DNA of 64,000 nt from Luteimonas colneyensis (lineage in GTDB: Bacteria > Pseudomonadota > Gammaproteobacteria > Xanthomonadales > Xanthomonadaceae). The notes beneath the pieces were generated by a model. It ran no database searches. It was not told the origin of the DNA and saw nothing but the letters and a program-made list of their open reading frames with translations. The position numbers and the translations under genes were made by a program. Numbering within the stretch: the first letter of the stretch is position 1; each line of letters begins with the position of its first letter. Positions 1 to 64,000 of this stretch are shown piece after piece. Location of the stretch: NCBI RefSeq assembly GCF_014836665.1, contig NZ_JACSQJ010000001.1, forward strand, positions 62,001 through 126,000, given 5' to 3'.

Positions 1-1
1 C

Positions 2-1693
2 GGTGACCGCCTGCACCAGCGCTTCGAGGAGCACTTCGACGGCGCCGCCGAACCCGAGGCGGTGGACGCGCGCTTCGAGCTGCGCCGTGGCTACCTCGCC
101 GCCCGCGACCACGGCTGGCCGCACGGCGACATCGGCGAGGTGTTCGAACTGTTCGCAAGCTGGGCGCGACTGGGCGAACTGCGCGGGCTGCACACCCACA
201 CCGCACGCGCGCTGGCCGAAGCGCTGGACGGGCTGGCGCCGTACACCGCGGCCACCGCCGCGCAGCGCGACGCCTTCCTCGGCCTGCTGCGCGGGCCGAC
301 GCCGGTGCGCAGCCTCGAACGCGTGGCGCGGCTGGGCGTGCTCGGGCGCTGGATCCCGGCGTTCGCCCAGGTCTCGGGGCGCATGCAGTTCGACCTGTTC
401 CACGTCTATACCGTCGACCAGCACACGCTGGCGGTGCTGCGCAACCTGGCCGGCTTCGCCAGCGGGGAGGCCGACGAGCGCTTTTCGCGCGCCCACGAGG
501 TCTGGCCGGGACTGCGCAAGCCCGAACTGCTGCTGCTGGCCGGCCTGTTCCACGACATCGCCAAGGGCCGCGGCGGCGACCATTCCGAACTCGGCGCGGT
601 CGACGCGCGCGCGTTCTGCACGGCCCACGGCCTCGGCGAGGCCGACACGGCGCTGGTGGAATGGCTGGTGCTGCGCCACCTGCTGATGTCGGTCACCGCG
701 CAGAAGCAGGACATCGCCGACCCGGCGGTGATCCACCGCTTCGCCACCGAGGTCGCCGACCGCGAGCGCCTGGACTACCTGTATCTCCTGACCTGCGCCG
801 ACATCGCCGGCACCTCGCCCAAGCTCTGGAACGCCTGGAAGGACCGCCTGCTCGCCGACCTGCGCGATGCCACCCGGCTCGCGCTCCGGCGCGGCCTGGA
901 GCATCCGGTGGCCGCGGCGGAGCGCATCGCCGAGACCCGCGCAGCGGCAGCGACGCTGCTGGAGGAGTCCGGCATCGGCGCCGCCGATGCGGCGGCGCTG
1001 CTCGATCGCTTCCCCGCCTCCGGTTTCCTGCGCGCGCGCGCGGAGCAGATCGCCTGGCAGGCGCAAGCGCTGCACGAGGCCGCCGGAGAAGATCCGGAGC
1101 GCGCGGTGGTCAAGGTGCGGCTGGTCGCGCCCGCAAGCCCGGCGATGGAAGTGTTCGTGCACGGCGCCGACCGCGACGGCCTGTTCGCGGCGATCGTGGT
1201 CACGCTCGACCGGCTGGGGCTGGCGATCCAGCAGGCGCGTGCGCTCGACGGCCCGGGCGGCACGGTGTTCGACAGTTTCCAGGTGCTGCCCGGGGACGCA
1301 CGCGCTGACGCCGACCCGCAGGTGGTGGCGCGCAAGCTGGGCGCGGTGCTCGCCGGTCCGCTGGACCGGGTGCGCCCGGCGCAGCGCACACAGCCGCGAC
1401 ACCTGAGGCATTTCCGCATCGCGTCGCAGGTGGAGTTCGCCACCAGCGCCGACGGCACCGCCACGGTGCTGAGCCTGGTGTGCACCGATCGCCCGGGCCT
1501 GCTGGCCGACGTGGCGCACGTGCTGCGCAGCCAGGGACTGCGCGTGCACGACGCGCGCATCGCGACCTTCGGCGCCCGCGCCGAGGACGTGTTCCGGGTG
1601 ACCGGTGAAGACAAGCAACCGCTGGGCGGGGAGGCGTGCGCGCGTCTGCGCGAGGCCCTGCTGGCGAGGATCGACGGAGAGGAACTGAAATGA
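2..1693 (+). CDS. glnD: Bifunctional [protein-PII] uridylyltransferase/uridylyl-removing enzyme GlnD, C-terminal part
   Basis: The gene runs in from the left edge; about 563 C-terminal residues are present, against roughly 850-900 for the family, so most of the nucleotidyltransferase domain lies outside. GlnD senses glutamine and adds or removes UMP on PII proteins. The HD uridylyl-removing domain is visible ([14 protein letters not shown], encoded near 547-588). Two C-terminal ACT domains follow, around 1141-1330 and 1460-1690, with the typical [12 protein letters not shown] and [11 protein letters not shown] starts; these are the expected glutamine-sensing modules. The stop overlaps the dapD start by 4 nt (ATGA at 1690-1693), so translational coupling is likely. 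An internal ATG-like start at 62 is not the gene start, because the frame stays open to the window edge. Confidence 0.96.
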
Positions 1694-2853
1694 GCAGTGC
1701 GAAGAAGTCCACGGCGAAGAAGGCGTCCGGGGCGGCGAAGAAGGCCGCCGCGACGGCCGCCGCCGCGGATGCGAAGACGGCCGGCGCGAAGCGGTCCGCG
1801 GTGAAAAAGCCCGTCGCGAAGAAGGCGCCGGTGAAGAAGGCGCCGGCGAAGAAGCCCCCGGCCAAGAAGGTCGCGGCCGGGAAAGCGGCGGCTCCCCGCA
1901 AGGCGGCTTCGAGGGCGGCCGCTCCGGTGGCCCGCGCGAAGGCGAAGCCCGCGGCTGCGGCCCGGGACGCCGCCATCGCGGCGCCGGCGCGCGTCCCCGC
2001 CGCTCCCCGCGTGGGCGATGCCGACCGCGAGCTCGCCTTCATGATCGACAGCGCCTGGGCGCGCCGCTCGATGTTGACGCCGGAGGAGATCGAGGGCTCG
2101 ACGCGCCTGCTCGTCGACCGCGCGATCGAGGGCCTCGAAGCCGGCCGCCTGCGCGTGGCCGAACCAGACGGCAATGGCGGCTGGCACGTCAACGAATGGC
2201 TGAAGAAGGCGGTGCTGCTCTACTTCCGCGTGCAGGAGATGGAGCTGGGCGAGCAGTACCCGGCGCCGTACTGGGACAAGATCCCGATGCGCTTCGAGGA
2301 TTTCGACGAGGCCGCCTTCCGCAAGGTCGGCGCGCGCGTGCTGCCGGGTGCGATCGCGCGCCGCGGCGCCCACGTCGGCCGCGACGTGGTGCTGATGCCC
2401 TCGTTCGTCAACATCGGCGCTTGGATCGGCGAGGGCACGATGGTCGACACCTGGGCCACCGTCGGTTCCTGCGCGCAGGTCGGCAGGCACTGCCACATCT
2501 CCGGCGGCGCCGGCATCGGCGGCGTGCTGGAGCCGCTGCAGGCCTCGCCGACGATCATCGAGGACCACGTCTTCATCGGCGCGCGCTCGGAGGTGGTCGA
2601 AGGCGTCATCGTCGGCCACCACAGCGTGATCGGCATGGGCGTCTTCCTGGGCCAGTCCACCCGCATCTACAACCGCATGACCGGCGAAGTGGGCTACGGC
2701 ACGGTGCCGCCGGGCAGCGTGGTAGTGGCGGGCTCGCTGCCGGCCGCCGACGGCTCGCACTCGCTGTACTGCGCGGTGATCGTGAAGCAGGTCGACGCGA
2801 AGACCCGCGCCAAGACCTCTGTCAACGACCTGCTGCGCGGGCACGCGCTGTGA
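1690..2853 (+). CDS. dapD: 2,3,4,5-tetrahydropyridine-2,6-dicarboxylate N-succinyltransferase with Lys/Ala-rich N-terminal tail
   Basis: DapD succinylates tetrahydrodipicolinate in the succinylase branch of lysine/meso-DAP synthesis. The last ~275 residues match the whole family, with the left-handed beta-helix hexapeptide repeats and the conserved [11 protein letters not shown] and [10 protein letters not shown]-type blocks. The protein is 387 aa against about 275 usual. The extra ~110 N-terminal residues are almost only Lys, Ala, Pro and Val ([13 protein letters not shown]-type units), resembling histone-H1/AlgP-like tails. The ATG at 1690 overlaps the glnD stop, and no other start lies near the catalytic domain before the codon for [12 protein letters not shown], where homology begins. 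The tail is therefore probably translated. Downstream yffB starts on a GTG overlapping the dapD stop. Confidence 0.95.
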
Positions 2854-3230
2854 GCGGCGCAGAAGCGACGCCGGCCACGCTGTACGGACTGAAGAACTGC
2901 GACACCTGCCGCAAGGCGCGGAAGTGGCTGGACCGCTTCGGCGTCGCGCACGCCTTCGTGGACTACCGCGACGAGAAGCCGTCGCCGGACACGCTGGTGG
3001 AATGGGCCGGGACGCTCGGCGGCTTCGAGGCGATGGTCAACAAGTCCTCCACGACCTGGCGCGAGCTGCCCGCCCACCGCAAGGCGCCGGGCTCGGAGGC
3101 GGAATGGAAGCTGCTGCTGCGCGAGTATCCGCAGCTGGTCCGGCGCCCGGTGGTGGTGACCGCCGATGGCCGCGTCACCCAGGGCTTCAGCGACAACGGC
3201 TTCAAGCAGCGCTTCGGGATCGCAGGATGA
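2850..3230 (+). CDS. yffB: ArsC/Spx-family thioredoxin-fold protein (YffB-like)
   Basis: A 126-aa protein of the ArsC/Spx family. It has the N-terminal redox motif CDTC ([11 protein letters not shown]) near residue 15, followed by a conserved [11 protein letters not shown] segment and a C-terminal [17 protein letters not shown] block. The GTG start at 2850 overlaps the dapD stop (GTGA), and its own stop overlaps the dapE ATG (ATGA at 3227-3230). In E. coli yffB also sits immediately upstream of dapE, so the pairing is conserved. The family is related to arsenate reductase, but the biochemical role of YffB-type members is not firmly established. I would not call it an arsenate detoxification gene, because there is no ars context. 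Confidence 0.9.
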
Positions 3231-4357
3231 GCGAGGTGCTGGCGCTGGCCTGCGAGCTGATCGCGCGGCCGTCGGTCACCCCCGACGACGCCGGCTGCCA
3301 GGCGCTGGTCGCCGGGCGGCTGCAGCGCGCCGGCTTCGCCTGCGAGTCGATGCGCCACGGCGCGGTCGACAACCTCTGGGCGACGCACGGCAACGGTGGC
3401 CCGGTGCTGGTGCTGCTCGGCCACACCGACGTGGTGCCGCCCGGGCCGCGCGAGGCCTGGGGCAGCGATCCCTTCGTGCCGGAGATCCGCGACGGCATGC
3501 TGTACGGCCGGGGCGCCGCCGACATGAAGGGCAGCGTGGCCGCATTCGTGGTCGCGCTGGAGCGTTTCGTAGCTGCACACCCTGCGCATCCAGGCACGGT
3601 GGCCCTACTGCTGACCTCGGACGAGGAGGGCGATGCGATCGACGGCGTGCGCCGCGTCGCCGAAACCTTCCGGGAGCGTGGCCAGCGCATCGACTGGTGC
3701 ATCACCGGCGAGCCGTCCTCGACCGCGCGCCTGGGTGACCTGCTGCGCGTGGGCCGGCGTGGATCGCTCAGCGGCGCACTCAGAGTGCGCGGCGTGCAGG
3801 GGCATGTCGCCTATCCCGAGCAGGCGCGCAATCCCGTGCACGAAGCGCTTGCCGCGCTCGCCGAGCTGACCGGCCGCCGCTGGGACGAGGGCTACGAGAG
3901 CTTCCCGCCGACCAGCCTGCAGGTGAGCAACGTCGCCGCCGGCACCGGCGCTACGAACGTCATTCCCGGCGCGCTCCGCGTGGACTTCAACCTCCGCTAC
4001 AACCCGCACTGGGATGCGCCGCGGCTGGAGTCGGAGATCGAGGCGATGCTGGCCCGGCATGGCCTGGACTTCGAACTGCGCTGGCACCGCAGCGGCGAGC
4101 CGTTCTTCACGCCGGAAGGCCCGCTGCGCGCGGCGGCGCGCGAGGTGCTGTCGGAGGTGGCAGGGGCGGCGCCCGAGGAAAGCACCGGTGGCGGCACCTC
4201 CGACGCACGCTTCATCGCGCCGCTGGGCGCGCAGTGCATCGAAGTCGGCCCGGTGAACGCCAGCATCCACAAGGTCGACGAGCACGTGTCGGTGGCGGAT
4301 CTTGAAGCGCTGCCGGGCCTCTATCTGGCACTGGTGGAGAAGCTTCTGGAGGGGTGA
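3227..4357 (+). CDS. dapE: Succinyl-diaminopimelate desuccinylase
   Basis: A 376-aa M20-family di-zinc amidohydrolase that removes succinate from N-succinyl-LL-DAP, acting after DapD in the same lysine/peptidoglycan pathway. Visible landmarks are the metal-binding [12 protein letters not shown] and [10 protein letters not shown] blocks, the catalytic [14 protein letters not shown] region (the paired Glu residues) and the C-terminal [11 protein letters not shown] and [14 protein letters not shown] motifs. The length is normal for the family. The ATG overlaps the yffB stop by 4 nt, so the genes glnD-dapD-yffB-dapE look like one translationally coupled operon. The start gives [19 protein letters not shown], the usual N-terminus. 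Confidence 0.97.
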
Positions 4358-4422
4358 GGGCGGCGGAATTGGGGAAGTTGCCCGAAGGGCGGACGCGGGC
4401 AATCCCGCGGAAAGCGTTCTTC

Positions 4423-4452
4423 TTGCGCGCCACCGGATCCCCCTGCTACGTT
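4423..4452 (+). promoter_or_regulatory. Candidate promoter of the asnB leader
   Basis: TTGCGC (4423-4428) and TACGTT (4447-4452) are separated by 18 nt. The A of the leader-peptide ATG at 4459 falls six bases after the -10 hexamer, exactly where transcription would start. No Shine-Dalgarno sequence precedes that ATG, which fits a leaderless transcript. Found by eye; the -10 is only moderately close to consensus. Confidence 0.45.
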
Positions 4453-4458
4453 CGCCCC

Positions 4459-4554
4459 ATGCACCGCCCCGCCACCCCCGCCATTGCCCGCAACGACCGC
4501 GCCAACAACCGCGGCTCGAACAATCGTGCGCGCCCGGCGTGGGCGGGAGGCTAG
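4459..4554 (+). CDS. Asn-rich leader peptide of the asnB attenuator
   Basis: A 31-codon ORF ending in TAG at 4552-4554. Five of the eleven codons from 12 to 22 are asparagine (AAC, AAC-AAC, AAC-AAT), in the order N-D-R-A-N-N-R-G-S-N-N. Asparagine is rare in proteins of such GC-rich genomes, so the clustering is striking. The ORF lies about 105 nt upstream of asnB and is followed within 25 nt by a perfect intrinsic terminator. This is the classical arrangement of a ribosome-mediated attenuator (as in trp, his and phe leaders): stalling at Asn codons when Asn-tRNA is scarce would prevent terminator formation. The function is inferred from layout; it is too short for homology support. Confidence 0.75.
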   Translation: MHRPATPAIARNDRANNRGSNNRARPAWAGG

Positions 4555-4578
4555 GCGGCGGCAACCGCGATACCCCCC

Positions 4579-4610
4579 GAAACCCGCGCCCGGCGCGGGT
4601 TTCGCTTTTT
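4579..4610 (+). terminator. asnB: Intrinsic terminator (attenuator) between leader peptide and asnB
   Basis: A perfect 11-bp stem, GAAACCCGCGC (4579-4589) pairing with GCGCGGGTTTC (4593-4603) around a CCG loop, is followed by GCTTTTT. It lies inside the presumed 5' leader of asnB, 50 nt before its ATG, so it would terminate asnB transcription unless an alternative fold prevents it. The G-rich stretch TGGGCGGG near the end of the leader ORF could pair with the CCCGCGCCC side as an antiterminator, but that pairing is imperfect and unproven. Confidence 0.85.
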
Positions 4611-4659
4611 CCGCGCAGGGAGCATCCATCGCCGGCCGTCCGGCACAAGGAGCCCCACC

Positions 4660-6387
4660 ATGTGTTCGATCCTCGGGATCTTCGACCTCCGCCCCGGCGC
4701 CGATGTCTCGGTGCTGCGTCCCCTCGCGCTGTCGCTGTCCGCGCTGCAGCGCCACCGCGGCCCCGACTGGAGCGGCGTGCACGCCGACGCCAACGCGCTG
4801 CTGGTGCACGAGCGCCTGGCCATCGTCGATCCGCTGGGCGGTGCGCAGCCGCTGCGCTCGGCCGATGGCCAGCTGGTGCTGGCGGTCAACGGCGAGATCT
4901 ACAACCACCGCGAGCTGGAGGACGCGACCGGCGACGGCTATGACTTCCAGAGCGGCTCCGACTGCGAGGTGATCAATGCGCTCTACGCCGCAACGATGGA
5001 CGGCGTGGAGGGCCGTCGACGGGCTGCCTGCGAGGACATGGGCGCATGGCTGTCGCGCCTCAACGGCATCTTCGCCTTCGCCCTGTGGGATCGCGACCGC
5101 GGCCGAGCGATCATCGCCCGCGACCCGATCGGCGTCTGCCCGCTGTACTGGGGTCATGACGGCGATGGCCGGCTGTGGGTGGCTTCCGAGATGAAGGCGC
5201 TGGCCCGCAGCTGCGCCGACGTCGAGGTCTTCCCGCCGGGGCACTGGTACGACACCGCCACCGGCGAACTTCGCCGCTACTACGAGCGTCCCTGGCGCGA
5301 GCGCGGAGCCACGCTGGGCCGCCGCGTCGAACCGGCGGCGCTGCGCGAGGCCTTCGAAGCCGCCGTGCACCGGCAGATGATGGCCGACGTGCCCTACGGT
5401 GTCCTGCTTTCCGGCGGTCTCGATTCCTCGCTGGTCGCGGCCTGCGCCGCGCGTTTCGCACGTCGCCGCATCGAGGACGACGATGCCTCCGAAGCCTGGT
5501 GGCCGCGCCTGCATTCCTTCGCCATCGGCCTGGAAGGTTCACCCGACCTTGCCGCGGCCGAGATCGCGGCGAAAGCGCTGGGCACGGTGCACCACGGCTT
5601 CACCTACACGGTGGAGGAGGGCATCGACGCCCTGCCGGAGGTGATCCGCCACATCGAAAGCTTCGACGTCACCACCGTGCGCGCGTCGACGCCGATGTAC
5701 CTGCTGGCGCGCCGGATCAAGGCCATGGGCGTGAAGATGGTGCTGTCCGGCGAGGGCAGCGACGAGGTCTTCGGCGGCTACCTCTACTTCCACCGCGCGC
5801 CCGACGCCGACGCTTTCCACGAGGAAACCGTGCGCAAGCTCGACGCCCTGCACCAGTACGACTGCCTGCGCGCCAACAAGTCGATGATGGCCTGGGGCGT
5901 GGAGGCGCGCGTTCCGTTCCTGGACCTGGAGTTCCTGGAGCTGGCGATGGGCATGGACGCGGAGGCGAAGATGGTCGCGCCGCGCCCTAACGGCCGCCCG
6001 CCGATCGAGAAGGCGGTGTTGCGCGAGGCCTTCGAAGGCGTGCTGCCGGCGTCGATCCTGTGGCGGCAGAAGGAACAGTTCAGCGACGGCGTCGGCTATG
6101 GCTGGATCGATGCGCTGAAGGTGCGGGCCGCGGAGGTCGTGGGCGATGCCGCCTTCGCCGATGCCGCGAAGCGTTTCCCGCACGACCCGCCGGTCACGCG
6201 CGAGGCCTACTGGTACCGCAGCCTGTTCGAAGCCGCGTTCCCGAGCGAAGCCTGCGCGCGGACGGTGCCGGGCGGGCCGTCGATCGCCTGCTCGTCGCCC
6301 GCGGCGATCGCCTGGGACGCGGCCTTCGCCGCTGCGGCCGATCCTTCGGGGCGGGCGGTGGCCGGGGTGCACGCGGCCGCGCGATAG
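4660..6387 (+). CDS. asnB: Asparagine synthase B (glutamine-hydrolysing)
   Basis: A 575-aa protein converting aspartate, ATP and glutamine to asparagine. The N-terminal Ntn glutaminase domain begins directly at Cys2 (MCSILGIFD), the nucleophile after Met removal, and has the RHRGPDWSG and NGEIYNHREL blocks. The synthetase domain has the PP-loop SGGLDSS near residue 252 and the SGEGSDEVFGGY motif near 365. The length is slightly above E. coli AsnB (554 aa), with a small insertion around EGRRRAACEDMG. An AAGGAG ribosome binding site lies 8 nt before the ATG. Expression is probably controlled by the Asn-rich leader and terminator just upstream. Confidence 0.96.
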   Translation: MCSILGIFDLRPGADVSVLRPLALSLSALQRHRGPDWSGVHADANALLVHERLAIVDPLGGAQPLRSADGQLVLAVNGEIYNHRELEDATGDGYDFQSGSDCEVINALYAATMDGVEGRRRAACEDMGAWLSRLNGIFAFALWDRDRGRAIIARDPIGVCPLYWGHDGDGRLWVASEMKALARSCADVEVFPPGHWYDTATGELRRYYERPWRERGATLGRRVEPAALREAFEAAVHRQMMADVPYGVLLSGGLDSSLVAACAARFARRRIEDDDASEAWWPRLHSFAIGLEGSPDLAAAEIAAKALGTVHHGFTYTVEEGIDALPEVIRHIESFDVTTVRASTPMYLLARRIKAMGVKMVLSGEGSDEVFGGYLYFHRAPDADAFHEETVRKLDALHQYDCLRANKSMMAWGVEARVPFLDLEFLELAMGMDAEAKMVAPRPNGRPPIEKAVLREAFEGVLPASILWRQKEQFSDGVGYGWIDALKVRAAEVVGDAAFADAAKRFPHDPPVTREAYWYRSLFEAAFPSEACARTVPGGPSIACSSPAAIAWDAAFAAAADPSGRAVAGVHAAAR

Positions 6388-6510
6388 CGCCTTGCTTCGC
6401 GATGTTGCCGCGGTCGCTGCGCGGAATGCACCAGCAGGCTGCCGCCCTCGGGCTCCGCCACGATGCGGTCGCCCTTGACGCTGGTGACCGGCGCGGGGCC
6501 CGGAACGCAG

Positions 6511-6534
6511 ACGGCCACCGCGGGCGGTGGCCGT
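6511..6534. terminator. Possible bidirectional terminator hairpin
   Basis: An inverted repeat of 11 bp, ACGGCCACCGC (6511-6521) and GCGGTGGCCGT (6524-6534), sits between the convergent asnB and the secreted-protein gene. No clear T-run follows on either strand, so it is only a probable transcription-end structure. Confidence 0.4.
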
Positions 6535-6555
6535 CGTCGGATCGGCGATGGTGAC

Positions 6556-7200
6556 TCAGTCCTTGCCGTGGCCCTTGCCGTTATTGCCGTTGCCGTTGTT
6601 GCCGCGACCCTTGTTGCCGTTGCCACTGTTCCCGCGGCCATTGTTGCCGCTGTTGCCACGGTTGTTGCCGCCGTTGCCGTTGCCCTTGTGGCCATGGCCG
6701 CGATCGGGACCCGGGCGCGACCAGTCGACCCGCACCGGGCGATCGATCACCACGGTCTGGCCCCAGCGGCCATAGGTGTCGACCTGGCCGCGCTTCAGCG
6801 CGTGGAAGGCCGCGGACCCGGGCTTGATGCCCATGCGCTGCGCCACCGCGCCCCAGCCCTGGCCCGGATGGCGATCGTATTCGTGCACGACGTCCAGGCA
6901 GGGCACCCCGAGTGCATGCGCGATGGCGCAGGCGTAGTAGACATCGCCAGGCGCCCAGCCACGACGGTCGAGCAGGTCGACCAGCAAGGGGCGCGGGGCA
7001 CCGTAGTAGCCGTGCATTTCGTCGATGAACGGATCGCGGTAGCGTCGGCCATAGTCGTTGATCTCGCCCAGGCGCGCGTCGACCCAGACGTCGCCGGTGC
7101 GGACGTTGTAGCCGATGGTCTGCGCCGCGGCGGTCGTCGCCGTGCTGGCAAGGCCGACGCCGAGCGCAAGCGCCAGGATGTCGAGTCTGCGGATCGCCAT
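6556..7200 (-). CDS. Secreted protein of unknown function with Gly/Asn-rich tail
   Basis: A 214-aa protein that I do not recognise by name. It has a Sec signal peptide (about 27 residues, ending near TTAAAQ). A globular middle of roughly 110 residues follows, with the blocks DPFIDEMHGYYGAPR, GWAPGDVYYACAIA and GWGAVAQRMGIKPGSAAFH. The last ~55 residues are nearly all Gly and Asn with scattered Lys/Arg/Ser (NNRGN-, GNGN-type units) and end in GHGKD. The ATG at 7200 has an AAGGAG site about 7 nt upstream; an earlier in-frame start at 7248 lacks one. The tail is encoded by degenerate GTTGCC/GTTGTT triplet repeats. It is probably an envelope or extracellular protein. Confidence 0.75.
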   Translation of the reverse strand: MAIRRLDILALALGVGLASTATTAAAQTIGYNVRTGDVWVDARLGEINDYGRRYRDPFIDEMHGYYGAPRPLLVDLLDRRGWAPGDVYYACAIAHALGVPCLDVVHEYDRHPGQGWGAVAQRMGIKPGSAAFHALKRGQVDTYGRWGQTVVIDRPVRVDWSRPGPDRGHGHKGNGNGGNNRGNSGNNGRGNSGNGNKGRGNNGNGNNGKGHGKD

Positions 7201-7287
7201 GGTGGGCTCCTTCGAGTGGTCGAGACGATGCGGAAACACTTTGCGCACGGGCGATGAATCCGCGGTGATCGTCCCCGGCGGGCGCCC

Positions 7288-9684
7288 TCAGCGCCCCTCC
7301 AGCACGAGGGAATGGCGTGCCGGGCCGGGCAGGAACGGCGACGGCCGTCCCGACACCCAGTCCTGGTGCCCGGCGCCCCAGAACGGCGACAGCGGGTGTC
7401 CGCTCTGGCCCCCGGGCTGGTGGATGATGCCCTCGGCTTCACGGCCCGGTGCGACCACCATGCGCTGCGAGGCGCCCATCGCCGGTGCCTGCACGCGCGG
7501 CATGTGGCTGTCGCCGGGCAGCGGGTCGGCCGGCATGCACAGCGTCTGGCGCAATGGTCCCGGCAGGGCCTGGGCCAGCGGATGGCAGATGCGTGCGGTG
7601 TTGGCCTCGCCCCAGCTGCGCTCCGCCAGCGGACCGGCCGGCGCGAGCTCGTCGCGCACCGCGGCTGCAGATTCCTCGAACAGCGCGTCCCAGTCCGCGT
7701 ACTGCGACGGCAGCAGGTGCGGCGGACGCTGCGTCACCAGCGGCCAGGCCACGCCCTCCAGCTGGGGCAGCGCCGGCATCTCGAACGCATCGCCAAGCGC
7801 GGCGCGCGCGGGCGCCAGCAGTCCGAGCGAAACGCGTTCGTTGACCGCGTTGCGCCACGCCCGCACCAGCCGGTAGCCGGTCGAGTCGACCGAGGCGCGT
7901 CCATCCCAGTCGGCGCTGGCATCGGCCAGTGCCCGGAGGGCGGGGGCGTCCTGCACGCGCGCGCGCTCCAGCAGCAGCGCGTGCCAGCGCTCGAGGAACA
8001 GGGCGCGGTCATCGAGCTGGATGGTCAGCAGGTCGCGTTCGTCGAAGCGATCGCGCGCCCGCAGGGCGTCGCGGATCTGCGCGCCGCGCGCGCCCAGCGC
8101 GTAGCCGCCGTCGCCGATGGTGGCCAGCGCGGTACCGTCCACCACGCGCGCGTTCGCGGTCCAGATGCGGTCGGCGGTCGGCGAGGCCACGGCCGGACCG
8201 TGCCGGGTGCTCATCGGCCACGGCGTGCAGCCGGTGGTGGCCGGGTCGACGGGGGCCGTCGGCTCGCAGCCCGCGCCGCGCCGGGGCACTGGGCCGAGCA
8301 GGCGCCATGCGATGCGGCCGGCGCGGTCGCCGACCACGAGGTTCTGGTTGGGCAGCGCGATGTCGCGTGCCAGCACCAGCGCGCGTTCGACGTCCGGCAC
8401 GCGCGCCATGCCGGCCAGCCCGAGATTGATCGCGCCCGGCAGGTGCGCGGTCCAGCGCAGCGTCAGCACGCGGCCGTCACCGGTGCGGTGCAGGACCGGA
8501 CCCCACGCCGACTCTTCGACCTCCAGCACCTCGGGCTCGCCGCCCGCCACTTCGATCGGCTCGCGGTGGACGACGAGTGGCGTGCAGTCGCCGGCCGCCG
8601 CACCGCCATCGTCGGCAACGGCGGTGACGGACTCTGCGCACGGCGCTTCCAGCGCCCAGTCCAGGTAGTCGCCGTAGCTGTTGGTGAATCCCCAGGCCAC
8701 GTGCCCGTTGCTGCCCACGATCACCGCCGGCAGCCCGGGCAGGGTGAAGCCGGACACGTCGACCTGGCCACCGGGCGCGCGCGCATCCGGATAGCGCAGG
8801 CGCGCGCGGAACCAGATGCCCGGGGCGCGCAGGCCCAGGTGCATGTCGTCGGCCACCAGCGCCGCGCCGTGCAGCGTCAGCGTGCCGGCGACGGCGAAGT
8901 TGTTGCTGCCCACCGCGGCCGGATCGTCGCCGGGCATTCCCAGCGCCACGCCGTCGGAGGGCGCGGGCAGCCGGCGCAGGTCCACCGCCTCCGGCCCGGG
9001 CAGCACCGCGTCGCCGATGGCACGGCCCAGCAGCGGCGAATCCCAGTCCGAGCCGGCGTGCGCGACCAGGGCATGCAGCGCCTCCGGCAGGTGCGGGCGG
9101 ATACGCCACAGCGCCAGCTCGCGCGCGTTGCCGGCATCCTGCAGGTCGAAGTACATCGCGTGCCCCACCAGCACCGAGTCCTCCGGCCGCCATGGCGCCG
9201 GTCGGGCGCGCAGCAGCAGGTAGGCCCAGGGCCGCACGCGCATGTCGCCGAGTCCGGCGTTGATGCCCTCCGCGTAGGCGGTGAGCAGTTCGCGCTCGGG
9301 CGCCGGCGCGGCGTCCACCGCTTCGCGCGCGCGGCTGCGCATGCGGTGCACGCGATGTCGGCGGTCGGTGTCCAGCGCCGCCGCGCCGAACAGCGCCGAC
9401 AGCTCGCCCGCGGGCGAGCGCCGCATCAGGTCCATTTCGAAGAAACGTTCCTGCGCGTGCACGTAGCCCAGCGCCCGCATGGCGTCGGCTTCGCCGGAGG
9501 CCGCCACCGTCACCACGCCCAGCGCATCGCGGGAGATGGCGACGGGAGCGGACAGCCCGGGCAGCGCCGTTTCGCCATCGAGCCGGGGCAGGCTGCCGCG
9601 CAGCAGCCACCAGGTGGCCAGGAACAGCAGCAGGGCGAGCGCAGCCAGCGCCAGCGCGATCCGCAAGGTCCAGCGAAGCAGCAT
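7288..9684 (-). CDS. Penicillin acylase family protein (penicillin amidase / acyl-homoserine-lactone acylase type)
   Basis: About 798 residues from the chosen start. A hydrophobic N-terminal segment (LRIALALAALALLLFL) anchors or exports it. The Ntn-hydrolase signature VGSNNFAVAG places the autoproteolytic nucleophile Ser at about residue 260, at the alpha/beta subunit junction. ARDAL-, YVHAQERFFEMDLMRR and GYVHAQ-type alpha-subunit motifs are present, as is TNSYGDYLDW in the beta subunit. Members are periplasmic and hydrolyse N-acyl amides, including beta-lactam side chains or AHL signals; the substrate cannot be told from sequence. The ATG at 9684 is preceded by a G-rich site; an in-frame ATG at 9714 is possible. 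It is transcribed away from tpm. Confidence 0.92.
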   Translation of the reverse strand: MLLRWTLRIALALAALALLLFLATWWLLRGSLPRLDGETALPGLSAPVAISRDALGVVTVAASGEADAMRALGYVHAQERFFEMDLMRRSPAGELSALFGAAALDTDRRHRVHRMRSRAREAVDAAPAPERELLTAYAEGINAGLGDMRVRPWAYLLLRARPAPWRPEDSVLVGHAMYFDLQDAGNARELALWRIRPHLPEALHALVAHAGSDWDSPLLGRAIGDAVLPGPEAVDLRRLPAPSDGVALGMPGDDPAAVGSNNFAVAGTLTLHGAALVADDMHLGLRAPGIWFRARLRYPDARAPGGQVDVSGFTLPGLPAVIVGSNGHVAWGFTNSYGDYLDWALEAPCAESVTAVADDGGAAAGDCTPLVVHREPIEVAGGEPEVLEVEESAWGPVLHRTGDGRVLTLRWTAHLPGAINLGLAGMARVPDVERALVLARDIALPNQNLVVGDRAGRIAWRLLGPVPRRGAGCEPTAPVDPATTGCTPWPMSTRHGPAVASPTADRIWTANARVVDGTALATIGDGGYALGARGAQIRDALRARDRFDERDLLTIQLDDRALFLERWHALLLERARVQDAPALRALADASADWDGRASVDSTGYRLVRAWRNAVNERVSLGLLAPARAALGDAFEMPALPQLEGVAWPLVTQRPPHLLPSQYADWDALFEESAAAVRDELAPAGPLAERSWGEANTARICHPLAQALPGPLRQTLCMPADPLPGDSHMPRVQAPAMGASQRMVVAPGREAEGIIHQPGGQSGHPLSPFWGAGHQDWVSGRPSPFLPGPARHSLVLEGR

Positions 9685-9766
9685 GGTGGTGTCCCCCCCG
9701 AAGCCCCGCGACATTGTAGTGCCGGCGCTGGCGCGCAAAGGTTTCAGCGGAGGTCGGGTGCCGCGG

Positions 9767-10435
9767 TCAGCGCGCTGGCTGCCGCTCCAGCCGCCAGGCG
9801 GCCGACGCCAGCGCGTCGACGCCGGCTTCGATGAAGCGCGGTTCCGTGGCCAGGATGTCGCTGCGCTCGAGCAGGACAGGCGCCCAGTCTTCGCCGAACA
9901 GCGCCAGCATCTCCTCGGCCGCGACGGCGAACGGCGGTCCCGCCTTCTGCGCCTGCGGATACTCCAGCGTCACCACCAGTCCCCGGCATCCCTGCGGCAG
10001 CGGGGCCCAGGTGCAGTGGGCGTAGCGGCGACGCAGGTCCGGTGGCAGTGCGACCAGCGCGGCCCGGTCGAACACGCCCGCGCAGGCGGCCAGCGCCGCG
10101 CGGTCGAGGCCGAAGGCATCGCCGACGATGATCTCGAAGGGGCCGGCCTCGTGGTGCAGGCCGTACGCCGTCTCGCGCAGCGTCGGCTCCAGGCCCTGTT
10201 CGCTGAAGAACTCGCGGACCGCGATCGCCGACAGTTCGATGCCCAGCACCCGGTGGCCACGTGCCGCCAGCCAGCGCATGTCCAGGCTCTTGCCGCACAG
10301 CGGCACGAACACGGTGCTGCCCGTGGCCAGCCCGAGCGCGTCCCAGTGGCGCTCCAGCTGCGGCGTGACCGACGGCTGGTGGAAGCCGATGCGGCCCTCG
10401 CGCCAGCGCTCGTGCCAGAAGCCGGGTTCCATCAT
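9767..10435 (-). CDS. tpm: Thiopurine S-methyltransferase
   Basis: A 222-aa SAM-dependent methyltransferase of the TPMT family. The start [20 protein letters not shown] and the SAM-binding block [19 protein letters not shown] are diagnostic, followed by [13 protein letters not shown] and VGDAFGLD. Bacterial Tpm enzymes methylate thiopurines and also selenium and tellurium oxyanions. The ATG at 10435 overlaps the parC stop (ATGA), so the two genes are coupled although functionally unrelated. Confidence 0.95.
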
Positions 10436-12675
10436 TCCACCGAGAGCGCCTCGACCTTCTGCCAGCCGCGCGGCAGCAGGCCGCCGCGGCTGCCGCGCGC
10501 ACCCAGGTAACCCTCGAGATCGCGCCAGGACAGGGTCATCGTGCGCGCGCCCGAGTGCACCAGCAGGCTGCCACCCTCGGGCACCGCCGCCACCGCGACC
10601 ACGCGCTCGGTGCCGCGCTTGGCCTTGGGGATCTCGATGATCTTGTTGCCCTTGCCGCGGTCGAGCTCGGGCAGTTCGGCGATGGGAAAGGCGAGCAGGT
10701 GGCCGGCGCTGGTCACCGCGACGATGCGGTCCGACTGCAGGCTGCCCACCGGCGACGGCGACAGGACCTGCGCGCCTTCGGGCAGGCTCAGCATGGCCTT
10801 GCCGGCCTTCTGGCGGCTGGTCAGGTTCTCGAAGCGGGTGACGAAGCCGTAGCCGGCCGAGGACGCAAGGGTGTAGCGCGTGTCCGCGTCGCCGCTGGCC
10901 ATGACCACGAAGCTGGCGCCGGCCGCGGGCGAGAAGCGGCCGGTCAGCGGCTCGCCGTTGCCGCGCGCCGAAGGCAGGCCGTGCGCGAGCGTGGAATAGG
11001 CGCGGCCCGTCGAATCGAGGAAGGCGACCTGCTGCGTGCTGCGTCCGCGCACTGCGCCGAGCAGGCCATCGCCCTCGCGGTAGGACAGCGTCGAGGCATC
11101 GACGTCGTGCCCCTTGGCCGCGCGCACCCAGCCCTTCTGGCTGAGCACGATGGTGACCGGTTCGCTGGCGACCAGGTCGGTCTCCGCCAGCGCCTGCGCG
11201 GCACCGCGCGCGACCAGCGGCGAGCGGCGCGCGTCGCCGAACTTCTTCGCGTCGGCCAGCAGCTCGTCCTTGACCAGCTTGCGCAGCTTCGCCTTGCTGC
11301 CGAGGACGGCGGCCAGTTGCTCGCGTTCGCGCGCGAGTTCGTCCTGCTCGCCGCGGATCTTCATCTCCTCCAGCCGCGCCAGCTGGCGCAAGCGGGTCTC
11401 GAGGATGTAGTCGACCTGGTCGTCGCTGAGGCCGAAGCGGGCCTGCAGCACCGGCCGCGGTTCGTCCTCGGTGCGGATGATGCGGATCACCTCGTCGAGG
11501 TTGAGGAAGGCCACCAGCAGGCCTTCCAGCAGGTGCAGGCGGCGCTCGACCTTGTCGAGGCGGTGCTGCAGGCGGCGGGTGACCGTGTCGGAGCGGAACG
11601 ACAGCCACTCCAGCAGCAGGCTGCGCAGGTCCTTGACCTGGGGGCGGCCATCGAGGCCGATGATGTTGAGGTTGACCCGGTAGCTGCGCTCGAGGTCGGT
11701 GGTCGCGAACAGATGGCCCATCAGCTGCTCGGCGTCGACGCGGTTCGAGCGCGGCACCAGCACCACGCGCACCGGGTTGGCATGGTCGGACTCGTCGCGG
11801 ATGTCCTCCAGCCACGGCAGCTTCTTCGCGCGCATCTGCGCCGCGATCTGCTCGATCACCTTGCCCGGGCTGACCTGGTAGGGCAGCGCGGTGACCACGA
11901 TGTTCGTGCCTTCCTTCTCGAAGGTGGCACGCGCGCGCACGCTGCCGTGGCCGGTCTCGTAGATCGCGCGCAGGTCGGCGGCCGGGGTGATGATCTCGGC
12001 CGTGGTCGGATAGTCCGGGCCGCGCACGTGCTCGCACAGGTCGGCGACGGTGGCATCGGGATCGTCGAGCAGGCGCACGCAGGCGCTGACGATCTCGTTG
12101 AGGTTGTGTGGCGGCACGTCGGTGGCCATGCCCACGGCGATGCCGGTGGTGCCGTTGAGCAGCAGGTGCGGCAGGCGCGCCGGCAGCCAGGTGGGCTCTT
12201 CCAGGGTGCCGTCGAAGTTGGGCGCCCAGTCCACCGTGCCATGTGCGAGCTCGCCCAGCAGGACTTCGGCGATCGGCGTCAGCTTCGATTCGGTGTAGCG
12301 CATGGCCGCGAAGGACTTCGGGTCGTCGGGCGAGCCGAAGTTGCCCTGGCCCTCGATCAGCGGATAGCGGTAGCTGAAGGGCTGCGCCATCAGCACCAGG
12401 GCTTCGTAGCAGGCGCTGTCGCCGTGGGGGTGGAACTTGCCGATGACGTCGCCGACCGTGCGCGCGGACTTCTTCGGCTTCGAGGTGGCGCCGAGCCCCA
12501 GCTCGCTCATCGCGTAGATGATCCGGCGCTGCACCGGCTTCAGCCCGTCGCCGATGAAGGGCAGGGCGCGGTCGAGCACGACGTACATGGAGTAGTCGAG
12601 ATAGGCGCGCTCGGCGTACTCGCGCAGGGGGATCTGCTCGAAGCCGTGGAAGACGGTGCGGACGGGATCGTTCAT
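10432..12675 (-). CDS. parC: DNA topoisomerase IV subunit A
   Basis: A 747-aa type IIA topoisomerase subunit that decatenates daughter chromosomes with ParE. The N-terminal winged-helix region holds the catalytic Tyr at about residue 127 ([10 protein letters not shown]). The quinolone-resistance region reads [11 protein letters not shown], with wild-type Ser87 and Glu91 (E. coli Ser80 and Glu84), so no target mutation is seen there. The C-terminal beta-pinwheel region ends with [16 protein letters not shown] chose [17 protein letters not shown] at 12675, because the upstream extension of the frame is low-complexity Arg/Pro. The length fits the family. Confidence 0.97.
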
Positions 12676-12760
12676 CGGGACTGCGGTGGCGTGGGAACCC
12701 GGCATTCTACCGGGCCGCCAGCGGCGCCGGCTCGCGCCGCGGAAGCTGCCTGGGCGTGGG

Positions 12761-13330
12761 TCAGCGCGCCGGGCGGGCGCACCAGGCCAGGGCGCGGTCG
12801 ACCGCGACCACGGCGGCGGCATTGGAACCGGACAGCACCTTGAACGCCGCGGCCCGCAGCTCCGGCTTTCCGGCGACGGCCTCGCGCGCCACCGCGACCT
12901 CGAACTCGCGCGCGTTGCCGTCGATCGCGGTGGCCAGGATGCAGCCTTCCAGGGCCATGCCCGTCAGTAGCAGCCGGCGGACGCCCAGCTTGGCCAGCAG
13001 CACCGGCAGGGCGGTGAGGAGGAACGCCGAATGCTTCGGCTTCAGCACGAAGTGGTCATCCGGCGTCGGCTCCAGCCACCCCGCGATCCTGCTGGCCGCA
13101 CCCGGCGTCGCCGAGGCCATCGCGACCAGCTCGCGGAAGTCCGATTGCCAGTGCGTGAAGTTGTCGTTGGCGTACACCACCGGCCAGCCGCGCCGGTGGA
13201 AGCGGTCGCGCAGGGTCCGCACGCCGCGGGCGGCGCGCACGGCCGACGGTGCCAGCCGGTCGGCACCCGGGAAGTCGAACAACCCGATCATGTCGATCAC
13301 CAGCAGCGCGGGCAGGGCGCCGGTCGCCAC
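12761..13330 (-). CDS. Isochorismatase-family cysteine hydrolase
   Basis: A 189-aa protein with the isochorismatase-like catalytic triad. Asp13 lies in [10 protein letters not shown], Lys97 or Lys99 in LKPKHSAF, and Cys130 in GMALEGCI. The family includes nicotinamidases, N-carbamoylsarcosine amidases and isochorismatases; the substrate of this member is unknown. The start is a GTG at 13330, immediately after the stop of the upstream small gene, so the two are probably cotranscribed. No in-frame ATG exists before the catalytic Asp. Confidence 0.88.
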
Positions 13331-13332
13331 CT

Positions 13333-16022
<2,690 letters not shown>

Positions 16023-16032
16023 AGGTGGGCGC

Positions 16033-16063
16033 GTATGGTGCAGCGCGGCGGCGAGTCTGTCAA
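16033..16063 (-). promoter_or_regulatory. Promoter of tRNA-Leu(CAG)
   Basis: On the minus strand a perfect -35 TTGACA (16058-16063) lies upstream of a weak -10 (ACCATA/CCATAC, around 16033-16039) at 18-19 nt spacing. The tRNA 5' end is about 11-16 nt further on. The -35 is certain as a sequence match; the exact -10 is not. Confidence 0.55.
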
Positions 16064-16098
16064 CGGGTTTTACGCACGGGATCGACACGACGCGTGCG

Positions 16099-16104
16099 TA
16101 CAAT
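16099..16104 (+). promoter_or_regulatory. rnr: -10 element of a likely leaderless rnr promoter
   Basis: TACAAT is followed by exactly six bases and then the rnr ATG at 16111, so transcription would start at or beside the A of the start codon. No Shine-Dalgarno sequence is present, which fits a leaderless mRNA. The -35 is not evident. Confidence 0.5.
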
Positions 16105-16110
16105 CGTCGG

Positions 16111-18699
16111 ATGACGAAAAAGACGGGCAAGCGCGGCACCGGCCGCGACACGGAACCTGCGAAGCCAGGTGCGACGAAAGCTGCTGCGGGCAAGGGCCGC
16201 AAGGCGTCGACGCCGGCCACGCCGCAGGCTGCAAGGAAGGCGCCGGCGGCGGGGGGGCGAAAGGCGGCTGCGGGCGGCGCACAGCCGGCCTGGATGCCCG
16301 ATCCCGGACTGTTGCGCGCGATGAAGCCGCGCGGCGCGGAGCCCGCGCTCGGCGGCGAGGCACGCACGACCGGCAAGACCGCGACCGGCAAGGCCGCGAC
16401 CGGGACGCAGTCCGCCGCTCCGCGAGCCGCAGCCCGGCGCGCCGGCGGCGGCGTCGTCGATCCGCAGGCCGCGCGCGAGGCCGGCCGCTACGAGAATCCG
16501 ATTCCCAGTCGCGAGGCGATCCTGCAGGTGCTGTCCGACGCCGACGGCCCGCTGGACGCCGAACGCCTGCAGGACGTGCTGGGGCTCCATGACATCGATC
16601 GCTCCATCGCCCTGGAGAAGCGCCTGGCGGCGATGCTGCGCGACGGCCAGGTACTGAAGAACCGCCGCGGCGGCTTCGTGCCGGCCGCGCGCGCCGACCT
16701 CATCCCCGGCACGATCATCGCCAACCCGGAGGGCTTCGGTTTCCTGCGCCCGGAAAGCGGCGTGGGCGACGACCTGTTCCTGCCGCCGTTCGAGATGCGC
16801 AAGGCCATGCACGGCGATCGCGTGCTCGGCAGCGTCACCGGCGTCGATCGCCGCGGACGCCGCGAGGGCGTGATCGTCGAGGTGCTGGAGCGCCGGGTGA
16901 CGCGCCTGATCGGCCGCTTCGCGCTGGAGCACGGCATCAGCTACGTGGTCCCGGACGACCGCCGCATCCAGCGCAACGTGCAGATCCCGGCCGACGAGCG
17001 CCAGGACGCGCGCGACGGCCAGCTGGTGGTCTGCGAGATCGTGACCCCGCCCGACAACCACCGGCCGCCGATCGGCCGCGTGCTGGCGGTGCTGGGCGAC
17101 CGCCTGACCGCCTCGATCGCGGTCGAGGCGGCGATCCATGGGCATGACATCCCGCACGAGTTCCCGCCCGAGGTGCTCGACGCCGCGGCCGAAGTGCCGG
17201 TGGACGTCGACTTCGCCACCGCCAACCGCCGCCTCGACCTGCGCAAGCTGCCGCTGGTGACCATCGACGGCGAGGACGCCAAGGACTTCGACGACGCGGT
17301 GTACTGCGAGCCCAACCGCGACGGCTTCCGCCTGATCGTGGCGATCGCGGACGTCTCGCACTACGTGCGCCCGGGCGAGCCGCTCGATGTCGAAGCGCAG
17401 AAGCGCGCGACCTCGGTCTATTTCCCCGGCTACGTCGTGCCGATGCTGCCGGAGACGCTGTCCAACGGCATCTGCTCGCTGAAGCCCAGGGTCGACCGGC
17501 TGTGCTTCGCCTGCGACATGCAGGTCGACCGCCGTGGCCAGGTGGTGTCCTACGAATTCCACGAGGCGGTGATGCATTCCCACGCGCGCCTGACCTACAC
17601 CCAGGTCTGGAACGCCGTGGGCGACGGCGTGCCCGATGCCGACCGCGACGCGGCGCAGGCCTTCATCGGGCCGCAGATGGGGCAGGTCCGCCAGCTGCAC
17701 CAGCTCTACAAGGTGATGGAGAAGGCGCGCAAGGCGCGCGGCGCGATCGACTTCGAGACCAGCGAGGTGCGCTTCGTGCTCGGCCCGCAGGGCGAGGTCA
17801 CGCAGGCGGGCATGATCCAGCGCAACGATGCCCACAAGCTGATCGAGGAATGCATGATCGCGGCCAACGTGGCCGCCGCGCACGCGCTGCTGGAAGTGGG
17901 CGTCCCCGCGCCGTTCCGCGACCACGACCGTCCACCGGAGGGCAAGTACGCGGATCTTCTGGAATTCCTGAAGGAGTTCCAGCTGCGCCTGCCGCCCTGG
18001 GCGAAGGTGAAGCCGAAGGATTTCCGCAGGCTGCTGGAGACGGTGCGCGATCGCCCCGACGCGGCCCTGCTGGAGTCGGTGCTGCTGCGCAGCCAGTCGC
18101 TGGCGGTCTATGCGCCGGACAACATCGGCCACTTCGGCCTCGCGCTTGAGGCCTACGCGCACTTCACGTCGCCGATCCGCCGCTACGCGGACCTGCTGGT
18201 GCACCGCGCGATCAAGCATGCGCTTGGCGGCGGCCGCGCCGCGGACTACCGGTATTCGGCGCACGAGATGGGGGCGCTGTCGCTGCAGTGCTCCGAGCGC
18301 TCGCGCCGCGCCGACGAGGCCCAGCGCGAGGTCGACGAACGCTACCGCGCGGCCTGGATGGAGGAGCACGTCGGCCGCGAGTTCGAGGGCGTGGTCAGCG
18401 GCGTGACCAGCTTCGGCCTGTTCGTCGAACTCGACGAATCCAAGGTCAACGGACTGGTGCACGTGACCCAGCTGCCCAACGACTTCTATCATTTCGACCC
18501 CATCCGCAAGACACTGACCGGCCAGCGCACCGAGCGCGAGTTCCGGCTGGGCGACCGGGTGCGGATCGTGGTGCTCAAGGCCAGCGTGGAAGAACTGAAG
18601 ATCGACTTCCGCCTGGTCGAGGAAGGCCAGCGCGGGAAGGGCGAACCAACACCGCCGCCGCGCGGAAAACCCGCGAAGCGCACCAAGCAGCAGTACTGA
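16111..18699 (+). CDS. rnr: Ribonuclease R with Lys/Ala-rich N-terminal extension
   Basis: An 862-aa 3'-5' exoribonuclease that degrades structured RNA. The first ~120 residues are low-complexity Lys/Ala/Gly/Thr (KAAAGKGRK-, KTATGKAATG-type). Then come a helix-turn-helix-like RNase R N-terminal domain (SREAILQVLSDADGPLDAE), cold-shock OB domains, the RNB catalytic domain with the Asp cluster DGEDAKDFDDAV near residue 388, the SPIRRYADLLVHR motif and a C-terminal S1 domain (FEGVVSGVTSFGLFVEL). A Lys-rich region at the C-terminus is short (GKPAKRTKQQY). The ATG at 16111 is the natural start; the frame upstream runs through the tRNA region. rlmB follows 13 nt later, as is typical. Confidence 0.96.
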   Translation: MTKKTGKRGTGRDTEPAKPGATKAAAGKGRKASTPATPQAARKAPAAGGRKAAAGGAQPAWMPDPGLLRAMKPRGAEPALGGEARTTGKTATGKAATGTQSAAPRAAARRAGGGVVDPQAAREAGRYENPIPSREAILQVLSDADGPLDAERLQDVLGLHDIDRSIALEKRLAAMLRDGQVLKNRRGGFVPAARADLIPGTIIANPEGFGFLRPESGVGDDLFLPPFEMRKAMHGDRVLGSVTGVDRRGRREGVIVEVLERRVTRLIGRFALEHGISYVVPDDRRIQRNVQIPADERQDARDGQLVVCEIVTPPDNHRPPIGRVLAVLGDRLTASIAVEAAIHGHDIPHEFPPEVLDAAAEVPVDVDFATANRRLDLRKLPLVTIDGEDAKDFDDAVYCEPNRDGFRLIVAIADVSHYVRPGEPLDVEAQKRATSVYFPGYVVPMLPETLSNGICSLKPRVDRLCFACDMQVDRRGQVVSYEFHEAVMHSHARLTYTQVWNAVGDGVPDADRDAAQAFIGPQMGQVRQLHQLYKVMEKARKARGAIDFETSEVRFVLGPQGEVTQAGMIQRNDAHKLIEECMIAANVAAAHALLEVGVPAPFRDHDRPPEGKYADLLEFLKEFQLRLPPWAKVKPKDFRRLLETVRDRPDAALLESVLLRSQSLAVYAPDNIGHFGLALEAYAHFTSPIRRYADLLVHRAIKHALGGGRAADYRYSAHEMGALSLQCSERSRRADEAQREVDERYRAAWMEEHVGREFEGVVSGVTSFGLFVELDESKVNGLVHVTQLPNDFYHFDPIRKTLTGQRTEREFRLGDRVRIVVLKASVEELKIDFRLVEEGQRGKGEPTPPPRGKPAKRTKQQY

Positions 18700-18712
18700 C
18701 CAAGAGGGCCCG

Positions 18713-19471
18713 ATGGGCAACAAGCAGAACCAGTGGATCGTCGGCATCAACGCCGTCGCCTCGGCCGTGGACCACGACGCCGACAACGTGCGCGAAGTGC
18801 TGCTGGAGGCGGGCGCGAAGAATCCGCGCATCGCGGCGATCGAGGAGGACGCGCGCCGGCGCGGGATCGAGGTGCGTCGCGTGGCGCAGCAGGCGCTGGA
18901 CGGCGTCGCCGGAGGCCTGCGCCACCAGGGCGCCGTCGCGCGCTATGCGGCGGCAAGGACGCACGACGAGGACGACCTGCCGGGCCTGGTCGAGGCCGCT
19001 GGAGGGCGCGCGCTGCTGCTGGTGCTCGACGGCGTGCAGGACCCGCACAATCTCGGCGCCTGCCTGCGCAGCGCCGCGGCCGCGGGCGTGACCGCGGTGG
19101 TGATCCCCAAGGACAAGGCCGTGCAGGTCAACGCCACCGTGCGCAAGACGTCCGCCGGCGCCGCGGACGCGATCCCGGTGGTGCGCGTCACCAACCTCTC
19201 GCGCAGCCTGCGCGACCTGCAGAAGCAGGGCGTGTGGATCTACGGACTGGCCGGCGAATCGGAAGCGTCGCTGTACGGCATCGATCTGCGCGGCAACGTC
19301 GCCCTGGTGCTGGGCGGCGAGGGCGAGGGCCTGCGCCGCCTGACCCGCGAGCACTGCGACCAGCTGGTCGCCCTTCCGATGCCGGGCGCCGCCGATGCCG
19401 GCGTCGAAAGCCTGAACGTCTCCGTGGCTGCCGGGGTCTGCCTCTTCGAAGCCGTCCGGCAGCGGCTCTAG
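18713..19471 (+). CDS. rlmB: 23S rRNA (guanosine(2251)-2'-O)-methyltransferase RlmB
   Basis: A 252-aa SpoU-family trefoil-knot methyltransferase that modifies G2251 in the 23S P-loop. The substrate-binding N-terminal domain is followed by the three SPOUT motifs: LDGVQDPHNLGACLRSA, LVLGGEGEGLRRLTR and the C-terminal LPMPGAADAGVESLNVSVA. The start follows rnr by 13 nt with an AGAGGG site, giving an rnr-rlmB operon. The length is normal. Confidence 0.96.
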   Translation: MGNKQNQWIVGINAVASAVDHDADNVREVLLEAGAKNPRIAAIEEDARRRGIEVRRVAQQALDGVAGGLRHQGAVARYAAARTHDEDDLPGLVEAAGGRALLLVLDGVQDPHNLGACLRSAAAAGVTAVVIPKDKAVQVNATVRKTSAGAADAIPVVRVTNLSRSLRDLQKQGVWIYGLAGESEASLYGIDLRGNVALVLGGEGEGLRRLTREHCDQLVALPMPGAADAGVESLNVSVAAGVCLFEAVRQRL

Positions 19472-19480
19472 GTGGTTTGC

Positions 19481-19800
19481 CGGGAAAGCTTTTTTTGCCA
19501 CGGATTACGCGGATAACGCGGATTTACACGGATAGAGCGGAAAGGCAGAAAAAGCGGAAAAGGCGGAAAGCTTTCTTCAGCCACGGATTTGCGCGGATTA
19601 CGCGGATCTGGCTGAGGCCGGTGCCTGCGCCACGCACTGCACCTGTTCTTCATTCAGAAGGGCTTTCTGGCGTCAATCTTGCCTCGGCCAGATCCGCGTA
19701 ATCCGCGCAAATCCGTGGCAAAAAAGCTTTTTCTCCTGCCTTTGCTTTATCCGTGTAAATCCGCGTTATCCGCGTAATCCGTGGCAAAAAGCTTTTCCCG
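19481..19800. repeat. Nested ~320 bp imperfect palindrome built of (A)CGGAT units
   Basis: The gap between the convergent rlmB and rnt is filled by a nested inverted repeat. The outer arms are 19481-19534 and 19748-19800 (about 53 bp, differing only in the lengths of the A/T runs around an AAGCTT core). The inner arms are 19580-19618 and 19681-19719 (39 bp, one mismatch). A 62-nt unique loop lies at 19619-19680. Within the arms, CACGGAT, GCGGAT and ACGCGGAT units recur with roughly 9-11 nt periodicity. The intervening purine-rich segments (19535-19579 and 19720-19747) are also partly complementary. It contains no ORF of note. It could act as a bidirectional terminator or be a non-autonomous repeat element. 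Confidence 0.9.
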
Positions 19801-19827
19801 CACCCCAACCCGGAGCCGGAACAACCC

Positions 19828-20484
19828 TCAGGTTGCGGGCGTCGCGAAGCGGCCCATGGCGTTGGCGATGGTGCAGAAGAGCTGGGCGGTGCGTTCGGTG
19901 TCGTAGACGGCCGAGTGCGCGTCTTCGCTGTTCCAGTCCAGGCCGGCCGCCTGCACGGCGCGCGCGAGCACCGTTTGCCCGTAGGCCAGGCCGGCCATGG
20001 TTACGGTGTCGAACACGCTGAAGGGATGGAAGGGGTTGCGCTTGTGGCCGCTGCGGGCGACCGCGGCGTTGAGGAAGTTGAGGTCGAAGTGGGCGTTGTG
20101 CCCGACCAGGATCGCGCGCTGGCAACCGTGCTTCTTCACCGCGGCCCGCACGGCGGTAAACACGTGCTCCAGCGCGTCCTTCTCCGGCTTGGCGAAGCGG
20201 AAGGGATGGTCGAGGTCGATGCCGGTGACCTGCAGCGACTTCGGGTCGATCTCGGTGCCCGGCGCGGGCACCAGGTGCGCGCTGGCGCCTTCGCCAGGGA
20301 CGTAGCGGCCGTTTGCGTCGAGGTCGATGGGCAGCACCGCGATCTCCAGCAGCGCGTGACGGTTCCAGTCGAAGCCACCGGTCTCCACGTCCACCACCAC
20401 CGGCAGGTAGCCGCGGAAGCGGGCGGACATGGGCGCGAAGGCGGGCGTGGCCTCGGGGGCCTGGGGCGGGAGCGGGCTGGTCAC
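19828..20484 (-). CDS. rnt: Ribonuclease T
   Basis: A DEDD-family 3'-5' exoribonuclease that trims tRNA and 5S/23S rRNA 3' ends. Motif ExoI is [21 protein letters not shown], ExoII is [15 protein letters not shown] and ExoIII is [16 protein letters not shown]. The [13 protein letters not shown] block is typical of RNase T rather than of DNA polymerase epsilon. Start choice: GTG at 20484 gives 218 aa with a Pro-rich N-terminus; ATG at 20430 gives 200 aa. I prefer the GTG because it leaves E. coli-like length before RFRGYLPVV, but confidence is modest. It starts about 10 nt after hvfC on the same strand, so it may be cotranscribed with the hvf genes. Confidence 0.9.
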
Positions 20485-20494
20485 CGGCGCTAGT

Positions 20495-21316
20495 CTAGCC
20501 GAGCACGGCGCCGGCCCCGCCATCGTCGCTGTCGCACCGGACGCCGGCCACGATGCCTTCGTGGTGCCAGCGCAGCAGCATGGCGGTCCCCTCCCGGAGG
20601 AAGCCCGCATCGGCGGCTGCGCCGGCTTCGGCGGCGAGCGCCTCCAGCTGCGCACGGCCGCCGAGGGTCGGCGCTTCGTCCAGGCGTTGCAGCAGTCGCC
20701 AGGCCAGGGGGCTGGGCGAATGGAAGCGCACCCGGCCGCCAGCGTCGCGGTGCAGCAGGAGCAGGGTCGGCGCCGGAGGCGGCGCAGCCGGCAGGAATCC
20801 CGGGCCGATCCGGTGCACGGGCCAGGCGTAGGCCAGCGGCCAGGCCAGCGGCGACAGCAGCGGCCGGCCGTCCAGCAGCGCGGCGGCGGCGTCGATGCCG
20901 GGGGCGTCGAGCCGGTCGTGCGCGATGTCGTCCACCGTCGCTTCGCTGATCTGCAGCGCCAGTTCGATCCATTCGTAGTGCGCCAGCTCGGGCAGCCAGG
21001 GCTCATGGCCGTCGCTGTCCTCCACCCAGCGCAGGAACTCGCGCGGGAGCTCGGGAAACAGCGGCGTGCGGCAGCCGTGGTCGCGGTAGAAGGCGCGCAC
21101 CATCGCCGGCCAGGCGTCGCCGCGGATGCGGCGGATCACCGGGAAGTTGCCGGCGAGCAGGCGCGAGACGTTGTTGAAGAAGAGGTCGCGGTAGACCTGC
21201 ATGCGCCGCGGGTCGATGCCGGGCGGCGGCGGATGCCGGTCGGGGTCGCGGATGTGCGCGCTGAACGCGTCCTGCTGCGCGCGCAGGGCGTTACCGGCCG
21301 CCAGCGTGTCCTGCAC
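20495..21316 (-). CDS. hvfC: HvfC/BufC-type RiPP maturation partner (DUF2063 N-terminal domain)
   Basis: A 273-aa protein. The N-terminal ~90 residues match the DUF2063 'putative DNA-binding' domain ([41 protein letters not shown]). This domain is now known as the partner that binds the precursor peptide and helps the MNIO enzyme in HvfB/C- and BufB/C-type systems. The C-terminal half is less conserved. The GTG start at 21316 lies 2 nt after the hvfB stop, and no ATG is available. It is the third gene of an A-B-C RiPP cassette; the former DNA-binding annotation of the family should be disregarded. Confidence 0.88.
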
Positions 21317-21317
21317 G

Positions 21318-22184
21318 TCAGGCCGCCCGGCTGCGCGCCGGCGCGCCGGCGAGGTGGCCGCGCACGACCGCGAGCTCGCCCAGCAGTTCTTCGAAGGGCG
21401 GGAAGTCGAAGTCGCGCTCGAGCAGGGTCGGGCGCGGCCCGACCAGCGCATAGGCTTCGGCCAGCAGCTGCCAGACCGGATCGGCCACCGCGGCGCCGTG
21501 GGTGTCGATCTTGAGGCCGGGGGCTTCGTCGCGGTGCCCGGCGACGTGGATGCAGGCCACGCGCGCGCCCGGCAGGCCGCGCAGGAACGCGCTGGCGTCG
21601 TAGCCGTGATTGGTGGCGTTGACGATGATGTTGTTGACGTCCAGCAGCAGGTCGCAGTCGGCCTCGGCGAGCACGGCGTTGATGAACTCGAGTTCGGTCA
21701 GCGGCCTCGCGTCCGTGCCGGTCGCCGGGACCGTCGCGTAGTAGGAGATGTTCTCCACCGCGATCCTGCGTCCGAGCACGTCCTGCGCGCGGCGGATGCG
21801 CGCCGACACGTGGTGCACGGCTTCGTCGCTGAAGGGCAGGGGCAGCAGGTCGTAGAGCTGGCCGAAGCTGTCGCCGCAGGCGCTGAGGTGCTCGCTGTAG
21901 AGCGCGGCGCGGTGCGCGTCGAGGAAGCGGCGCAGCGTGTGCAGGAAGGTGTCGTCGAGGGGGGCGGGACCGCCCAGCGACAGCGAGAGGCCGTGGCAGG
22001 CCAGCGGATGCTCCGATGCCAGCCGGGCGAAGGCCTCGCCCGGCGCGCCGCCGACGCCGATCCAGTTCTCCGGGGCGGCCTCGAGGAAATCGAAGCTGCC
22101 GGCGGGCGCCGCGAGCAGGTCCTGCAGCAGCGCGCGCCGCAGGCCGAGGCCGACGGCGCGGGTGGGCAGCGGGGCGACGGTCAT
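21318..22184 (-). CDS. hvfB: MNIO-family (DUF692) multinuclear non-heme iron RiPP maturase HvfB/BufB
   Basis: A 288-aa TIM-barrel enzyme of the DUF692/MbnB superfamily. Expected metal-ligand positions are intact: Glu in [11 protein letters not shown], His in [10 protein letters not shown], Glu-His in [10 protein letters not shown], Glu-Asn in IAVENISYY, Asp-Asn in [16 protein letters not shown], His residues in [11 protein letters not shown], Asp/His in [14 protein letters not shown] and Glu in [10 protein letters not shown]. Characterised relatives convert precursor Cys residues to oxazolone/thioamide or thiooxazole groups that bind copper. The ATG at 22184 was chosen; an in-frame GTG lies at 22190. 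It is downstream of a Cys-motif precursor and upstream of hvfC, so its substrate is almost certainly the adjacent peptide. Confidence 0.93.
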
Positions 22185-22229
22185 GGCCACGCGAAGCGCG
22201 GCACGCCGCGCCCGGGATCCATCAGGGAC

Positions 22230-22670
22230 TCAGGCCGCGCCGCCGCAGGCGCCGGAGCCACCGCACTTGCCTTCGCCGCACTTGCCCTCGTGGGCGGCCT
22301 TGTCGGCCTCGTCGGTCTGGTCGCTGGAGGCTTTGGGGGCAGCGTGGTGCGCGTCGTGCTCGGCCTTGTCGATGAACCCATCGCCGTTGACATCGATGCC
22401 GGCGAAATAGGACGGATCCTTCTCGGGATGGGCGGCGCCGAACTCGGCGGCCGAGATCCGGCCGTCGCCGTCGCTGTCGCTGCGATCCATGCCGCAGCGG
22501 CCTTCCCCGTCCTTGGCCACGGCCGGCGTGTCCGCGACGGGCGCATCCTGGGCGGCGAGCATGTAGCCGCCCGCGAGCGGCGCCATCGAGAACGCGGCGC
22601 CCGACAGCGCGATGCCGCCGAGGGCGGTGGCCATGGCCAGGGCAACGGGCTTGGCGGTTGACTTCGACAT
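22230..22670 (-). CDS. hvfA: HvfA/bufferin-like RiPP precursor with two EF-hand loops
   Basis: A 146-aa precursor with a long Sec signal peptide (about residues 1-40, containing the AFSMAPLAGGYMLA segment typical of this family). Cys residues are at 59, 131, 136 and 142. Three are in EGxCG motifs (EGRCG at 56-60, then tandem EGKCG at 128-137) and the fourth is in GACGG. Between them lie two canonical 12-residue EF-hand loops, Asp65-Glu76 (DSDGDGRISAAE) and Asp93-Glu104 (DVNGDGFIDKAE), implying calcium binding. A His-rich EHDAHHA stretch follows. GAGGAA precedes the ATG by about 8 nt. In characterised HvfA/bufferins the EGKCG cysteines become copper(I)-binding heterocycles; whether the EGRCG site is also modified is unknown. 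Confidence 0.88.
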   Translation of the reverse strand: MSKSTAKPVALAMATALGGIALSGAAFSMAPLAGGYMLAAQDAPVADTPAVAKDGEGRCGMDRSDSDGDGRISAAEFGAAHPEKDPSYFAGIDVNGDGFIDKAEHDAHHAAPKASSDQTDEADKAAHEGKCGEGKCGGSGACGGAA

Positions 22671-22705
22671 CTTGGCGTTCCTCGGAGGGCGGCGGACGGC
22701 CGCGG

Positions 22706-22734
22706 GGACGCCAGTATGCAGCAGCCCCGTTCAC
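22706..22734 (-). promoter_or_regulatory. Candidate ECF-type promoter of the hvfABC cassette
   Basis: In the 91-nt gap between phoU and hvfA the minus strand carries GTGAAC (22729-22734), about 18 nt from CGTCC (22706-22710). This resembles ECF sigma-factor promoters (AAC in the -35, CGTC-like in the -10). A sigma-70-like CATACT (22713-22718) is also present without a good -35. Weak evidence; no sigma factor gene is nearby. Confidence 0.3.
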
Positions 22735-22761
22735 GCCGCGTCGACGCCGCAGGGAGCGCCG

Positions 22762-23466
22762 TCAGGTCGTCGTATTGGTGTCGTCGGCCTTCTCGCGAGG
22801 CGGCAGGTTGTCCTCGCCGCGCACCATGAACCAGATGTTCTCGGCGATGTTGGTGGCGTGGTCGCCGATGCGCTCGAGGTTCTTGGCCATGAACAGCAGG
22901 TGGGTGCAGCCGGTGATCGCGCGCGCGTCCTCCATCATGTAGGTCAGGAGTTCGCGGAACAGGCGCGTGTACTCGGCGTCGAGCGCGGCGTCGCGGTCGC
23001 GGACCGCCTGCGCGGCCTCGGGATCGTGGTTGACGTAGGCCTCGAGCACGTCGCGCACTTGGCGCACGGCCAGCGCGCCGACGTGCTTCAGGCCGCTGGC
23101 AACGGGCAGCGCCGGCGCCTGGTTCAGCGCGATCGAGCGCTTGGCGATGTTGGCGGCGTAGTCGCCGATGCGCTCGATGTCGGACACGATGCGCAGCGCG
23201 GCCAGGATCTCGCGCAGGTCGCGCGCCAGCGGCCCGCGCAGCGAGAGCTTCATGGCGTCGTGGCTGACCTCGCGCTCGAGCGCGTCGATCGCCTCGTCGT
23301 TGGCGACGATGTGGCCGGCGGCGCGGTCGTCGCGGCGTTCCACCACGTCCAGCGCGGCCTCGAGCTGGGCGACGGCAAGCTCGCCCATGCGCAGGATCTC
23401 GCCGATCAGGCGCTGGCGCTCCTCGTCGTGGCTGCGGACGATGTGGTCGTTGGGGGTGTTGTTCAT
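22762..23466 (-). CDS. phoU: Phosphate signalling complex protein PhoU
   Basis: A 234-aa protein of paired three-helix bundles. It has the two conserved metal-cluster motifs: [16 protein letters not shown] and [20 protein letters not shown]. PhoU links the PstSCAB transporter to the PhoR kinase and represses the Pho regulon when phosphate is plentiful. The ATG at 23466 overlaps the pstB stop (ATGA). It is the last gene of the pst operon. Confidence 0.97.
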
Positions 23467-24338
23467 CCGAACCGTCCGGTGATGTAGTCCTCGGTCTGCT
23501 GCTTCGAGGGATTGGAGAAGATGGTCTCGGTCGTATCGTGCTCGATCAGGTCGCCGAGGTACATGAAGGCGGTGTAATCCGAGACGCGCGCGGCCTGCTG
23601 CATGTTGTGGGTCACGATCACGATCGTGTAGTCGACCTTGAGTTCCTCGATCAGCTGCTCGATGCGGCTTGTCGAGATCGGGTCCAGCGCCGAGGTCGGC
23701 TCGTCGAGAAGCAGCACCTCGGGCTTCAGCGCCACCGCGCGGGCGATGCACAGGCGCTGCTGCTGCCCGCCCGACAGGCCCAGCGCGCTCTGGCCCAGCT
23801 TGTCCTTGACCTCATCCCAGAGCGCGCCCTGGCGCAGCGCCGATTCCACGCGCGCGTCCATCTCGCTCTTCGACAGCTTCTCGTGGTGGCGGATGGCGTA
23901 GGCGATGTTCTCGTAGATCGTCATCGGGAACGGCACCGGCTTCTGGAACACCATGCCGACCTTCGAGCGCAGGCGGTTCATCGGGTATTTCGGCGACAGG
24001 ATGTCCTCGCCGTCGAGCAGGATGCTGCCGCTGGCCACCTGGCCCGGGTACAGGGCGTAGATGCGGTTGAACACGCGCAGCAGCGTCGACTTTCCGCAGC
24101 CCGACGGCCCGATCAGCGCGGTCACGCGCTTCTCCGGGATCTGCATCGCCACGCCCTTGATCGCGTGGAACCTGCCGTAGTGGAAGTCCAGGCCGCGCAC
24201 CGAGAGCTTCACCGGCGCGGTTTCGCCCGCAGGCCTGCGCGGCGTGGGCGTGGCAAGCCGGGCGCGTCCATATTCGGTGGCGGCGGCGGCGGGAGCGTCG
24301 TTCATCGGAAGGGTCCAGGATTGGGTCGGATCAGTCAT
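23463..24338 (-). CDS. pstB: Phosphate ABC transporter ATP-binding protein PstB
   Basis: A 291-aa ABC ATPase. Walker A is GPSGCGKST, the signature is LSGGQQQR and Walker B is [13 protein letters not shown], with the PstB-specific ending [12 protein letters not shown]. The N-terminus is about 35 residues longer than in E. coli. The ATG at 24338 overlaps the pstA end by 8 nt; an in-frame ATG at 24305 would shorten it by 11 residues. Confidence 0.97.
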
Positions 24339-25197
24339 GGGTGACGCGCTTGCGGAGCAGCAGGGCGCGCGCGCCGAGGCTGATGAGGAGCACGAAGGTG
24401 GTGAGCACCAGGGCGCCGGCCCAGGCCAGCTGCTGCCAGGTCTCGTAGGGGCTGCCGGCGAACTGGTACATCACCACCGGCACGCTGGCCATCGGCTGCA
24501 TGACGTTGCTGTTCCAGTACAGGTTGCCGAAGGCGGTGAACAGCAGCGGCGCGGTCTCGCCGCTGATGCGCGCCAGCGACAGCAGGATGCCGGTGACGAT
24601 GCCGGCCGAGGCGCTGCGGTAGAGCACCTGGACGATCACCTTCCACTGCGGCACGCCCAGCGACAGCGCCGCCTCGCGCATCTGCGCCGGCACCAGCCGC
24701 AGCATCTCGTCGGTGGTGCGCAGTACCACCGGCAGCACGATGAAGGCGAGCGCCACGGCGCCGGCGAAGGCGGAGAAGCTGCCGCCGGTGTTCATCACCA
24801 GCAGGGTGTAGACGAACAGGCCGAGTACGATCGAGGGTGCCGACAGCAGGATGTCGTTGACGAAGCGCACGACCGTGGCCGCGCGGCTCGCCGCGCCGTA
24901 CTCGGCCAGCCAGGTACCCGCTGCCACGCCCAGCGGCGCGCCGATCACGATCGCCAGTCCGCACATCACCGCCGAGCCGAACAGCGCGTTGCGCAGGCCG
25001 CCTTCGGCCATCGGCGGCGGGGTGTCCTTCGTGAACAGTTCCCAGTTGATCCCGGTGATGCCCTTGGACACCAGGGTCCACAGGATCCAGCCCAGGAACA
25101 GCAGGCCGACGACCGCGGCCACGCAGGACAGCGTGAGCGCCAGGACATTGGTGATGCGGCGGCGCAGGTACAGCCGCTCGGAGACCAGGGCGGACAT
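24331..25197 (-). CDS. pstA: Phosphate ABC transporter permease PstA
   Basis: A 288-aa inner-membrane permease with about six transmembrane segments. The EAA-like cytoplasmic loop [20 protein letters not shown] contacts PstB. The [13 protein letters not shown] block is characteristic of PstA. The ATG at 25197 overlaps the pstC stop (TGATG), and pstB follows with an 8-nt overlap. Confidence 0.96.
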
Positions 25198-26165
25198 CAG
25201 TTGCCCTCCCGGCGCGCCAGCCGCGCGAGCATCAGCCGCGCCAGCGCCAGCACCACGAAGGTCACGATGAAGAGGACGAAGCCGAGCAGCAGCAGCGCCG
25301 ACCGGTAGGTCTCGGTGGCTTCGCCGAAGTCGTTGGCGATCAGCGCGGCGATGGTGGTGCCGGGTTCGAGCAGCGAGGGGGTCAGGCGCACGCTGTTGCC
25401 GACCACGAAGGCCACGGCCATGGTCTCGCCCAGCGCGCGGCCGAGGCCGAGGAACACGCCGCCGATGACCGCCGAGCGGGTGTAGGGCAGGACGATGTCC
25501 CAGCACACCTCCCAGCGCGTGGCGCCGAGCGCGTAGGCGGATTCCTTCAGCCGCGTGGGCACGGTCAGGAAGACCTCGCGCATCACGGAGGTGATGAAGG
25601 GCACCACCATGATCGCCAGCACCAGGCCGGCGGTCAGCACGCCGATGCCCAGCGGCGGGCCCTGGAACAGGATGCCGACGCCGGGGATCGTCCCGAGGTG
25701 CTCGTTGAGCCAGGGCGTCACGTGGCGGGTCATCACCGGCACCAGCACGAACAGGCCCCACATGCCGTAGATGATCGACGGGATGCCGGCCAGCAGCTCG
25801 ATCGCCGCGCTCACCGGTCCGCGCAGCCAGCGCGGCGCCACTTCGGTCAGGAACACCGCGATGCCGAAGCTCACCGGCACCGCGAGCAACATGGCGATGA
25901 CGGCGGTGACCACGGTGCCGTAGATCGGCGCCAGCGCGCCGTACCGGTTCTCCACCGGATTCCATTCCGCGGAGAAGAAGAACGACAGGCCCTGCGACTG
26001 CAGGGCCTCGCGGCCGCCCCAGAGCATCGAGAGCATGGCGCTGGCCAGGGCCAGCAGCACGAACACGACGGTGCCGAAGAGGGCGTAGCGGAACCAGCGG
26101 TCGGCGCGTGCGTCGCGGAGGTCGCGGCGGCCGGGCGCGGAGGCGGTCAGGGCGGTGGCGTTCAT
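25197..26165 (-). CDS. pstC: Phosphate ABC transporter permease PstC
   Basis: A 322-aa permease with about six membrane spans, the second transmembrane subunit beside PstA. Its landmarks are ELLAGIPSIIYGMWGLFVL, the EAA-like KESAYALGATRWEVCW loop and LGRALGETMAVAFVVGN. It follows pstS after a 54-nt gap that holds a stable hairpin. Confidence 0.96.
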   Translation of the reverse strand: MNATALTASAPGRRDLRDARADRWFRYALFGTVVFVLLALASAMLSMLWGGREALQSQGLSFFFSAEWNPVENRYGALAPIYGTVVTAVIAMLLAVPVSFGIAVFLTEVAPRWLRGPVSAAIELLAGIPSIIYGMWGLFVLVPVMTRHVTPWLNEHLGTIPGVGILFQGPPLGIGVLTAGLVLAIMVVPFITSVMREVFLTVPTRLKESAYALGATRWEVCWDIVLPYTRSAVIGGVFLGLGRALGETMAVAFVVGNSVRLTPSLLEPGTTIAALIANDFGEATETYRSALLLLGFVLFIVTFVVLALARLMLARLARREGN

Positions 26166-26187
26166 CGGTGTCCCGGGGACTGGAGGA

Positions 26188-26211
26188 TGCCCGCCGCGGG
26201 TGCGGCGGGCA
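26188..26211 (-). promoter_or_regulatory. Intergenic hairpin between pstS and pstC
   Basis: A 10-bp stem, TGCCCGCCGC (26188-26197) and GCGGCGGGCA (26202-26211), has a four-base loop and no T-run. It directly follows the pstS stop. By analogy with other binding-protein genes, it may stabilise the pstS 3' end and reduce read-through, so that more PstS than permease is made. Inferred from position only. Confidence 0.5.
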
Positions 26212-26219
26212 CGGTCGCC

Positions 26220-27302
26220 TTACTGGCCCTGCTGGAACTCGGCGGCCCAGTACGCCTCGATCTGCTGCACGAGCTCGGCGGGCAGCGGCACGTAGTGCAG
26301 CTCGCTGGCCTGGGCCTGGCCCTCTTCGAAGGCCCACTTGAAGAACTCCAGCGCGGCCTTGCTGCGCGACGGGTCCTTCGGCTGCTTCGGCATCAGCATG
26401 AAGTTGGTCGCGGTGATCGGCCAGGACTCGGCGCCCGGGGCGTTGGTGATGACGAGGTTGAAGTCGCTGGCCGAGGCCCAGTCCGCGGTGCGCGCGGCGG
26501 CGGCGAAGCTTTCGGCGCTGGGTTCGACGAAGTTGCCCTCGGCGTTCTGCAGCGAGGCGTAGGGCATGGTGTTCTGCAGCGCATAGGCCAGCTCGACGTA
26601 GCCGATCGCGCCCTGGATCTGCTGCACGTAGGAGGCCACGCCCTCGTTGCCCTTGCCGCCGACGCCAAGCGGCCACGACACCGAGGTGCCTTCGCCGACC
26701 TGCGCCTTCCAGTCGGCGCTGACCTTGGACAGGTAGTTGGTGAAGTTGAAGCTGGTGCCGGAGCCGTCGGAGCGGTGGACGATGCTGATCTTGCCGTCGG
26801 GCAGGGCCAGACCGGGGTTCAGGCCGGCGATCTCGGGCGCGTTCCAGGTCGTGACCTTGCCCAGGAAGATGTCGGCCAGCAGTGGCCCGGTGAGCTTCAG
26901 CGCACCGGGCGCCAGGCCTTCGATGTTCACCACGGGCACCACGCCGCCGATGGCCGACGGGAACTGGCCGAGGTTGGCCTCCGCGAGCTCCTCGCTCGAC
27001 AGCGGCTTGTCGCTGGAGCCGAAATCGACGGTGCCGGCCTTGACCTGGGCGATGCCGCCGCCGGAGCCGATGGACTGGTAGTTGACCTGGCGGCCGGTGG
27101 CGGCGTTGTAGTCGGCCGACCACTTCGAGACCAGCGGGTAGATGAACGAGGCGCCCGCGCCGGACACCTGGGTGGCGACGCGCTCGCCCGCGGCATCCGC
27201 GCCGGCCGTGGCCGAAGGGTCGCCCGAGGGCTGGCAGGCCGCGACGAACAGCGCCGAGGCGAGGGCGAGCGAAGCGATTCGCAGCTTGGGGAAGGTGGTC
27301 AT
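26220..27302 (-). CDS. pstS: Phosphate ABC transporter substrate-binding protein PstS
   Basis: A 360-aa periplasmic phosphate-binding protein. The N-terminus has a lipobox-like LFVAAC at about residue 23, suggesting a lipoprotein. Phosphate-binding landmarks are VSGAGASFIYPLVSKW, SIGSGGGIAQVKAG, FGSSDKPLSSEEL, HRSDGSGTSFNFTNYLSKV and the EGVASYVQQIQGAIGYVEL block. It is the first gene of pstSCAB-phoU, and a triple Pho box lies about 50-80 nt upstream. Confidence 0.97.
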   Translation of the reverse strand: MTTFPKLRIASLALASALFVAACQPSGDPSATAGADAAGERVATQVSGAGASFIYPLVSKWSADYNAATGRQVNYQSIGSGGGIAQVKAGTVDFGSSDKPLSSEELAEANLGQFPSAIGGVVPVVNIEGLAPGALKLTGPLLADIFLGKVTTWNAPEIAGLNPGLALPDGKISIVHRSDGSGTSFNFTNYLSKVSADWKAQVGEGTSVSWPLGVGGKGNEGVASYVQQIQGAIGYVELAYALQNTMPYASLQNAEGNFVEPSAESFAAAARTADWASASDFNLVITNAPGAESWPITATNFMLMPKQPKDPSRSKAALEFFKWAFEEGQAQASELHYVPLPAELVQQIEAYWAAEFQQGQ

Positions 27303-27351
27303 GGCGGATTCCGTTGTGGGCGAGGAGCCGTAAGCGGCTTGCGCACATTGG

Positions 27352-27380
27352 ATGATGTTTTTATGACAGCTTCATGACGA
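27352..27380 (-). promoter_or_regulatory. Triple Pho box upstream of pstS
   Basis: On the minus strand three heptamers sit exactly 11 bp apart: TCGTCAT (27374-27380), CTGTCAT (27363-27369, a perfect consensus half-site) and ACATCAT (27352-27358). A T/A-rich AAAA spacer separates the last two. PhoB dimers bind tandem CTGTCAT repeats with 11-bp period, so this is a PhoB activation site for pstSCAB-phoU. It lies about 50 nt before the pstS ATG. Confidence 0.85.
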
Positions 27381-27417
27381 GTCGTGTCGCAGTTGGGCCG
27401 GGCGGCCGTGCGCACGC

Positions 27418-27442
27418 AAAAAGACGGGCCCCGGAGGGCCCG
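27418..27442 (-). terminator. Rho-independent terminator
   Basis: A 7-bp GC stem, CGGGCCC (27425-27431) and GGGCCCG (27436-27442), is followed on the minus strand by TCTTTTT. It lies about 160 nt downstream of the Mrr-like membrane protein gene and just upstream of the pstS promoter, insulating the two. The rest of 27381-27602 holds nothing else I can assign. Confidence 0.65.
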
Positions 27443-27602
27443 CAAAATGAAGCGTTCTACAGTCAGGAGACGAGGAGGATGACCTGGGGCCGCCGCGGGC
27501 CGGAACGCTCCCCGGCGGGCCACGCGGGGCATTTCACGCTCTGGCGGTGACCCGATGATGTCGGTCCGGTGACGCCTGCATGACAGGCGGTCCGGGCTGC
27601 CC

Positions 27603-28559
27603 TCAGTAGCTGCGGCACTGCCGGAACCGCACCGGCCGGTCGCTGCCGGGCGGCGGCGTCAGCTGGATCCTGGAGGCGGCCAGGGCGGGGTAGCGTTCGA
27701 CCAGCGGGCAGATCTTCGCCACGGGATCCTCGCGGGTGTCGGCGAGGATCACTTCCAGGGTGGAGGCGGTGGTCCACAGCGTGGTCGCCACCATCGGCAG
27801 GGTGGTGATCGCCGCCGCGAGCTCGCGGCGCTGCCGTTCCAGGGTGGCGGCATCCGGGTCGGCCACGGGCCCGGCGGTGGCGGTGTCGCCGCTGGCTCCG
27901 TCAACGGGCGCGCCGGCTGCAGTGGGGCCGGCTGCAGGGGGCCGGGTGTCCGCCGGGCCTGAACGGGAGGCGACGTCCGGCGTGGGCAACAGCGCGAACA
28001 CGGCGACGCCCACGATCAGCGCCAGCAGCCATCCCGCCAGGCTGCGCTCGCGCGCGCGCCTGCCCGAAGCTTCGGTGATCGGATCCAGGACCGTCGCCGG
28101 CAGCAGCGGGCGCAGCTCGGGCCACAGGGTGGCCCCGTCGAGCAGCTCGATCGGCTGGCGGTGCGCGGCGCTGCGTGCTTCGCCGTCGATGCGTCCCTGG
28201 GTGACCAGCAGCCCGCCCGCGGCGCCGGCGAGCCGCATGGCCTCCGACAGCGCCGCCACCGCCGGCCGGCCGAGCACGAAGGAGCTGCCGTGCTTCGCCG
28301 ACAGCAGCCAGTGCCCGCCGTCGCGGACCAGGGTGTAGTCGTCGTCGCCGGCCGGGGTCTCGCGGTCCACCAGGCGGTGGTATCCGCGGCGGTCCAGCGC
28401 CTCGAGCACGAGGTGGATGAAGGCGCGCCAGGACATGGCCGACAGCGCGGCGATCCCGGCGTCGGTGTCGTGTCGCCGCCGCAGCGGTCCGTGCGCGAAC
28501 CAGGTCGCGGCGCCTCCTACCGCCAGCGCGGCGACGATCGCCAACAGCCACTGCAGCAT
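27603..28559 (-). CDS. Membrane protein with degenerate Mrr-like restriction endonuclease domain
   Basis: A 318-aa protein. An N-terminal membrane segment (LLAIVAALAVGGAATWFA) is followed by a cytoplasmic domain at about residues 40-160 resembling the Mrr_cat / restriction-endonuclease-like fold (LVLEALDRRGYHRLVDRET, then DDDYTLVRDGGHWLLSAKHG, then AGGLLVTQGRI). The usual QxK/ExK active-site pair reads S-A-K here, so catalysis is doubtful. A second membrane span lies at about 190-210 (GWLLALIVGVAVFALL), followed by a Pro/Ala/Asp-rich linker and a C-terminal periplasmic segment with two Cys (KICPLVERYP, RQCRSY). The role is unknown; a sensor or envelope function is as plausible as DNA cleavage. 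Confidence 0.7.
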   Translation of the reverse strand: MLQWLLAIVAALAVGGAATWFAHGPLRRRHDTDAGIAALSAMSWRAFIHLVLEALDRRGYHRLVDRETPAGDDDYTLVRDGGHWLLSAKHGSSFVLGRPAVAALSEAMRLAGAAGGLLVTQGRIDGEARSAAHRQPIELLDGATLWPELRPLLPATVLDPITEASGRRARERSLAGWLLALIVGVAVFALLPTPDVASRSGPADTRPPAAGPTAAGAPVDGASGDTATAGPVADPDAATLERQRRELAAAITTLPMVATTLWTTASTLEVILADTREDPVAKICPLVERYPALAASRIQLTPPPGSDRPVRFRQCRSY

Positions 28560-28627
28560 TCCGTACCCCTGTCGTCGGACCTTGCCGGGAATATAGACGC
28601 AAGGCGGCGCCCTGCGCGCGCGGAGGC

Positions 28628-28903
28628 TCAGGCGAAGTGCTTGTCCAGCACCCGCCGGATCTCGGACTCGATCGGTCCCTGCATCGCCGACAGCAGGAAG
28701 CCCAGCTCGGCCTGCACGCGCACCGCGCCGGGCAGCAGCGCGATGCGGCCGTCGACGCCGGCCCGGCTGAAGTGCAGCGCATCGTCCTGCCATCGGCACT
28801 CCACGCCGAAACGCTCCACCAGCTTGTCGGCCACGTGCTGCACGGCGTCGCGCGCGCGGGGAGGGGGCAGCGCGTGTGCGTGCTGGATGTCGATGCCGGC
28901 CAT
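28628..28903 (-). CDS. Polyhydroxyalkanoic-acid-system family protein (PHA_gran_rgn)
   Basis: A 91-aa protein matching the small PHA-granule-region family: MAGIDIQHAHALPPPRARDAV at the start, FGVECRWQDDALHFSRAGVDG in the middle and a C-terminal EIRRVLDKHFA. Members often occur without PHA synthesis genes, as here, so a direct granule role is not implied. The fold resembles the START-like/polyketide cyclase group. It diverges from the FHA gene across about 85 nt. Confidence 0.8.
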   Translation of the reverse strand: MAGIDIQHAHALPPPRARDAVQHVADKLVERFGVECRWQDDALHFSRAGVDGRIALLPGAVRVQAELGFLLSAMQGPIESEIRRVLDKHFA

Positions 28904-28987
28904 GCTGGGTCCGCAAGAGGTGGGACTCCATTCTGGAGCCGCGCAGGCGGCGATCCAAGGGGCCGTGCGTGATAGATTCCACCGCGC

Positions 28988-29770
28988 ATGGATACCCTCA
29001 GGCTGCGCTTCGACTCCGCCGGCAACGACCACCCGCTGACCGTCGGCGTGCACGGCGTGGGGCGGCCGCGCGACGGCGCCGGCCTCGGCCCGGTCGAATC
29101 GTCGCCGCTCGTGAACTTCTGCGTCGACCGGCGCGGCGTGTGGCTGACGGTGCCCGAGGGCACGCGCGGCGTGCACGTCAACGGCAGGCCGGTCCTGCGG
29201 ATGGCGATGCTGCGCGTGGGCGATTCCATCTTCGTCGACGGCAGTGGCATCCGCGTGGTCGCGTCGCGTCCGCCAACGCAGCCGGCGGGCGGCTTCGGCG
29301 ACAGCACCGGCGAGTCCGGCGACGTGCGCATCGTGCTGCGCGGCGTCGGCGGCCGCTACCACGGTCGCTGCCTGACGCTCGAGCGGCCGCGCCTGGTCGG
29401 GCGCGCGCCCGAGGCCGACATCCGCATCGACGAGCCCGCGTTCGCCGAGCGCCATGCGCGCCTTGAACTTCTGCGCGGCGATGTCGTGCTGCGCGACCTC
29501 GGTTCGGCCGACGGCAGCCTGGTCAACGGCGAGCCGGTGCGCGATGCGGTGCTGCAGCCGGGCGACCAGGTCGTGTTCGACGCCCACCACCGGTTCGTGC
29601 TCGAGGCGCCGGTGGGGATCGTCGACCGGGTCGCGCGCGATGACGGCGACCACGCCGGGGAGGCCGTGCCCGGGCGCGGCCGCAGCGTGATGCACCTCCC
29701 ATGGCTGGTGCTGGCCGCGGCCGTGCTGGCGGGACTGCTGGCGCTGCTACTGCTGTTCGGCACCGGCTGA
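28988..29770 (+). CDS. FHA-domain protein with C-terminal membrane anchor
   Basis: A 260-aa protein. The first ~90 residues form a degenerate FHA-like module (GVHVNGRPVLRMAMLRVGDSIFVDG). A clear FHA domain lies at about 115-200, with LVGRAPEADIRID, ERHARL and DLGSADGSLVNGEPV, the phosphothreonine-binding Arg, Ser/His and Asn positions being present. A single C-terminal transmembrane helix ([21 protein letters not shown]) makes it a tail-anchored protein. FHA domains bind phospho-Thr peptides; no partner kinase is in the window. Its 3' end overlaps the convergent msrQ by 24 nt. Confidence 0.85.
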   Translation: MDTLRLRFDSAGNDHPLTVGVHGVGRPRDGAGLGPVESSPLVNFCVDRRGVWLTVPEGTRGVHVNGRPVLRMAMLRVGDSIFVDGSGIRVVASRPPTQPAGGFGDSTGESGDVRIVLRGVGGRYHGRCLTLERPRLVGRAPEADIRIDEPAFAERHARLELLRGDVVLRDLGSADGSLVNGEPVRDAVLQPGDQVVFDAHHRFVLEAPVGIVDRVARDDGDHAGEAVPGRGRSVMHLPWLVLAAAVLAGLLALLLLFGTG

Positions 29771-30424
29771 GGCCCGGGCGGGCGCCCGCGCACTTCGCTG
29801 GCGCCGTCGCACCAGCCGCCATCCCAGCAGGACGGCGAGGATCGACGCGTACAGCAGCGGCTCGCGGACGTCGGACTTCACCACCCACCAGAAGTGCAGC
29901 ACCGCCAGCGCCGCGATGGCGTACACCAGGCGGTGCAGCCGGCCCCAGTTCCGCCCCAGCCGCCGCATCCAGCCGCGGGTCGAGGTCACTGCCAGCGGCA
30001 CCAGCAGCAGCCAGGCGACGAAGCCCACGGTGATGTAGGGCCGCTCGGCGATCTCGACGAAGACCTGGCTCCACCAGCCGCGCAGGTCGAGCACCAGCCA
30101 GGCGCAGAAGTGCAAGCTGGCATAGGCGAACGCCCAGAGCCCGAGCATGCGGCGGAAGCGCAGCAGCGCCGGCTGCCCCAGCAGCTGGCGCAGCGGCGTG
30201 ACTGCCAGCGTCACCAGCAGCAGGCGCAGCGCCCAGAGCCCGAGTTCGTGTTCGATGGCCGCGACCGGGTCCGCGCCCAGCGCGTCGATGTCGCCGCCGC
30301 CGCCCACCAGCCAGGCCTTCCAGCCCAGCAGCGCCAGCGGCAGCAGCGCCGCGGCGTGCAACAACGTCTTCGCCGCCACGACCGCGCCATCGCCGGACGC
30401 CTTGCGCTCAGTACCAGCGCGCAA
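29747..30424 (-). CDS. msrQ: MsrQ, heme-binding membrane subunit of the MsrPQ methionine-sulfoxide reductase
   Basis: A 225-aa (or 210-aa) ferric-reductase-like membrane protein with about six helices and conserved heme His residues ([27 protein letters not shown]). It passes quinol electrons to periplasmic MsrP for repair of oxidised Met. The start is uncertain: TTG at 30424 overlaps the msrP end by 17 nt, while GTG at 30379 starts after msrP ends; no in-frame ATG exists near the N-terminus. Either way msrP-msrQ is an operon. Confidence 0.9.
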
Positions 30425-31376
30425 GGTCCATGCCCTGGTACAGGGAGGCGACCTGGTCGGCGTAGCCGTTGAAAGGCCGGGTAGGGATGCGGTCGGCGAA
30501 CAGCCGGTTGCCGTCGCCGGCGATGCGGCGTTCGGTGGCCTGGCTCCAGCGCGGATGGTCCACCGCGGGGTTCACGTTGGCGAAGAAGCCGTACTCGCGC
30601 GGCTGCATGTCGTTCCACGACGTGCGCGGGGCCTTGCGCAGGAAGTCGATGGCCACGATCGACTTGATGCCCTTGAAGCCGTACTTCCACGGCACCACCA
30701 GCCGCAGCGGCGCGCCGTTCTGCTGCGGCAGCGGCTTGCCGTACATGCCGGTGGCCAGCAGCGCGAGGGGATGCATGGCCTCGTCGATGCGCAGGCCCTC
30801 GCGATAGGGCCAGTCGAGGATCGGCGCGCGGATGCCGGGCATCTGGCGCGGGTCGGCGAGGGTGGTGAAGGCGACGAACTTCGCGTCCGCGGTCGGCTCG
30901 AAGCGCTTCAGCACCTCGCCCAGGGGAACGCCCAGCCAGGGGATCACCATCGACCAGCCTTCGACGCAGCGCATGCGGTAGACGCGCTCCTCCGGGGCCA
31001 GGCCCCTGAGCAGGGTCTCCAGCGGCACGGTGCCGGGCTTCGCGCATTCGCCGCCGACGGCCACCGACCAGGGCGAGGTCACCAGCGTCTTCGCGGCGCG
31101 GGAGGGGTCGGCCTTGCCGCTGCCGAACTCGTAGAAGTTGTTGTACGAGGTGGCGTCCTCGTAGCGGGTGAGTGGTTCATCGGCCCCGAAACCGGCCCCG
31201 GGCTTGCGGGCGGCAGCCCGCGGTACGTCCACGGGCGGCGGCGGCTCGCCGCGGCAACCGGCGACCGTGAGCGCGGGCGCCAGCGCGAAGGCCTTCAGCA
31301 GCCGGCGGCGGTCGCGGTAGACGGTTTCGCCGGTGATCTCCGAACCTGGCACCGGCGGCAGGCGGCATCGGGCCAT
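30408..31376 (-). CDS. msrP: MsrP, periplasmic molybdenum methionine-sulfoxide reductase catalytic subunit
   Basis: A 322-aa sulfite-oxidase-fold protein. A twin-arginine-type signal ([20 protein letters not shown]) indicates Tat export with folded molybdopterin. The molybdenum-ligating Cys is at about 137 in [14 protein letters not shown]. Other family blocks are [26 protein letters not shown] and [19 protein letters not shown] Cys at the signal-peptide end (VAGC) could also give a lipoprotein. A GAGGAC site lies 8 nt before the ATG. It is coupled to msrQ. Confidence 0.96.
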
Positions 31377-31482
31377 CGTGAAGTCCTCGCGGGGAAGCGG
31401 GTGTCCATCCTACGCGCGCGTCCGTGCATGCGCGGTGTTGCATTGCGGCATACTGGATCGTCCCTGATTTCGAGGATCCGAG

Positions 31483-32589
31483 ATGTCGCGCGCCTACAAT
31501 TTCAGCCCCGGCCCAGCCATGCTGCCGGAATCCGTGCTGCTCGAAGCGCGCGGCACCCTGCTGGAGTACGGCGACGCCGGCGCCTCGATCGTCGAGATCA
31601 GCCACCGCGGCGCCGAGTTCATGGACATCGCCGCCCGCGCCGAGGCCGACCTGCGCACCCTGCTGTCGATCCCGGACGACTACGCGGTGTTGTTCCTGCC
31701 GGGCGGCGCGACCACGCAGCAGGCGCTGCTGCCGCTGAACTTCGCGGCGCCGGGCCAGCGCGCCGACTACGTGCTCACCGGCCACTGGGGCGCGACCGCG
31801 ACCCGGCAGGCGGCGCCCTACGTCGATCTCAACGTCGCCGCCAGCAGCGAGGCCGACGGCTACCGCAGCATCCCGCCGGTGGCGTCGTGGCGGCTGTCGG
31901 ACGATGCGGCCTACGTCCACGTCACCGCCAACGAGACCATCCACGGCGTCGAGTTCCGCCCGGCAGCGCCTGGTGGCCACGCGTTCCCCGACACCGGCGA
32001 CGTGCCGCTGTTCGCCGACTTCAGCTCCAGCATCGCCTCCGAGCCGATCGACGTCGCGCGCTTCGGCGCCATCTACGCCGGCGCGCAGAAGAACCTGGGG
32101 CCGGTGGGCATCGGCGTGGTGATCGTGCGCCGGGACCTGCTCGAGCGCGCCGGCCAGCCGCGCGCCGACATCTTCGACTACCGCCTGCAGCTGGCCGCGG
32201 ACTCGATGCTCAACACGCCGCCGACCTGGAACTGGTACGTCGCCGGCCTGACCTTCCGCTGGATGCTCGACGAGGGCGGGGTGGAGGAGTTCGCGCGCCG
32301 CAGCGACGCGAAGGCGAAGCTGCTGTACGCCGCCATCGACGGTTCCGGCGGCTTCTACCGCAACGAGGTCGAGGTCGCCGCGCGCTCGCGCATGAACGTG
32401 CCGTTCTTCCTGCCCGACGCGGCGCTTGACGCGGCCTTCCTGGCCGGCGCGCGCGAAGCCGGGCTGATCGGCCTCAAGGGCCACCGCGTGACCGGCGGCA
32501 TGCGCGCCTCGATCTACAACCCGATGCCGCTGGCCGGCGTGCAGGCGCTGGTCGATTACATGCAGGAGTTCAAGCGCCGCCATGGCTGA
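31483..32589 (+). CDS. serC: Phosphoserine aminotransferase
   Basis: A 368-aa class-V aminotransferase that makes phosphoserine (serine pathway) and acts in PLP synthesis. The PLP Lys is about residue 203 in [12 protein letters not shown]. Other landmarks are [29 protein letters not shown] and [15 protein letters not shown] precedes the ATG. The stop overlaps the pheA start by 8 nt. serC-pheA-aroA is the standard order in this group. Confidence 0.97.
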
Positions 32590-33679
32590 GGGCAAGCCGA
32601 CGAAGCCGGACCTCGCCGCGGTGCGCGCGCAGATCGACGGCATCGACCGCGAGATCCAGGCGCTGATCACCGAGCGCGCGCTGTTCGCCCGCCAGGTCGG
32701 GCGCGCCAAGGGCAAGCTGGCCGCGGCCATCGACTATTACCGGCCCGAGCGCGAGGCGCAGGTGCTGCGGCGCGTGGTCGACCGCAACGACGGTCCGCTG
32801 TCGGACGACGTGCTGGTGCGCCTGTTCCGCGAGATCATGTCGGCCTGCCTGGCGCAGCAGGAGCCGCTGAAGGTCGGCTACCTGGGTCCGGAGGGCACCT
32901 TCTCGCAGCAGGCGGTGCACAAGCACTTCGGGCACTCCGCCCACGGCCTGCCGCTGGCGAGCGTGGAGGAGGTGTTCGACGAGGTGGCGTCCGGGGCCGC
33001 CGATTTCGGCGTGGTGCCGGTTGAGAACTCCAGCCAGGGCACCATCCAGTCCACGCTGGACCTGTTCCTGACCTCGCCGCTGATGATCTGCGGCGAGGTC
33101 GAGCTGCGCGTGCACCAGTACCTGATGTCGCGCACCGGCCGCATCGAGGACATCGAGCGCATCTATTCGCACGGGCTGTCGCTGGCCCAGTGCAAGAACT
33201 GGCTGCGCCAGCACCTGCCGCTGGCGGAGAAGCTGCCGGTGGCGAGCAACGCCGAGGGCGCCCGCCGCGCACGCAACGCCGACGACGCGGCCGCCATCGC
33301 CGGCGAGAGCGCGGGCCGTGTCTATGGCCTGAAGGTGGTCGCCGGCCCGATCGAGGACCGCGGCGACAACACCACGCGCTTCCTGGTGATCGGCCGCGCC
33401 GCGTTCCCGCCGTCGGGCCATGACCGCACCTCGCTGCTGGTGTCGATCCACGACCAGCCCGGCGCGCTGTATCGGATCCTCGAGCCGCTGGCGCGGCACG
33501 GCATCAGCATGGACCGGATCGAGTCGCGGCCGGCGCACGGGGCGCTGTGGCAGTACGCGTTCTTCATCGAGGTCACGGGCCACGTCGAGGAGTCGCCGCT
33601 GAAGGACGCCCTGGCCGAGATCGATGCCTTCGCGGGCGACGTGCGGGTGCTGGGCTCGTATCCGGTGGCCGTGCCTTGA
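32582..33679 (+). CDS. pheA: Bifunctional chorismate mutase / prephenate dehydratase (P-protein)
   Basis: A 365-aa protein of phenylalanine synthesis. The AroQ chorismate mutase domain occupies about residues 1-95 ([33 protein letters not shown]). The prephenate dehydratase domain follows ([43 protein letters not shown]). A C-terminal ACT domain for Phe feedback starts around 280 ([29 protein letters not shown]). It starts inside the serC end (8-nt overlap) and ends in TTGA, which is also the aroA start. Confidence 0.97.
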
Positions 33680-35016
33680 GCGCCGGCCTGGAGGGAACAT
33701 CGGCGCCATCGGCGCGGGAGGCCTGGGTCGCTTCGCAGGGTCGCGCGCTGTCGGGCGACTTCGCGGTGCCCGGCGACAAGTCGATCTCGCACCGTGCGGT
33801 GATGTTCGCCGCGCTGGCCGACGGCAGCTCGCGCATCGACGGCTTCCTCGAGGGCGAGGACACGCGCGCCACCGCGGCGATCTTCGCGCGGATGGGCGTG
33901 GACATCGAAGCGCCGTCGCCGTCCTGCCGCATCGTCCGCGGCGTGGGCATCGACGGACTGCGTGCGCCCGACGGGGAGCTCGACTGCGGCAACTCGGGCA
34001 CCGCGATGCGCCTGCTCGCCGGGCTCCTGGCGGGGCAGGCGTTCGATAGCGTACTCGTCGGCGATGCGTCGCTGTCCCGGCGGCCGATGCTGCGGGTGAT
34101 GGCGCCGCTGCGCCGCATGGGCGCGTCGATCACCTCGGAGGACGGCGAGCGGCCGCCGCTGCGGATCGCCGGCGGGCGCCGGCTGGACGGCATCGGGTTC
34201 GATTCGCCGGTGGCCAGTGCGCAGGTGAAGTCGGCGGTGCTGCTTGCCGGACTGTATGCGCAGGGCGAAACCGGCGTCCGCGAGCCGCATCCCACGCGTG
34301 ACTACACCGAACGCATGCTGGCCGCGTTCGGCTGGCCGGTGGACCATGCGCCGGGCCGTGCGCGGCTGTCGGGCGGGCACCGCCTGTCGGCGCGCGACAT
34401 CGAAGTGCCAGGCGACTTCTCCTCGGCCGCGTTCTTCATCGTCGCCGCCTGCCTCGTGCCGGGCTCGGAGCTGCTGCTGCGCTCGGTGGGCGTCGATCCG
34501 CGCCGCACCGGCCTGCTCCAGGCCCTGCGCGCGATGGGCGCCGACATCCGCGAGCTCGACCGCCGCAACGGCGTCTGCGGAGCGGTGGCGGACATCGCCG
34601 TGCGGCACGCGCCGCTGCGCGGGATCGACCTGCCCGAAGCCCTGGTCGCGGACATGATCGACGAGTTCCCGGCGTTCGCGGTGGCCGCGGCCTGCGCCAG
34701 CGGCACCACGCGCGTGACCGGTGCCGGCGAACTCAGGGTCAAGGAGTCCGACCGGATCAGCGCGATGGCGACGGGGCTGGATGCGCTGGGCGTGCGGGTG
34801 AGCGAGACCGCGGACGGCATGGTGATCGAAGGTGGCCCGCTACGCGGCGGGCGCGTGGACAGCCTGGGCGACCATCGCATCGCGATGGCCTTCGCGGTGG
34901 CCGCGCAGCGGGCCGGGGGCGAGGTCGTGATCGACGACGTCGCCAACGTCGCGACCTCGTTCCCCGGCTTCGAGGCGCTGGCCCTGGACGCAGGCTTCGG
35001 GCTGGGCTCCGGCTAG
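33676..35016 (+). CDS. aroA: 3-phosphoshikimate 1-carboxyvinyltransferase (EPSP synthase)
   Basis: A 446-aa enzyme of the shikimate pathway. Key blocks are VPGDKSISHRAVMF, CGNSGTAMRLLAG (the Gly of the glyphosate/PEP site is retained), DASLSRRPMLRVM, ASAQVKSAVLLAGL and ELRVKESDRISAM. The overall pattern is closer to the class II enzymes (Bacillus/CP4-like) than to E. coli AroA. The start must be TTG at 33676, overlapping the pheA stop (TTGA): no ATG or GTG is in frame between there and the first conserved block. It ends 13 nt before the convergent TonB-like gene. Confidence 0.93.
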   Translation: MSAGLEGTSAPSAREAWVASQGRALSGDFAVPGDKSISHRAVMFAALADGSSRIDGFLEGEDTRATAAIFARMGVDIEAPSPSCRIVRGVGIDGLRAPDGELDCGNSGTAMRLLAGLLAGQAFDSVLVGDASLSRRPMLRVMAPLRRMGASITSEDGERPPLRIAGGRRLDGIGFDSPVASAQVKSAVLLAGLYAQGETGVREPHPTRDYTERMLAAFGWPVDHAPGRARLSGGHRLSARDIEVPGDFSSAAFFIVAACLVPGSELLLRSVGVDPRRTGLLQALRAMGADIRELDRRNGVCGAVADIAVRHAPLRGIDLPEALVADMIDEFPAFAVAAACASGTTRVTGAGELRVKESDRISAMATGLDALGVRVSETADGMVIEGGPLRGGRVDSLGDHRIAMAFAVAAQRAGGEVVIDDVANVATSFPGFEALALDAGFGLGSG

Positions 35017-35029
35017 CGAACCCGCTGAC

Positions 35030-35614
35030 TCAGCGATCGATCCGGAACGTCACCGGGACCTGCACCTCGGCCTCCACCTGGCGGCCGCCGCGCACCGCCG
35101 GCTCGAAGGTCCACTGGCGGACCGCGTCCACCGCGGCCTGGTCGAGGTCGCGCGAGCCGCTGCGGCGGACCACCTCGACCCTGGCGGGCCGGCCATCCGC
35201 GCCGACGGTCGCGCCGACCAGGACGGTGCCTTCCTCGCGCCTGCGATACGCCTCCACGGGATAGTCGGGCTCGACCCGGGCCAGCGGGGTCGCGTCGCGG
35301 TCGGGGCCTGCGGCCGCGGGCGCTGGCGACGGGCGCTCCCGGTCCGCGCGTTCGGCACGGCGGGCGTCATCGGCCGCGCGTTCGCGCTCGGCGGCGGCGT
35401 CCTGTTCATCACCGATCGCCACGGGCGGGGGCGGCACCGCCTCGGGCGCGGGTGCGACGCCGGCGCGCTGGCTGTAGATGAACCAGCCGAAGGCGAGGAG
35501 CGCCAGCAGCAGCACGATCCAGAGCAGGGGGGCCGCGGTCCTGCGCTCGGGGGCCTCCTGCGGCGGCGGCGGGGGCGGAGCCGGCGGCGGCGGGATGTCG
35601 GGGTTCGGATCCAT
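35030..35614 (-). CDS. TonB-family protein (energy-transducer-like), copy 1
   Basis: A 194-aa protein. It has a Pro-rich cytoplasmic start, one membrane span (APLLWIVLLLALLAFGWFIY), a charged Glu/Arg/Ala coiled linker (about 70-105) and a C-terminal TonB domain (ARVEPDYPVEAYRRREEGTV, VEVVRRSGSRDLDQAAVDAV, WTFEPAVRGG). An AGGAG site lies 7 nt before the ATG. No exbB/exbD or receptor is nearby. It lies immediately downstream of a second protein with the same plan, so the two look like a tandem duplication. Confidence 0.85.
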   Translation of the reverse strand: MDPNPDIPPPPAPPPPPPQEAPERRTAAPLLWIVLLLALLAFGWFIYSQRAGVAPAPEAVPPPPVAIGDEQDAAAERERAADDARRAERADRERPSPAPAAAGPDRDATPLARVEPDYPVEAYRRREEGTVLVGATVGADGRPARVEVVRRSGSRDLDQAAVDAVRQWTFEPAVRGGRQVEAEVQVPVTFRIDR

Positions 35615-35691
35615 GGCGCTCTCCTGGGCTCTGCGTCGGTGCGCGGAGCCTTCCACAGCCCGGGTTGACGGCGCGTGTGCGCCGCCGGGAA

Positions 35692-36315
35692 TCAGCGCGG
35701 GCTGCTGAACGCGATCGGGACGTTGACCACGCCGGAGACCGGCACGCCGTCGCGCATCGCGGGCCTGAAGCGCCAGCGGCGGGCGGCGGACACGGCGGCG
35801 CGATCAAGGTCACGCGATCCGCTGCTGGCGGCCACGTCGACCTGTGACGGCACGCCGCGCGGGTCGACTTCGATGCGCAGCAGCACCTCTCCCGACTCGC
35901 CGCGGCGCAGCGCGCTGCGGGGATAGCGGGGGCTCGGGGACTCGATGGGCACCGGAGAACTTGCCGACAGCTCGACCGGGGCGATCGCGGGAGGCGCGTC
36001 CGCATCCGCGTCCGCGTCGGCGGCGCTGGCCACGGCCGGCTGGGGCGCAGTCTCCTCGATCCAGGCCTCGCCCGCGGGCGCTTCGGGCATGCCGGGGGTG
36101 GCGGCCGTGCCGGAAGCCGGGGGCGCCGGCAGCGGCCGGAACACCGGCGCGGCGGCGGCGGGCGGCTGTTCGTCGGGACGGTAGGGGGTCCCGTCGCGCT
36201 GGCCCAGCCACAGCGCGAGGAAGACCAGCAGGCCGGCGGCGAGTCCCGCGGCGACGAGCCACCACCCGCGGTGGGTCGGAAGGGGCAGGGACCTGCGCGG
36301 GGGCGTGTCGGACAT
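35692..36315 (-). CDS. TonB-family protein (energy-transducer-like), copy 2
   Basis: A 207-aa protein. Its N-terminal span is [21 protein letters not shown], followed by a Pro/Ala/Asp-rich periplasmic linker with a DADADADA run, and a TonB C-terminal domain (PSPRYPRSALRRGESGEVLL, VAASSGSRDLDRAAVSAARR, WRFRPAMRDG). The domain parallels copy 1 closely: SGSRDLD, then RRW/RQW and FRPA/FEPA. It may serve a specialised TonB-dependent receptor or a scaffold role. Confidence 0.85.
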   Translation of the reverse strand: MSDTPPRRSLPLPTHRGWWLVAAGLAAGLLVFLALWLGQRDGTPYRPDEQPPAAAAPVFRPLPAPPASGTAATPGMPEAPAGEAWIEETAPQPAVASAADADADADAPPAIAPVELSASSPVPIESPSPRYPRSALRRGESGEVLLRIEVDPRGVPSQVDVAASSGSRDLDRAAVSAARRWRFRPAMRDGVPVSGVVNVPIAFSSPR

Positions 36316-36388
36316 GGGAGGCCTCGGATCGCGTTCGCCCGATTCTGCCACGGCCTCGCGGAGCAAACCCCGCGGCGACACGCGATAA

Positions 36389-37759
<1,371 letters not shown>

Positions 37760-37823
37760 CGTCTCCGCGGAGGCGGGCGACCGCCCGCCTGCATTGCGAT
37801 TCCGGCGATAGGTGGCGATGATC

Positions 37824-37896
37824 GGACCAATTTGGTCCAATTTCGTTGCATTGAGTGCGCTGCGGTGATCAAATAGGCCCCAATTGTTCTATTGGG
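37824..37896 (+). promoter_or_regulatory. Operator-like palindromes in front of the LysR gene
   Basis: Two dyads flank the probable promoter: GGACCAATTTGGTCC (37824-37838, perfect) and CCCAAT-N6-ATTGGG (37879-37896). The second runs into the GGGAG ribosome binding site. Both share a CCAAT half-site. This spacing fits LysR-type autoregulation (T-N11-A-like dyads), but the regulator-site match is inferred from position. Confidence 0.55.
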
Positions 37897-37906
37897 AGCT
37901 CGTGCG

Positions 37907-38875
37907 ATGCAGGATCTGAACGATCTCTACTACTTCGCCATGGTCGTCGACCACGGCGGTTTTGCAGCAGCGGAGCGCGCGCTCGGCATCCCCAAGTCGC
38001 GCCTGTCGCGCCGCATCAGCCAGCTGGAGACCGAACTCGGCGTACGCCTGCTGCAGCGTTCGACCCGCCGCTTCGCGGTGACCGACGTCGGCCAGAGCGT
38101 CTACCGGCATGCGCAGTCGATGCTTGCGGAAGCCACTGCGGCGCGCGAGGTGGTCGACCGGCTCAGCGCCGAGCCGCGCGGCATCGTGCGCGCCAGCGTG
38201 CCCGTCGGGCTCGCGCAGCAGCAGATGCCGCAGCTGCTGCCGGAGTTCCTGGCGCGCTATCCGCAGGTGCGCGTGCAGATGCACGTCTCCAACCGCCGCG
38301 TCGACGTCATCAACGAGGGCTTCGACGTCGCCATCCGCGTGCGCAACAAGCTCGACGACGACGGCAGCCTGGTGATGCGCAGCTTCGGCCAGATCCAGGA
38401 GCTGTTGGTCGCCAGTCCGACCTATCTTGATCGCGCGGGCCGGCCGAAGACGCCGGAAGAGCTCAACGACCACACCACCATGACCATGGGCGAGGACGAA
38501 GTGCGCCAGCGCTGGGACCTGCAGGGTGCGGACGGGGAGGTGCGCCGCATCGAGCTGAAGCCACGAGTCGCCGGCGGCGACTTCCCGATGCTGATGGCGC
38601 TGGCGCGCCAGGGACTCGGCATCACCATGCTGCCGGAGACGCTGTGCGCCGAGGCCGTCCGCAATGGCGAGCTCGAGGTCGTGCTGCCCGAGTGGCGCCT
38701 GCCGCAGGGCATCGCGCACCTGGTGTTCGCCTCGCGCCGCGGGCTGCTGCCGGCGGTGCGCGTATTCATCGATTTCCTGGCCGAGAGGCTGCCGCCGCTG
38801 ATCGAGGGCTCGCGCCTGGACTGCCAGTCCTGCGGGCGCGACGAGTCGGGCGAAGGTCCCGCGCGGGCCGCGTGA
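37907..38875 (+). CDS. LysR-family transcriptional regulator
   Basis: A 322-aa LTTR. The winged HTH occupies residues 1-60 (FAMVVDHGGFAAAERALGIPKSRLSRRISQLETELGVRLLQR). The substrate-binding domain follows (VRASVPVGLAQQQ, VDVINEGFDVAIRV). The C-terminus has a Cys pair, CQSC, that could be redox- or metal-responsive. The ATG at 37907 has a GGGAG site; an upstream TTG at 37892 is less likely. It stands alone, with no divergent target gene, so its regulon is unknown. Confidence 0.93.
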   Translation: MQDLNDLYYFAMVVDHGGFAAAERALGIPKSRLSRRISQLETELGVRLLQRSTRRFAVTDVGQSVYRHAQSMLAEATAAREVVDRLSAEPRGIVRASVPVGLAQQQMPQLLPEFLARYPQVRVQMHVSNRRVDVINEGFDVAIRVRNKLDDDGSLVMRSFGQIQELLVASPTYLDRAGRPKTPEELNDHTTMTMGEDEVRQRWDLQGADGEVRRIELKPRVAGGDFPMLMALARQGLGITMLPETLCAEAVRNGELEVVLPEWRLPQGIAHLVFASRRGLLPAVRVFIDFLAERLPPLIEGSRLDCQSCGRDESGEGPARAA

Positions 38876-39026
38876 CGGCAGATGGGCGCGCCGCGCAGTG
38901 CGCGCGGCCGGCGGCGGACGCGGGGCGCGATGAACGTCGCCGCTCGTGCGACAATCGCGCCCGCGCTGCCCGTGCCTGTCGGACCGACGTCCACCAGGAC
39001 GTAGGGCAACGCCGCGGCATGTTCCC

Positions 39027-39114
39027 GGAAGAGTGGCCGAGCGGTTGAAGGCACCGGTCTTGAAAACCGGCAAAGGGCAACCTTTCGTGGGTTCGAATCC
39101 CACCTCTTCCACCA
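39027..39114 (+). tRNA. tRNA-Ser (anticodon TGA)
   Basis: An 88-nt gene including CCA. The acceptor stem is GGAAGAG/CTCTTCC, the anticodon stem CCGGT/ACCGG encloses the loop CTTGAAA (anticodon TGA), the long variable arm AAAGGGCAACCTTTC is typical of tRNA-Ser, and the T-loop GGTTCGAATCC is intact. It lies between the LysR gene and a response regulator. Confidence 0.97.
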
Positions 39115-39262
39115 CGGATACAGCGCGCCGGTCACCCAGATCGCAGGATGTCCACATGGTCACAGTGCATCCACGACGGCGTACGCACTGCGCTTGCGAC
39201 GCCGCGGCACCACGGTTAGCCTCGCCCCCGGGGATCCAGAAACGCGTCATGAGGGGACAAGG

Positions 39263-39910
39263 ATGACCATCAGGGTCTACGTGGTGGATGACCACGCACT
39301 GGTACGCGCAGGGATGCGCATGATCCTGTCGGCCGAGGCCGACATCGAAGTGGTGGGCGAAGCGGAGAGCGGCGAGGACGCCCTGCCGGAGATCCGCGCG
39401 CTCAAGCCCGACATCGTGCTCTGCGACCTGCACCTGCCCGGCGTCAGCGGGCTGGAGGTCACCGAGCGCATCGTCCGCGGCGAGTACGGGCCGAAGGTGA
39501 TCGTGGTGTCGGTGCTCGAGGACGGGCCCATGCCCAAACGGATGATCGCGGCGGGCGCGGCGGGCTACGTCGGCAAGGGCGGGGACGCGCGCGAGCTGCT
39601 GCGTGCGGTCCGCGAGGTCGCGGGCGGGCGCAGGTTCCTGGCCAGCAGGGTGGCGCAGTCGCTGGCGCTGTCGGGACTGGATGCGTCCGAATCGCCGTTC
39701 GACTCGCTCTCGCCGCGCGAGACCGAAGTCGCGATGCTGCTGGTCCAGGGCATGCGGCAGGAGGAAATCGCGCGCCGGCTCAGCCTGAGCGCGAAGACCA
39801 TCAACACGCACAAGACGCGGCTGTTCGAAAAGCTGCAGGTGCACGACAGCATCGCGCTCGCGCGCCTGGCCAGCCAGTACGGCATGACCGACCCCGCGCA
39901 CGCCATCTAG
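39263..39910 (+). CDS. GacA/UvrY-like response regulator (LuxR-type HTH)
   Basis: A 215-aa NarL/FixJ-family regulator. The receiver domain has acidic pocket DD (VVDDHALVRAGM) and phospho-acceptor Asp55 (VLCDLHLPGVSG), plus AGAAGYVGKGGDARELL. The spacer SPFDSLSPRE is characteristic of the UvrY/GacA/SirA subgroup. The GerE HTH is EEIARRLSLSAKTINTHKTRLFEKL. In E. coli UvrY pairs with BarA and drives Csr sRNAs. No kinase, uvrC or csrA gene is adjacent here, so it is an orphan by position. GGGGACAAGG precedes the ATG. Confidence 0.92.
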   Translation: MTIRVYVVDDHALVRAGMRMILSAEADIEVVGEAESGEDALPEIRALKPDIVLCDLHLPGVSGLEVTERIVRGEYGPKVIVVSVLEDGPMPKRMIAAGAAGYVGKGGDARELLRAVREVAGGRRFLASRVAQSLALSGLDASESPFDSLSPRETEVAMLLVQGMRQEEIARRLSLSAKTINTHKTRLFEKLQVHDSIALARLASQYGMTDPAHAI

Positions 39911-39933
39911 CGTACGCGGGGCGGGGCCTTGGA

Positions 39934-42900
39934 TCAGGCGCCGGTGGGCGCCTGGTCGTTCTTGTTGTCGCTGTCGTCCTGCGCGGCGTTCGTGGGCGAG
40001 TCCACTGCATCGGACGCGTCTGCCGCCACGTCGTGGCCATCGGAGCCACCGCCGTTGGCCGTGGGGGCCTGCGCTTCGAGGCCATCGAACAGGCCACGCG
40101 GCTGCGGTGCAGGCGGCGGCACGTCCACGGAAGAGGCCTCGCGCGGGGCGTCGATGTCCGGAGTGGACTCGACTTCGGAGGCGGCCTCGTCGCTGAAGCC
40201 GGGCGCAGGGGCCGCGGCATCTGCCGCCCCGGTGGTGCCGGCAGACATGGCGTCCACGTCGGGCGACATCGTGCTGGCATCCGACGCCTTGATACGCGGT
40301 GCTTCGGCCGACGTTGCATCGATCGACGATGCATCGCCGGTGGGCGCCTGCAGCCCGGCCTGGACCGGTTCCGGCTCCGCGTTCGCGACCGGCTGCGGCT
40401 GGCCCGCAGGCGACGCGGTCACGTCGTCCGCGAAGACGCCATCCGCCTTCGTGTCGGCGACCGCCGCGGCATCGGCCGGCCCCGGAGCGGGCGGGGGCTC
40501 GACCTGCGCGGTAGCCGCCGCTTCGACGACCTCTTCGACCGGCGCTGCGGCCGGCCTGCTGGACGGCACCTCGCTGGCTGCCCCGTCCGATGCCGCCTGG
40601 GGCGCCGGAGCGGCGGCGACCGTAGCCACGGCCGCGGCCGCGGTGGCGGCCGGCGTGTGTCGGGCGGCGGCGCCCGTCGACGGCCTGGCACCGCCTTCGT
40701 CTTCGGAGAAGTCGAACTCGGGCTGCGAACTGCGTGCAACCGGCACTTCGGCGGCCTCTTCGGGCGACTCGCCCTCGACCATGGACGCGGCGTCGGCGGC
40801 GACGCCCTCCGCGTTCCCGCGGCGACGGCGACGGCCACCGCGGCGGCCGCGGCGGCGCTTCTGCGCGCCATCGCCGGACTCGTCGTCCATGTCGCCCGTC
40901 TGTCCGCTGCTGCCGTCCGCATCCGCGCCGACGCCGGTGGCGTCGACCGGGGTCGTGCTGGCGTCACCGGCCTCGGCCTGCGCGATCGCCTGCTTCACGG
41001 AATCCGCAGCGGCCTGGGCAGGCTGCTCGCGCACGCGCTCGTCGGCGGACTGGCCGGCCGCGGCCACGGTGGCGGGAACCACCGTCGCCGCAGTCGCCGC
41101 CGTCGCGGTCGTCAGCGAGGTGTCGACGGCATCCTGCTGGGCGGTTTCGCCCGCCTTGCCCTGGGACTGGTCGCCGCGACGCTGGCGGCCGTGGGCGCTG
41201 CGCTCGCCTTCGCCGCGCTCGCGCTTGTCGCGCGCCGGCTTCTCGCGGGGCGGCTTCTGCGCCGCCGCGGCGTTCTGGCCACCCGGGGCCTGGGATGCGC
41301 CCTGGCCGTTCTGGCCGTTCTGGCCGGACGCCTTCTGCTTGCCGCCCTGGCCCTGTTCGGAACCTCCACGGCGACCGTCGCGACGTCCGCCTTCGCGACG
41401 GTCACTGCCGCCATTGCGGTTGCCACGACCCTCGCGCTCCTGGCGGGGACCGCGCTCGTCGCCACGCTCGCCATCACGTTCACCCCGGCGCTGCCCCTGC
41501 GTGCGGGCGGCCGGCTTCGGCGCTTCGGCGGCGGGCTGGCCGACGAACAGCGCCTTCAGCCAGCCGACGATGCCGCCGCTGGCCGCCAGCGGGGCCGCGA
41601 CGGGCGCGGGTGCCGGGGCGGGAGCCGGTTCCGGAGCGGCCACCGGCTCGGGGCGCGGTTCGCGCACGGGCGCCGGGCGGGCGTGCTGCACCTTGGTGAC
41701 CGCGGCCGCGGGCACGTTGAGGTTGGCCTTGGTCAGCGCGATCGTCGCCACCTTGCGCGGCGTGCCGCGGCGGTAGCTCGGCTTCGCCGACTCCTCGTCG
41801 AGTTCGTTGGCGCGCAGGCGCGTCACTTCGTAGTGCGGCGTGTGCAGCTGCTCGTCGGCCACGATCACGATCGGCGCCTTGTGGCGGGTCTCGATCTCGC
41901 GCAGGGCGCTGCGCTTCTCGTTGAGCAGGTAGTTGGCGATCTCCACCGGGGCCTGCACCAGCACCTGCCCGGTGTTGTCCTTCATCGCGTGCTCTTCGGC
42001 CAGGCGGATGATCGCCAGCGCCAGCGACTCGACGCTGCGCATGCGGCCATGGCCCTCGCAGCGCGGGCAGACGATCTGGCTGGACTCGCCCAGGCTCGCG
42101 CGCAGGCGCTGCCGGCTCATCTCCAGCAGGCCGAAGCGCGAGATGCGGCCCAGCTGCACGCGCGCGCGGTCGTACTTGAGCGCGTTCTGCAGGCGGTTCT
42201 CGACCTCGCGCTGGTGCTTGTTCGACGACATGTCGATGAAGTCGATCACCACCAGGCCGCCGAGGTCGCGCAGGCGCAGCTGGCGGGCCACTTCCTCGGC
42301 CGCTTCAAGATTGGTGTGGAACGCGGTTTCCTCGATGTCGCCGCCCTTGGTGGCGCGCGCCGAGTTCACGTCCACCGCGGTCAGGGCCTCGGTCTGGTCG
42401 ATCACCAGCGCGCCGCCCGAGGGCAGGCGGATGGTGCGCTCGTAGGCGTTCTCGATCTGCGATTCGATCTGGAAGCGGTTGAACAGCGGGACGTCGTCGG
42501 TGTAGTGCTTGAGCTTGCGCAGGTTGTGCGGCATCACCTGCTCGACGAACTCCTTGGCCTCGGCGTACATCTCCGGCGTGTCGACCAGGATCTCGCCGAT
42601 GTCGGCGCGCATGTAGTCGCGCAGCGCGCGGATGATCAGGCGCGACTCCTGGTAGATCAGGAACGGCGCGGGCTTCGACAGCGCGGCCTCGGCCACGGCC
42701 TTCCACACCGACAGCAGGTAGTCGAGGTCCCACTGCAGCTCTTCGGCGTCGCGGCCGACGCCGGCGGTGCGGATGATCACGCCCATGTCGTCGGGGATCT
42801 GCAGCGCGTCCATCGCGCGCTTGAGCTCGGCGCGGTCCTCGCCCTCGATCCGGCGCGAGACGCCGCCGGCGGTGGGCGAGTTCGGCATCAGCACCATGTA

Positions 42901-43272
42901 ACGGCCGGCCAGCGAGATGAACGTGGTCAGGGCAGCGCCCTTGTTGCCGCGCTCGTCCTTGTCGACCTGGACCACGACTTCCTGGCCCTCGCGCAGGAGC
43001 TCCTTGATGCCGGCCTTGTTGTGGTCGACGCCGGAGGCGAAGTAGTCGCGGGAGATTTCCTTCAGCGGCAGGAAGCCGTGGCGCTCGCCGCCGTATTCGA
43101 CGAAGGCGGCTTCCAGCGAGGGCTCGATGCGGATGATCCGGCCCTTGTAGATGTTGGACTTCTTCTGTTCCTTCGACGGTTGCTCGATGTCGATGTCGTA
43201 CAGGTTCTGGCCGTCGACGATGGCGACGCGCAGTTCCTCTGCCTGCGTCGCGTTGATCAGCATTCGCTTCAT
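39934..43272 (-). CDS. rne: Ribonuclease E
   Basis: A 1112-aa endoribonuclease and degradosome scaffold. The N-terminal ~510 residues are catalytic: S1 domain at about 37-119 ([21 protein letters not shown]), 5' sensor/RNase H-like region, catalytic Asp residues in [15 protein letters not shown] and VVIDFIDM, and the zinc-link Cys pair VCPRCEGHG. The rest is low complexity: a Lys/Arg/Gly/Gln-rich RNA-binding region (about 600-760), a second Arg cluster ([16 protein letters not shown]), and Ala/Asp/Pro-rich disorder to the end. The ATG at 43272 has a GAGGAC site. It is transcribed divergently from rluC, as in many Gammaproteobacteria. Confidence 0.96.
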
Positions 43273-43717
43273 TGTTGCGTCCTCGCGCGCTCTCGCACGC
43301 GGAACGCCGGGGCGTTTCGCCTGGATGTGGCCCGCCGCCGGCGCGCGAGCGCCAGGCGGCCCTGGTTGCTTCCAGCGCTGCACACCACGGCGGACCGCGG
43401 GAGCGCTTGTTCCATGTTGCAGTCTGTTTCGGGCCGGCGGCCGCGCAGGCACGTCCGGAAGGACAGGCCTGCGCGCCGCGCGGGACATGTTCAGCGCCGG
43501 CGCCGTGGCGCCGGGCGATCACAGGACCTGCCGCCCAGCCGCTAACATGGCTGCCCCGGGGGCAGTGGCCGCGCTCTGGAGGGACCCGCGGAAGGCCGGC
43601 TTTTGGCCGGGGAACTTCCAGCGAAATCAGGACCTTATCTCGCTCGCCGAGTGTAGCAGAAAAAGAATTCAGGTCGGATGCCCCGGAAGGCACCCGCCGC
43701 AGCCCCAGGAGTACACG
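43273..43717. promoter_or_regulatory. rne-rluC divergent intergenic region, with candidate long rne 5' UTR
   Basis: A 445-nt gap without a convincing gene. On the minus strand TACACT (plus positions 43650-43655) with CCGACC 16 nt upstream is the best rne promoter candidate, giving a 5' UTR of about 370 nt. This is close to the ~360-nt autoregulatory leader of E. coli rne. The UTR region has several GC-rich hairpins, for example CGGCGCC/GGCGCCG around 43497-43515. On the plus strand CCCAGGAG precedes the rluC ATG. Confidence 0.45.
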
Positions 43718-44683
43718 ATGAGCGATGCAGGCAAGACTCCCGCCGGTGGCGGCGTACGCACGGTCCGGATCGCCGAGGATCGCGACGGCCAGCGGCTGGA
43801 CAACTTCCTGCTCGGCTACCTGAAGGGGGCCCCGCGCTCGCTGGTCTACAAGATCGTGCGCAGCGGCCAGGTCCGCGTGAACGGGGGCCGCGTCCGCGCC
43901 GACCGGCGCCTGGAGGGCGGCGACGAGGTCCGGATCCCGCCGGTCCGGATCGAGGACCCGGCCGCGAAGGGAAGCCCTTCGCCGGGCTTGCTCGAGGCCA
44001 TGGCGGCGAGCATCGTGTTCGAGGACGCCCGCCTGCTGGCCATCAACAAGCCCTCGGGGATCGCCAGCCATGGCGGCAGCGGCATCAGCTTCGGGGTGAT
44101 CGAGACCCTGCGGGCGCTCCGCCCCAACCAGGAGCTGGAGCTGGTGCACCGCCTGGACCGGGACACCTCGGGCCTGATGGTGGTCGCCAAGAAGCGCTCG
44201 GCGCTGTCCGAGCTGCAGGCGCTGATGCGCGAGGACGCCGGCGCCGGGCTGCGCAAGCGCTACCTGGCCCTGCTGCTGGGGCGGATGCCCGACGGCGTGA
44301 TGAGCGTCGACGCGCCGCTGCACGTCGGCCTGCGCCAGGGCGGCGAGCGCCATGTGCAGGTCGATCCGGCGGGCAAGCCTTCGCTCAGCCACTTCCGCGT
44401 GCTCGAGCGCCGCGGCGGGCAGTCGTACTGCGAGGTCCGGATCGAGACCGGCCGCACCCACCAGATCCGCGTCCACGCCCGCCACATCGGCCATGCCGTC
44501 GCCGGCGACGACAAGTACGGGGACGCCGAAGCCAACCGCCGCCTGCGCGAGCGCATCGGACTGCGCCGGCTGTTCCTGCACGCGACCTCGCTGGAGTTCG
44601 CCCTCGACGGCGGGCGGGCGCCCTATGTGCTCACGGCGCCGCTGGCGCCGGACCTGGTCGAGGCGCTGGACCGGCTCGCCTGA
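43718..44683 (+). CDS. rluC: 23S rRNA pseudouridine(955/2504/2580) synthase RluC
   Basis: A 321-aa protein. The N-terminal S4 RNA-binding domain (RLDNFLLGYLKGAPRSLVYKIVRSGQVRVNG) precedes the RluA-family catalytic domain with the active-site Asp in LVHRLDRDTSGLMVVA and the TGRTHQIRVHARHIGHAVAGD block. The position divergent to rne identifies it as RluC rather than RluD. An AGGAG site is 6 nt before the ATG. A REP-like inverted repeat follows. Confidence 0.95.
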   Translation: MSDAGKTPAGGGVRTVRIAEDRDGQRLDNFLLGYLKGAPRSLVYKIVRSGQVRVNGGRVRADRRLEGGDEVRIPPVRIEDPAAKGSPSPGLLEAMAASIVFEDARLLAINKPSGIASHGGSGISFGVIETLRALRPNQELELVHRLDRDTSGLMVVAKKRSALSELQALMREDAGAGLRKRYLALLLGRMPDGVMSVDAPLHVGLRQGGERHVQVDPAGKPSLSHFRVLERRGGQSYCEVRIETGRTHQIRVHARHIGHAVAGDDKYGDAEANRRLRERIGLRRLFLHATSLEFALDGGRAPYVLTAPLAPDLVEALDRLA

Positions 44684-44710
44684 GGCGGGTCTGCGGGGCG
44701 GACATCATCT

Positions 44711-44774
44711 CCTGTAGGAGCAGCTATAGCTGCGACCACCCGTTACGGGTCGCAGCTATAGCTGCTCCTACAGG
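44711..44774. repeat. REP-like inverted repeat pair, copy 1
   Basis: Perfect 27-bp arms at 44711-44737 and 44748-44774 are separated by 10 nt. Each arm contains the core GTAGGAGCAGCTATAGCTGC, itself partly palindromic. It lies between the convergent rluC and phhB. The same family, with ACAGCTG replacing ATAGCTG, recurs at 56427-56555. No RAYT transposase (REP-associated) is in the window. Confidence 0.9.
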
Positions 44775-44786
44775 GGGATGAATGGC

Positions 44787-45128
44787 TCAGGACGCCAGCT
44801 CGTCGGTGCGCGCGGCGCAGATGAAGTCGTTCTCGCTCAGGCCACCGACGTCGTGGGTGGACCAGCGGACCTCGCAGCGGTCGTAGTGCACGCCCAGGTC
44901 GGGATGGTGGTCCTCGCGGTTGGCCATGTGCGCCAGCGCGTTCACGAACGACATCGTGTGGTGGTAGTCCGGGAAGCGGAAGCTGCGCACCAGCGCCTTG
45001 CCGTCCTCGGCCAGGGTCCACTCGGGCACTTCGGGCAGCAGTTCGCGCACGCGCGCTTCCGGCAGGCGATGCTCGTCGCCGCGGCGCGGCAGGCAGTGGG
45101 CGCGGGCGAGGGGAACGAGGTCGGACAT
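44787..45128 (-). CDS. phhB: 4a-hydroxytetrahydrobiopterin (pterin-4a-carbinolamine) dehydratase
   Basis: A 113-aa PCD/DCoH protein. Catalytic His residues lie in FPDYHHTMSFVNALAHMANREDHHPDLGVHYDRCEV, the conserved core, with STHDVGGLSENDF at the C-terminus. It recycles the pterin cofactor of phenylalanine hydroxylase. GGAG precedes the ATG at 45128. No phhA is in the window. Confidence 0.95.
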   Translation of the reverse strand: MSDLVPLARAHCLPRRGDEHRLPEARVRELLPEVPEWTLAEDGKALVRSFRFPDYHHTMSFVNALAHMANREDHHPDLGVHYDRCEVRWSTHDVGGLSENDFICAARTDELAS

Positions 45129-45216
45129 GGTCGGCTCCTGGTGGCGAGCGGCTGAACGCTGCGTGTCGCTCGGGTTCGTGCCGCGGCTGCGGCAGGGCAA
45201 ACCCCGGCGGGATGGA

Positions 45217-45222
45217 TAGAAT
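45217..45222 (+). promoter_or_regulatory. nfuA: -10 element of a likely leaderless nfuA promoter
   Basis: TAGAAT is followed by six bases and then the nfuA ATG at 45229, the same geometry as at rnr and the asnB leader peptide. There is no Shine-Dalgarno sequence before the ATG. The -35 is unclear. Confidence 0.5.
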
Positions 45223-45228
45223 AGCCGG

Positions 45229-45822
45229 ATGATCCAGATCTCAGATTCCGCGCAGGCCCACTTCCGCAAGCTGGTGGAGCGCGAGGGCGTCCCCGGCATG
45301 GGCGTGCGCCTGGCCGCCACCCACGCCGGCACGCCGCAGGCCGATGTCCGCCTCGAGTTCGCGGCGCCCGACGAGCTCGGCGGCGACGAATGGGCCGTGG
45401 ACTGCAACGGCTTCACGCTGTGGCTCGACGCCGCGAGCGTGCCGTTCCTGGAAGGCGCGGAGATCGACTACGCGACCGCCGCCACCGGTGGACAGCTGCA
45501 GATCCGCGCGCCGCGCATCAAGGGCGTGAAGCCCGACGACGAGGCTTCGCTGGTGGAACGCGTGCGGTGGACGATCCAGCACGTGGTCAACCCGCAACTG
45601 GCCTCGCACGGCGGCCACGTCGCGGTGGAGGAGGTCAGCGCCGAGGGCGTGGTGCTGCTGCGCTTCGGCGGTGGCTGCCACGGCTGCGGCATGGCCGACG
45701 TCACCCTGAAGCAGGGCATCGAGAAGACCCTGATGGAACAGGTGCCGGGCGTGACCGCGGTGCGCGACGCCACCGACCACGATACCGGTGCGGCGCCGTA
45801 CATCCCGCGCGCGACGGCCTGA
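45229..45822 (+). CDS. nfuA: Fe-S biogenesis protein NfuA
   Basis: A 197-aa iron-sulfur carrier. The N-terminal domain is a degenerate A-type scaffold ([16 protein letters not shown]) lacking the A-type cysteines. The C-terminal Nfu domain has the cluster-binding pair Cys150-His-Gly-Cys153 ([18 protein letters not shown]). It delivers 4Fe-4S clusters to apo-proteins under stress. It is transcribed divergently from phhB. Confidence 0.96.
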
Positions 45823-45849
45823 TCCTCCGGCCCGCTTCGACGCCGACGG

Positions 45850-47568
45850 ATGTTCTCTTCCGCCGAACTGATCGAAGCCCTCCGCCGCCGCATGCGGCGG
45901 TCCCTGCGCCCGCTGCCGCCCCCGGGCGAGTTCCCGCCGGGATGGCGTGACTGGTTCGCCATGATGTCGGCGCGTCCGGGACGCGTGACCGGCGCGGGCC
46001 CGGAGGAGATGGTCGCGGTTGTCGCCGCGCGTGCGCCGCTGCCGCCTTCGGGCATCGTCGAACAGCTCGGCCGCTGGCGGGCCTTCGCCGCGCTGTGGCG
46101 CCAGGACTGGCAGCCGGCCAGCCGCGACGAACGCTGGACGCGGGTGGCGTCGATCTCGGGCAGCCTGCTGCTGCACCTGTTGTTCGTGCTGGCGCTGGTC
46201 TGGCTGATGGTGTTCCGCATGCCCTTCGTGGACAGCGGCGAAGACGCGGCGCGCGACGGCGAGGAGCACGTGCTGCAGGTCGAGTACATCGGTGAGGGCA
46301 CGCGGGCGGATGACGCCGGCGGAGGGACTCGCGAGGCGCCGGCGGACGCGAGCGAGCCGCGGCCGGCGGAAGCGGTGGCCACGCCCGCGCCCGCGGAACC
46401 GGAGCCGGGCGCGGAGGTGGACATGGACCCGGACGCCGCGCCGCCGCCTGCCGACGCCACGCCGCCGCCGCCGGTCCGCGAGGTGGCGATCGAGGTGCCC
46501 GAGCTGCCCGCACCTGTGCTGCCCGCTCCGCAGGAACTCCAGGTCACCGAGGTCGAGGTCCCCGACAGCCGCCACGTGGTGCCGCCGCCGCGCGAGCTGG
46601 AGGTGACCGCGCCGTCCCTCCAGGCCACGGAGGTCGCGGTGCGCAGGCGCGAGGTCGAGATCGCCGATCCGGTCGAAGTGGCCGCGCCTGCCGTGCGCGC
46701 GCCGCGACAGGTGGACGTGCCGGTCCCGACGGCCTCGTCGCCCGGGGTGGCGGTGGAGGAACGTGCCATCGAGCTGGCGGAGGCGCCGGATGTCCGCCTT
46801 CGTCCCGTGACCGCCGCGCCCACGGTGGCCAGCCCCACGGTGCGGGCGCGCACGCCCGCCGCGCCCTCCCGCGACGTGCCGATGCCCGCCGGGCGCGCGG
46901 CTCCGACGGACCAGGGCACGGCGCAGGCGGCCGCGACGGACGCGAGCAGCGCCAGGGCGGACGCGCCGCGGGCACCGGCGGCCGGCGGCCAGCCCGCTGC
47001 GAACGACGGCGCGCGCGCTTCGACGCCGGCGCCCGGCGCGGGAGCGCAGGCCGGCCAGCCGCCTGGCGCGCCGCCGGCACGGACCGCGGCCGATGATTGG
47101 GGTGGCTCCACGCGCGAGGTGCCCGGGCGCCAGGCCGGCACGCCCGGCGGATCGGGCCTGTTCGACGGCGATGGGCGACCGCGCCTGGCCGACGGGGGAC
47201 GGGTCGGCGGCGGATTGCCGCCGGGCACCATCACCGAGGACTTCGAGAACATCGACCGCCACGGCACCTGGCTCAAGCGCCCGCCGTACGACTACGAGCC
47301 GACCTCGTTCGACCGCTTCTGGATGCCCAGCGAGACGCTGCTCGAGGAGTGGGTGCGCAAGAGCGTCACCGAAGTGCGCATTCCGATCCCCGGCACCACC
47401 AAGACGATCCGCTGCGTGACGGTGATGCTCGCGCTGGGCGGTGCCTGCGACATCGTCGATCCCAACCTGCAGGAACAGCCGGCGCGCGCGCGCAAGCCGC
47501 CGGACCTGCCGTTCAAGCCCGAACTGATGGAAGACCAGGACGCCCTCGGCGTTCCGCCGGGATCCTGA
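45850..47568 (+). CDS. Single-span 'transmembrane repetitive' protein (TonB/TolA-like architecture)
   Basis: A 572-aa protein. A cytoplasmic N-terminal ~100 residues precede one membrane span at about 103-122 (LLLHLLFVLALVWLMVF). A long periplasmic region (about 130-440) is rich in Pro, Val, Glu and Ala, with repeated VEV/REVEI/ELPAPVLPAP-type units. A conserved C-terminal domain (about 450-545) has TITEDFENIDRHGTW, FWMPSETLLEEWVRKSV and a Cys pair (IRCVTVMLALGGACDIV). The plan resembles energy transducers, but the C-terminal domain is not an obvious TonB domain. Similar proteins are annotated only as transmembrane repetitive protein in Xanthomonads. It starts 27 nt after nfuA, so it is probably cotranscribed. 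Confidence 0.75.
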   Translation: MFSSAELIEALRRRMRRSLRPLPPPGEFPPGWRDWFAMMSARPGRVTGAGPEEMVAVVAARAPLPPSGIVEQLGRWRAFAALWRQDWQPASRDERWTRVASISGSLLLHLLFVLALVWLMVFRMPFVDSGEDAARDGEEHVLQVEYIGEGTRADDAGGGTREAPADASEPRPAEAVATPAPAEPEPGAEVDMDPDAAPPPADATPPPPVREVAIEVPELPAPVLPAPQELQVTEVEVPDSRHVVPPPRELEVTAPSLQATEVAVRRREVEIADPVEVAAPAVRAPRQVDVPVPTASSPGVAVEERAIELAEAPDVRLRPVTAAPTVASPTVRARTPAAPSRDVPMPAGRAAPTDQGTAQAAATDASSARADAPRAPAAGGQPAANDGARASTPAPGAGAQAGQPPGAPPARTAADDWGGSTREVPGRQAGTPGGSGLFDGDGRPRLADGGRVGGGLPPGTITEDFENIDRHGTWLKRPPYDYEPTSFDRFWMPSETLLEEWVRKSVTEVRIPIPGTTKTIRCVTVMLALGGACDIVDPNLQEQPARARKPPDLPFKPELMEDQDALGVPPGS

Positions 47569-47614
47569 GCCCTCCAGGTGCGGTGCATCCGGCACCGGTC
47601 CAGGGTCCAGACGG

Positions 47615-47643
47615 CACGAAGCCCGCGCATGGCGGGCTTCGTG
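47615..47643. terminator. Hairpin between convergent genes
   Basis: A 12-bp stem, CACGAAGCCCGC (47615-47626) and GCGGGCTTCGTG (47632-47643), has a five-base loop and no T-run. It lies between the repetitive membrane protein gene and the cytochrome genes and is a probable bidirectional transcription end. Confidence 0.5.
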
Positions 47644-47668
47644 GGTCGACCGGGCGCCGGCGGCGCCG

Positions 47669-48097
47669 TCAGTTGATGCTGTGCACGCCGTGCAGGTCGC
47701 GGAGCTCGGTCGGACGCGAGGCGAACCACGCGGCCAGGTCGGCGATCTGCTGGTCGTCGAGGTCGGCGGCCTGGTTGGACATCAGCGCGTGCTCGCGGTC
47801 GCCGGAGCGGTAGGCCTGCAGCGCGTGCGCCAGGTAGTCGCGGTACTGCCCGCCGATCTTCGGATAGGTGGGGTCGAGCGGCGTGTTGCCGTCGGCGCCG
47901 TGGCAGTCGACGCAGGACTGACCGGTCGCCGCGCCCTTGGTGTTCGCGCGGGCTTCGCCCTCGGCGAGCCGGCCTTCGGGCAGCGCGTTGACCGTGGTCG
48001 CGCGCGCGACGCCAGGCTCGGCGGGCGCGCCGCCGCAGGCGGACAGGACGAGGCCGGCGGCGAGTGCCGCGGCCAGGCGGAATGCGGACGTCTTCAT
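47669..48097 (-). CDS. Class I cytochrome c (c4/c5-like) lipoprotein
   Basis: A 142-aa protein. The N-terminal lipoprotein signal has lipobox LSAC. One heme c site is SCVDCHG, with a likely distal Met ligand in HALMSNQAADL. The PKIGGQYRDYLAHALQAYRSG block is typical of cytochrome c4-type domains. It is probably an electron carrier at the periplasmic face. It follows the other cytochrome by 8 nt; the two form an operon. Confidence 0.9.
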   Translation of the reverse strand: MKTSAFRLAAALAAGLVLSACGGAPAEPGVARATTVNALPEGRLAEGEARANTKGAATGQSCVDCHGADGNTPLDPTYPKIGGQYRDYLAHALQAYRSGDREHALMSNQAADLDDQQIADLAAWFASRPTELRDLHGVHSIN

Positions 48098-48105
48098 GGA
48101 GCGGC

Positions 48106-48441
48106 TCACTTCGTCAGGCCCGAAAGGAAGGCGGCGATGTCGGCGATGTCCTGGTCGGAGAAGCTCTGCGCCTGGACTTCCATCGTCGGATGCTTGCGGG
48201 TGCCGTTGCGGTATTCGGTGAGGGCATTGACCAGGTACTCGGTCGACTGGCCGCCGATCCTGGGCACGTGGTAGTGCGGGTAGGCGTTCTTGTAGCCCTC
48301 GATGCCGTGGCAGCCCACGCAGGTATAGGTGAGTCCGCGGCCCGTCTCGGCGTTGCCGGCGGCCTGCTGCGCCGAGGCGGCGGGCGAATGGGCGGCAATG
48401 GCGAGGGCAAGGCAGGCGGCGATCTGCAACGGTCGCATCAT
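48106..48441 (-). CDS. Class I cytochrome c, periplasmic
   Basis: A 111-aa protein. A Sec signal peptide ends at about SPAASAQQA. The heme site is TCVGCHGIEG, with PRIGGQSTEYLVNALTEYRNG and a likely Met ligand in HPTMEVQAQSF. It is closely related in plan to the downstream lipoprotein cytochrome. The ATG at 48441 has a GGAA-type site; frame upstream of it is non-coding. Confidence 0.9.
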   Translation of the reverse strand: MMRPLQIAACLALAIAAHSPAASAQQAAGNAETGRGLTYTCVGCHGIEGYKNAYPHYHVPRIGGQSTEYLVNALTEYRNGTRKHPTMEVQAQSFSDQDIADIAAFLSGLTK

Positions 48442-48514
48442 GTCGGGTTCCGCTTCCTGTGTCTGTGGTTGGCTGGTGCCCACGACATCTCTCCCCGTCG
48501 CAGACCGTCGCCGG

Positions 48515-48543
48515 AGTATAGCGAGCGCCCGGGAACCTGTTAA
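48515..48543 (-). promoter_or_regulatory. Sigma-70 promoter of the cytochrome c pair
   Basis: On the minus strand TTAACA (48538-48543) and TATACT (48515-48520) are separated by exactly 17 nt, the best sigma-70 match in the window. The start would be near 48508, about 65 nt before the cytochrome ATG. The rest of 48442-48674 is the divergent region to the efflux operon. Confidence 0.75.
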
Positions 48544-48674
48544 CGGTGGCGTGCATGGGTGCGGCCGGGACCGCCGGCCACGGTTTCCCGGGGAGGGGGG
48601 CATGACCTTCGGCGCATGGGCGAAGGTGGGGCGGTGATGTACCTTGCTACCACACCATTCTGGCTCGCCTCCAC

Positions 48675-49811
48675 ATGCACGCTATCCGCCCTGTTGCCCG
48701 ACGCCATACCGCCGGTCCCGCCACCGTGTTCCTGGCCTCGCTGTTCCTGCTCGCGGGCTGCGGGCGCAGCGCCGGAGACGAAGGCGCGAAGGAGGACGAG
48801 GCGCCGCCGCCGGTGACGGTCGAGGCCGTGCCCGCCACGCCGAGGTCGATGGCCGCCAGCTACACCGGTAGCGCGTCGCTGGAGGCGCGTGCGGAAGCCC
48901 AGGTGGTGGCCAAGACTTCCGGCGTCGCGCTGCAGGTGCTGGTGGAGGAAGGCGACGTGGTGCGCGCGGGCCAGGTGCTGGTGCGGATCGACGCCGACCG
49001 CGCGCGCCTCAACCTCGCCCAGGCGGACGTGCAGGTGAAGAAGCTCGAGGCCAACTTCCGCCGCGCCAGCGAGCTGGTCAAGCAGCAGATGGTGAGCGTG
49101 GGCGACCACGACCAGCTGCGCTTCGACCTCGAGAATGCCCGCGCCATGCTGCGCATGGCCCAGCTCGAACTGTCCTATACCAGCGTCACCGCGCCGATCG
49201 CGGGCGTGGTCGCCTCGCGCTCGATCAAGCCCGGCAACTTCGTGCAGATCAACACGCCGATCATCCGCATCGTCGACAACTCGCGCCTGGAGGCCACGCT
49301 CAACGTGCCCGAGCGCGACCTGACCACGCTGCGCGAGGGGCTGCCGGTGCGCATGCAGGTCGATGCGCTGGCAGGGAAGACCTTCGAGGGCGTGGTCGAC
49401 CGGATCGCACCGGTGGTCGATGCCGGCAGCGGCACCTTCCGCGTGGTCTGCGCCTTCGACCCGGACGACGGGGCCCTGCAGCCGGGCATGTTCGCGCGCA
49501 TCGGCATCGACTACGACAGCCGCGGCGCGGCGCTGGCGATCCCGCGCACGGCGCTGCTGGAGGACGACGGCGAACCGGCGGTGTACGTGGTCCGCGACGG
49601 CAAGGCCGTGCGCACGGCGATCACCACCGGCTACGTCGACGGCGGCTTCATCGAGGTGCGTGACGGACTGGCCGAGGGCGAGCGCGTGGTCACCGCCGGC
49701 AAGGTCGCGCTGCGCGACGGCAGCGCGGTGCAGGTGATCGGCGACGCGCCGGTGGCGGTCGCCGCCGCCGATGCCGATGCCGACGCGAAGGCGGACGGCG
49801 AACGGCAATGA
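48675..49811 (+). CDS. RND efflux periplasmic adaptor (membrane fusion) lipoprotein
   Basis: A 378-aa HlyD/AcrA-family adaptor. The lipobox is LLAGC at about residue 29. A barrel-sandwich lipoyl half (GVALQVLVEEGDVVRAGQVL), a short alpha-hairpin (about 115-160), the second lipoyl half (YTSVTAPIAGVVASRSIKPG) and a beta-barrel domain follow. It ends in an Ala/Asp repeat. The stop overlaps the first permease ATG (ATGA). It is the first gene of a three-gene adaptor-permease-permease operon; no TolC-like gene is adjacent. Confidence 0.95.
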   Translation: MHAIRPVARRHTAGPATVFLASLFLLAGCGRSAGDEGAKEDEAPPPVTVEAVPATPRSMAASYTGSASLEARAEAQVVAKTSGVALQVLVEEGDVVRAGQVLVRIDADRARLNLAQADVQVKKLEANFRRASELVKQQMVSVGDHDQLRFDLENARAMLRMAQLELSYTSVTAPIAGVVASRSIKPGNFVQINTPIIRIVDNSRLEATLNVPERDLTTLREGLPVRMQVDALAGKTFEGVVDRIAPVVDAGSGTFRVVCAFDPDDGALQPGMFARIGIDYDSRGAALAIPRTALLEDDGEPAVYVVRDGKAVRTAITTGYVDGGFIEVRDGLAEGERVVTAGKVALRDGSAVQVIGDAPVAVAAADADADAKADGERQ

Positions 49812-52800
49812 GCGACCACCAGGGGACGGGGATGCACCAGGACGACAGCGGCGTCGACGGCACCGTGCGCGCCGATGGCCTGGTCGGGTTTTCGGTGCGG
49901 CGACGGGTGACGGTGGCGATGGTGACGGTCAGCATGCTGCTGTTCGGCCTGATCGCGCTGGGCAACCTCAAGGTCAACCTGCTGCCGGACATCAGCTATC
50001 CGACGCTGACCGTGCGCACCGAGTACACCGGCGCGGCGCCGCAGGAGATCGAGACCCTCGTCAGCGAGCCCGTGGAAGAGGCGCTGGGCGTGGTCAAGGG
50101 CGTGCGCAAGCTGCGCTCGGTGTCGCGGACCGGGCAGAGCGACGTCGTGCTCGAATTCGCCTGGGGCACCGACATGGACCAGGCCAGCCTGGAGGTGCGC
50201 GACAAGCTCGACACGCTGGCGCTGCCGCTGGAAGTCGAGCCGCCGGTGCTGCTGCGCTTCAATCCTTCCACCGAGCCGATCCTGCGCCTCGCCCTGAGCG
50301 CGGACGAGGGCGAGGGCGACGCCGCGCGCCAGCTCACCCTCCTGCGCCGCTATGCCGACGACGACCTGAAGAAGAAGCTGGAGCCGGTGAGCGGCGTCGC
50401 CGCGATCAAGGTCGGCGGCGGCCTCGAGGACGAAATCCAGGTCGAGCTCGACCTGCAGGCGCTCGCGCGCATCGGCCTCGCGCCGGAGGCCGTCGTGCAG
50501 CGCCTGCGCGAGGAGAACATCAACCTGTCCGGCGGGCGCCTGGAGCAGGGCACCCAGCGCTACCTGGTGCGCACGATCAACCAGTTCGAAACCGTCGACG
50601 AGATCCGCGGGATGCTGGTCGCGACCCAGACCGGCGGCAGCGGCAGTGGCGGTGCCGACGAGGTCGCGCGCATCGCCGCGGCCTCGGGCGACGCCACGGT
50701 CATGGCCGCGGCGATGTCGGCGCAGAGCGCCGCCGCCTCGTCCAACCGGGCCGTGGCCGATGGCCGCGCGGTGCGCCTTGGCGACGTCGCCGAAGTGCGC
50801 AAGGGCTGGAAGGAGCGCGAGGCGATCATCCGCCTCGACGGCCGCGAGGCCGTGGAGCTGGCGATCTACAAGGAAGGCGACGCCAACACCGTGGCCACCG
50901 CGGCCGCGGTCGAGGAGCGGCTGCAGCGGATCCGCAAGGAGCTGCCGCCTGGCGTGCGCCTGGACGTGGTCGACGACCAGGCGCGCTTCATCCGCGCCGC
51001 GATTTCCGACGTGCGCACCGACGCGGTGTTCGGCGGCACGCTGGCGATCCTGGTGATCTTCCTGTTCCTGCGCAGCGGCTGGAGCACCTTCGTGGTCGGC
51101 ATCTCGCTGCCGGTCTCGATCATCACCACGTTCTTTTTCATGGACCAGCTGGGGCTGAGCCTCAACGTCATGTCGCTGGGCGGCCTGGCGCTGGCGACGG
51201 GCCTGGTGGTCGACGATTCGATCGTGGTGCTGGAAAGCATCGCCAAGGCGCGCGAGCGCGGACTGGGCATCATCGATGCCGCCATCGCCGGCACCCGGGA
51301 GGTGGGCATGGCCGTGGTGGCGTCCACGCTGACGATCATCGCGGTGTTCCTGCCGCTGGTCTTCGTCGAGGGCATCGCCGGGCAGCTGTTCCGCGACCAG
51401 GCGCTGACCATCGCGCTGGCGGTGGGCATCTCGCTGGTGGTGGCGATGACGCTGATCCCGATGCTGAGCGGGCTGAAGTCGCCGGCGCCGATGGCGTTCC
51501 CGGAAGAAGCGCCGCATCCGCAGTGGCGGCCGGCATCACGCTGGCAGCGCCCGTTCGCGGCCGTCGCGCGCTGGATCGGCGCGGCCGTGCGCGGCGTGGC
51601 CTTCGGCATCTCCTGGCTGGTGGTGCGCGTCGGCAGGCTGCTGTCGACGGCGGTCGGCAAGCCGATGGGCATGGCCAGCCGCATCGCGATGGCGCCCTAC
51701 GACCGTGCCGAGCGCGGCTACCTGCGCCTGCTGCCCGGCGCGCTGGCGCGTCCGCGCCTCGTGCTGTGCGTGGCCGCGGCGGCCTTCGTGCTGAGCATGG
51801 CGATCGTGCCAACGCTCGGTACCGACCTGATCCCGCAGCTCGCCCAGGACCGCTTCGAGATGACGATGCGGCTGCCGCCCGGCACGCCGCTGCGCGAGAC
51901 CGACGCGATGATGCGCCGCGTGCAGCAGGCACATGCCGGTGACGAGGGCGTGTCCGTGCTGTTCGGCGTCAGCGGCACCGGCACCCGCCTGGATGCGAAC
52001 CCGACCGACAGCGGCGAGAACATCGGCAAGCTCTCGGTGGTGATGGAAGGCGGCGGCAGCGAAGAGGTGGAGGCACGCCTTACCGAAGGCCTGCGGGCGA
52101 CGATGCAGGGCCAGGCCGGCGTCCAGGTCGACTTCAGCCGGCCGGCGCTCTTCAGTTTTTCCAGCCCGCTGGAGATCGAGCTGCGCGGGCATGACCTCGA
52201 CGCGCTGGCCGCGGCCGGCGGCCGCCTGGCGGAACTGCTGCGGAAAAGCCCGCACTACGCCGACGTCAAGTCGACCGTGGAGCAGGGCGCGCCCGAGATC
52301 CGCATCGTCTTCGACCAGGAGCGGGCCGGCGCGATGGGCCTGACCACGCGCCAGGTCGCCGATGCCGTGGTGAACTCGGTGCGCGGCGAAGTGGCGACGC
52401 GCTACGACTTCCGCGACCGCAAGATCGACGTGCTGGTGCGCGCCCGCGAATCCGAGCGCGACTCGGTGCAGGCGATCCGCGACCTGATCGTGAACCCGGG
52501 CGCGGCGCGGCCGGTGCGGCTGGCGACCGTAGCCGAGGTGGTCGCGACCACCGGGCCGAGCGAAATCCACCGCGCCGACCTCGGGCGCGTGGCGGTGGTC
52601 TCGGCCAACCTGCGCGACATCGACCTGGGCGCCGCGGTGCAGGACGTCGAGGCCCTGGTGGCCGCCAATCCGCTGGGCGCCGGCATCGGCATGCATATCG
52701 GCGGACAGGGCGAGGAGCTCGCGGAGTCCATGTCCTCGCTGCTGTTCGCCTTCGGCCTGGCGATCTTCATGGTCTACCTGGTGATGGCCTCGCAGTTCGA

Positions 52801-53311
52801 GTCGCTGCTGCACCCGTTCGTGATCCTGTTCACCATCCCGCTGGCGATGGTGGGCGCGGTGCTCGGCCTGCTGCTGACCGGCAACACGATCTCGGTGGTG
52901 GTCTTCATCGGCCTGATCCTGATGGTCGGCCTGGTGGTGAAGAACGCGATCATCCTGATCGACAAGGTCAACCAGCTCCGCGAGGCCGGGACGCCGAAGC
53001 GCGAGGCGCTGGTGGAGGGCGCGCGTTCGCGCCTGCGCCCGATCGTGATGACCACGCTGTCGACCCTGTTCGGCTTCATGCCGCTGGCGCTGGCCCTGGG
53101 CGAGGGCGCAGAGGTGCGCTCGCCGATGGCGATCACGGTGATCGGCGGCCTGCTGGTGTCGACCCTGCTGACGCTGCTGGTCATCCCGGTGGTGTACGAC
53201 CTGCTCGACCGCCGCGGCGACGCCTGGTACCTCGAGCGCGGCCGCCGTGCGCGCATCGCGGCCGGCGACGAAGGCGACGACGATCATGGCCGGGAGGGGC
53301 TGCCGGCATGA
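49808..53311 (+). CDS. RND efflux permease 1 (long form)
   Basis: A 1167-aa AcrB/HAE1-superfamily proton antiporter, against about 1040 usual. N-terminal VRRRVTVAMVTVSMLLFGLIALG, porter PN/PC loops and TM4 Asp pair GLVVDDSIVVLES (the proton-relay position) are present. The excess comes partly from an N-terminal ~25-residue extension and partly from an amphipathic/hydrophobic insert at about 570-640 (WQRPFAAVARWIGAAVRGVAFGIS and a following span), before the second membrane half. Substrate unknown. Both boundaries overlap neighbours by ATGA. Confidence 0.94.
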   Translation: MSDHQGTGMHQDDSGVDGTVRADGLVGFSVRRRVTVAMVTVSMLLFGLIALGNLKVNLLPDISYPTLTVRTEYTGAAPQEIETLVSEPVEEALGVVKGVRKLRSVSRTGQSDVVLEFAWGTDMDQASLEVRDKLDTLALPLEVEPPVLLRFNPSTEPILRLALSADEGEGDAARQLTLLRRYADDDLKKKLEPVSGVAAIKVGGGLEDEIQVELDLQALARIGLAPEAVVQRLREENINLSGGRLEQGTQRYLVRTINQFETVDEIRGMLVATQTGGSGSGGADEVARIAAASGDATVMAAAMSAQSAAASSNRAVADGRAVRLGDVAEVRKGWKEREAIIRLDGREAVELAIYKEGDANTVATAAAVEERLQRIRKELPPGVRLDVVDDQARFIRAAISDVRTDAVFGGTLAILVIFLFLRSGWSTFVVGISLPVSIITTFFFMDQLGLSLNVMSLGGLALATGLVVDDSIVVLESIAKARERGLGIIDAAIAGTREVGMAVVASTLTIIAVFLPLVFVEGIAGQLFRDQALTIALAVGISLVVAMTLIPMLSGLKSPAPMAFPEEAPHPQWRPASRWQRPFAAVARWIGAAVRGVAFGISWLVVRVGRLLSTAVGKPMGMASRIAMAPYDRAERGYLRLLPGALARPRLVLCVAAAAFVLSMAIVPTLGTDLIPQLAQDRFEMTMRLPPGTPLRETDAMMRRVQQAHAGDEGVSVLFGVSGTGTRLDANPTDSGENIGKLSVVMEGGGSEEVEARLTEGLRATMQGQAGVQVDFSRPALFSFSSPLEIELRGHDLDALAAAGGRLAELLRKSPHYADVKSTVEQGAPEIRIVFDQERAGAMGLTTRQVADAVVNSVRGEVATRYDFRDRKIDVLVRARESERDSVQAIRDLIVNPGAARPVRLATVAEVVATTGPSEIHRADLGRVAVVSANLRDIDLGAAVQDVEALVAANPLGAGIGMHIGGQGEELAESMSSLLFAFGLAIFMVYLVMASQFESLLHPFVILFTIPLAMVGAVLGLLLTGNTISVVVFIGLILMVGLVVKNAIILIDKVNQLREAGTPKREALVEGARSRLRPIVMTTLSTLFGFMPLALALGEGAEVRSPMAITVIGGLLVSTLLTLLVIPVVYDLLDRRGDAWYLERGRRARIAAGDEGDDDHGREGLPA

Positions 53312-56300
53312 CCGTCGCGGAATTCAGCCTGCGGCGGCCGGTCACCACGGTGATGCTGTTCGTGTCCCTGGTGGTGGTCGGCCTGATCGCGGCCTTCCGG
53401 CTGCCGCTGGAGGCGCTGCCCGACGTGTCGGCGCCGTTCCTGTTCGTGCAGCTGCCCTACGAGGGCTCGTCGCCGGAGGAGGTCGAGCGCAACCTGCTGC
53501 GTCCCGCAGAGGAGGCGCTGGCGACGATGACCGGCATCAAGCGCATGCGCGGACAGGCGGACGCCAACGGCGCCGGCATCTTCCTCGAGTTCCGCGACTG
53601 GAACCGGGACATCGCGATCACCGCGTCCGAGGCCCGCGAGCGGCTGGATGCGATCCGCGACGACCTGCCCGACGACTTCCGCCGCTACTTCGTCTTCAAG
53701 TGGTCGAGCGGCGACCAGGCGATCCTGCGCGTGCGCCTGGCGGGCGACGTCGACCTGTCGGCGTCGTACGACCTGCTCGACCGGCTGCTGAAGCGCCGGA
53801 TCGAGCGCGTGCCCGGCGTGGCCCGCGTCGAGATCAACGGCGCGCCGGCCAACGAGGTCGAGATCGCGATCGACCCGGACCGGCTCAACGCGCACGGCGT
53901 CGCCCTGAACACGCTCGCCGAGCGCCTTCGGACCGTCAACTTCTCGGTGTCCGCGGGCATGCTCGAGGACGGCGGCGTGCGTCTGCGCGTGCAGCCGCAG
54001 GGCGAGATCGCGTCCCTCGACCAGCTGCGTGGACTGGTCATCGACACCAGCGGGCTGCGCCTGGGCGACATCGCCGAGGTGCGCCTGAAGCCCGCGCGCA
54101 TCGACTTCGCCCGCCGTCTGGACGGGCGCCAGGCCGTCGGCCTGGAAGTGTTCAAGGAGCGCGACGCCAACCTGGTCGAGGTCTCGCGCGCGGCGATGGC
54201 CGAGCTGGACGCCGCCGGCCGCGAGCCCGGCCTGGAAGGCATCGAGTTCAAGGTGATGCACGACATGGGCAAGGAGGTCACCGGCTCGCTCATCGAACTC
54301 GCGGAGGCCGGCGCGGTCGGCCTGCTGCTCTCGATCGCGGTGCTGTTCTTCTTCCTGCGCCACTGGCCGTCGACGCTGATGGTGACGCTGGCGATCCCGA
54401 TCTGTTTCATCATGACGCTGGGCTTCATGCACTTCTTCGGCGTGACGCTCAACGTGCTGAGCCTGATGGGCCTGCTGCTGGCCGTCGGCATGCTGGTCGA
54501 CAACGCCGTGGTGGTGGTGGAGAGCATCTACCAGGAGCGCGAGCGCGACCCCGGCAATCCGGTGCGGGCGTCGCTGGCGGGCACGAAGCACGTGGCGATC
54601 GCGCTGTCGGCGGGGACGCTGTGCCACTGCATCGTGTTCCTGCCCAACCTGCTGGGCGAGGTCAACGACATCAGCATCTTCATGGCGCAGATCGCGATCA
54701 CGATCTCGGTGTCGCTGCTGGCCTCCTGGCTGGTCGCGGTCAGCCTGATCCCGATGCTGTCGGCGCGCATGCGCACGCCGCCGGCGCTGGTGGAGAAGGG
54801 CGGGGTGATCCGGCGCCTGCAGGACCGCTACGCGCGCCTGCTGCGCTGGACCCTGGCGCACCGCGGCTGGAGCGTGGCCGGCATCGTGCTGGTGGTCGCG
54901 CTGAGCCTGGTGCCGATCAAGGGCACCACCTTCGACATGTTCGGTGGCGGCGAGCAGGGCGAGATCCAGCTCTATTACAAGTGGAACGGCGGCTACACGC
55001 TGCCGCAGATGTCCGAGGAGGTCGCGCGGGTCGAGGCCTTCCTCGACGGCAACCGCGAGCGCTTCCGCATCACCCAGGTGTACTCGTACTTCAGCGAGGG
55101 CAACGATGCCGGCACCATGATCACTTTCGAGGAGGGCATCGCCGACCTGAGCCCGCTGTCGGAGGCGATCAGCAAGGGCCTGCCGAAGTCGGCGCGCGCG
55201 GAGATCGGCGTGTCCGGGCCCGGCGGGCAGGGCGGCGGTGGCGCTGGCGGCATGGGCCAGAACGTCAGCGTGCAGCTGGTCGGCGACAGCGCCCCGGTGC
55301 TGCGCGAGCTGGCCGCGGAACTGGTGCCGATGCTGGAGGCGCGCCCCGAACTGCGCGACGTGCGCATCGACGGCGGCACCAGCACCGACGAGCTGGCGGT
55401 GCGCGTCGACCGCGAGCGCGCGGCGGCGTTCGGCTTCAGCGCCCAGCAGGTGTCGTCGTTCGTGTCGATGGCGCTGCGCGGCACCCAGCTGCGCGAGTAC
55501 CGGCGCGACGATACCGAGGTGCCGGTCTGGGTGCGTTTCAGCGGTGCGCAGGAGTACGGCCCGGGCGACATCGCCGGCTTCATGGTGCGTTCGCCGGACG
55601 GACGCCAGGTGCCGCTGTCGGCGATGGTCGACCTGCAGGTGACGCCCTCGGCCACCCAGATCACGCGCCACGATCGCCAGACCGCGCTGGGCATCCAGGC
55701 CAACCTCGAGGGCGAGGCGACCATGGAGGAGGCGCGCAAGGCGATGGAGGGCGTGCTCGGCGCGGTGTCGCTGCCGCCGGGCTACGGCCATTCGTTCTCG
55801 GGCAGTGGCTTCGAGGAAAGCCAGCAGGCGATGAACCAGATGCTGTTCAACTTCGTGCTGGCGTTGGTGATGATCTACGTGGTGATGGCCGCGGTGTTCG
55901 AGTCGCTGCTGTTCCCCTCGGCGATCATGAGCTGCGTGCTGTTCTCGATCCTGGGCGTGTTCTGGCTGTTCTGGCTCACCGGCACCTCGTTCACGATCAT
56001 GGCCTTCATCGGCATCCTGGTGCTGATGGGCGTGGTGGTGAACAACGGCATCGTGATGGTGGAGCACATCAACAACCTGCGCCGGCGCGGCCTGTCGCGC
56101 ACCGACGCGCTGGTGGAAGGCAGTCGCGAGCGCCTGCGCCCGATCCTGATGACCATGGGCACGGCGATCCTGGCGATGGTGCCGATCTCGCTGAGCGAAA
56201 CGGTGGTGCTGGGCGGCCTGGCCTATTCGCCGATGGCGCGCGCGGTGGCCGGCGGGCTGGCGTTCTCGACCGGCGTGAGCCTGCTGTTCCTGCCCACGAT

Positions 56301-56394
56301 CTACGCGATTCTCGACGACCTTGCCAACGGCACCGCGCGCCTGCTCAGGCGGGCGCGCGGGCGTGGCGGAGAGGGGGCCGCCGCGATGGCCTGA
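53308..56394 (+). CDS. RND efflux permease 2
   Basis: A 1028-aa RND permease. TM4 reads GMLVDNAVVVVES, so the second acidic residue of the usual DD pair is Asn. The last half is typical (GVVVNNGIVMVEHINNLRRRG). A Gly-rich loop GGQGGGGAGGMG lies at about 637-650. It differs enough from permease 1 to suggest a heteromeric pump, as in MdtBC-type systems, though two independent pumps sharing one adaptor are possible. It is the last gene of the operon. Confidence 0.94.
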   Translation: MTVAEFSLRRPVTTVMLFVSLVVVGLIAAFRLPLEALPDVSAPFLFVQLPYEGSSPEEVERNLLRPAEEALATMTGIKRMRGQADANGAGIFLEFRDWNRDIAITASEARERLDAIRDDLPDDFRRYFVFKWSSGDQAILRVRLAGDVDLSASYDLLDRLLKRRIERVPGVARVEINGAPANEVEIAIDPDRLNAHGVALNTLAERLRTVNFSVSAGMLEDGGVRLRVQPQGEIASLDQLRGLVIDTSGLRLGDIAEVRLKPARIDFARRLDGRQAVGLEVFKERDANLVEVSRAAMAELDAAGREPGLEGIEFKVMHDMGKEVTGSLIELAEAGAVGLLLSIAVLFFFLRHWPSTLMVTLAIPICFIMTLGFMHFFGVTLNVLSLMGLLLAVGMLVDNAVVVVESIYQERERDPGNPVRASLAGTKHVAIALSAGTLCHCIVFLPNLLGEVNDISIFMAQIAITISVSLLASWLVAVSLIPMLSARMRTPPALVEKGGVIRRLQDRYARLLRWTLAHRGWSVAGIVLVVALSLVPIKGTTFDMFGGGEQGEIQLYYKWNGGYTLPQMSEEVARVEAFLDGNRERFRITQVYSYFSEGNDAGTMITFEEGIADLSPLSEAISKGLPKSARAEIGVSGPGGQGGGGAGGMGQNVSVQLVGDSAPVLRELAAELVPMLEARPELRDVRIDGGTSTDELAVRVDRERAAAFGFSAQQVSSFVSMALRGTQLREYRRDDTEVPVWVRFSGAQEYGPGDIAGFMVRSPDGRQVPLSAMVDLQVTPSATQITRHDRQTALGIQANLEGEATMEEARKAMEGVLGAVSLPPGYGHSFSGSGFEESQQAMNQMLFNFVLALVMIYVVMAAVFESLLFPSAIMSCVLFSILGVFWLFWLTGTSFTIMAFIGILVLMGVVVNNGIVMVEHINNLRRRGLSRTDALVEGSRERLRPILMTMGTAILAMVPISLSETVVLGGLAYSPMARAVAGGLAFSTGVSLLFLPTIYAILDDLANGTARLLRRARGRGGEGAAAMA

Positions 56395-56426
56395 TTGCCG
56401 TGTTGGCCGTGGCAGTCAGGGGGCGT

Positions 56427-56555
56427 GGGTCGCAGCTGTAGCTGCTCCTACAGTTATTGCGTGCGTGCGTGCGTGCGGATGGGCGTGCGTGGCGTGGGGT
56501 CTGGGGCGTGGCGTGCGGGTATGCCGTGCGGTAGGAGCAGCTACAGCTGCGACCC
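56427..56555. repeat. REP-like inverted repeat pair, copy 2, with GTGC microrepeat
   Basis: Perfect 25-bp inverted arms lie at 56427-56451 and 56531-56555, with core GTAGGAGCAGCTACAGCTGC. They match copy 1 at 44711-44774 apart from the central bases. The 79-nt spacer holds a GTGC/GTGCGT tandem run (about 56458-56477). It lies between the convergent permease 2 and TraB-family genes. Confidence 0.9.
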
Positions 56556-56564
56556 GGCCCGCCC

Positions 56565-57860
56565 TCAACCGAAGAGCGTGCCCAGAATCCTCAGCCCGCC
56601 GGTCCACACGCCGATCGCGGTGCCGAGGCTGGTGAGGAAGAAGTTCAGCAGCACGCGCGCGACGCGGTTGCGCCACCAGCCGCGCGCGCTGTTGACGTCC
56701 TCGCGTAGGGCCATGAAGTCGGCATAGGTCGGCTTGCGCAGCATGGCCTCGACCACGGCGCTGACCGTGCCCGAGGCGAGCGCGGGGTGCAGCGGGGTCA
56801 GCGGCGACGCGATGAAGGCCGACAGGATGCTCAGCGGATGCCCGCCGGCGATCGCGCAGCCCAGGGCGCCGAGGATGCCGGTGACCAGCACCCACTGCAG
56901 CACGAGATCCGCGCCGACGTCGACGCCGCCCTGCCAGAAGCCCCAGGCGAATCCACCGATGACCACGGTGCCGATGACGAGCTCCATCCAGGGCACGCGT
57001 GACTTCGGCTTCACCTGCTCCAGCGATTCGAGCACCTCGGCCGGTGGCGTGGTGTCATCGCGCAGGTGGGCGGCCAGGCCCTTGAGGTGGCCCGCGCCCA
57101 CCACCGCCAGCACCTCGCGCGCGCCGGCCGGAGCCTCGCGCAGTCGCGCGGCCATGTAGCGGTCGCGCTCGGCGATGATGGTCTCGTAGAGCTCCGGCGT
57201 CTCGCCCGCGAACTCGCTGAAGCTGGACTCCAGCACGTCGCCCTGCTTGAGCCGCTCGATCTCGTCCTCGCCGACCTCGTCGCTCGAGAGCAGGCCCATC
57301 AGCAGGCTCGCGCTGACCTTCGCGCGTCCCCACCAGCCCAAGCGCTGCATCGCGCGCCTGAAGGTCAGGCCGACGTTGCGGTCGATGAGCTGCAGGGGCA
57401 GGCCACGCGCGCCGGCATCGGCGGCGGCGGCCTTCAGTTCAGCGCCCGGTTCGACGCCCATCTGCTCGGCCAGGCGGCGCTGGTAGGCCGCCAGCGCCAG
57501 GTTGGCGGCGAACAGCGGCGTCTTGCCCTCGCGCAGCACCTTGACCAGGTCCATGCGCCCGAGCGCCTCGGGATCGATCATGGCCTGCAGGCGCTGTTCG
57601 TCCAGTTCGACCGCGACGGTGTCGTACGCGCCGGTGGCGATGGCGGCGCGCACCGCATCCACGCTCGCGCGCGAGACATGCGCGGTGCCGAGCAGGGTGT
57701 AGCGCACGCCGTCGCGTTCGACGATGGCGTGCGGCTGGGCGGTCAGGTCGAACGCCGGGCCGGCAGCGTTGGCGGATGCGTCGCGGTGCAGGCCCGCAGG
57801 ATCCGTGGCGGGGAGGGCGGTCACGGGGTCCGCGTCGGGCCCTGCGGGAGTCTCGGTCAT
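56565..57860 (-). CDS. TraB/PrgY/GumN-family membrane protein
   Basis: A 431-aa protein of the TraB family. The soluble N-terminal ~280 residues have the GTAHVS motif (YTLLGTAHVSRASVD), ELDEQRL and a second VVGAGHLKGL motif, the predicted metalloprotease-like site. The C-terminal ~150 residues have about four membrane spans. Relatives include PrgY/TraB, which limit peptide pheromone activity, and eukaryotic TRABD. The bacterial chromosomal role is not defined. Confidence 0.9.
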   Translation of the reverse strand: MTETPAGPDADPVTALPATDPAGLHRDASANAAGPAFDLTAQPHAIVERDGVRYTLLGTAHVSRASVDAVRAAIATGAYDTVAVELDEQRLQAMIDPEALGRMDLVKVLREGKTPLFAANLALAAYQRRLAEQMGVEPGAELKAAAADAGARGLPLQLIDRNVGLTFRRAMQRLGWWGRAKVSASLLMGLLSSDEVGEDEIERLKQGDVLESSFSEFAGETPELYETIIAERDRYMAARLREAPAGAREVLAVVGAGHLKGLAAHLRDDTTPPAEVLESLEQVKPKSRVPWMELVIGTVVIGGFAWGFWQGGVDVGADLVLQWVLVTGILGALGCAIAGGHPLSILSAFIASPLTPLHPALASGTVSAVVEAMLRKPTYADFMALREDVNSARGWWRNRVARVLLNFFLTSLGTAIGVWTGGLRILGTLFG

Positions 57861-57891
57861 GGCAATCCGGAGTCGTGCGCCCGCGGGCGCT

Positions 57892-58776
57892 TCAGTCGCG
57901 GTAGCGGCGCAGCAGGTCGCCGTAGGCGTCGATGCGGCGGTCGCGCAGGAAGGGCCAGATGCGGCGCACGTGCTCGCTGCGGCCGAGGTCGACCTCGCAG
58001 GCGAGGATGGTGGCGTCGCCGCCGGCCTCGGCGATGAACTCGCCCTGCGGCCCGAGCACGTGGCTGTTGCCCCAGAAGTCGATGCCGGAGGCGCCGATCG
58101 GCGAGGCTTCGTGGCCGACGCGGTTGCAGCTGAGGACCGGCAGGCCGTTGGCGACCGCGTGGCCGCGATGGCTCAGGATCCAGGCGTCGCGCTGGCGGTT
58201 CTTCTCGGCCTGGTCGTCGTCCGGGTCCCAGCCGATGGCGGTGGGGTAGAGCAGCAGCTCGGCGCCGGCCAGCGCCATCAGGCGAGCGGCTTCCGGATAC
58301 CACTGGTCCCAGCACACCAGCACGCCCAGGCGGCCGACCGAAGTGTCGATGGGCTCGAAGCCGAGGTCGCCCGGGGTGAAGTAGAACTTCTCGTAGAAGC
58401 CCGGGTCGTCGGGGATGTGCATCTTGCGGTACTTGCCGGCCGTGCTGCCGTCGGCATCGAAGACCACCGCGGTGTTGTGGTACAGGCCGGTGGCGCGCTT
58501 CTCGAACAGCGAGCTGACCAGGACCACGCCGTGCCGCTTCGCGAGCGCGCCGAGGCGTTCGGTGCTGGGGCCGGGGATGGTCTCGGCGAGGTCGAACTCG
58601 TCCACGCACTCGTGCTGGCAGAAATAGGGGCCGTTGTGCAGTTCCTGCAGCAGCACCAGCTTCGCGCCCTGGCGCGCGGCCTCGGCGACGCGACCCTCGA
58701 TCACTTCGAGGTTGTCCGCGGCGCTGCCGTGGTTGCGCTCCTGGACGAGCGCGACGGGAAGGGTCTTCCTGGTCAT
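57892..58776 (-). CDS. aguB: N-carbamoylputrescine amidase
   Basis: A 294-aa nitrilase-superfamily enzyme with triad Glu45 (LLQELHNGPYFC), Lys118 (GKYRKMHIPDD) and Cys155 (GVLVCWDQWYPE). It hydrolyses N-carbamoylputrescine to putrescine, the last step of agmatine use. It lies 62 nt downstream of aguA in the same direction. An AGGGG site precedes the ATG. Confidence 0.96.
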   Translation of the reverse strand: MTRKTLPVALVQERNHGSAADNLEVIEGRVAEAARQGAKLVLLQELHNGPYFCQHECVDEFDLAETIPGPSTERLGALAKRHGVVLVSSLFEKRATGLYHNTAVVFDADGSTAGKYRKMHIPDDPGFYEKFYFTPGDLGFEPIDTSVGRLGVLVCWDQWYPEAARLMALAGAELLLYPTAIGWDPDDDQAEKNRQRDAWILSHRGHAVANGLPVLSCNRVGHEASPIGASGIDFWGNSHVLGPQGEFIAEAGGDATILACEVDLGRSEHVRRIWPFLRDRRIDAYGDLLRRYRD

Positions 58777-58838
58777 GTTGGGGCCCCTGTGGCGGCGGTG
58801 CATGCGAGCCGGCCATTGTAGGCCGGCCATGCTGTCCC

Positions 58839-59870
58839 TCAGGTGAGGCCGGCGGGCAGCTGCATCGAGATGCAGTGCAGGCTGCCGTTCTGCCAGATCA
58901 GGGCGCGGCAGGGCACCTGCACGATCTCGCGGCCCGGATGCGCCTCGGCAAGCACGGCGGCGGCCGCGTCGTCGGCCGGGTCGCCGTAGGCGGGCATCAG
59001 CACCGCGCCGTTGATGACCAGGTAGTTGGCGTAGCTGGCGGCCAGCCGCCGGCCTTCGTCGAGGATCGGCTTCGGCCACGGCAGCGGGAACAGCCGGTAG
59101 GGCCTGCCGTCGCTCGTGCGCAGCGCGGCGATGTCGGCGGCCATCGCCGAGAGTTCGGCATGATGCGGGTCGGCCGGGTCGTCGCAGGCCTGGAACACGA
59201 TGGCGTCGTCCGGCGCGAACCGGGCCAGCGTGTCGACGTGGGCGTCGGTGTCGTCGCCTTCCAGATAGCCGTGGTCGAGCCAGAGCACGCGGTCCTGGCG
59301 CAGCCAGCCACGCAGGCGCTGGTCGAGCTGTTCGCGGCTGGCGTCGGGATGGCGCTCGTGCAGGCAGCGCCAGGTGGTCAGCAGGCTGCCCGCGCCATCG
59401 GTTTCGATGGCTCCGCCTTCCAGAGCAAAATCAATCGATTGCACGGAACTGTTGCGGAAGATTCCAGCTTTGTGGAGGCGCTGCACCAGGCGGTCGTCCT
59501 CGCTTGCCTCGAACTTCCCGCCCCAGCCGGTGAAGCGGAAATCGAGCAGCTCGAAGCCCTCTGCCCCCGTGAGCGAGATCGGCCCGGTGTCACGCAGCCA
59601 GGTGTCGTCGTAGGGCAGAGTGATGAACCCGACCCGCGCCATGTCGATGCGGTTCGAGGCCAGGCGCGCACGCGCATAGGCCTCGACGTCATCGTCGGCC
59701 ACGCACACCAGCACCGGCTGGAAGCGGGTGATCGCCGCGACGTGGGCGATGTAGGTCTCCTCGACCTCGCCCAAGCGCTCGGCCCAGTCGGTGCCGGCGT
59801 GCGGCCATGCGAGCAGGATCGCGGACTGGGGCTCCCACTCCGCGGGGAAACGCAGGGTCTGGCTGGTCAT
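58839..59870 (-). CDS. aguA: Agmatine deiminase
   Basis: A 343-aa guanidino-modifying enzyme (PPAD fold). Catalytic residues are in DDTWLRDTGP (Asp), DHGYLEGDDTDAHVDT (His/Asp) and the C-terminal NGSLHCISMQLP (nucleophile Cys about 333). It converts agmatine to N-carbamoylputrescine for aguB. It begins 4 nt after the stop of the preceding small secreted protein gene, so all three are probably cotranscribed. Confidence 0.96.
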   Translation of the reverse strand: MTSQTLRFPAEWEPQSAILLAWPHAGTDWAERLGEVEETYIAHVAAITRFQPVLVCVADDDVEAYARARLASNRIDMARVGFITLPYDDTWLRDTGPISLTGAEGFELLDFRFTGWGGKFEASEDDRLVQRLHKAGIFRNSSVQSIDFALEGGAIETDGAGSLLTTWRCLHERHPDASREQLDQRLRGWLRQDRVLWLDHGYLEGDDTDAHVDTLARFAPDDAIVFQACDDPADPHHAELSAMAADIAALRTSDGRPYRLFPLPWPKPILDEGRRLAASYANYLVINGAVLMPAYGDPADDAAAAVLAEAHPGREIVQVPCRALIWQNGSLHCISMQLPAGLT

Positions 59871-59874
59871 CTGC

Positions 59875-60198
59875 TCAGCGGATCGGCGGCTTCGGACCGG
59901 TCTCGCCGGGCGTGGCCTGGTTGGCGACCGCGTCGATCACGCGGCTGTTCTCGAAGTACACGGTGAACGCGGGGTAGACCCAGCGGTGGATCGTGGGCCA
60001 CTGGCGCTTCTGGCCGCCACGCGGATCCATGCGTTCGGCCGGTGCGCCGAAGCGGGCCTCGACCTGCGACATGCTCGTGCCGCGCGCGGGCATGGCCACG
60101 GTTTCGTGCTGGACGCGCTCGATGAGCAGGGTATCGGCGCTGGCGGCGCCGGACGCGGCGATCAGGGCGGCGGTGGTCAGTGCAATGGACAGGCGCAT
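59875..60198 (-). CDS. Small periplasmic protein, BamE/DUF2845-like
   Basis: A 107-aa protein with a Sec signal peptide (cleavage about ASGAASA). The mature part has the pattern RGTSMSQVEARFGAPAER, then RWVYPAFTVYFENSRVID, which resembles the small BamE/OmlA-type (SmpA-like) alpha-beta fold. The assignment is by pattern only. GGGAGAA precedes the ATG. It is directly upstream of aguA. Confidence 0.7.
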   Translation of the reverse strand: MRLSIALTTAALIAASGAASADTLLIERVQHETVAMPARGTSMSQVEARFGAPAERMDPRGGQKRQWPTIHRWVYPAFTVYFENSRVIDAVANQATPGETGPKPPIR

Positions 60199-60325
60199 CT
60201 CATGTTCTCCCCGGTGGCTGCATCGCTTGCAGCCGCAGCGTTTTAACAGATCACGCCCTTGACGGTGCGTGCCTCGCCCGGAACCGGGCGCGCCGTCACG
60301 GGGCAGGCGGACGCCGGAAACGCGA

Positions 60326-60347
60326 AAGGCCGCATCGCTGCGGCCTT
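60326..60347 (-). terminator. Candidate terminator downstream of rpmJ
   Basis: A 9-bp stem, AAGGCCGCA (60326-60334) and TGCGGCCTT (60339-60347), has loop TCGC. On the minus strand it is followed by TCGCGTTTCC, a weak T-tract. It lies about 60 nt after rpmJ. Confidence 0.5.
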
Positions 60348-60405
60348 CCGGATGTCGCGCGCGGCTGCCGCATGCTCGTGCATGCGCCGCCGCCGGGCAG
60401 CCGGC

Positions 60406-60531
60406 TCAGCGCTGGCGGGCCTTGAAACGCGGGTTGGATTTGCAGATGACGAAGATCTTGCCACGGCGACGAACGACCTTGCAGTCGCGGTGACGGGCCT
60501 TCGCCGACTTCAGGGAGGACAGGACCTTCAT
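60406..60531 (-). CDS. rpmJ: 50S ribosomal protein L36, zinc-free (type B, YkgO-like)
   Basis: A 41-aa ribosomal protein starting [20 protein letters not shown] and ending [14 protein letters not shown]. It lacks the first Cys and the His of the zinc ribbon found in ordinary L36, so it is the C-minus paralog type like E. coli YkgO. AGAGG precedes the ATG by 7 nt. Whether a zinc-binding L36 exists elsewhere cannot be told from this window. Confidence 0.95.
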
Positions 60532-60660
60532 GACGAACCTCTGAAAATGGTTGGGGCAAACAAGCCGGCAATTCTAGCTGGATCCGCGGGCCCGGATCAA
60601 GTACTTGCGCGGGGTGCGGCGCGGCACGGTCTAGAATATCCGCCCCCCACGGAGACCGCC

Positions 60661-61344
60661 ATGCCCGAATCCAACATCCCGGTACTGACCATCGACGGCC
60701 CCTCGGGCTCCGGCAAGGGCACGATCAGTCGCGCCGTGGCCGCGCGGCTGGGCTGGCACTACCTGGATTCGGGCGCGCTCTACCGGGCGGTCGGGGTGGC
60801 CGCGGGCTGGGCGGACCTGGACCTGGACGATGCCGGCGCGCTGGTCCGCTGCGCCTTCGACACCGTCGTGGGCTTCCGCGACGACGCCGGGGGCGAGCCG
60901 CGTGTGCTCGTCAACGGCCATGACGCCACCGACGAGCTGCGCACCGAGACCGCCGGCGCCGCGGCCTCCGCCATCGCCGCCATCCCGGAGGTGCGCTCCG
61001 CGCTCAAGGAGCGCCAGCGCGCCTTCCGCCAGGCCCCGGGCCTGGTCGCGGACGGCCGCGACATGGGCACCGTGATCTTCCCGGACGCCGGGTGGAAGGT
61101 CTTCCTCACCGCGAGTGCCGAGGAGCGCGCCGAAAGGCGTTATAAGCAGTTGAAGGACAAGGGGGTTTCCGTTACATTGGACGGTCTGCTGCGGGAGATT
61201 CTGGCCCGCGACGCGCGCGATGCCAGCCGCGCGGTGGCACCGCTCCGCCCGGCCGAAGACGCCGTGCGGATCGACACCACCGGCCAGGGCATCGAGGCGG
61301 TCGTCGAACGCGTCCTGGCCCTGGTGCCCGGGCGCGCGGGCTGA
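60661..61344 (+). CDS. cmk: Cytidylate kinase
   Basis: A 227-aa NMP kinase phosphorylating CMP and dCMP. The P-loop is [29 protein letters not shown] and the lid/[10 protein letters not shown] region are typical. GGAG precedes the ATG; TAGAAT at 60632-60637 is a likely -10. It precedes rpsA as in many Gammaproteobacteria. Confidence 0.96.
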
Positions 61345-61509
61345 AGCCCCGCCGCAGACAGCCCCGCGTGGCAGCCGCCGCGCGGATTCCTCGTTTCCAA
61401 CCAGCACTCACGGCAAGGCGCAATCCCGCGCACGCCGACAACGGGTGGACCGGCTGCAAGCGCCATGCGTGCGCCGTCCGGTCTGTTTCATCAACAGAGT
61501 AACTTTCCA

Positions 61510-63198
61510 ATGACCGAATCATTCGCAGAACTGTTCGAAGCCAGCCAGGCGAACCTCGCCAAGCTGAAGCCCGGCGCGATCGTCACCGGCACCGTGGTCC
61601 AGGTGCGCACCGACGTCGTCGTCATCAACGCCGGCCTCAAGTCCGAAGGCATCGTTCCGATCGAACAGTTCCGTAACGACGCCGGCGAGATCGACGTCGC
61701 CGAGGGCGACGTCGTCAAGGTCGCGCTCGACTCCCTCGAGAACGGCTTCGGCGAGACCGTGCTGTCGCGCGAGAAGGCCAAGCGCGCCATGGTGTGGGAC
61801 GAGCTCGAGGAAGCCCTCGAGAAGAACGAGACCGTCACCGGCCGCATCAGCGGCAAGGTCAAGGGCGGCTTCACCGTCGACATCAAGGACGTCCGCGCGT
61901 TCCTGCCCGGCTCGTTGGTCGACGTGCGCCCGGTCCGCGACCCGGTGTACCTCGAGGGCAAGGAGCTGGAGTTCAAGCTCATCAAGCTCGACCGCAAGCG
62001 CAACAACGTGGTCGTCTCCCGCCGCGCGGTGGTCGAGAGCGAGCACTCGGAAGAGCGCGAGCAGCTGATGGAGAAGCTGGTCGAGGGCGCCGTGCTGAAG
62101 GGCGTGGTCAAGAACCTCACCGACTACGGCGCGTTCGTCGACCTCGGCGGCATCGACGGCCTGCTGCACATCACCGACATGGCCTGGAAGCGCGTGCGCC
62201 ATCCGTCCGAGGTGGTGGAAGTGGGCCAGGAGCTCGACGTCCGCGTGCTCAAGTACGACCGCGAGCGCAACCGCGTCAGCCTCGGCCTCAAGCAGCTGGG
62301 CGAGGATCCGTGGGACAACATCGCCCGCCGCTACCCGTCCAACACCCGCGTGTTCGGCAAGGTCTCCAACGTCACCGACTACGGCGCGTTCGTCGAGATC
62401 GAGCCGGGCGTCGAGGGCCTGGTGCACGTGTCCGAGATGGACTGGACCAACAAGAACGTCAACCCGGCCAAGGTGGTGCAGGTCGGCGACGAGCTCGAGG
62501 TCATGGTGCTGGACGTGGACGAAGAGCGTCGCCGCATCTCGCTGGGCATCAAGCAGGTCACGTCCAACCCGTGGGAGACCTTCGCGGCCATCCACAAGAA
62601 GGGCGACAAGGTCGAGGGCCAGATCAAGTCGATCACCGACTTCGGCATCTTCATCGGCCTGGACGGCGGCATCGACGGCCTGATCCACCTGTCCGACATG
62701 AGCTGGAACACCAGCGGCGAGGACGTGGCCCGCGAGCTGAAGAAGGGTGACACCCTCGAGGCCGTGGTGCTGGCGGTGGACCCGGAGCGCGAGCGCATCA
62801 GCCTCGGCGTCAAGCAGCTCGAGCAGGATCCGTTCGGCCAGTTCATGGCCAACCACCCGCGCGGCTCCAAGGTCACCGGCACCGTCAAGGAAGTCGACGC
62901 CAAGGGCGCCGTGATCGAAGTGGCCGATGGCGTGGAAGGCTACGTGGCCGCCCGCGACATCGCCGACGAGCGCGTCGACGACGCCAGCCAGCACCTGAAG
63001 GTCGGTGACTCGATCGAAGCCAAGTTCATCGGCATGGATCGCAAGGGCCGCAGCCTGCAGCTGTCGATCAAGGCGAAGGACGAGGCCGAGGTGGCCGAGA
63101 CCCTGGCCGAGTACAACCGCGCGGCGGCGGAAGCCTCCAGCGGCACCACCAAGCTGGGCGCGCTGCTGCGCGAGCAGCTGGACAGCAAGTCCGAGTAA
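61510..63198 (+). CDS. rpsA: 30S ribosomal protein S1
   Basis: A 562-aa protein with six S1 RNA-binding repeats (for example [22 protein letters not shown], then [25 protein letters not shown]). S1 binds mRNA leaders and melts structure for initiation. The leader lacks a good Shine-Dalgarno sequence (CAGAGTAACTTTCC before ATG), as in other rpsA genes under S1 autoregulation. The 165-nt gap after cmk has no ORF. A G11 tract follows the stop. Confidence 0.97.
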
Positions 63199-63210
63199 TA
63201 CCGCAGCATC

Positions 63211-63238
63211 CGGCGGGGGGGGGGGCGGGGGCCCGCCG
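63211..63238 (+). repeat. G11 homopolymer inside a GC hairpin
   Basis: Between rpsA and ihfB lies a run of 11 G (63215-63225), one C, then 5 G. CGGCGGG (63211-63217) and CCCGCCG (63232-63238) can pair around it. It may be a terminator-like structure, a G-quadruplex or a sequencing-sensitive tract; there is no T-run after it. Confidence 0.7.
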
Positions 63239-63267
63239 TTGGCTTGTACAGGGTCGCCAGGGGGCAC

Positions 63268-63570
63268 ATGACCAAGTCCGAACTCATCGAGATCCTCGCC
63301 CAGCGCCAGGGGCACCTGAAGGCCGACGACGTCGACCTCGCGGTGAAGTCTCTGCTGGAGATGATGGGTGGCGCGCTGGCCAACGGCGAGCGCATCGAAG
63401 TCCGCGGTTTCGGCAGTTTCTCCCTGCATTACCGTCCGCCCCGCACGGGCCGCAACCCCAAGACCGGCGAGGCCGTCGCGCTGCCGGGCAAGCACGTTCC
63501 CCATTTCAAGCCGGGCAAGGAGCTGCGCGAACGCGTTAGCGAGGTCATGCCCCTTCCGGCCGAAGACTGA
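63268..63570 (+). CDS. ihfB: Integration host factor subunit beta
   Basis: A 100-aa HU/IHF-family DNA-bending protein. It has the start [35 protein letters not shown] (the DNA-inserting Pro arm) and [12 protein letters not shown]. It pairs with IhfA. CAGGGGG precedes the ATG at 63268. The position after rpsA is conserved. Confidence 0.97.
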
Positions 63571-63625
63571 CGTCGCCGCCATCCGCGGCTGACTGCGTGG
63601 CCCGGGCCGGCTAAGCTAGCCGCCC

Positions 63626-63874
63626 ATGCGCCCGATCCGCATCCTCATCGGCATGCTGTGCCTGGCCACAGGCGTCGCGGTCGGTGCACTCAATCCACAG
63701 GTGGTCGAACTCGACCTCGGCTTGGCCGTGTTCCATCCGACGCTCGGCCTCGCGCTGCTTGCCACGCTGCTGTTGGGCGCGCTAGCCGGCGGACTGGCGA
63801 CGATGGCGTCGATCGTGCTGCCGCTGCGCCGGCGCGCCCGGACGCCCACCCCCAACGCATTGGACGCCGACTGA
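63626..63874 (+). CDS. lapA: LapA-family small membrane protein
   Basis: An 82-aa protein with two membrane spans (RILIGMLCLATGVAVGAL and LGLALLATLLLGALAGGLATM), matching the LapA/DUF1049 (YciS) family. LapA works with LapB in controlling LPS synthesis through FtsH/LpxC. The stop overlaps the lapB ATG (TGATG-type). TAAGCT 8 nt upstream of the ATG may be a -10. Confidence 0.85.
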   Translation: MRPIRILIGMLCLATGVAVGALNPQVVELDLGLAVFHPTLGLALLATLLLGALAGGLATMASIVLPLRRRARTPTPNALDAD

Positions 63875-64000
63875 TGGCTTTCGTCACCGAGTGGTTCTGG
63901 TTCTTCCTGCTGCTGCCGATCGCGGCGCTCTCGGGCTGGGTGATCGGCCGCCGCGGCGGCGAGCGCCACAGCGACAGCCAGGTCAGCAAGCTGTCCACCA
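63874..64000 (+). CDS. lapB: LapB (YciM) LPS assembly regulator, N-terminal fragment
   Basis: Only the first ~42 codons are present before the window ends. The N-terminal membrane anchor WFWFFLLLPIAALSGWVIGRRGG is typical of LapB, which carries cytoplasmic TPR repeats and a rubredoxin-like domain further on. The position after lapA and the 1-nt overlap support the call. Confidence 0.85.
   Translation, partial: MAFVTEWFWFFLLLPIAALSGWVIGRRGGERHSDSQVSKLST

What the first reader, a model, noticed from the sequence alone, without database searches (positions are those of the whole stretch)
20495..22670. MNIO RiPP cassette hvfABC with an EF-hand-containing precursor
The maturase (DUF692, full set of His/Glu/Asp/Asn ligands) and DUF2063 partner follow a secreted 146-aa precursor. 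Unlike a plain Cys-rich tail peptide, it has two canonical EF-hand loops (65-76, 93-104) with one EGRCG motif before them and tandem EGKCG motifs after. This suggests a peptide coupling calcium binding to copper(I) binding by modified cysteines. HvfA- and bufferin-type copper peptides are known, but I am not aware of a characterised EF-hand version.
Basis: partly seen in the sequence, partly recalled or inferred. Interest (0 to 1): 0.8.

Follow-up and report, generated by a model that had tools for sequence, protein, structure and literature searches.

The report
EF-hand copper-peptide precursor with maturation enzymes
A Luteimonas-like bacterium carries genes for a small exported protein that pairs two calcium-binding loops with copper-binding-type cysteine motifs, a conserved member of a class already spotted by computer in 2025 but apparently not yet tested at the bench.

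Summary
At 20495-22670 (minus strand) lies hvfA-hvfB-hvfC: a 146-aa exported-looking precursor with EGRCG, two canonical EF-hand loops (65-76, 93-104), tandem EGKCGEGKCG and a fourth Cys; an HvfB-type MNIO maturase; and an HvfC partner. EGKCG|EF-hand chimaeric precursors were described in silico by Antoine et al. 2025 (PMC12452194), who also suggested a Ca2+ role; I found no bench work in the library searched.

New here: (i) the EF pair is conserved, in 45 of 114 distinct HvfB-linked precursors, two loops or none, with dN/dS 0.23 versus 0.93 in a nearby linker. (ii) Cys motifs lie on both sides of the EF pair (44 of 45 upstream, 44 of 45 downstream), not only N-terminal as that paper's text says. 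(iii) The last upstream Cys sits exactly 6 residues before the first Ca2+ ligand in 62 of 73 sequences; the downstream distance varies.

Most likely: a periplasmic Cu(I) peptide carrying 5-thiooxazoles on a Ca2+-folded scaffold.

The parts
22230..22670 (-). hvfA-like precursor, 146 aa, EGxCG motifs flanking an EF-hand pair
22587..22670 (-). Sec-type signal peptide (aa 1-28, presumed cleavage after AFS), presumed to double as leader
   Evidence: read from the sequence and the 45-row alignment; no signal-peptide predictor run; the leader role is from PMC13419390 passages
22563..22568 (-). Gly35-Tyr36 just after the presumed cleavage site
   Evidence: 45 of 45 EF-type precursors
22491..22505 (-). 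EGRCG motif (aa 56-60); Cys59 lies 6 residues before the first Ca2+ ligand
22443..22478 (-). EF-hand loop 1 (aa 65-76, DSDGDGRISAAE)
22359..22394 (-). EF-hand loop 2 (aa 93-104, DVNGDGFIDKAE)
22260..22289 (-). tandem EGKCGEGKCG (aa 128-137), the most conserved Cys block
   Evidence: invariant in the 18 rows of alignment A1; EGKCGEG after the EF pair in 44 of 45
22239..22256 (-). SGACGG (aa 139-144), fourth Cys; same or similar tail in L083, L084, L085, L074
21318..22190 (-). hvfB, MNIO maturase (GTG start; ATG at 22184 also possible)
   Evidence: NF003818 385.6 bits, PF05114 318.3 bits; best solved chain 3bww_A, E 3.4e-66; the only PF05114 match in the genome
20495..21316 (-). hvfC, DUF2063/NGO1945_C partner protein (start re-assigned to GTG 21316)
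   Evidence: NF050145 269.7 bits, PF09836, PF22106
22762..23466 (-). phoU, 91 bp upstream of hvfA, after pst-type transporter genes on the same strand
   Evidence: PhoU domain 148.4 bits; gap
22713..22719 (-). GCATACT, -10-like element kept in the closest relatives
   Evidence: in 14 of 55 phoU-linked rows (duplicates included), 13 of them from the window's own clade

Best explanation
A chromosomal hvfABC cassette that makes a two-metal periplasmic protein. The precursor is made in the cytoplasm, where free Ca2+ is too low for its EF hands to fold. HvfC helps to bind its signal/leader and HvfB converts EGxCG cysteines to 5-thiooxazoles (the C-terminal tandem most likely, the lone EGRCG less surely). 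Sec exports it, the signal is removed, periplasmic Ca2+ folds the EF pair, and the thiooxazole arms on either side bind Cu(I), the upstream one being held at a fixed distance from Ca2+ site 1. Shown here: gene content, family membership, conservation, flanking layout, fixed spacing, purifying selection. Inferred from studied relatives: thiooxazole chemistry, signal as leader, Cu(I) binding. Inferred only: Ca2+-dependent folding after export and its influence on copper.
For: HvfB and HvfC score over curated cut-offs and the precursor over the EGKCG repeat-domain cut-off. EF pair in 45 of 114 distinct HvfB-linked precursors, 69 with no loop, none with one. Ligand positions D65, E76, D93, E104 45 of 45; D or N at 67, 69, 95, 97 45 of 45 (partly by construction, as the set was chosen by a loop pattern). 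dN/dS: EF pair 0.23, C-tail 0.26, signal 0.22, linker 42-55 0.93 (8 Luteimonas-clade rows). Cys between Gly-Tyr and loop 1 in 44 of 45 and after loop 2 in 44 of 45. Last upstream Cys 6 residues before loop 1 in 62 of 73, downstream distance 9-27. All 30 order-level loci read (L144-L173, the window's own among them) have two EF loops, Cys on both sides and an adjacent HvfB gene. FonBC modified a two-repeat substrate, tolerated Arg at position 3 and at position 5 took only Gly or Ala among the double variants (PMC13097082 section 12); the tandem here fits.
Against: I found no wet data on any EF-type member. FonBC did not modify a one-repeat substrate, so the lone EGRCG may stay unmodified. EF hands are dispensable: 5 of 46 phoU-linked loci have EGKCG-only precursors. 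L132 has no upstream Cys and L051 no downstream Cys. The HvfA equivalog model scores 15.1 against a cut-off of 95. No DoxX gene in the cluster; the genome's only PF07681 match is on another contig. 38 of 120 related genomes searched have no HvfB match at all. No structure could be predicted.
Confidence: 0.6

Rival explanations
1. Same copper RiPP, but the EF pair is only a Ca2+-stabilised spacer or solubility domain that keeps Cu-loaded arms from aggregating; no coupling between the metals.
For: Fontiphorin, an EGKCG peptide, precipitated on Cu loading (PMC13097082 section 11). EF-less precursors go with HvfB in 5 of 46 phoU-linked and 64 of 68 other distinct loci.
Against: The Cys-to-loop-1 distance is 6 in 62 of 73 while the downstream arm varies; a plain spacer would not need that. 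Shared descent could also explain it.
Confidence: 0.27
2. The protein is mainly a Ca2+ sensor or buffer of the envelope (EfhP-like), and the Cys motifs serve redox sensing or anchoring.
For: Antoine et al. suggest Ca2+ homeostasis or signalling as an additional role (PMC12452194). The genome has other EF-hand proteins, some secreted-looking.
Against: The tandem EGKCGEGKCG stays after the EF pair in 44 of 45, and an HvfB gene is next to all 30 order-level loci read. EF-less members exist, while each of the 45 EF-bearing members has at least 2 Cys in its mature part.
Confidence: 0.08
3. The EF pair binds lanthanides (lanmodulin-like) rather than Ca2+.
For: Best match of the precursor profile among sequences of solved structures is lanmodulin 6mi5_X, E 8e-9; the loops are closely spaced (27 start to start).
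Against: No Pro at loop position 2 (Ser66, Val94); 16 residues between loops rather than 12-13 (PMC10232371 passage); no PQQ alcohol dehydrogenase over cut-off in the genome (two weak matches); another EF protein of this genome has similarly close loops (L137).
Confidence: 0.03
4. The EF loops are chance or decaying sequence without function.
For: None found.
Against: Two loops in 0 of 200,000 shuffles; dN/dS 0.23; ligands conserved.
Confidence: 0.01

Closest known systems
[quoted passage not shown] 2025, PMC12452194; abstract, passages, sections 15 and 20 seen)
   Same: Exported precursor, short EGKCG region without 17-residue repeats, two EF-hand_5 motifs, associated with MNIO genes
   Different: That text puts the EF hands at the C-terminus of the EGKCG domain; here and in 44 of 45 EF-type rows a further EGKCGEG tail follows them. 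Its figures and supplements were not seen.
Oxazolin HvfA/HvfBC of Haemophilus influenzae (PMC13419390; passages and section 23 seen)
   Same: HvfB and HvfC families over cut-off; EGKCG cysteines; exported precursor
   Different: HvfA has three AEGKCGEGKCG motifs and the operon also holds the DoxX-like HvfX; the HvfA equivalog model is not met here
Fontiphorin and other 'captophorins', FonABC (PMC13097082; passages and sections 11-13 seen)
   Same: EGKCG repeats made into 5-thiooxazoles by an MNIO plus PME1 partner; binds Cu
   Different: FonA has seven modification sites; EF-hand does not occur in the main text
Lanmodulin (PDB 6mi5, 8fns; PMC10232371, one passage seen)
   Same: Nearest EF-hand sequence among solved structures; closely spaced loops
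   Different: No Pro at position 2, 16 rather than 12-13 residues between loops; Cys motifs and MNIO context here

Membership tests
HvfA/EGKCG (oxazolin, captophorin) precursors | EGKCG repeats | tested here: met
   NF050137 23.4 bits, cut-off 19.5
HvfA/EGKCG (oxazolin, captophorin) precursors | Adjacent HvfB-family MNIO | tested here: met
   NF003818 385.6 bits, cut-off 360
HvfA/EGKCG (oxazolin, captophorin) precursors | Adjacent HvfC / DUF2063 partner | tested here: met
   NF050145 269.7 bits, cut-off 142
HvfA/EGKCG (oxazolin, captophorin) precursors | N-terminal Sec signal peptide | tested here: inconclusive
   Read by eye and conserved in the alignments; no predictor was run
HvfA/EGKCG (oxazolin, captophorin) precursors | 5-thiooxazole on Cys; Cu(I) binding | not testable with these tools
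   Needs mass spectrometry and Cu titration
HvfA equivalog proper (NF050188) | Full-length HvfA model over cut-off | tested here: not met
   15.1 bits, cut-off 95
H. influenzae-type hvf operon | DoxX-like HvfX in the operon | tested here: not met
   Only PF07681 match in the genome is on another contig, C10
Buf_EGKC|EF-hand_5 chimaera | Two EF-hand_5 motifs | tested here: met
   PF13202 33.7 bits, cut-off 25.9, two stretches
Buf_EGKC|EF-hand_5 chimaera | Short EGKCG region N-terminal to the EF hands | tested here: met
   One EGRCG at 56-60; the authors' own profile is not available here
Buf_EGKC|EF-hand_5 chimaera | EF hands form the C-terminal part (as worded in the paper) | tested here: not met
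   EGKCGEG tail after the EF pair, here and in 44 of 45 rows; probably an incomplete wording, not another class
Bufferins Buf1 (DUF2282) | DUF2282 domain | tested here: not met
   No such hit up to E 1
Lanmodulin | Pro at EF loop position 2 and 12-13 residues between loops | tested here: not met
   Ser66 and Val94; 16 residues
XopAW effectors (NF041410) | Full-length model over cut-off | tested here: not met
   25.5 bits, cut-off 120, best stretch aa 65-116, the EF pair

The most novel reading that the evidence does not exclude
A heterobimetallic RiPP protein with built-in allostery: a modified Cys locked six residues before Ca2+ site 1 makes copper binding depend on Ca2+ occupancy, so that the peptide is inert and export-competent in the Ca2+-poor cytoplasm and becomes a copper clamp only in the envelope. 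This would be a two-metal switch built from a backbone-modified cysteine and an EF hand.
Probability: 0.18. Interest if true: 0.75.

Novelty: new member of a known kind. Interest (0 to 1): 0.42.

Why it matters
MNIO-made copper peptides are a young and very large family, and at least one tested EGKCG-repeat peptide precipitates with copper (PMC13097082). The EF-hand kind is conserved and frequent in one bacterial family, and could give a folded, tractable protein in which thiooxazole-copper chemistry can be studied. If Ca2+ gates copper binding, it would explain how a sticky metallophore is kept harmless until it is outside the cytoplasm.

Tried and rejected
Structure prediction of the EF-type precursor: switched off, so the idea that the EF fold brings both Cys arms together is untested; because the two loops are only 27-28 residues apart start to start, the geometry of a normal EF pair cannot be assumed.

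Single clade of EF-bearing rows on the maturase tree: rejected (p-AU 2.5e-6, after one unfinished run; at least 10 changes on the quick tree), although the junction is alike nearly everywhere. Repeated loss, or swapping of precursors, fits better than many independent fusions, but this is inference. The careful tree did not finish.

Lanthanide reading: the nearest solved relative by sequence is lanmodulin, but two of its marks fail and no PQQ alcohol dehydrogenase is over cut-off.

Phosphate control: Pho-box-like sites lie at 27352-27380 before the pstS-like gene, but 3 matches against 1.99 expected in the window is weak (30 of 100 shuffles reached 3). No consensus terminator or sigma-70 promoter was found in 20300-23600, so read-through from phoU is possible, not shown. 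The link of EF hands with phoU (41 of 46 phoU-linked loci, 4 of 68 others) is confounded by descent, and loci L001-L031 had only about 1.5 kb of flank, so phoU could have been missed.

A quick pattern for the Gly-Tyr element over all precursors gave only 62 of 113; that pattern was tied to position and to guessed starts, so I claim invariance only for the 45 EF-type rows.

Sampling and dropped rows. Of the HvfB matches (82 of 120 relatives have one, 77 over the cut-off) the best match of each of 30 genomes came as loci and 50 more places were fetched, among them the window's own and two under the cut-off; other matches under the cut-off were not fetched. With L001 and the 53 named loci this makes 134. 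Ten were duplicates of named or own loci and ten had no precursor found, leaving 114; one more (L134) had no usable start and is missing from the 113 used for sequence extraction. In the class-wide search, 4 precursors with two EF loops (L176, L178, L180, L181) had no HvfB-like gene in the fetched flanks of about 1.5 kb; all four genomes have an MNIO elsewhere.

My first count of relatives with a sigma-factor gene before hvfA was too low (7 of 8 looked at, where only the five longest frames were printed); the recount is.

Full report
What is there. On the minus strand three genes follow each other: a 146-aa precursor (22230-22670), a DUF692/MNIO enzyme (21318-22190) and a DUF2063 protein (20495-21316 by the likely start). 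The enzyme is over the NCBIfam cut-off for the HvfB family (385.6 against 360) and under that of the bufferin maturase model (260.4, cut-off 310); the partner is over the HvfC cut-off (269.7 against 142). The precursor has a signal-like N-terminus, EGRCG at 56-60, EF loops at 65-76 and 93-104, EGKCGEGKCG at 128-137 and a fourth Cys at 142. Two EF loops arose in 0 of 200,000 shuffles. The genome has one MNIO match and one match to the EGKCG repeat domain. The closest named relatives are Luteimonas; the HvfB of L. padinae is 94% identical over residues 1-280.

Conservation. After removing 10 duplicates and 10 without a visible precursor, 114 remain; 45 precursors carry two EF loops, 69 carry none, and none carries one. 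In the 45, the loop ligands are nearly invariant and Gly35-Tyr36 after the signal is invariant. The set was picked by a loop pattern, so part of that invariance is by construction; the two-or-none split is less so. Within eight Luteimonas-clade sequences dN/dS is 0.23 for the EF pair, 0.26 for the C-tail and 0.93 for the linker before EGRCG.

Layout. Cys stand on both sides of the EF pair: upstream in 44 of 45 (not L132) and downstream in 44 of 45 (not L051). Antoine et al. (PMC12452194; abstract, passages, sections 15 and 20 seen) describe such chimaeras with the EF hands at the C-terminus of the EGKCG part; I did not see their figures or supplements. In 73 sequences (the 45 rows and others from the order and class, after removing like cores) the last upstream Cys is exactly 6 residues before the first Asp of loop 1 in 62, with a hydrophobic residue at -4 in all 62; the distance from loop 2 to the next Cys ranges from 9 to 27 in 71, and 2 have none. 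The upstream motif thus looks built into the first EF hand, the tail looks like a loose arm. Shared descent weakens this as evidence of function.

Spread. In 398 genomes of the order the profile of EF-type precursors (A2) matched 193 at E 1e-6, but this includes ordinary EF-hand proteins and EGKCG-only precursors; about 50 genomes have a match over nearly the whole profile in one piece (my own count from the listing). All 30 loci read (L144-L173, the window's own among them) have two EF loops and Cys on both sides and an HvfB gene, and 28 have phoU. Outside the order, in the class-wide sample of 369 genomes, a few have the same kind of layout, for example L175-L180; L176, L178 and L180 lie apart from any HvfB gene in the flanks read, but their genomes have an MNIO elsewhere. 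On the HvfB tree the EF-bearing rows are not one clade.

Surroundings. The cassette follows pst-type transporter genes and phoU on the same strand (Pfam: PBP_like_2, two BPD_transp_1, ABC_tran, PhoU), 91 bp after phoU; phoU is upstream in 41 of 45 EF-type loci. In ten relatives the gap between phoU and hvfA exceeds 700 bp, and all ten hold a sigma-factor-like gene there or close by (two confirmed as ECF-type by Pfam). A like gene is found in four more of the 114 distinct loci, three of them with EF-less precursors (L009, L026, L100) and one EF-type (L008), so it is not a mark of the EF type; its place in those four was not checked. The window's clade lacks it and keeps a -10-like element instead. 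No DoxX gene is in the cluster.

How it probably works. HvfBC of H. influenzae turns EGKCG cysteines into 5-thiooxazoles and does so far better when the signal sequence is present (PMC13419390 passages). FonBC modified a two-repeat but not a one-repeat substrate (PMC13097082 section 12). By these rules the tandem tail here should be modified; the lone EGRCG and SGACGG are uncertain. Products of this type bind Cu (PMC13097082 section 11). The EF pair should be empty in the cytoplasm and filled in the periplasm, which would keep the precursor open for modification and export and fold it afterwards; this rests on general knowledge of Ca2+ levels (recalled) and is not tested here.

Known or new. 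The class is in print as an in silico finding with a guessed Ca2+ role; searches for MNIO/DUF692, HvfA, bufferin and captophorin, with EF-hand or calcium, listed no bench study of it in the open library, which lacks most subscription papers. So this is a good, conserved member of a known kind, with two refinements: motifs on both sides and a fixed Cys-to-loop spacing.

Noticed in passing
L063, L087-L091, L093-L096, near hvfA and after phoU: A sigma-factor-like gene (ECF-type by Pfam in L087 and L093) lies before hvfA in these ten relatives with a long phoU-hvfA gap, suggesting stress control; not found in the window's clade.
   Followed up: partly
22762-27302 and 27352-27380: pst-type transporter genes and phoU directly upstream of hvfABC, with weak Pho-box-like sites before the pstS-like gene; the same order is frequent in this bacterial family.
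   Followed up: partly
L176, L178, L180, L181: Precursors with two EF loops and EGKCG-like Cys motifs but no HvfB-like gene in the fetched flanks; their genomes have an MNIO elsewhere, so modification in trans is possible.
   Followed up: partly
L009 and L051 (both from genome G066): One genome with two HvfB loci: the phoU-linked one has an EGKCG-only precursor, the other an EF-type precursor with no Cys after the EF pair.
   Followed up: no
window 22341-22358 (aa 105-110): His-rich stretch HDAHHA right after EF loop 2 (H105 in 19 of 44, H108 in 28 of 45, H109 in 30 of 45 EF-type rows) could add metal ligands.
   Followed up: no
L137 (G000:C8:90906-90968): Another small secreted-looking EF-hand protein of the same genome with similarly close loops but no EGKCG motifs, a possible source of the EF pair.
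   Followed up: no
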